From a virus: a stretch of DNA of 20,253 nucleotides. Location of the stretch: the IMG/VR virus record IMGVR_UViG_3300003690_000230, positions 1-20,253 of that record; one strand, written 5' to 3'. The notes under the pieces were generated by a model that made no database searches, was not told where the DNA came from, and saw only the letters and a list, made by a program, of their open reading frames with translations. Shown in pieces: positions 1 through 20,253 of the stretch (the first letter of the stretch is position 1; the number at the start of each line of letters is the position of its first letter). Both the position numbers and the translations under genes were made by a program.

Positions 1-1
1 T

Positions 2-3000
2 ATTCTTGAGTTATCCTTAGAGTCTGGGCTTAGTGATATCATTACTCAGGAAAGTATGGAGGCACCCACTCCACCTACGTTAACTCTAGTACCTACAGTA
101 GAAGAGAGCGCGGATGAGCTAGAAGCTAGACTAGCAGAAAAGGTTCCAAAGGATGGGATAGAAACTCTTAGAACTGCGCTTGATGAAGGAGCGGCTCAGC
201 TTACAGTATCTCATATTGGAGCCACTGAATTAGTGGGCGAGACTGATGACGCCCTACGCATTTTGGACATGAAAGACGATTTGGGTAAGAGGCTTGATGA
301 GGGAGGTTTTACAGGATTCCCATCTTCTAAACTTGCAGAAACTCAGATTAGTCTTGCTGAAGGTGAGAATTTCTTAGAGGGTGCTGGGCATGGAGCCGAC
401 ATATTTGTTTTACATCGTATTCCAAATGAAAGAACCGCTCAAACTGGAGAAGAATTTACTGGTCCAATAGCAGAGGATCATACACTTGAGAACTGGAGGG
501 GGGCTATACTTGATAGTCAGCCGAGTCTTGTTTATATATGGGGTGAAGGAGGTAGAGGTGATTTTACGGGATTCGATTTTAGTACTTTGCCTGGATATGA
601 GTTGGTCGGAAAAATACAGCAAGAAGGTGAAATGGGTTCTGGACAGTTTACTTTACTTAAACGAAAGGCTGAGCTAGAACTAGATGAATACGCTGAAATT
701 CAGTCAAGGATAGATCCAACGTTCGATGAGACGATAGATGAAGAAGTAGCTATTGATGTATCTGAGAACGTTATTCGTATCTCCGAGAGAGGAAAACAAA
801 AGACAGACGAGAAAACAAGTATAGATTTTATTCTCGAAAGTGAAAACCCAGCTGAACTTCATAGCAAGTTAAGTGAACCCCCCGCCGCAGGTGGCTATTC
901 AGTCGCTGAAGTTAGAAGTCTAGCAGCTAATATTAAAGCTGTGAATCCAGACTTTGAATACAACCCCAAAGCAAAGAAGGCAGACATTACCGCTTCCATA
1001 ATGGAGTGGTACACTACTCCTATGGAGGATGCTTATGTAAAGGAGGACTTGATTGAGACTGAGGAGAACGATGATGTTGTAGAGTCTAGAAGGCTAGATA
1101 GAACAGCAACCCTCCACTCTCCTAGACAAGCTGAGCAAGTAATTAGATCACAGTTCAGAGGAATCTTTGGGAAGAAAGCGGTTAGTAGATTTGAAGAGAT
1201 AAAGTTTATAAACTTTGTAGATAGCGCAACGGCAAAAGAAATGGGTGCTTCTGAAACAGCACAGGCTTTTGTCTCTAGAGGCACTGGGCAAATATACTTT
1301 ATATCAGATAAGATACCTTCAGACATGGGTGCCAAGGAGATGAGAGGTCTTATCTTCCACGAGATGGGTGTACACTTTGGAAGGGATGTGTTCAGCGGGA
1401 CTGAGTGGGATTCGGTTCTATTAGAAGTATACCGACTTAGCAAAAGCGGTGATGATATAGTTAATGCTGCTGTTGCTAGGGTAATGAGGGGATATAATTA
1501 TAAAGAATTTGATAGCGGTATTCCAGTAATAGGTGATACTCCTAGACAGCGCCATTCAATTAAAAGTAGAAGGCATTTTTGGGAAGAAGTTTTAGCCCAT
1601 GTTGTAGAGGTTAAACAACCAGTGCTAGATGCACCAGCAAGGAAGGGGCTAGTCCAAAAAATACGTGATGCATTTAAAACTTTCTTTACTAAAATCTCTA
1701 AGGCTTTAGGTGGTACGTTTACGGATAAAACTACGGGAGAGAGAGTAGAGATTCCTAATGTAACACTGGATGACGTTGTCAACTTAATTGGATATTCTAC
1801 TTGGCACTCTGGTATACAGGCTTTAGAAAGGCATGGTGATTCAAAACCCATGTCTAAGTTGCGCGATAGAAAGAGAAAGGAATTCCTTAAGGGTTCTAAG
1901 ATGCAAGAGCCTGTGTTTCATGGAACGCCAAATGATTGGAGTTCTCCTTTAATAGAAAGAACTCAATTAGGATTGCATGTTGGAACTTCTATTGCAGCAG
2001 TTAATATAGCAAAGGCTAGACACTTTAAGAATACTCCACCTATAGAAGAGCTTGATGATGTTCAACAAGAACTTGATAGCTATATTGATATCCCACCGTC
2101 TGGAGTTGTTAAAGCATGGAAGCCTGGATGGGAGAAACAAATTTCAAATAGAGATTTGGAAGACATATCTATTAGTTGGGACCCAGCTCTTGCATTAAAG
2201 AGAGCTTCTTTCTTAGAAGGGGATCAATGGAATGTTTTATTTGGGGATAAGGAAGCTGCTTTTACCGTGTTCAATAAGGGCACTCAAATATTACGAGGGT
2301 ATATAAATATACAAGATTCATTGCTTGTTGATGACCTAGGAAACTTTAGTGATTCAACTAGCTGGCTTACATTCGCCAATAAAAAAGTAAGAGGTCTGAC
2401 ATTTGAGGATGAAGAAAGAGCTATGTGGGTAGAAATTTCTGAGATGTCTACTGGCCATGCTCGTAGTAGAGTAAGGGCTCATAATGAAAACGATATAAGA
2501 GAGGTTTGGTCTATTGATGAGCAGTTCAGTAAGGAGCTACGAGCGCTTATTAAAAAGAATGGGTATGATTCTTTAGAATATATAAATGATGCTGAGGATA
2601 TAGGCAGTACAAGCTGGGTTCTTTTTGATGACAACCAATTCAAGTCAGTCTATGATCTGTCTTTTGATTCCGGTACTAGTATCTTTGCTACTAAGAAAGT
2701 TATAAAGCAATCCAATTCGTCTGAGATAGTAGAGTCTAGAAGGGTTGCGCGAGAAGCAACCAAAGAGGTTGTATACTCTAGGCTAGGAGAAGCTAAGGCC
2801 AGGTCCTTTATCAAAGGAATACAGAGAGCAATAGAACCTCTGATGGCTGTTGAGGGTTATGATCAATTAGAAACAACTAGGATGCTGACTAAGGGTAAGG
2901 TTGGAGAGTGGGCTAATACAGGAAGAATTATATTTGATATATTAAATGAGGCTACACCAACAGAGAAGAAGGCTATATACAAATACTTTACTACTAGGAA

Positions 3001-5185
3001 TGCTGATCCATCTAAACTACCTGACAGAAGGGTAAGGTTTGCGGAACAGAGAACTATTTTAAGGGGTACACGTCCTGGTGATACAAGAGTTACAAAGGAT
3101 GAGAGTATAAGAGCCAAGGTTGTTGAGACTAAAAAGCTTATAGCTAGTTTAGGAGATGACTTGGTTAAGACTGGTCTGATAACTCAAGAGCAGTACAATG
3201 AATGGAAGAACCAGTACTTGCCTAGAGTTTATATGGAGCATGTGATGGGTGGTAAGGATAGAATAGGTCTTGGCGGGTTAAGAACATCTAGTCTTACTTA
3301 TACTAAACATAGGAAGGATCATGAGAATTTTCTTAACGATGTTATATCAGGACGTATAGATGACCCAGGATTTCTTGCATCTAGGTATGTGACTATGGCC
3401 GGTAGTGATATGGCTATCATAAAGTACCTTGACTTTATAGCCAGTGATCCAGGAAATAATAACTGGGTTCTGCCCGGACAGATCATGGTCTTTAAAGGTA
3501 TGACTGGAACGTCGGATTATTTTAAAAGCTTAGCTAATGATATAAATCATAGGGCTAATTTAGGTGATAAGGTTTCTCCTGAGAGAGCAAAGCAAATGAG
3601 AGAATTAGCTATGGATATGAATGCTGTGGCTGACAAGGTAACACCAGATTTGCGTGGAGTAAATCTTAAAAGATATAGAAAGGTACCAGACTCTCCAAGG
3701 TATGGCGCTATGCGTGGGCTGTATGTGCAGAAAGATATTTGGAATGATATAAATGGTTTGGGTATAACTGCAGATCCATCATGGGCTTCTATCTTGAAGT
3801 GGAGTGGGAGAGTACAGACTACCTTTAAGTATACAAAAGTTCCTATGAATATTCCAACTCAAGTTAGGAATATAATCTCTAATTCTATACTTATGAATGT
3901 TTCTGGAACTAATTTCTTTAGGCTTCCTGGAGCAATTAGTAAGGCTATGCATGATGTAGTTAGTAATGGAAAATATATGCAGCTTGCTAGAAAGTATGGG
4001 CTTGAAACTACTACGTTTGCAGCTACTGAACTTGGTGCTATAGATAGAGAACTGGCTAAGGTTAAATCATCAGCCGATAGCTTTGATGGTATGTGGCAAA
4101 GATCAAAGATATTCTTTAATGATTATTTAGATGTTGGTGGTAGAGCATACCAGAAGACTGAGATATTGTTTAAGGTTGCTAAGATGATTGACCTTATGGA
4201 GAATCATGGAAAGACAGAAGCTGAAGCTGTGAAGCTAGCTAATGAAGCACTGCTTGATTATGGTAACGTTTCTCAAGCAGTAAGACTTCTAAGAACGATG
4301 CCGTTAGGTTCTCCATTCATTACCTTTAATGTTAAAGCGCTGGCTCAGATGGCAAGGAATGTAAAGCAACATCCTTTTGCTTCTCTTAAGTATGCAGCTA
4401 TACCTTACTTGTTCATGGAGATGTTCTTGTCACAGAATGATGATCTTGATGAGGATGATTGGGATGCTCTGATGGAGTTCCTGCCAGATTATATGGAGAC
4501 AGAGTTTAGTACTATGGTCTTTCCATATAAGAATGAGCAGGGGAAGTGGCAGGCTTGGGATGTTAGTTTCTTCTTACCGTGGGGAGCACACCTACATCTT
4601 GCTAAGAATATAGCTAAGGGAGAATTTGGAAAAGCTGTCTATGGAAATGTAGGAATGTTTGGTGGGCCAGCACAAATTCCTTTGGCTATTAGCGCGAACG
4701 AAGATCCGTTTACTAAGCAGCCTATATATAATGAGTTTGATCCTCCTATGCAAAGGTATGAAGATCTAATGATGTTTGTAGCTAGCTATATGATGCCTCC
4801 TATGCTGATTCCTAGAAATAGGGCCGGAGATATTGTTCGTGGTGGAGGACCCCTGATTAAAACAATGATGGCTGCTAATTTTATAGATGGTAATGTTGGT
4901 GCTGATGGGTTGCCTAGATATACAATGCCTAATGCATTGCTATCATGGGGTGGTGTGAGCGTACAACAATTGAGTGGGGTGAATGTTGCTAGGAGTTTGT
5001 ACTTCAAGCAAAGAGAATTGGATAAGATTCAATCAAGGATGCAAGAGATGATGAGTGACCCCGGTATATCACAAGAAAAAAGAGAGAGGCTTATGAATGA
5101 GTATAGGGAGCATTGGTTAAAAACTGTGGAAGAACATAGGAAGTGGGCTGAACATTTAAAGAGAGTGCAAAGGTTGTTTGAGTGA
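2..5185 (+). CDS. Giant phage polyvalent protein (5' partial): zincin-like, ART-like and LPD38-like regions
   Basis: The frame is open to the left edge, so the ATG at 56 is probably internal (18 codons precede it); an AGGAA lies just before that ATG, so a start there is not excluded. Counting from that ATG there are 1709 residues. Seen: H435-E-M-G-V-H440, a HExxxH site like those of zincin-type domains in polyvalent proteins; FHGT at 621-624, and around 850-880 a GYDSLEYIN...E...VLF...Q-F-K-S string, which matches the first and last motifs of polyvalent-protein ADP-ribosyltransferases; and a C-terminal third (about 1200-1709) with the helical pattern of LPD38, including ALLDYGNVSQ and a hydrophobic PYLFMEMFL stretch. 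Such proteins are usually packaged in the virion and ejected with the DNA, or carried by conjugative elements; packaging here is inferred. A VESRR linker occurs at 342-346 and again at 892-896. A 104-residue gene follows with a 4-base overlap. Domain edges are approximate. Confidence 0.85.
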   Translation: MLELSLESGLSDIITQESMEAPTPPTLTLVPTVEESADELEARLAEKVPKDGIETLRTALDEGAAQLTVSHIGATELVGETDDALRILDMKDDLGKRLDEGGFTGFPSSKLAETQISLAEGENFLEGAGHGADIFVLHRIPNERTAQTGEEFTGPIAEDHTLENWRGAILDSQPSLVYIWGEGGRGDFTGFDFSTLPGYELVGKIQQEGEMGSGQFTLLKRKAELELDEYAEIQSRIDPTFDETIDEEVAIDVSENVIRISERGKQKTDEKTSIDFILESENPAELHSKLSEPPAAGGYSVAEVRSLAANIKAVNPDFEYNPKAKKADITASIMEWYTTPMEDAYVKEDLIETEENDDVVESRRLDRTATLHSPRQAEQVIRSQFRGIFGKKAVSRFEEIKFINFVDSATAKEMGASETAQAFVSRGTGQIYFISDKIPSDMGAKEMRGLIFHEMGVHFGRDVFSGTEWDSVLLEVYRLSKSGDDIVNAAVARVMRGYNYKEFDSGIPVIGDTPRQRHSIKSRRHFWEEVLAHVVEVKQPVLDAPARKGLVQKIRDAFKTFFTKISKALGGTFTDKTTGERVEIPNVTLDDVVNLIGYSTWHSGIQALERHGDSKPMSKLRDRKRKEFLKGSKMQEPVFHGTPNDWSSPLIERTQLGLHVGTSIAAVNIAKARHFKNTPPIEELDDVQQELDSYIDIPPSGVVKAWKPGWEKQISNRDLEDISISWDPALALKRASFLEGDQWNVLFGDKEAAFTVFNKGTQILRGYINIQDSLLVDDLGNFSDSTSWLTFANKKVRGLTFEDEERAMWVEISEMSTGHARSRVRAHNENDIREVWSIDEQFSKELRALIKKNGYDSLEYINDAEDIGSTSWVLFDDNQFKSVYDLSFDSGTSIFATKKVIKQSNSSEIVESRRVAREATKEVVYSRLGEAKARSFIKGIQRAIEPLMAVEGYDQLETTRMLTKGKVGEWANTGRIIFDILNEATPTEKKAIYKYFTTRNADPSKLPDRRVRFAEQRTILRGTRPGDTRVTKDESIRAKVVETKKLIASLGDDLVKTGLITQEQYNEWKNQYLPRVYMEHVMGGKDRIGLGGLRTSSLTYTKHRKDHENFLNDVISGRIDDPGFLASRYVTMAGSDMAIIKYLDFIASDPGNNNWVLPGQIMVFKGMTGTSDYFKSLANDINHRANLGDKVSPERAKQMRELAMDMNAVADKVTPDLRGVNLKRYRKVPDSPRYGAMRGLYVQKDIWNDINGLGITADPSWASILKWSGRVQTTFKYTKVPMNIPTQVRNIISNSILMNVSGTNFFRLPGAISKAMHDVVSNGKYMQLARKYGLETTTFAATELGAIDRELAKVKSSADSFDGMWQRSKIFFNDYLDVGGRAYQKTEILFKVAKMIDLMENHGKTEAEAVKLANEALLDYGNVSQAVRLLRTMPLGSPFITFNVKALAQMARNVKQHPFASLKYAAIPYLFMEMFLSQNDDLDEDDWDALMEFLPDYMETEFSTMVFPYKNEQGKWQAWDVSFFLPWGAHLHLAKNIAKGEFGKAVYGNVGMFGGPAQIPLAISANEDPFTKQPIYNEFDPPMQRYEDLMMFVASYMMPPMLIPRNRAGDIVRGGGPLIKTMMAANFIDGNVGADGLPRYTMPNALLSWGGVSVQQLSGVNVARSLYFKQRELDKIQSRMQEMMSDPGISQEKRERLMNEYREHWLKTVEEHRKWAEHLKRVQRLFE
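1079..1093 (+). repeat. In-frame 15-bp direct repeat, copy 1 (encodes VESRR)
   Basis: GTAGAGTCTAGAAGG is identical to the copy at 2729-2743 and lies in the same reading frame. At protein level the match extends to VESRRLDRTAT here against VESRRVAREAT in the second copy (8 of 11 identical). It falls just before the zincin-like region of the giant protein. Confidence 0.8.
2729..2743 (+). repeat. In-frame 15-bp direct repeat, copy 2 (encodes VESRR)
   Basis: Identical 15-mer to 1079-1093. It falls just after the ADP-ribosyltransferase-like domain, so the two copies bracket the enzyme-like part of the protein. The repeat could be a linker, a processing site or a remnant of domain shuffling. Confidence 0.8.
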
Positions 5186-5496
5186 AAATAAAAAAACCTA
5201 TGTTAGTTGAGGTGGAGTGGGTAGATGTGCTTGCTACTTCCGGGTGGGAAAAGCTTGAGGAAGTAAAGCCTCCTGTGCTTTATACTTATGGTTATCTAGT
5301 GTATAAAGACAAGGATATGATTAAGGTATCTAGTACTAAAGATGAGAACAATGATTGGTTTGGAACTCATGCATTTCCAAGGGGTTGTATAAAAAAAATA
5401 CGCCCCCTCGAAGGGGGGCGCAAAAAGAGGAATTCAACCAAGGAACAAGTACACGATACATCCGGAGATAAATATATACGTGAGGTACCAGAGTAA
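5182..5496 (+). CDS. Small conserved phage protein of unknown function
   Basis: 104 residues from a GTG at 5182 whose bases overlap the TGA of the giant gene (GTGA), a typical translational-coupling arrangement. An in-frame ATG at 5200 (residue 7) is an alternative start. The body, residues 7-74, has the layout of a common small phage protein: a VEVEWVDV start, a GWEKLEE segment, a TYGYLVYKDKD hairpin-like segment, and an ending around PRGCIKKIRPLEGG. I recognise the pattern from phage genomes but know no function. The last 30 residues are Lys, Arg and Glu rich and look unconserved; this part lies over the terminator of the opposing leftward operon, so the gene is written through that hairpin (residues RPLEGGR). 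Confidence 0.7.
   Translation: MKIKKPMLVEVEWVDVLATSGWEKLEEVKPPVLYTYGYLVYKDKDMIKVSSTKDENNDWFGTHAFPRGCIKKIRPLEGGRKKRNSTKEQVHDTSGDKYIREVPE
5391..5420 (-). terminator. Intrinsic terminator of the leftward operon, inside the convergent gene
   Basis: Bases 5401-5420 form a GC-rich hairpin: CGCCCCC pairs with GGGGGCG in a 7-bp stem, with an apical T-G wobble closing a short loop. Read leftward it is followed by TA and eight T (5398-5391), the classic U-tract. Read rightward the sequence after the stem is CAAAAAG, with no U-tract, so it works mainly on the minus strand. It lies about 90 bases beyond the stop of the last leftward gene (5513) and within the rightward coding frame ending at 5496. Confidence 0.8.
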
Positions 5497-5514
5497 CAAT
5501 TCTATTGTTGTTTT
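5495..5514 (+). terminator. Possible weak rightward terminator
   Basis: AACAAT and ATTGTT (5495-5500, 5504-5509) can form a 6-bp AT-rich stem with a 3-base loop, then G and TTTT. It begins at the stop codon of the rightward gene, the expected place, but with only one GC pair it would be inefficient alone. Confidence 0.25.
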
Positions 5515-5689
5515 AATCATCTGTGTTCCTCCCGTTCCATTTGTTTATAGCTTCATTTTTTTCTCCATTGTCTTTTGGATTAAAGGAAAAAGATACCCGA
5601 CACTTGAGGCATCCTACTAAGAATGCACCTAGTTGACTTAAGCCACCACAAAAAGGACATCTCTTTAGGTGTAAGTCATTTTTAATCAT
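5513..5689 (-). CDS. Lar-like zinc-ribbon protein (58 aa)
   Basis: An ATG at 5689 overlaps the TGA of the phosphoesterase gene (ATGA) and has an AAGGAG site just upstream. The 58-residue product begins MIKNDLHLKRCPFCGG, has a second knuckle CLKC (residues 27-30), and ends with EAINKWNGRN. The pattern CPFCGG-(16)-CxxC-...-A-(x)3-WN-x-R is that of the Lar restriction-alleviation family of small zinc ribbons, common in phages. Known Lar (prophage Rac) alleviates type I restriction, but most family members are untested, so an anti-restriction role is inference. It is the last gene before the leftward terminator. Confidence 0.75.
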   Translation of the reverse strand: MIKNDLHLKRCPFCGGLSQLGAFLVGCLKCRVSFSFNPKDNGEKNEAINKWNGRNTDD

Positions 5690-6486
5690 GCATATCTCCT
5701 TGTTAATTTACGTTGTGTTATTGAATTTATTTCGTCGTAGTATCCATCTCCATCTAATCCTTTAAGTAACACTACTCCTCTCCACCAATTGTATTCTGTA
5801 TCTCTACACCAGCTTTCAGAATAATGTGGATGAGAGTAGCACCCGGCAGATAGGCCAAATATTTTTTGACCATCTGGTCTTGTTTGTTCTGCGTGATTAT
5901 ACAAGTGTGAATGTCCTTGTACTGCTGAGCAGTGTAGTTTAGACACCAAATGAAAGCCTATATGTGTAGAGCTTATAGGCCTACCCGCTATACCGGAAGT
6001 AAAGTAATGTGAGAATATTATATTCTCTATTGAAAGACAGCTTTTAAATTGTGTAATCTTCCATCCAAACTTTTCATATTGTAAGTCCTTTATTCCGATA
6101 GCTCCTTCTAATTCTGGAGCTGAATTTATTGCACGATCTATTCTATCTTCATGATTTCCTAAACATAGGTGCAGTTTAGGTTTGTATTGTTTCTCCTTTC
6201 TCTTTCTTTTGTTATTGTTTAACCTCTTTATAGGTTCAAAGAGTTTCTCTTGTGCATCTATTACTGAGAGAATATCCTTTTTGTACCTTCTACCTTCAAA
6301 TCCTTTTGTTCCTTTATCATAAGAAGACAAGCTTGGCATATCAGCTAAGTCTCCTAAGCAAACTATTATTTCTGGTTGTTGTTCTACTATAAAATTACCA
6401 AGAGCTGAGAATCTTTTGTTGTCATACTCAGGTGCAGCATGGCAATCTGGGATTATCAGTAAGTCTTTTGGTTCTTTCTTTTTCAT
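5686..6486 (-). CDS. Calcineurin-like metallophosphoesterase
   Basis: 266 residues with the full ordered set of metallophosphoesterase motifs: D14-C-H16, G45-D46, G110-N111-H112-E113, H160 and G191-H-S-H194. These bind two metal ions in phosphodiesterases and phosphatases of this superfamily. There is no signal peptide or membrane segment, so it should act in the cytoplasm. The lineage (phosphatase, nuclease or cyclic-nucleotide phosphodiesterase) cannot be settled from motifs. The ATG overlaps the stop of the HicA-like gene by 4 bases, and its own stop overlaps the Lar-like start by 4 bases. A basic insert (about residues 90-103, KRKRKEKQ) separates the GD and GNHE motifs and could contact nucleic acid. 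Confidence 0.9.
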   Translation of the reverse strand: MKKKEPKDLLIIPDCHAAPEYDNKRFSALGNFIVEQQPEIIVCLGDLADMPSLSSYDKGTKGFEGRRYKKDILSVIDAQEKLFEPIKRLNNNKRKRKEKQYKPKLHLCLGNHEDRIDRAINSAPELEGAIGIKDLQYEKFGWKITQFKSCLSIENIIFSHYFTSGIAGRPISSTHIGFHLVSKLHCSAVQGHSHLYNHAEQTRPDGQKIFGLSAGCYSHPHYSESWCRDTEYNWWRGVVLLKGLDGDGYYDEINSITQRKLTRRYA

Positions 6487-6662
6487 AGTAATGTTTCCAT
6501 AGTATGTTTAACTATACTTTGTGGGTACTCCTTGCGAATGCTTAAAGTTACAATCTTATTATTAAGAGAAACAACGTGATGGTTATTGCTTGACCTACGA
6601 ATAGTTGCGCCCTTTTTCTTTAATGCTTTTAAGAAGTCTTTACTTTTGATTAGGTGTTTCAT
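6483..6662 (-). CDS. HicA-like small RNA-binding/toxin-fold protein
   Basis: I chose the ATG at 6662, which overlaps the reductase stop as ATGA, over two upstream in-frame ATGs lying within the reductase gene. The 59 residues fit the HicA dsRBD-like fold: a first helix FLKALKKKGA, a strand with the central His pair (NNHHVV, His28-29, where HicA has its catalytic His), a second strand NKIVTLSI, and a C-terminal helix. HicA proteins are mRNA-cleaving toxins normally paired with a HicB antitoxin; no HicB-like gene is adjacent. The Gly-Ser preceding the His in classical HicA is Asn-Asn here, so activity is uncertain and it may be a repurposed RNA-binding protein. Confidence 0.6.
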   Translation of the reverse strand: MKHLIKSKDFLKALKKKGATIRRSSNNHHVVSLNNKIVTLSIRKEYPQSIVKHTMETLL

Positions 6663-7990
6663 ATTGAACATACCCCTGTCATGCATTGTTCCTCACTGTT
6701 GTCTTCATATATAACTCCTCTCTTTGAGTGAGCTTCTTCATAATCACACGCTGTTATAGGCTGTCCTCCTCTACTACCTTCTGGGTATAGTGTTAGACCT
6801 CTTAATCCATGTGCATACTTTGCTACTATGGTGGAGAATTTCTTTATACTATCTTCATTATTAAGTTCACTACCCCATGTTGGAAGATTAAGTGTGCTGC
6901 TTATAGCGTGGTCTACATATTTTTGTAGTTCATATTGAAACTTAATTCTTCTTTCTGGATCACCAGCCAAATCAATTGCTGATTCTATATCAGTTGGTTT
7001 AATACCTTTGTCTATTAAGGTTTGTGCAGCTCCATCTACTACGAACTGGTACTTCCATTTAGTTCCTTCTTGTAAGTATCTTCTTTTATACGAGACTGCG
7101 TAAATGGGTTCCACGCCAGAGGTAGTGCCCGCTAGGATTGAGATGCTACCTGTCGGAGCTATAGCTCTGTATCCTTTGGGTCTGCTTAAGAAGAACCTAT
7201 CACAGTGTTCATTGGCAGATTTCTCAGACTCATCTCTGTAAACTTTAAGCCATCTCTTTAGCTCATCGTTCATCTCATATTTATATCCCCCCTTAAGTAA
7301 CCACTCATGCATTCCCATTAGACCTAAACCTAATCTTCTATTCTTCTGTCTAACTTCCTCTACTTTTTCATAGGGTAAGTGTGCTCGTATTGTTCCGCAT
7401 ACTAGGAACTTAGAAGCTACGTTTACTATATCCTTAAATTCTTCTAGAGTTTCTATTCTACCCATGTTGATGCTTCCTAAATTACAGACATCTGAGTCAT
7501 CACTCGATGTTATTTCTGTGCAGGCGTTACGTAATGTTTCGTCTTGCTTCTCTCCAAAGTTAAAACTAAATCCTGGTTCACCTGTCATTAAGGCTTGCTT
7601 ACAATTTTCTATAAATATATCTGGAGTTCTATTTCCGCTTAGCTCCTTTAAAAATTCATCATCATAGTTTAATGATATGTTCATCATATCTAATGGGGCT
7701 GGGTAATTAAAGTTATTTCTTTTAACTTCTGCTAAGGAAAGATCTGTACCTGGCACCTTAAAATCATGCCAATTTTTTATCTTCAGAAAGTCTGAAGCAT
7801 CCTCGTGTTGCCAATTAAGGGAACCATACATAGCTGATCGCCTCGATCCTCCTTGCATAACATTGCGGCCCACTTCGTTGATAACATTCAGGAGCGGAAG
7901 TGGCCCTGAAGCAACTCCACCTGTCCTTCGTAGTGGCCTCCCACTCGGGCGAGCAATGCTTACATCTATACCAATACCACCTCCTGTCAT
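6659..7990 (-). CDS. nrdJ: Class II (B12-dependent) ribonucleotide reductase, C-terminal part of a broken gene
   Basis: 443 residues from an ATG at 7990 that overlaps the stop of the N-terminal part (TGATG); a TTG at 8008 would add LLSCL-type sequence upstream. It starts at the conserved MTGGGIGIDVS loop. N155-A-C157-T-E159 supplies the thiyl-radical Cys and its Asn/Glu partners, C169 (CNLGSINM) is the second redox Cys, the PTGSISILAGTTSGVEP segment is typical of NrdJ, and a Cys pair (C436, C441) closes the tail. The enzyme makes deoxyribonucleotides using adenosylcobalamin. The fragment cannot be a complete enzyme because the first redox Cys sits in the preceding frame. About 20 residues that homologues carry between the two parts appear to be missing. 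Confidence 0.85.
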   Translation of the reverse strand: MTGGGIGIDVSIARPSGRPLRRTGGVASGPLPLLNVINEVGRNVMQGGSRRSAMYGSLNWQHEDASDFLKIKNWHDFKVPGTDLSLAEVKRNNFNYPAPLDMMNISLNYDDEFLKELSGNRTPDIFIENCKQALMTGEPGFSFNFGEKQDETLRNACTEITSSDDSDVCNLGSINMGRIETLEEFKDIVNVASKFLVCGTIRAHLPYEKVEEVRQKNRRLGLGLMGMHEWLLKGGYKYEMNDELKRWLKVYRDESEKSANEHCDRFFLSRPKGYRAIAPTGSISILAGTTSGVEPIYAVSYKRRYLQEGTKWKYQFVVDGAAQTLIDKGIKPTDIESAIDLAGDPERRIKFQYELQKYVDHAISSTLNLPTWGSELNNEDSIKKFSTIVAKYAHGLRGLTLYPEGSRGGQPITACDYEEAHSKRGVIYEDNSEEQCMTGVCSI

Positions 7991-8286
7991 CAAGCATGAC
8001 AATAACAATTATTCCAGTAGCTTGCATCTCTTCCAGAGTAGTATATATATCTACCACCAGGCAGAAACTTAAGTTCTGCTATTATCTTTATTAAATAATC
8101 TCTATCTGATTTAGACATGATAGGCATGTCGGTTCCATTACGTGTACCACAAACATCATTAACTATTGTATGTGTTCTATCTCTCCATGTTTCAAATGTG
8201 TTAGAGGCATACTTATTTCTGAATGTTGTTGATCCTAATTCTGTATTAAATTCGCTCATCATGTTGTTCCAAGTTTGGTGTTTCAT
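7990..8286 (-). CDS. nrdJ: Class II ribonucleotide reductase, N-terminal part of a broken gene
   Basis: 98 residues holding the usual start of phage NrdJ proteins: FETWRDRTHTIV, then FLPGGRYIYYSGR, then WNNC94, which carries the first Cys of the redox pair. The frame ends two residues later in tandem TGA codons, far short of a complete barrel. The sequence resumes in another frame at SCLMTGGGIG, only a few bases on. In intact relatives, as I remember them, about 20 residues containing an EDTRE-W segment join NNCY to SCLMTGGG; they are absent here. The start overlaps the end of the dUTPase-like gene by 41 bases. It is either a pseudogene fragment or one subunit of a split reductase. Confidence 0.8.
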   Translation of the reverse strand: MKHQTWNNMMSEFNTELGSTTFRNKYASNTFETWRDRTHTIVNDVCGTRNGTDMPIMSKSDRDYLIKIIAELKFLPGGRYIYYSGRDASYWNNCYCHA

Positions 8287-8668
8287 GCTTACTAAATATT
8301 AGTTGGGCTATCTTGTCTCCTCTTAGTATATCAAATGGTAAGTGTCCAGTGTTTAATAGTAATACTTTTATTTCATCTTTGAAATCTGGGCTTATAGTAC
8401 TTGGCGCATCCAAAACAAACACGCCATATTTAATAGCTATCTCTTTTCTTGATCTAATCTCTCCTATTATATCTTCTGGCATCTTAAGTTTTATTCCAAC
8501 ACCTATTACCTTTCTATCTAATGGACGTATTACCTCATCCTCTGTTGCAAAAAGATCATACCCGGCTGTTAGTTGTGTTTCTCTCCTAGGTAAAGAGAAG
8601 TTATCTTCTGTTGCTTCTATTATAACACAGTCATTCTTTGGAGTATATCTATCATACTTTTTTAACAT
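8246..8668 (-). CDS. dut: dUTPase-like trimeric-fold protein with altered active-site motifs
   Basis: 140 residues aligning to trimeric dUTPases. Motif 1 is intact (A35-G-Y-D-L-F-A41) and motif 4 is intact (R117-G-D-K-I-A-Q122). Motif 2, normally R-S-(S/G)-x-A, reads R72-S-R-K. Motif 3, normally G-x-I-D-x-x-Y, reads T91-I-S-P-D-F96, so the catalytic Asp is Ser and the base-stacking Tyr is Phe. The Gly-rich motif 5 tail (RGxxGFGSTG type) is missing: the protein ends soon after motif 4. A standard dUTPase removes dUTP and supplies dUMP; this one may be inactive, altered in substrate, or regulatory. It overlaps the preceding gene by 17 bases and the reductase fragment by 41. Confidence 0.8.
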   Translation of the reverse strand: MLKKYDRYTPKNDCVIIEATEDNFSLPRRETQLTAGYDLFATEDEVIRPLDRKVIGVGIKLKMPEDIIGEIRSRKEIAIKYGVFVLDAPSTISPDFKDEIKVLLLNTGHLPFDILRGDKIAQLIFSKHETPNLEQHDERI

Positions 8669-8867
8669 TAATATACTTCTCCTTTAAATTATTTGATTTA
8701 GCATACTCTATATATTTATTAAGAGATACACCTGAGTGCTTAAGAAATGTTTCTTCCCATGATTTTACGCTTTCTTTAGAAGTTCCATTGCTCTTGCTTC
8801 TATATATTTCTCTTGCTAATTTATAAATGACCTCATCAAATAGTTCTCCTTTAGAAAGGTACGTCAT
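8652..8867 (-). CDS. Small unrecognised protein between ssb and the dUTPase-like gene
   Basis: 71 residues, Lys/Glu rich and probably helical, ending in a basic tail (EKYINVKKV). No motif recognised, no Cys and no membrane segment. The ATG lies inside the last codons of ssb (17-base overlap), and its 3' end overlaps the dUTPase-like gene by 17 bases. The operon packing supports it as real; the function is unknown. Confidence 0.65.
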   Translation of the reverse strand: MTYLSKGELFDEVIYKLAREIYRSKSNGTSKESVKSWEETFLKHSGVSLNKYIEYAKSNNLKEKYINVKKV

Positions 8868-9282
8868 CGACTACTTGCTCCGATATGCTGGCCATTTCTT
8901 TTTTAGCATCGTCACTTACCTCCCTCTTATACTCTGGAGCGGAAGCTTCTACTTCTTTATAAGCGTCTGGACTATTAATCATCTGTAACATCTTACCTTG
9001 TATATCTGTGGTGTATCTTTCTATCCCATCTTTTCCTGTGTATTTTCTGTAATCAATAGAACCTTCTACGTATAAGTTTGTTCCTTTAGTTACGTAAGAA
9101 TCTACAACATCTGCTGTCTTTCCATAGAATATTACTTTATGCCAGTCAGATTTTTTATATTCCCCGTAACCAGATTCAGTTACCATATCTACTTGTGCTA
9201 TCTTATTACCATTCTTAGTAGATCTAATGGTTGGGTCCTTCCATACGTAACCTAATATAATAGCTTTATTAATTCCTTTCAT
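8851..9282 (-). CDS. ssb: Single-stranded DNA-binding protein
   Basis: 143 residues with a clear SSB OB-fold: it opens MKGINKAIILGYV, continues through KNGNKIAQVDMVTES, DWHKVIFYGKTADVV and LYVEGSIDYRKYTGKDG, and reaches MLQMI near residue 110. A short linker leads to an acidic tip ending DDVPF, matching the C-terminal peptide through which SSB recruits partner enzymes. It coats single-stranded DNA in replication and recombination. The start has a GGAG site 8 bases upstream and lies 14 bases inside the exonuclease gene, so it is made with the exonuclease and annealase. Confidence 0.93.
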   Translation of the reverse strand: MKGINKAIILGYVWKDPTIRSTKNGNKIAQVDMVTESGYGEYKKSDWHKVIFYGKTADVVDSYVTKGTNLYVEGSIDYRKYTGKDGIERYTTDIQGKMLQMINSPDAYKEVEASAPEYKREVSDDAKKEMASISEQVVDDVPF

Positions 9283-10051
9283 AATGTTTCTCCGGCCAAT
9301 ACTGCTTTACATTTTTCCATAAGGTTAAAGAAGAACTAAATATTTCCCAGTACCTCTCATAGTTTTCTTTGCTCCATTCATGAAATACTGTTAGTCCTGG
9401 TTCTGTTGCGCTAATAAATATGTTAGCCATCTTTCTTACTGTAGGAGTCTCTGATTTTTTTGAGCTTTTTTCTAATCCAGTTACAGCATAGGCCATAAGT
9501 TGGTAGGCCATAGTGTCATAGGCTAATTGTTTATGATCAGTTCCAAACTCTTTTGTCTTAAAATCTATAGCCCATTCATCTGACAACAAGTCTACCATAC
9601 CACCATAGCCTAGCTTGGGTTCTGAGAATGTTACTTCAGATTTCCATTCCTGTTCTCCACAGTTTATATTTAATAAAGATTTAACTGAATTAAATATAGC
9701 TTCATCATTTCCTTTAGGTTTTTCTTCCTCCTTAAAAGCCTTTTCTAACATGGTGTGTATTCTGTTGCCTCTTTCAGCTGCCTTTGTTGATTCTTCTTTT
9801 GAGTTAGCTAAAATTCTTTTTGTATATTCTGCATCTGTTTCTGCTACATGTCTGTCTAAATTAATAGCTGAGTCTATAGCCTTGTTAATTTTCCATTGGT
9901 CAAGCCCGGGCTTAGCCATGATATCTAATACGGATGTTACTGATGGCATCCATCCGAACTTTCTTGCATCACGTAACGTAGAAGCTCTAAGCTTTCCATT
10001 CTTACTAGCAACAAAGTGTTGTGGGTTTCCTTCTTTGTCATACCAGTGCAT
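9269..10051 (-). CDS. PD-(D/E)XK exonuclease (RecB/RecE-like recombination nuclease)
   Basis: 260 residues. Seen: GNRIH99 with a following helix, GYGGMVD154, the core I-D163-F-K165-TK, and Q184-LMAY. This is the ordered set (His, Asp, D-x-K, Gln-Tyr) of RecB/Cas4/YqaJ-like nucleases. With a Rad52-type annealase and ssb in the same operon, the likely job is 5'-end resection for phage single-strand annealing, like lambda Red exonuclease or RecE, though it is closer to the RecB-like class by motif. The ATG shares one base with the stop of the upstream small gene (TAATG). A Cas4-like role is possible in principle, but the Cys cluster of Cas4 is absent. Confidence 0.85.
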   Translation of the reverse strand: MHWYDKEGNPQHFVASKNGKLRASTLRDARKFGWMPSVTSVLDIMAKPGLDQWKINKAIDSAINLDRHVAETDAEYTKRILANSKEESTKAAERGNRIHTMLEKAFKEEEKPKGNDEAIFNSVKSLLNINCGEQEWKSEVTFSEPKLGYGGMVDLLSDEWAIDFKTKEFGTDHKQLAYDTMAYQLMAYAVTGLEKSSKKSETPTVRKMANIFISATEPGLTVFHEWSKENYERYWEIFSSSLTLWKNVKQYWPEKHYERN

Positions 10052-10266
10052 TATTTAAAATCCCCCCAATAATCTTCTCGATCATATCCTTTAAGGTCAC
10101 ATATCTCATGTATTAAATCATCAACCTCATGACAAGTATCTGCCATAGCTGAACCAACCTCTAGTACTGATTTAATTACTACGTCAGTAGAATTAATTAA
10201 TTTTAATACTAGCACATCATATTCAGTCGGTTCCTTTTTTGCTTTTACTGTTTTCTTTGCCGTCAT
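10051..10266 (-). CDS. Small unrecognised protein in the recombination block
   Basis: 71 residues: a Lys-rich N-terminus (MTAKKTVKAKKEPTEYD), then a likely amphipathic helical body with an acidic C-terminus (DLIHEICDLKGYDREDYWG). The start is well supported by AAGGAG about 7 bases upstream, although this puts it 44 bases inside the annealase gene in another frame. Its stop overlaps the exonuclease start. It could be an accessory of the annealase/exonuclease pair, from position only. Confidence 0.65.
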   Translation of the reverse strand: MTAKKTVKAKKEPTEYDVLVLKLINSTDVVIKSVLEVGSAMADTCHEVDDLIHEICDLKGYDREDYWGDFK

Positions 10267-10729
10267 CGTTAGTCTCCTTTTTATGTAGTTGAACTACTGA
10301 AGCTTTATCTCTTTCCTCAAGCAGAGCATCATACCCTTCTGGTGTAGCCCAGGATGCTGGGTTTCTGTTACCATCAAATGCTTTGGGGTGATATAAATAA
10401 CGTCCTATTCCCCAAGGAACAGCTGCCCTTACGAGTGCCTTACTTAGACCGCCTTTCTCTGGCTCAATATTCGTGTCACCTGATCCATCTGCTTTGGAAA
10501 TCCATTCATCTTCTATCTTACAGGCTATAGTGCAAACCATTCTTTCGCCTATCCATTCAAAGCCTGCTTGCCAACCAGCAATCCCGAATACTGCATCTAA
10601 TCTATTCATTACATCTCTAGCATCTATGTGTGCTAATTCTTTTCCCTTGAATCCTGGTATCCATTTTATTTGGTTGACTGGATACGGTCGTTTAAGTTTC
10701 TTCTCTAAATCTTTTATGTAATTATTCAT
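10223..10729 (-). CDS. Rad52/Rad22-type single-strand annealing protein
   Basis: 168 residues. The N-terminal 125 carry the Rad52-family pattern: DARDVMNRLDAVFGIAGWQ, a beta sheet through MVCTIACKIEDEW, then a GLSKALVRAAVPWGIGRYLY segment, matching the helix with the K-A-x-(K/R)-R-A-a...WGIGRYLY signature. Family members form rings that anneal complementary single strands. The tail (residues 130-168) is charged and disordered. The exonuclease, ssb and NinB-like genes are close by. The start overlaps the preceding 51-residue gene by 8 bases. Confidence 0.85.
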   Translation of the reverse strand: MNNYIKDLEKKLKRPYPVNQIKWIPGFKGKELAHIDARDVMNRLDAVFGIAGWQAGFEWIGERMVCTIACKIEDEWISKADGSGDTNIEPEKGGLSKALVRAAVPWGIGRYLYHPKAFDGNRNPASWATPEGYDALLEERDKASVVQLHKKETNDDGKENSKSKKGTD

Positions 10730-10877
10730 CTTGTAACTCTCTTTCTTTCTTCTCTTTCTTTTCTAAACTATCTAACCATTCTTCATACTCTCTTTCGTAT
10801 TGCTCTTTTTCAGAGTCTTCCATCTGTTGTTGAGAGTCGTCATCATCCGGTAAATAATTCATTTTATAATCAGACAT
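10722..10877 (-). CDS. Very small acidic, helical protein (51 aa)
   Basis: Found by reading the gap between the annealase and NinB-like genes. An ATG at 10877 lies 8 bases inside the NinB-like gene, with GGAGAAAGG just upstream; its TAA overlaps the annealase start by 8 bases. The product has an Asp tetrad near residue 11, then an uninterrupted charged stretch rich in Glu and Lys (residues 20-51) that should be one long helix or coiled coil. The tight fit at both ends is the main argument that it is real. No family recognised. Confidence 0.6.
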   Translation of the reverse strand: MSDYKMNYLPDDDDSQQQMEDSEKEQYEREYEEWLDSLEKKEKKERELQDE

Positions 10878-11271
10878 ATCCTTTCTCCAGTTCCGAGGGA
10901 TAATATATCCCTGCTTGTATTAAGACTGCTTCAACTTTATCCATGTATTCTCCAAACTCTGCTACTGTTAGACTTGATGTTTGTATAGGAACTTCACGCG
11001 TCTCTCCTTTAAGGCTAGTAACTTCCTGCATACCTAAAACTTCTATTGTCATTATAGTATGTAGTTCGTTGATAGTATATCCAGATTCATTTGATGCTTG
11101 TCTTATCATATACCAATATCTATTGTTCTGATCTACTGATCTCTGATTTTTATTACTGTATGGTCGAACTATAACCTCTATCTTTACATTTGTCAAGATC
11201 AAATTATCAATGAAACTTACACAATCTTTTTTAGATTCTGCGTTTTCTATCTTAAACTTCTTAGTTTTCAT
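10870..11271 (-). CDS. ninB: NinB-like recombination mediator
   Basis: 133 residues. The central string N-Q-R-S-V-D-Q-N-N-R-Y-W-Y matches the NinB hallmark (RS-x-x-QN-x-x-YW), preceded by the short strand IEVIVRPY and followed by helices with ELHTIM and a late SLTVAEFGEYMD-x-V segment. Lambda NinB (Orf) binds single-stranded DNA and helps strand exchange in the Red pathway. Its place beside an annealase, exonuclease and HNH (NinG-like role) genes repeats the lambda logic. Overall similarity outside the hallmark is weak. A candidate promoter lies about 30 bases upstream, within the previous gene. Confidence 0.7.
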   Translation of the reverse strand: MKTKKFKIENAESKKDCVSFIDNLILTNVKIEVIVRPYSNKNQRSVDQNNRYWYMIRQASNESGYTINELHTIMTIEVLGMQEVTSLKGETREVPIQTSSLTVAEFGEYMDKVEAVLIQAGIYYPSELEKGYV

Positions 11272-11283
11272 TTAATAGTCCTC

Positions 11284-11553
11284 TTACTTAAAACTACCTT
11301 CTATTATACCACACTCGAATGCATGTCCTATAGTTTGTAGGCACCACCTTAGTTGAGTCTCCTTATCTATAGCACCACTATGACATTCTTGGTGATGTTC
11401 ATAACATACCGGAAGGGTAAAATAATCTGGTGCCTTCTTACCCATACCAGTTCCAAGAGCTAGTATCCTAAGATGATGGGCTTGTGTATATTGATAACCA
11501 CAGTAAATACATGGCTGTTCTGATACCCACTGCAAATATTTTTTTGATTTCAT
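11284..11553 (-). CDS. HNH-type nuclease (DUF968/Ref/NinG-like class)
   Basis: Counting from the ATG at 11553 (ATGA overlap with the previous stop) there are 89 residues; an in-frame ATG at 11592 would add 13. Seen: C15-x-x-C18, A25-H26-H27, the GTGMGKKAPDYFTLPVC strip, then H53-H54 and H58. This Cys2 plus AHH...D...P-(L/V)-C-x-x-HH-x-x-x-H arrangement is that of small phage HNH nucleases involved in recombination (DUF968, Ref, NinG-like). The enzyme should cut DNA using a His/metal site. Position next to the NinB-like gene supports a branch-cutting or recombination role rather than homing. Confidence 0.75.
   Translation of the reverse strand: MKSKKYLQWVSEQPCIYCGYQYTQAHHLRILALGTGMGKKAPDYFTLPVCYEHHQECHSGAIDKETQLRWCLQTIGHAFECGIIEGSFK
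11303..11311 (-). promoter_or_regulatory. Candidate extended -10 promoter ahead of the NinB-like gene
   Basis: Minus strand reads TGTGGTATAATAGA, containing a perfect extended -10 (TGn-TATAAT). The NinB-like start is 32 bases downstream of the element, a sensible leader with a GAGGA site. No good -35 is seen at 17 bases. The same 14 bases recur at 14588-14601. It is inside the last codons of the HNH gene, so coding chance is possible. Confidence 0.35.
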
Positions 11554-12092
11554 CTTATTCTTTTGAATGCTCTGTGTAGTTCCATCTCCCATTCTTGTGT
11601 CGTTGCCATAAGAGTATTAAAATAATTATATTTAATATGTCTTTGAAATCTACTCAGCATAGAAGTACGATGATCCTCTATTCCATATATATATCTAGCC
11701 CTAGCGCTATCACTCATTGATCTGGTGCCAACACCTAAACATACATCACATTTATATATTTTATCTTGTACTATTAACTGCTTTCTTCCATTACACTTGG
11801 GGCATACAGCAGGGCTTAACGATTCTTCCAGTGCTAAGTTAACTATACTATATATATCTTTTCTTGTCAAGCTTTTATTCCATTTAGCTTTTAAGGCGCA
11901 GCTTAACAGACTTCTTAAAACATGTGGCCTTTGGCTATACTCCATAGAATATTTAAGTCTAGCATATCTAGACGCACCATTACTAACGGTTGCCAAAATC
12001 ATACACACATCTGTCCAAGGAACTCTATTGCTCGGCCCCCAAATACTGGGAGACTTAACCGTAAGAGACTTCAGCGATTCTAGGCCTGACAT
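11550..12092 (-). CDS. Zinc-binding antitermination protein Q-like
   Basis: 180 residues. A central C97-P-K-C100-NG...C115-D-V-C118-LGVGTR forms a DnaJ-like zinc finger, followed by ARARYIYGIEDHRTSMLSRF, the arrangement seen in lambdoid phage Q-type antiterminators of the zinc-finger class. Such proteins bind RNA polymerase at the late promoter and suppress termination. The N-terminal half (helical, Ser and Arg rich) is not distinctive. The gene lies within the early operon, as q does among the nin genes of lambda. The ATG at 12092 lies 38 bases inside the upstream gene. The assignment is by pattern; a general Zn-binding phage protein is the alternative. Confidence 0.55.
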   Translation of the reverse strand: MSGLESLKSLTVKSPSIWGPSNRVPWTDVCMILATVSNGASRYARLKYSMEYSQRPHVLRSLLSCALKAKWNKSLTRKDIYSIVNLALEESLSPAVCPKCNGRKQLIVQDKIYKCDVCLGVGTRSMSDSARARYIYGIEDHRTSMLSRFQRHIKYNYFNTLMATTQEWEMELHRAFKRIR

Positions 12093-12282
12093 CTTTGTAT
12101 ATTTCCTTATATATTTTTATTGTTGGGTTGTTATCTCCTCTTACTACACCGAACTCGACATAATTTTTAAACATTGCACAGGCCACCTTATTATCAGAGC
12201 ATTTTTCAAACCACAAACACGGTGTACATGGTGGTTCTTCGCTCTTGATAGCCCTAAGTATATTAAATATTGGTCTATCCAT
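12055..12282 (-). CDS. Small Cys-rich phage protein
   Basis: 75 residues. Residues 19-40 hold P-C-T-P-C-LWFEK-C and A-C-AMFKNYV, a four-Cys set (CxxCx5Cx5C) that probably binds zinc or forms a compact knuckle; this kind of small protein recurs in phages without an assigned role. The start is firm: AAGGAGAAC precedes the ATG, which lies 8 bases inside the resolvase-like gene. The 3' end overlaps the Q-like gene by 38 bases. Confidence 0.7.
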   Translation of the reverse strand: MDRPIFNILRAIKSEEPPCTPCLWFEKCSDNKVACAMFKNYVEFGVVRGDNNPTIKIYKEIYKDVRPRIAEVSYG

Positions 12283-12601
12283 TGTTCTCCTTCTTTAATT
12301 TATCCATAAAATCCTTTGCTCTAAATATTATTAATGTATCTTCAAATGAAGAACCCTTTTCTTTTAAGAATACCACTGGTGTCTTACCGTTTCTTGATGA
12401 AGCAACTGCTTGAGACATGGCATCCTTAATCCATAAGGGTATTTGTTTTCTATACTTACATTCAATAGAAAGATACTCGCTTGTTACATCTGGTACGCTA
12501 CCCCTAACTCTACCAGTCACAGGAATTCTAATAGAGTGATCCCCCAGCTCGCTTAAAAAAGCACCGACTGACCTTTCAAATTTTTTCCATGTCTTATCCA
12601 T
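12275..12601 (-). CDS. PD-(D/E)XK nuclease, phage Holliday-junction-resolvase-like
   Basis: I chose the ATG at 12601, which overlaps the helicase stop by 8 bases and gives the expected MDKTWKKFER opening; an ATG at 12634 would add 11 residues. 108 residues. Seen: an IPVTGR strand, D38, E47-C-K49, then a helix with Q64 (AMSQAVA), followed by TPVVFLKEKG and a final IIFRAKDF strand/helix. The D...ExK...Q core is the PD-(D/E)XK catalytic site as in archaeal Hjc-like and phage resolvase-like proteins. It may resolve branches formed by the annealing system or replication; the true substrate is unknown. Confidence 0.75.
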   Translation of the reverse strand: MDKTWKKFERSVGAFLSELGDHSIRIPVTGRVRGSVPDVTSEYLSIECKYRKQIPLWIKDAMSQAVASSRNGKTPVVFLKEKGSSFEDTLIIFRAKDFMDKLKKENNG

Positions 12602-14360
12602 TGTAAATTTGAGGGGGTATTTCTTTTGTAGCATTAAGTGGTAAATGATACGTGCCCATTCTCCAATTATATGTTAACTCTCCAATACCTATCTTACCAT
12701 CCTGTCTAAATCTAATCTTTTGTACATGAACCTCCACCAAACACCCTTCTTCTTTTGCTAAGTCTCTCCAAATTGTTATACAATTATCAGACTTGTCTCT
12801 CCATCTAGCTGAACCACTTATATCATAAGGTGTAGGTATAGGAATCTTTCCTGACTTATCTCTATAAAGTTTAGCCGGGTGTGCTATTACCCATATATGT
12901 ATACCATAACGTCTACCAAATTGTCTTATTCTTTTTAAGGCTACAGAAATATATTCTGTTTCTGTTTGGTTGTTATCTCTCATGTGTTCAAGTTCATTCC
13001 AAGGGTCTATAACTAAACCACGTATACCTTTAGTAAGAACCAGGCGCTTAGCGGCTTCTAAAATTACATCTATTGACCACTCCTTATCATCACTAGGAAG
13101 TATCCAAGTAAAGTGTTTAGTGAGCCAACTCTTTCCTTTAACAAGATCCTCTTTTGACATTCGAGGAGTGGGCCCATCCATAAATGGTTGCCCTATATAT
13201 TTTTCTAATACTCTAGCCATATGATCTTCAAGTGGTTGATTCTCTGGTGAGAACACAGCGAAATTCCAACCATGATTCTTGGCTATGTTTACCATCACTG
13301 CATCCATCCAATTAGATTTACCACTGCTTGGTATACCTGTAACTACAGTAAAAGCTCCCGCTCTTACCAGATAATAAGGATCAATTGTACTCCATCCTGT
13401 ACTCACACCCCTATCCACACCATTATCATATAATCTGTCGATTGATTCTGTGAGGTTGTCGGCATCATAAGTTCCCGCTATTGGGTATGGCTTAGCGTGT
13501 GAGATACACTCAGACAGTACAGTTTTTCCGTACTTAACTAGAACATCGTTAGCATCTTTACATCCTTCAGGCCATACAACTTTATGGCATTTATCTTTAC
13601 CTAATCTCCTAGATAATTCTTCTTCCAGTTTATTACCGGGACCATCATTGTCAACTGCTATAATAATTCTTTCTACATTCTTAAACTTTTCGGAGTGTAG
13701 CCAAGGATCATTTAGGTAATCAAACTTAGAAGAATAGTCGTCGCTGTTAACAGGAGGAGCACCGTCAGGCACACTCAAGCAAGTTCTAATACCTGCTTCC
13801 CATAAAGAAAGTTTATCAATTTCTCCTTCAACTATTGCAACATTAATATTCTCACCTTCTATATCATCTATCCCATAGAAACATCGTTGTGCCCCTGCTT
13901 CTAATCTGAAATTTTTCTTACCATCACGATATTTAACATTGATTAATTCTCCATTCTTAAAATAGGGAAAGGCAATAGCCATAGTAAAGTCTTCTTCTTG
14001 TGGCATGTATACTTTCCTCTGTCCAATATGATTTTCTTCTAATGTTGTTTGGCTTATCCCCCTATCAGAAAACCATTTAAGTATGGACGGTTTAATAGAT
14101 GATGGCGGAACAGGTTCAGGCTTAACATACTTAGGCTTACGCCAGTGTAATGCTAACGGTCCAGCATTATCTTTACCATTAGCTAAGGTTCCTGCCCATC
14201 CACAATGGTGGCACAACCATATACCTTCATCTATATTAACTGATAGGCAGGCAGCCTTCTTCTTCCTTCTCTGAGAAGAACAACTAGGACATTGAGTATG
14301 GGTCTGACCGGACGTTGCTCTCGCTGTCAGTTTAATACCAAAGTCCTCAAATGTTTTCAT
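12594..14360 (-). CDS. DNA primase-helicase (T7 gp4-like)
   Basis: 588 residues with all modules of a fused phage primase-helicase. Zinc-binding domain: C24, C27, C50, C53. TOPRIM core: VEGE180 (E179 region) and D237-N-D239. Helicase: Walker A G342-IPSSGKS349, Walker B VIDPW with D452, sensor H494 in IWVIAHP, then SGSARWRDKSDN near the arginine-finger region. It unwinds the fork and lays primers. T7 gp4 is similar in size (566 residues). The ATG overlaps the preceding stop (ATGA), with GGGGGA upstream. A separate DNA polymerase is not in the window. It sets the replication core of the operon. Confidence 0.95.
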   Translation of the reverse strand: MKTFEDFGIKLTARATSGQTHTQCPSCSSQRRKKKAACLSVNIDEGIWLCHHCGWAGTLANGKDNAGPLALHWRKPKYVKPEPVPPSSIKPSILKWFSDRGISQTTLEENHIGQRKVYMPQEEDFTMAIAFPYFKNGELINVKYRDGKKNFRLEAGAQRCFYGIDDIEGENINVAIVEGEIDKLSLWEAGIRTCLSVPDGAPPVNSDDYSSKFDYLNDPWLHSEKFKNVERIIIAVDNDGPGNKLEEELSRRLGKDKCHKVVWPEGCKDANDVLVKYGKTVLSECISHAKPYPIAGTYDADNLTESIDRLYDNGVDRGVSTGWSTIDPYYLVRAGAFTVVTGIPSSGKSNWMDAVMVNIAKNHGWNFAVFSPENQPLEDHMARVLEKYIGQPFMDGPTPRMSKEDLVKGKSWLTKHFTWILPSDDKEWSIDVILEAAKRLVLTKGIRGLVIDPWNELEHMRDNNQTETEYISVALKRIRQFGRRYGIHIWVIAHPAKLYRDKSGKIPIPTPYDISGSARWRDKSDNCITIWRDLAKEEGCLVEVHVQKIRFRQDGKIGIGELTYNWRMGTYHLPLNATKEIPPQIYNG

Positions 14361-14575
14361 GCAGTTCCCCCATAGTTCATATATGTCTCCTCGACTAATT
14401 GTTTAACTCTACCTTTTGCATCCTTTAACTCTCTATATGCTATCAATAATGATATAGCGCTGTTCACATCTCCCCAATCCATATTGATAACAGTTGCCAT
14501 GTTACCTACTTCGTGAATAAGACCTACACCATTTTCCATATCTTCATTGTCTACCCATGTAACATCTATACTCAT
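14357..14575 (-). CDS. Small unrecognised protein upstream of the primase-helicase
   Basis: 72 residues, acidic at the N-terminus (DVTWVDNEDMENG), with a helical C-terminal half (AISLLIAYRELKDAKGRVKQLVEE). No recognised motif. A TAGGAG site stands 8 bases before the ATG, and its stop overlaps the primase-helicase start by 4 bases. A candidate extended -10 element lies 16 bases upstream. Confidence 0.7.
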   Translation of the reverse strand: MSIDVTWVDNEDMENGVGLIHEVGNMATVINMDWGDVNSAISLLIAYRELKDAKGRVKQLVEETYMNYGGTA

Positions 14576-14590
14576 AATTATCTCCTATCT

Positions 14591-14599
14591 ATTATACCA
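14591..14599 (-). promoter_or_regulatory. Candidate extended -10 element between two small genes
   Basis: The minus strand reads TGTGGTATAATAGA, same as the element at 11303-11311, with a perfect TGG-TATAAT. It overlaps the TAA of the upstream gene. The predicted RNA start would fall very close to the Shine-Dalgarno of the next gene, leaving a very short leader. No convincing -35 at 17 bases. Confidence 0.3.
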
Positions 14600-14813
14600 C
14601 ATTGAATGGTCTATACTCTGTATTCTCTAATATAGTGTTAATCTCCAAAGGATTAAATCCTCTATCAGATAATCTATTACAGTCTCTCATTATAACACAG
14701 TCAATATCATCCTCTATCCAGAACCCACTATAATCTAATACTTCCAGTGCTATAGCTGTATCTTCTGAAGTAAAGTCTATCTCTCTCTCAAACATCTCTT
14801 TCTGTCCTGTCAT
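14592..14813 (-). CDS. Small acidic unrecognised protein
   Basis: 73 residues from the ATG at 14813, chosen because GGGAG (14821-14825) lies 7 bases upstream; a GTG at 14873 would add 20 residues but lacks a good site and would run through another gene. The product is acidic with an LDYSGFWIEDDIDCVIM core. No family recognised. It overlaps the 43-residue gene before it by 26 bases. Confidence 0.65.
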   Translation of the reverse strand: MTGQKEMFEREIDFTSEDTAIALEVLDYSGFWIEDDIDCVIMRDCNRLSDRGFNPLEINTILENTEYRPFNVV

Positions 14814-14919
14814 TTGCGATCTCCCGTTTAGTCTGTTGTCTCTCTCGCTTCCTTGATTGCCTATGTCTCCCACCTTTTTTAAGTATAGGATAATTAACTC
14901 TAGGTTTAACTCGTTTCAT
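14788..14919 (-). CDS. Very small, highly basic protein (43 aa)
   Basis: Found by reading the gap. The ATG at 14919 overlaps the stop of the 278-residue gene as ATGA, the coupling used across this operon. The product (starts MKRVKPRVNYPILKKGG) has about 17 Arg/Lys in 43 residues and ends with charged NDRTERDV. It has no Cys or hydrophobic segment, so it may bind RNA or DNA or a phosphate-rich partner. The same bases are read in another frame by the next gene near its start. No family recognised. Confidence 0.55.
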   Translation of the reverse strand: MKRVKPRVNYPILKKGGRHRQSRKRERQQTKREIANDRTERDV

Positions 14920-15752
14920 CTGAAGCTCTTAAATTTATCGGTCAAACAACTATCAGGTATATTTTTAATTATTTCAAGAGCTAATTTTTTACATTCAATA
15001 GCATCCTTACCATCATCCATAAATCTACCAACAAACAATCGTCTAATCAATCCACTGTTAGGACCCTCCCCTTTAGAAGTTGACGGTCTATACATTTCAA
15101 TACAATAATGACGAGTGCCAGTATTACATCCTCTAAACGTAGCAAACTGTACAGTATAATCTATTTCAAGATCAGATTTTAATCTAGCCTTAGTCATTTC
15201 TCGATAATGTTTTTCTTCAAGTTGATCCTCTAATGGTTTGTTATCAGAAAACTTCTTATCTCCTCGCTCACCTCTTTTAGCACCACCAACACTACCATCT
15301 GGTGATAATTTTATATGTTTAGATTTAGTCATATCCCATACAGTTAAAGGAGAATAAAAGCTAGTCCTAACATCACAATCAGGTAAATATAAGAGATACT
15401 TTTTTTCATTACCGCTTGTTTCATACATACCAACTGAGTTAGGTAAGTATGACAGTAAAGTATCCCTATCTTTATTCCTTCCATACCTGCTGTATCCTTT
15501 TTTTAATTCAGGCAAATCTATATGTATTTCCCCCTCTATATTATAGGTGATTACCCTTTCTGCAGTAACAATACTATCATCTCCTGCCCATCTTACCATC
15601 TCTTTATTGAAACATAGATTTCCTTTATCATCTTTCTTTAAGTAGTAGTCATTGTCCATCCTAACTAAACTTACTTCTATTTTATAATAATCATTTATTT
15701 TCTTATACTCTCCGAACTTACTGTTAGGCTGATCATACGCGTTGAATGCCAT
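14916..15752 (-). CDS. Unrecognised 278-residue protein at the end of the MoxR/VWA cassette
   Basis: 278 residues, soluble, mixed alpha/beta, rich in Lys, Asp and Tyr, with no membrane segment or recognised motif. Residues 145-195 are a charged, probably flexible region (SVGGAKRGERGDKKFSDN then EDQLEEKHYREMTKAR), separating an N-terminal domain from a C-terminal one (about 200-278, with CNTGTRHYCIEMYRPS). A GGAG site precedes the ATG, which lies 20 bases inside the DUF3150-like gene. Its coupling to three genes of a MoxR system makes a substrate or cofactor protein plausible, on position alone. Confidence 0.75.
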   Translation of the reverse strand: MAFNAYDQPNSKFGEYKKINDYYKIEVSLVRMDNDYYLKKDDKGNLCFNKEMVRWAGDDSIVTAERVITYNIEGEIHIDLPELKKGYSRYGRNKDRDTLLSYLPNSVGMYETSGNEKKYLLYLPDCDVRTSFYSPLTVWDMTKSKHIKLSPDGSVGGAKRGERGDKKFSDNKPLEDQLEEKHYREMTKARLKSDLEIDYTVQFATFRGCNTGTRHYCIEMYRPSTSKGEGPNSGLIRRLFVGRFMDDGKDAIECKKLALEIIKNIPDSCLTDKFKSFR

Positions 15753-16623
15753 ATATTTTCTCCATTTTTCTCAGTATATCACTGGTTGAATCGAGTACAT
15801 CCTGTTGTATAACTACATCATCACGTAAAGTTTGAACATCTTCGATCAATTCATCCTTGATAAGACGCCTGATCTCTTCTAACTCCTCATCTTCTGAGAA
15901 GTTTAACTCAGGTAAAATATCAACAAGATCAGTCATCTTTTCCATTAAGGTTTCATGAATCACTGGCTTCTCTGAAGATAGAACTGATTTCATATGCTTA
16001 ACTGCCTTAATTATTCTATCACATAAAGCCTTGCGAGATTCTTCAAACTGTTTCTCTACACTTTCCTTAACCTCTCTCTTGATTATCTCTGCTTGCTCAT
16101 CACCAACTGACACTCTTAAATCAAGGTCATCTGCATTAGGTACCGGCCTAACAAAATGCTCCATCTTAAACTTAGCAACAAAGGTTTCAACAGGTGGGTA
16201 ATCCCACTCACTAAACAACCCTTCGCTCTCTCCATTAAGCCTAGTCTCTCCGTCTTGCATCATCTCATCATACAATCCATTCTCAAGATTCCAAATGTAC
16301 TGATCCATCTTTCTTTTAGAGTCTCTCCACACCTTTGCGAACTCTAAAAATCTAGAATTTGGTAGCAAATTTATCTTAATTCCATCACTTAACCAAGGCA
16401 ATGTCATATTATCAAAGACTTTTGTAACGTGTCTCTTAATATTCAAAGGCTCTTTAAGATACTTCGAGTCTATTAAATTCTTATTAAAATTACCTGAACT
16501 TTTGCGACCACCCTCAATTCCATACTGCTTTGCGATGTCATTCGACACCTTTTTGTCTACCTTTTTACCACTTGGCATCGTGAAATCAACACTAAGTAGT
16601 AATGCTTTATCGCTTAAACTCAT
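15733..16623 (-). CDS. DUF3150-like coiled-coil protein of the MoxR/VWA cassette
   Basis: 296 residues. The N-terminal 110 (MPSGKKVDKKVSNDI, then NIKRHVTKVFDNMTLPWLSDGIKINLLPNS) have the layout I associate with DUF3150 proteins, found between CobS-like ATPases and CobT-like VWA proteins on phages and integrative elements; this match is from memory and needs a profile search. Residues 170-296 are strongly charged and heptad-like, probably coiled coil. GGAG stands 8 bases before the ATG. Together with the ATPase and metallopeptidase genes it should belong to one complex. Confidence 0.7.
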   Translation of the reverse strand: MSLSDKALLLSVDFTMPSGKKVDKKVSNDIAKQYGIEGGRKSSGNFNKNLIDSKYLKEPLNIKRHVTKVFDNMTLPWLSDGIKINLLPNSRFLEFAKVWRDSKRKMDQYIWNLENGLYDEMMQDGETRLNGESEGLFSEWDYPPVETFVAKFKMEHFVRPVPNADDLDLRVSVGDEQAEIIKREVKESVEKQFEESRKALCDRIIKAVKHMKSVLSSEKPVIHETLMEKMTDLVDILPELNFSEDEELEEIRRLIKDELIEDVQTLRDDVVIQQDVLDSTSDILRKMEKIYGIQRV

Positions 16624-16633
16624 GTCTTTCTCC

Positions 16634-17776
16634 TTAATCTATCTCAATTATCTCACCAAAGTGACAGACATCCCTATAATACTCTGGATTGGAGCCATAT
16701 GCAACCCATATTACAGGATAATCTGGCTCGTATTCTGGAAAAGAACCATACATATCTGTAAGATATACAAATAAAGTAGGGTCTTCCTTGTGTTCTTCTA
16801 CCCATTCAAAGGCAGGCTCGAACGCTGTACCACCACCACCCTTACTATCTATGACTATTGGTAAGTCATCAGGGGTGTAGTATTGTACATTATTAACAGC
16901 ACTATCAATATAAAGTACGATGCATTCATCTATATCACACTCCTCAAATATTGAAGTAAGTTCACCACCAAATTGCGGTAGATATTGGACTGCTGATCCA
17001 CTATCATCTACTGCTACTATAAGTTTGCTAATGCCATGTAATTTTTTAGTAGACGGTAGATAAATACCCTCATCAATGTATCTTCTATTAGGCTTGCTCC
17101 AACTGGAATCATACCTAACTAGGTCATTAGCGTACATCCTTAGTTTCTCTCCCCATGATACCTTCGGTTCAAGAAAAGAATCTATTAAAGTCTGAAATTC
17201 TCCGGGCAATGTGCCTCTTAACTTGCAAGCCTGAGCAGCTGATACTAACCGCTCCTTCCACTCATTCTCTATCTCTTGCTTCTCAGAAGATGACAACTCA
17301 CCATCCTCAAAGTACCCAGTGCCGCCTATGTCTCCTAATATAACCTCTCCACCCTCACCCTTACCATGACCCTCACCTAACTCATCTAACAGGTCATTAT
17401 AAATTGCATCAGCACTCCAATCCTTATACTTCTCATCTACCAATGCCTTCTCTGGAAGTTTAACACCATACTTTATCAGCAATGGATTGATAGCATAATC
17501 TCCTGCCATATTCCATATCAAAGCATTCCTTGTTCCCCTTCTAGTTATGTGGAAAAATGCAGGGTGCATCACCTCGTGTAGCAGAACACCCTTAGTTTCC
17601 TCAGTCGTTAACTTCTCAGCATATTCTTCGTTATAAAATATTGAAATCCCATTAGTAGCAAAGGTTTCAATGTCATTCCTTGGCTTCATCTTCATTGGAC
17701 ACAGTAGTGTACCAAAGAAAGGATGATCAAGCAATGCGTGTGCTCTCGCTGCTTGGAGTTTTCTATCTAGTTGCAT
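16634..17776 (-). CDS. DUF2201-type putative metallopeptidase with C-terminal VWA domain
   Basis: 380 residues. N-terminal domain: H67-E-V-M-H71 (HExxH), with NMAGDYAIN (D93) at the position where a third ligand is expected. A Gly/Glu/Asp-rich loop at 133-160 follows. C-terminal VWA-like domain: D257-D-S259-G-S261 for the metal-ion adhesion site, T317 in GGGGTAF, and D341 in LTDMYGS, so all MIDAS residues are present. DUF2201 proteins are usually partners of MoxR ATPases. Likely job: a regulated protease or remodeller, driven by the ATPase upstream. The start follows GGAG; the gap to the ATPase stop is 11 bases. Confidence 0.88.
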   Translation of the reverse strand: MQLDRKLQAARAHALLDHPFFGTLLCPMKMKPRNDIETFATNGISIFYNEEYAEKLTTEETKGVLLHEVMHPAFFHITRRGTRNALIWNMAGDYAINPLLIKYGVKLPEKALVDEKYKDWSADAIYNDLLDELGEGHGKGEGGEVILGDIGGTGYFEDGELSSSEKQEIENEWKERLVSAAQACKLRGTLPGEFQTLIDSFLEPKVSWGEKLRMYANDLVRYDSSWSKPNRRYIDEGIYLPSTKKLHGISKLIVAVDDSGSAVQYLPQFGGELTSIFEECDIDECIVLYIDSAVNNVQYYTPDDLPIVIDSKGGGGTAFEPAFEWVEEHKEDPTLFVYLTDMYGSFPEYEPDYPVIWVAYGSNPEYYRDVCHFGEIIEID

Positions 17777-17787
17777 ATAGTTTCTCC

Positions 17788-18801
17788 TTATCCTAGTAGG
17801 ATATCTGTATTCTTCATGGCGAAATCAGTGAAGGCCTTAGTCTCTGTTAGTTTCGGCTTGTTCTCAGACGATTCCTTCACTACCATTATACCATACTCGG
17901 CAGGCAATCTACTCATGTATTTTAAGATAGGCTCATAATTTTCAGGTGTAGCATGGAACGCTAGACTACAGCCTATTGCATACATAGCACTAGGATTCTC
18001 AGGAACTCTAGCTGTGCCCGGACTCTTTATACAATCATCAGGATCAGGCACTTCAGATGCTACCTTCTCATGTGATCTAAACGCTACTGCTGATGCCTCA
18101 CCTACATCTGCTGCATATAGATTAAACCTAAGGTGGTCAGGTGGATTGAGTTTGCGTGTATTACTCACCTTCTCCCAACTTCTAGGCGTAGGCCATGCCC
18201 AATTCCCATCACCCTTATCAGGCCTCATGTGCATATACTTACCATGCAGATGGAGGAACGACGTAACCATAGGGTCAATACCAATCTTAATAAAGTATTT
18301 TTCTAACCCCTTGGGGTCTAACTCAACCTCATAGTGTGAGAATCTATCCTGTAATGCGTAGGATAATCCCCTGTTAATACCACCATGCTCTCGTCTATTA
18401 CCTATACCAATTATGATCCAACCCTCTGGGAATTTATAATCTCCCAGTCTTTTCTCGTGAAACAACTGTTGAAACGATGCCATTACGGATATCATAGTCA
18501 CATCAAGCAACTCATCCATGATGAATGCTCCCCTCTTACCATCTCTATCAACTCTCGGTAGAAAGTCAGGGATTGCCCACCTAGAAAGCAACTCTTCTCT
18601 ATACGGTACACCGCGCACATCAGCATCACCCATTTGAGTAGCCCTACAGTCTATGGCATTACCTAAGTATTCCATAGCCCAAGCATTACTCATCTCTGTC
18701 TTACCTATACCAGACTCTCCGGTTATTAACACAGAATTACCATTACCCGTAGCGAAAGTCAGGTACTCAGGCAGATCAGTGACTGCTATTTTTGCTGTCA
18801 T
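17788..18801 (-). CDS. MoxR-family AAA+ ATPase
   Basis: 337 residues. Walker A G28-ESGIGKT35, Walker B IMD96-E97, sensor 1 around N135 (GIGNRREHGG), and an arginine-finger-type R153 in QDRF. The residues RATQMGDADVRGVPY and the NR...GG...L-x-x-R-F run fit the MoxR branch. MoxR ATPases form rings and hand energy to VWA partner proteins, as in RavA-ViaA and CobS-CobT. The partner is almost certainly the next gene. GGAGC stands before the ATG. The C-terminal half (about 200-337) should be the lid and a family-specific helical region. Confidence 0.9.
   Translation of the reverse strand: MTAKIAVTDLPEYLTFATGNGNSVLITGESGIGKTEMSNAWAMEYLGNAIDCRATQMGDADVRGVPYREELLSRWAIPDFLPRVDRDGKRGAFIMDELLDVTMISVMASFQQLFHEKRLGDYKFPEGWIIIGIGNRREHGGINRGLSYALQDRFSHYEVELDPKGLEKYFIKIGIDPMVTSFLHLHGKYMHMRPDKGDGNWAWPTPRSWEKVSNTRKLNPPDHLRFNLYAADVGEASAVAFRSHEKVASEVPDPDDCIKSPGTARVPENPSAMYAIGCSLAFHATPENYEPILKYMSRLPAEYGIMVVKESSENKPKLTETKAFTDFAMKNTDILLG
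17789..17803. repeat. Perfect 15-base palindrome at the ATPase/metallopeptidase junction
   Basis: TATCCTA-G-TAGGATA, with 7-base arms around one base, spans the last codons of the ATPase gene and ends beside the AAGGAG site of the metallopeptidase gene. In RNA it would be a short 5-bp hairpin next to that site. It may be an operator, a translational element, or chance. Confidence 0.5.
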
Positions 18802-18811
18802 ATATAAGCTC

Positions 18812-19024
18812 CTAGTTTATTGAAAGCGTGGGAGGCCATGAACTCAAGACCAATGCAGAGTAATATACATCCTTGCCACCCTCTTGTCTACTATGCATAG
18901 ACAGAGGTGCAGAATTATCCCCGCTGCCTAGACGATAGACTATAGCAGGACGATTATCTATACTCTCCTCAATAGGATAAGCCCGACCCTGTAATTCTTC
19001 AAATGTTACGTCATCTTCAGTCAT
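18812..19024 (-). CDS. Small unrecognised protein
   Basis: 70 residues with an acidic start (MTEDDVTFEELQGRAYPIEE), then a stretch with many small and aromatic residues. No motif recognised. It overlaps the preceding gene by 8 bases and is 10 bases from the ATPase gene. Purely positional evidence. Confidence 0.6.
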   Translation of the reverse strand: MTEDDVTFEELQGRAYPIEESIDNRPAIVYRLGSGDNSAPLSMHSRQEGGKDVYYSALVLSSWPPTLSIN

Positions 19025-19244
19025 ACATTACCTCCTGTTTGATTTGTTCCCAAGACTTACCAGCATCCGCATGAAATTCCTCTTGCTCTTTACATTCCTC
19101 TACCGACTGAGTACAGAATCTCCTGTGCATCCGGTCTATCTTAGAGTCAATCCCGTTCTGCTCCTTAACCGCAGCCATCCATTGCGCCTTGGTTAATTTA
19201 CAGTCAGGTGCCATCTTGATTACAGCACTACTGAATAAAGACAT
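19017..19244 (-). CDS. Small unrecognised protein
   Basis: 75 residues, mixed charge, probably helical, with three Cys at 15, 44 and 51 (not a standard zinc spacing). The start is firm: TAGGAGG is followed by CTACT and then the ATG. The 3' end overlaps the next gene by 8 bases. No family recognised. Confidence 0.65.
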   Translation of the reverse strand: MSLFSSAVIKMAPDCKLTKAQWMAAVKEQNGIDSKIDRMHRRFCTQSVEECKEQEEFHADAGKSWEQIKQEVMYD

Positions 19245-19253
19245 AGTAGCCTC

Positions 19254-19919
19254 CTAGTATTTGTGGATATTTTCATACCCACGTTGCTTTACCATACCAC
19301 CTACACGCAAGCGCAGTACGATCCCTTCATTCCCCTTGACAGGGAATGTTACATTAAAACAGTACCTTACAGGAAATATTAACACATCATCCTCATAATC
19401 TGTATCGTCAGCCTGTCCCCTAGCGGATTCTTCTAGCACCCTTATCTTTCTCAGCCACCCGATGCTACCTTTAGTCTCGGTTCTTTCGTTTGTTGACTTA
19501 CCCCTCGCCATGTGGTTTACAAAAGTGTCAAGTTCTGGATCATAAGAAATAAACTTTTCATTCTTAAACAATCTATTGTAATTCATATACGTCTTATCAG
19601 TTGGGGCAAGCCGAGTTATTTTTTGAAACGCATCCCTAACTGTCTTTCTCATACCACTATGCCCACTCACATTAAACTCATCCTCAAACCAAGGAGAAAC
19701 TAAATGTTTATATAAATATTCCAATGCTAGCCCATTAAACAATGCTCTAATGGCTATATTATTACGGTCATGAAAACTCTGTGAAAACTTAATACTTGGA
19801 GTCGTAACCTTACCAGTACCAGAGTTTGTATAGCACGTCCACCTATCTTTTGGCCAGAGCACAGGATTAATCACCCTACCACCCTCTCCCATCCTTACCA
19901 CTGTCTGAGCGTTCTGCAT
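19254..19919 (-). CDS. Unrecognised 221-residue protein
   Basis: I chose the ATG at 19919 (MQNAQTVVRMG) because AGGAGGT precedes it by 6 bases; in-frame ATGs at 20000 and upstream would push 62 bases into the previous gene. 221 residues, soluble, alpha then beta: helices around NNIAIRALFNGLALEYLY, a charged linker near GQADDTDYEDD, and a strand-rich tail (FPVRYCFNVTFPV, GIVLRLRVGG). No recognised motif. It is the longest gene ahead of the MoxR cassette and may belong to it. Confidence 0.75.
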   Translation of the reverse strand: MQNAQTVVRMGEGGRVINPVLWPKDRWTCYTNSGTGKVTTPSIKFSQSFHDRNNIAIRALFNGLALEYLYKHLVSPWFEDEFNVSGHSGMRKTVRDAFQKITRLAPTDKTYMNYNRLFKNEKFISYDPELDTFVNHMARGKSTNERTETKGSIGWLRKIRVLEESARGQADDTDYEDDVLIFPVRYCFNVTFPVKGNEGIVLRLRVGGMVKQRGYENIHKY

Positions 19920-19925
19920 TTCATA

Positions 19926-19932
19926 ACCTCCT
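19926..19932 (-). promoter_or_regulatory. Consensus Shine-Dalgarno that fixes the start at 19919
   Basis: AGGAGGT on the minus strand, 6 bases before the ATG at 19919 and after the stop of the upstream gene. It is the strongest ribosome site in this part of the operon. Confidence 0.8.
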
Positions 19933-19938
19933 GCTCCC

Positions 19939-20172
19939 TCACTCACAGTTATGACCTTCCTGATCCTCGAATACATTGTACTGATCAGGCTCATCCACAT
20001 CTACATCCTCCTTAAGATATCCCTTCTTAAGTAACCCTATCATGTCATCCAAGTCATCAGTTATATCACACAGAGCAGACCATGCCCACACACCATTACT
20101 GCTCTCGTCAGCCATGTCTGCCAACACACCGCGCAGTCCAGCAACCAACTTACTAAGATCATGCTCGTCCAT
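19939..20172 (-). CDS. Small acidic unrecognised protein
   Basis: 77 residues from the ATG at 20172, preferred over a GTG four codons upstream because GGGGGAT lies just before it. The body is helical (DLSKLVAGLRGVLADMADES), with Asp/Glu making up much of the tail (DVDVDEPDQYNVFEDQEG). The acidity resembles small inhibitors or DNA mimics, but nothing specific supports that. Confidence 0.65.
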   Translation of the reverse strand: MDEHDLSKLVAGLRGVLADMADESSNGVWAWSALCDITDDLDDMIGLLKKGYLKEDVDVDEPDQYNVFEDQEGHNCE

Positions 20173-20173
20173 G

Positions 20174-20253
20174 CTATCCCCCACGTTGAAACGTTATACC
20201 TCTAATTTGATCAGGATTACAACCACGTAAGTACCTAGCCCTGCGTAGCAATT
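20174..20253 (-). CDS. C-terminal end of an upstream leftward gene (partial)
   Basis: One minus-strand frame gives a plausible basic C-terminus (LLRRARYLRGCNPDQIRG, then ITFQRGG and TAG), with the TAG one base before the ATG at 20172. The spacing fits the operon. The other open minus frame at the edge ends 20 codons in and is less consistent with the next start. Too short to identify. Confidence 0.5.
   Translation of the reverse strand, partial: LLRRARYLRGCNPDQIRGITFQRGG

Follow-up and report, generated by a model that had tools for sequence, protein, structure and literature searches.

The nrdD gene of Aeromonas phage phiAS4 is a phage ribonucleotide reductase (RNR) gene in pieces, and no intein was found there (PMC3653736). 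When it is compared with the intact gene of phage 25, which is 97% identical, gaps are seen at the break points (PMC3653736). In addition, the nrdA gene of Campylobacter phage Cpt10 is degenerate and has been described as a pseudogene (PMC3653736). Meanwhile, two polypeptides, NrdA-a and NrdA-b, replace one catalytic chain in Aeromonas phage Aeh1 (PMC2988022). A class II reductase in two chains is also known, NrdJa/NrdJb, in which the chains are divided C-terminal to the catalytic barrel, all of which belongs to NrdJa (PMC9669993). Furthermore, the gene studied here is present in intact form, as an nrdJ-like reductase, in phages from IMG/VR (L001-L080, 67-95% identical over the large part) and in Roseobacter phages CRP-212 and CRP-3, which are its nearest cultured relatives (58-59%).

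The sequence analysed, hereafter the window, is virus record IMGVR_UViG_3300003690_000230 with its 20,253 bases, and the phage is of marine type. The window carries the nrdJ-like gene as two fragments on the minus strand. The N-terminal fragment (7990..8286, minus strand) is a frame of 98 residues, which ends with GRDASYWNNCYCHA and is followed by TGA TGA. Its homology ends at the 95th residue, it matches phrog_367 (ribonucleotide reductase, E = 7.9e-05), and its identity to residues 1-95 of the L001 frame is about 87%. The C-terminal fragment (6659..8008, minus strand) is an open frame of 449 residues that begins with LLLSCLMTGGGIG, contains SCLMTGGGIGIDVS and ends with CMTGVCSI. Its homology starts at SCLMTGGGIG, Pfam PF02867 matches it (E = 1.3e-48), and its nearest relative shares 95% identity with it across 447 residues. 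Thus, with 95% identity for the large frame and about 87% for the small one, the resemblance to the relatives is not by chance. The reading frame of the second fragment is offset by -1 from that of the first. The tandem in-frame TGA TGA is located at 7987..7992 (minus strand), and its first TGA (7992-7990) overlaps, as TGATG, an in-frame ATG of the second frame (7990-7988), which is a possible re-start. In the related phage contigs, the two frames together correspond to a single uninterrupted protein of about 552 residues. The first-pass annotation had described a small frame ending in WNNCY-CHA and tandem TGA, with SCLMTGGGIG resuming in another frame, and the minus-strand translation confirmed this description.

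To compare the break with related genes, the large frame was used as a query in a scan of viral contigs. This yielded 80 loci with 67-95% identity, 77 of which cover the site. In all 77, the segment NNCYLLRLMEDTREEWSGVTQRAMSCLMTGGGIG, or one close to it, lies between NNCY and SCLM in a single frame. The Roseobacter phage CRP-212 is likewise in a single frame through the site, and two distant copies (74%) came from genome contigs. The deletion junction is placed at 8001..8002 (minus strand), where 58 bases that are present in all relatives examined are absent between these two bases. In the nucleotide alignment, window positions 8002 and 8001 correspond to relative bases 2943 and 3002 in L002, L007, L008, L010 and L013. 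The absent stretch equals residues 87-106 of L002, LLRLEEDTREEWSGVTQRAM, and subtracting the two spare bases from its 60 gives 58. The earlier estimate of about 20 residues with an EDTRE-W segment, about 58 bases and two spare bases was therefore correct in all its figures. The same annotation had said that closest relatives which all lack the segment would count against its view, and the result was the opposite (77/77 have it).

The shortened spacing (WNNCY, then CLMTGGGIG within 30 bases) had no other case in 2.9 million viral contigs, among which near-identical records may be masked. Similarly, the exact junction sequence had no match in the viral contig scan, from which the window's own or near-identical records may be omitted. 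Because of this possible omission, these results indicate that the arrangement is no shared lineage feature, and they do not imply its absence from the population. We also considered relocation of the segment within the window, and it was rejected, as a 29-base probe spanning the segment start found no match in the window with up to 3 mismatches.

The lost residues are highly conserved. Across 20 aligned homologues, the most distant at 65% identity, eight of them (L87, L88, D93, R95, E96, W98, R104 and A105) are invariant, and several further lost positions are nearly so. In the alignment with Thermotoga maritima NrdJ (1xje), the lost stretch comprises helix alphaA and, directly following the redox cysteine, the last part of barrel strand betaA. 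In Escherichia coli, Asp232 stands seven residues after the betaA cysteine Cys225. This Asp232 contacts the ribose of the specificity effector (PMC4728125), and the E-D pair of the relatives appears, through the 1xje alignment, to occupy the matching place after the betaA cysteine. In addition, the subunits of dimeric RNRs meet at helices alphaA and alphaB, which is where the specificity site is located (PMC9531940). By homology, the lost helix alphaA would provide the dimer interface and the contact with the specificity effector. The predicted structure of an intact relative, which is poor (mean pLDDT 43), shows a helix at 95-109 between strands 85-89 and 114-118; this predicted helix agrees with the homology-based placement, in a model too poor to rely on.

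The catalytic cysteines, which are identical in the IMG/VR relatives, are all present in the window, and they are divided between the two frames. The codon of the betaA redox cysteine (NNCY; 8005..8007, minus strand) is in the N-terminal fragment, aligns with a Cys of 1xje and corresponds to the invariant C85. The other frame retains intact the codon of the putative thiyl-radical cysteine (RNACTEI; 7520..7522, minus strand; invariant C266), that of the second cysteine of the redox pair (DVCNLGS; 7484..7486, minus strand; invariant C278) and the C-terminal pair CMTGVC (6668..6685, minus strand; invariant C545 and C550). However, a complete ten-stranded barrel with helix alphaA is not encoded, residues 87-106 being absent and the frame shifted. 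The best NCBIfam match of the C-terminal fragment was TIGR02504 NrdJ_Z (E = 1.4e-54), with 185.7 bits against a cut-off of 399.95, and the intact relative L002 is also under this cut-off (206 bits). Furthermore, a Pfam scan of the 18 other proteins of the window, neighbours included, found no ferritin-like reductase beta subunit. Judged from the protein sequences, class II (adenosylcobalamin-dependent) NrdJ is the best assignment; it is not a proved one. The match to the best NrdJ model is below its cut-off, for the intact relatives too.

Could the two fragments still work together? A working class II reductase of two chains, made by coupled re-initiation at TGATG, would have to do without helix alphaA, the usual site of the dimer interface and of the specificity site. 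The TGATG overlap, the two open frames, the presence of all catalytic cysteines across both chains and the constraint on the large part are in agreement with such an enzyme, and the split NrdA of phage Aeh1 is fully functional (PMC2988022). However, eight invariant residues are gone together with the dimer and effector helix, and no lost conserved segment is described for splits of the NrdJa/NrdJb and Aeh1 types. In addition, no second case was seen in the 77 relatives or in the pattern scan, where near-identical records may be masked. The overlap itself, which the first-pass annotation had taken as allowing coupled translation, does exist, but the letters TGATGAC are found at the same place in the majority of the aligned close relatives with an intact gene. 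Thus, TGATG simply results from the conserved L-M-T-G codons and gives no evidence for evolved coupling. No Shine-Dalgarno-like stretch was found upstream of the ATG at 7990. Moreover, the constraint on the large half may predate the lesion, and the small half is if anything less constrained (5 synonymous against 7 nonsynonymous changes, see below). We therefore reject the two-chain enzyme as a likely reading, because eight invariant residues are missing and no lineage has the arrangement; we consider a working enzyme of this kind very unlikely.

Two further explanations of this locus are more improbable still. The -1 offset between the frames might suggest that programmed -1 frameshifting at the junction rescues a single protein, but this product would still be without about 19 conserved residues. 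The small frame has no slippery heptamer (X XXY YYZ) in its zero frame, and on that ground we rejected frameshifting, which has next to no chance of being right. The other explanation is the remnant of an imprecisely lost intron or intein, and among phage nucleotide-metabolism genes the RNR genes are indeed the commonest hosts of self-splicing introns (PMC3653736). Nevertheless, none of the 77 relatives has an insertion at the site and the junction contains no foreign letters, so that this origin was rejected as well and is hardly credible.

The rest of the gene and of the window was then compared with the relatives. The window was searched with the proteins of L001 and with those of six stretches taken from four longer related contigs, and nrdJ was the only window gene that the relatives' proteins matched in two frames, the other genes being matched in a single frame. 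Within the two nrdJ halves, no further stop or frame shift was found. Identity to the closest relative, L001, is 89% across 6 kb. Apart from the deletion, a single base at 5970 is the sole out-of-frame genic indel relative to it, and this one breaks the gene in L001 and not in the window. The gene concerned, a neighbour of nrdJ, encodes a calcineurin-like phosphoesterase; it has lost one base in L001 and is intact in the window. In L019, a one-base difference from L003 at about 2230 breaks the nrdJ frame; this contig contains Ns, and a sequence error is probable.

Changes on the window branch since its split from L001 were polarised with L002 by a simple assignment of codon sites, with small counts and with unread bases in L001. 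In the large part, 18 changes were synonymous and 6 nonsynonymous, far fewer nonsynonymous ones than neutrality would give (p ~2e-8); the corresponding counts for the small part were 5 and 7 (p = 0.07 against the large part). The 18:6 constraint is what would be expected if the gene worked until recently. Strong past constraint on the large half, together with the lack of any other lesion in either half, means that the lesion is recent or artefactual. On this sequence evidence, our reading is that nrdJ was probably functional for most of the time since the split from L001 and that the lesion is recent or not real. An old pseudogene under relaxed selection was also considered and set aside, as the difference between 5:7 in the small half and 18:6 in the large half (p = 0.07) is not decisive. 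Similarly, we rejected strain recombination or a chimera at the junction, because over 6 kb the sliding identity to L001 moves between 80 and 98%, and no step in it is specific to the junction.

Other genes of the window were noted as follows. A small frame at 6483-6686 (minus strand) overlaps the 3' end of nrdJ; it has a weak HicA-toxin-like match (E = 4.9e-05, below the Pfam cut-off) and is conserved in L001, L089 and L090. A recombination cluster occupies 10223-12634 (minus strand), with genes for a Rad52/Erf-like annealing protein, a NinB-like protein, an HNH (DUF968) protein and a Holliday-junction-resolvase-like protein. At 16634-18801 (minus strand), a DUF2201 metallopeptidase/VWA-like protein adjoins an AAA ATPase-like protein, and the pair is kept in L090. 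At the left end, a frame (2-5185, plus strand) continues beyond the window; it counts at least 1,727 residues, is oriented against the replication genes, and had no Pfam match and one weak PHROG match of unknown function.

Is the deletion present in the phage itself? A fault of assembly, of scaffolding or gap closing, or of whole-genome amplification might have dropped 58 bases where ends were joined, and the real phage would then have an intact nrdJ. The deletion is found in one metagenomic record, being absent from the 77 relatives and from the collection-wide pattern scan, and this is how a fault would look. Frame faults do occur in such records, as in the nrdJ of L019 and the phosphoesterase of L001, both of which have one-base breaks and unread bases. 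Furthermore, both fragments otherwise resemble a working gene without further damage. However, the window has no N at all, and a clean loss of 58 bases is unlike the one-base slips of L001 and L019. At the deletion ends, the relatives have no repeat able to mislead a k-mer assembler, with one or two shared bases at most, and the identity to L001 shows no step specific to the junction. We give such a fault a little less than an even chance.

An ordinary phage class-II-like nrdJ, broken by a real and recent out-of-frame deletion of 58 bp, is the reading that we favour by a small degree of belief. Taken together, a sporadically broken nrdJ is the most likely state of the locus, with about half of our expectation on a real recent deletion and somewhat less on a fault of assembly or amplification. 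We infer that the deletion exists in the phage, kills the enzyme and is recent. A single event would have removed almost the entire helix alphaA along with the end of strand betaA. Translation of the first frame would halt three codons past the junction, leaving an N-terminal fragment probably incapable of forming the barrel. The large fragment, if it is made at all by re-initiation at the ATG at 7990, would be without the betaA cysteine and one of the two dimer helices. Reductase activity would not be expected, and the phage variant would depend on the host's own reductase. The first-pass annotation had left the choice between a dead gene and an unusual two-chain enzyme. Its description of a broken class-II-like gene with a barrel deletion beside the redox cysteine stands, and the choice falls on the dead gene, or on the artefact that it had also named.

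Compared with the known systems, the locus is closest to the intact nrdJ-like genes, and the closest relatives have neighbouring genes in common with the window. The difference is that these relatives contain the 58-bp segment and read in one frame. The parallel with NrdJa/NrdJb, which had been drawn earlier, is weak, because the barrel stays whole in NrdJa (PMC9669993). The Aeh1 split differs in that it arose by insertion of mobE, concerns a class I enzyme, has no conserved segment reported lost and yields shown activity (PMC2988022). A functional split reductase would keep all conserved residues in its two chains together, and here eight invariant ones are missing; it would also be conserved in a lineage, and here the split is found in none of the 77 relatives and nowhere else in the pattern scan (near-identical records may be masked). 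Activity of the two chains would imply that a reductase can dispense with the helix responsible for its dimer and specificity site, and only in that case would the locus be of great importance. If the deletion is an artefact, it matters for annotation only. Meanwhile, a frame broken relative to intact close relatives is the mark of a phage RNR pseudogene, and the window has it. The nrdD of phiAS4 belongs to class III and is in three pieces that overlap or are separated differently, and the break in the nrdA of Cpt10 came from inserted genes and not from a deletion. If real, the deletion warns against taking adjacent fragments of metagenomic contigs for split enzymes, and it is a further example, comparable to phiAS4 and Cpt10, of a phage reductase gene lost by a single lesion.
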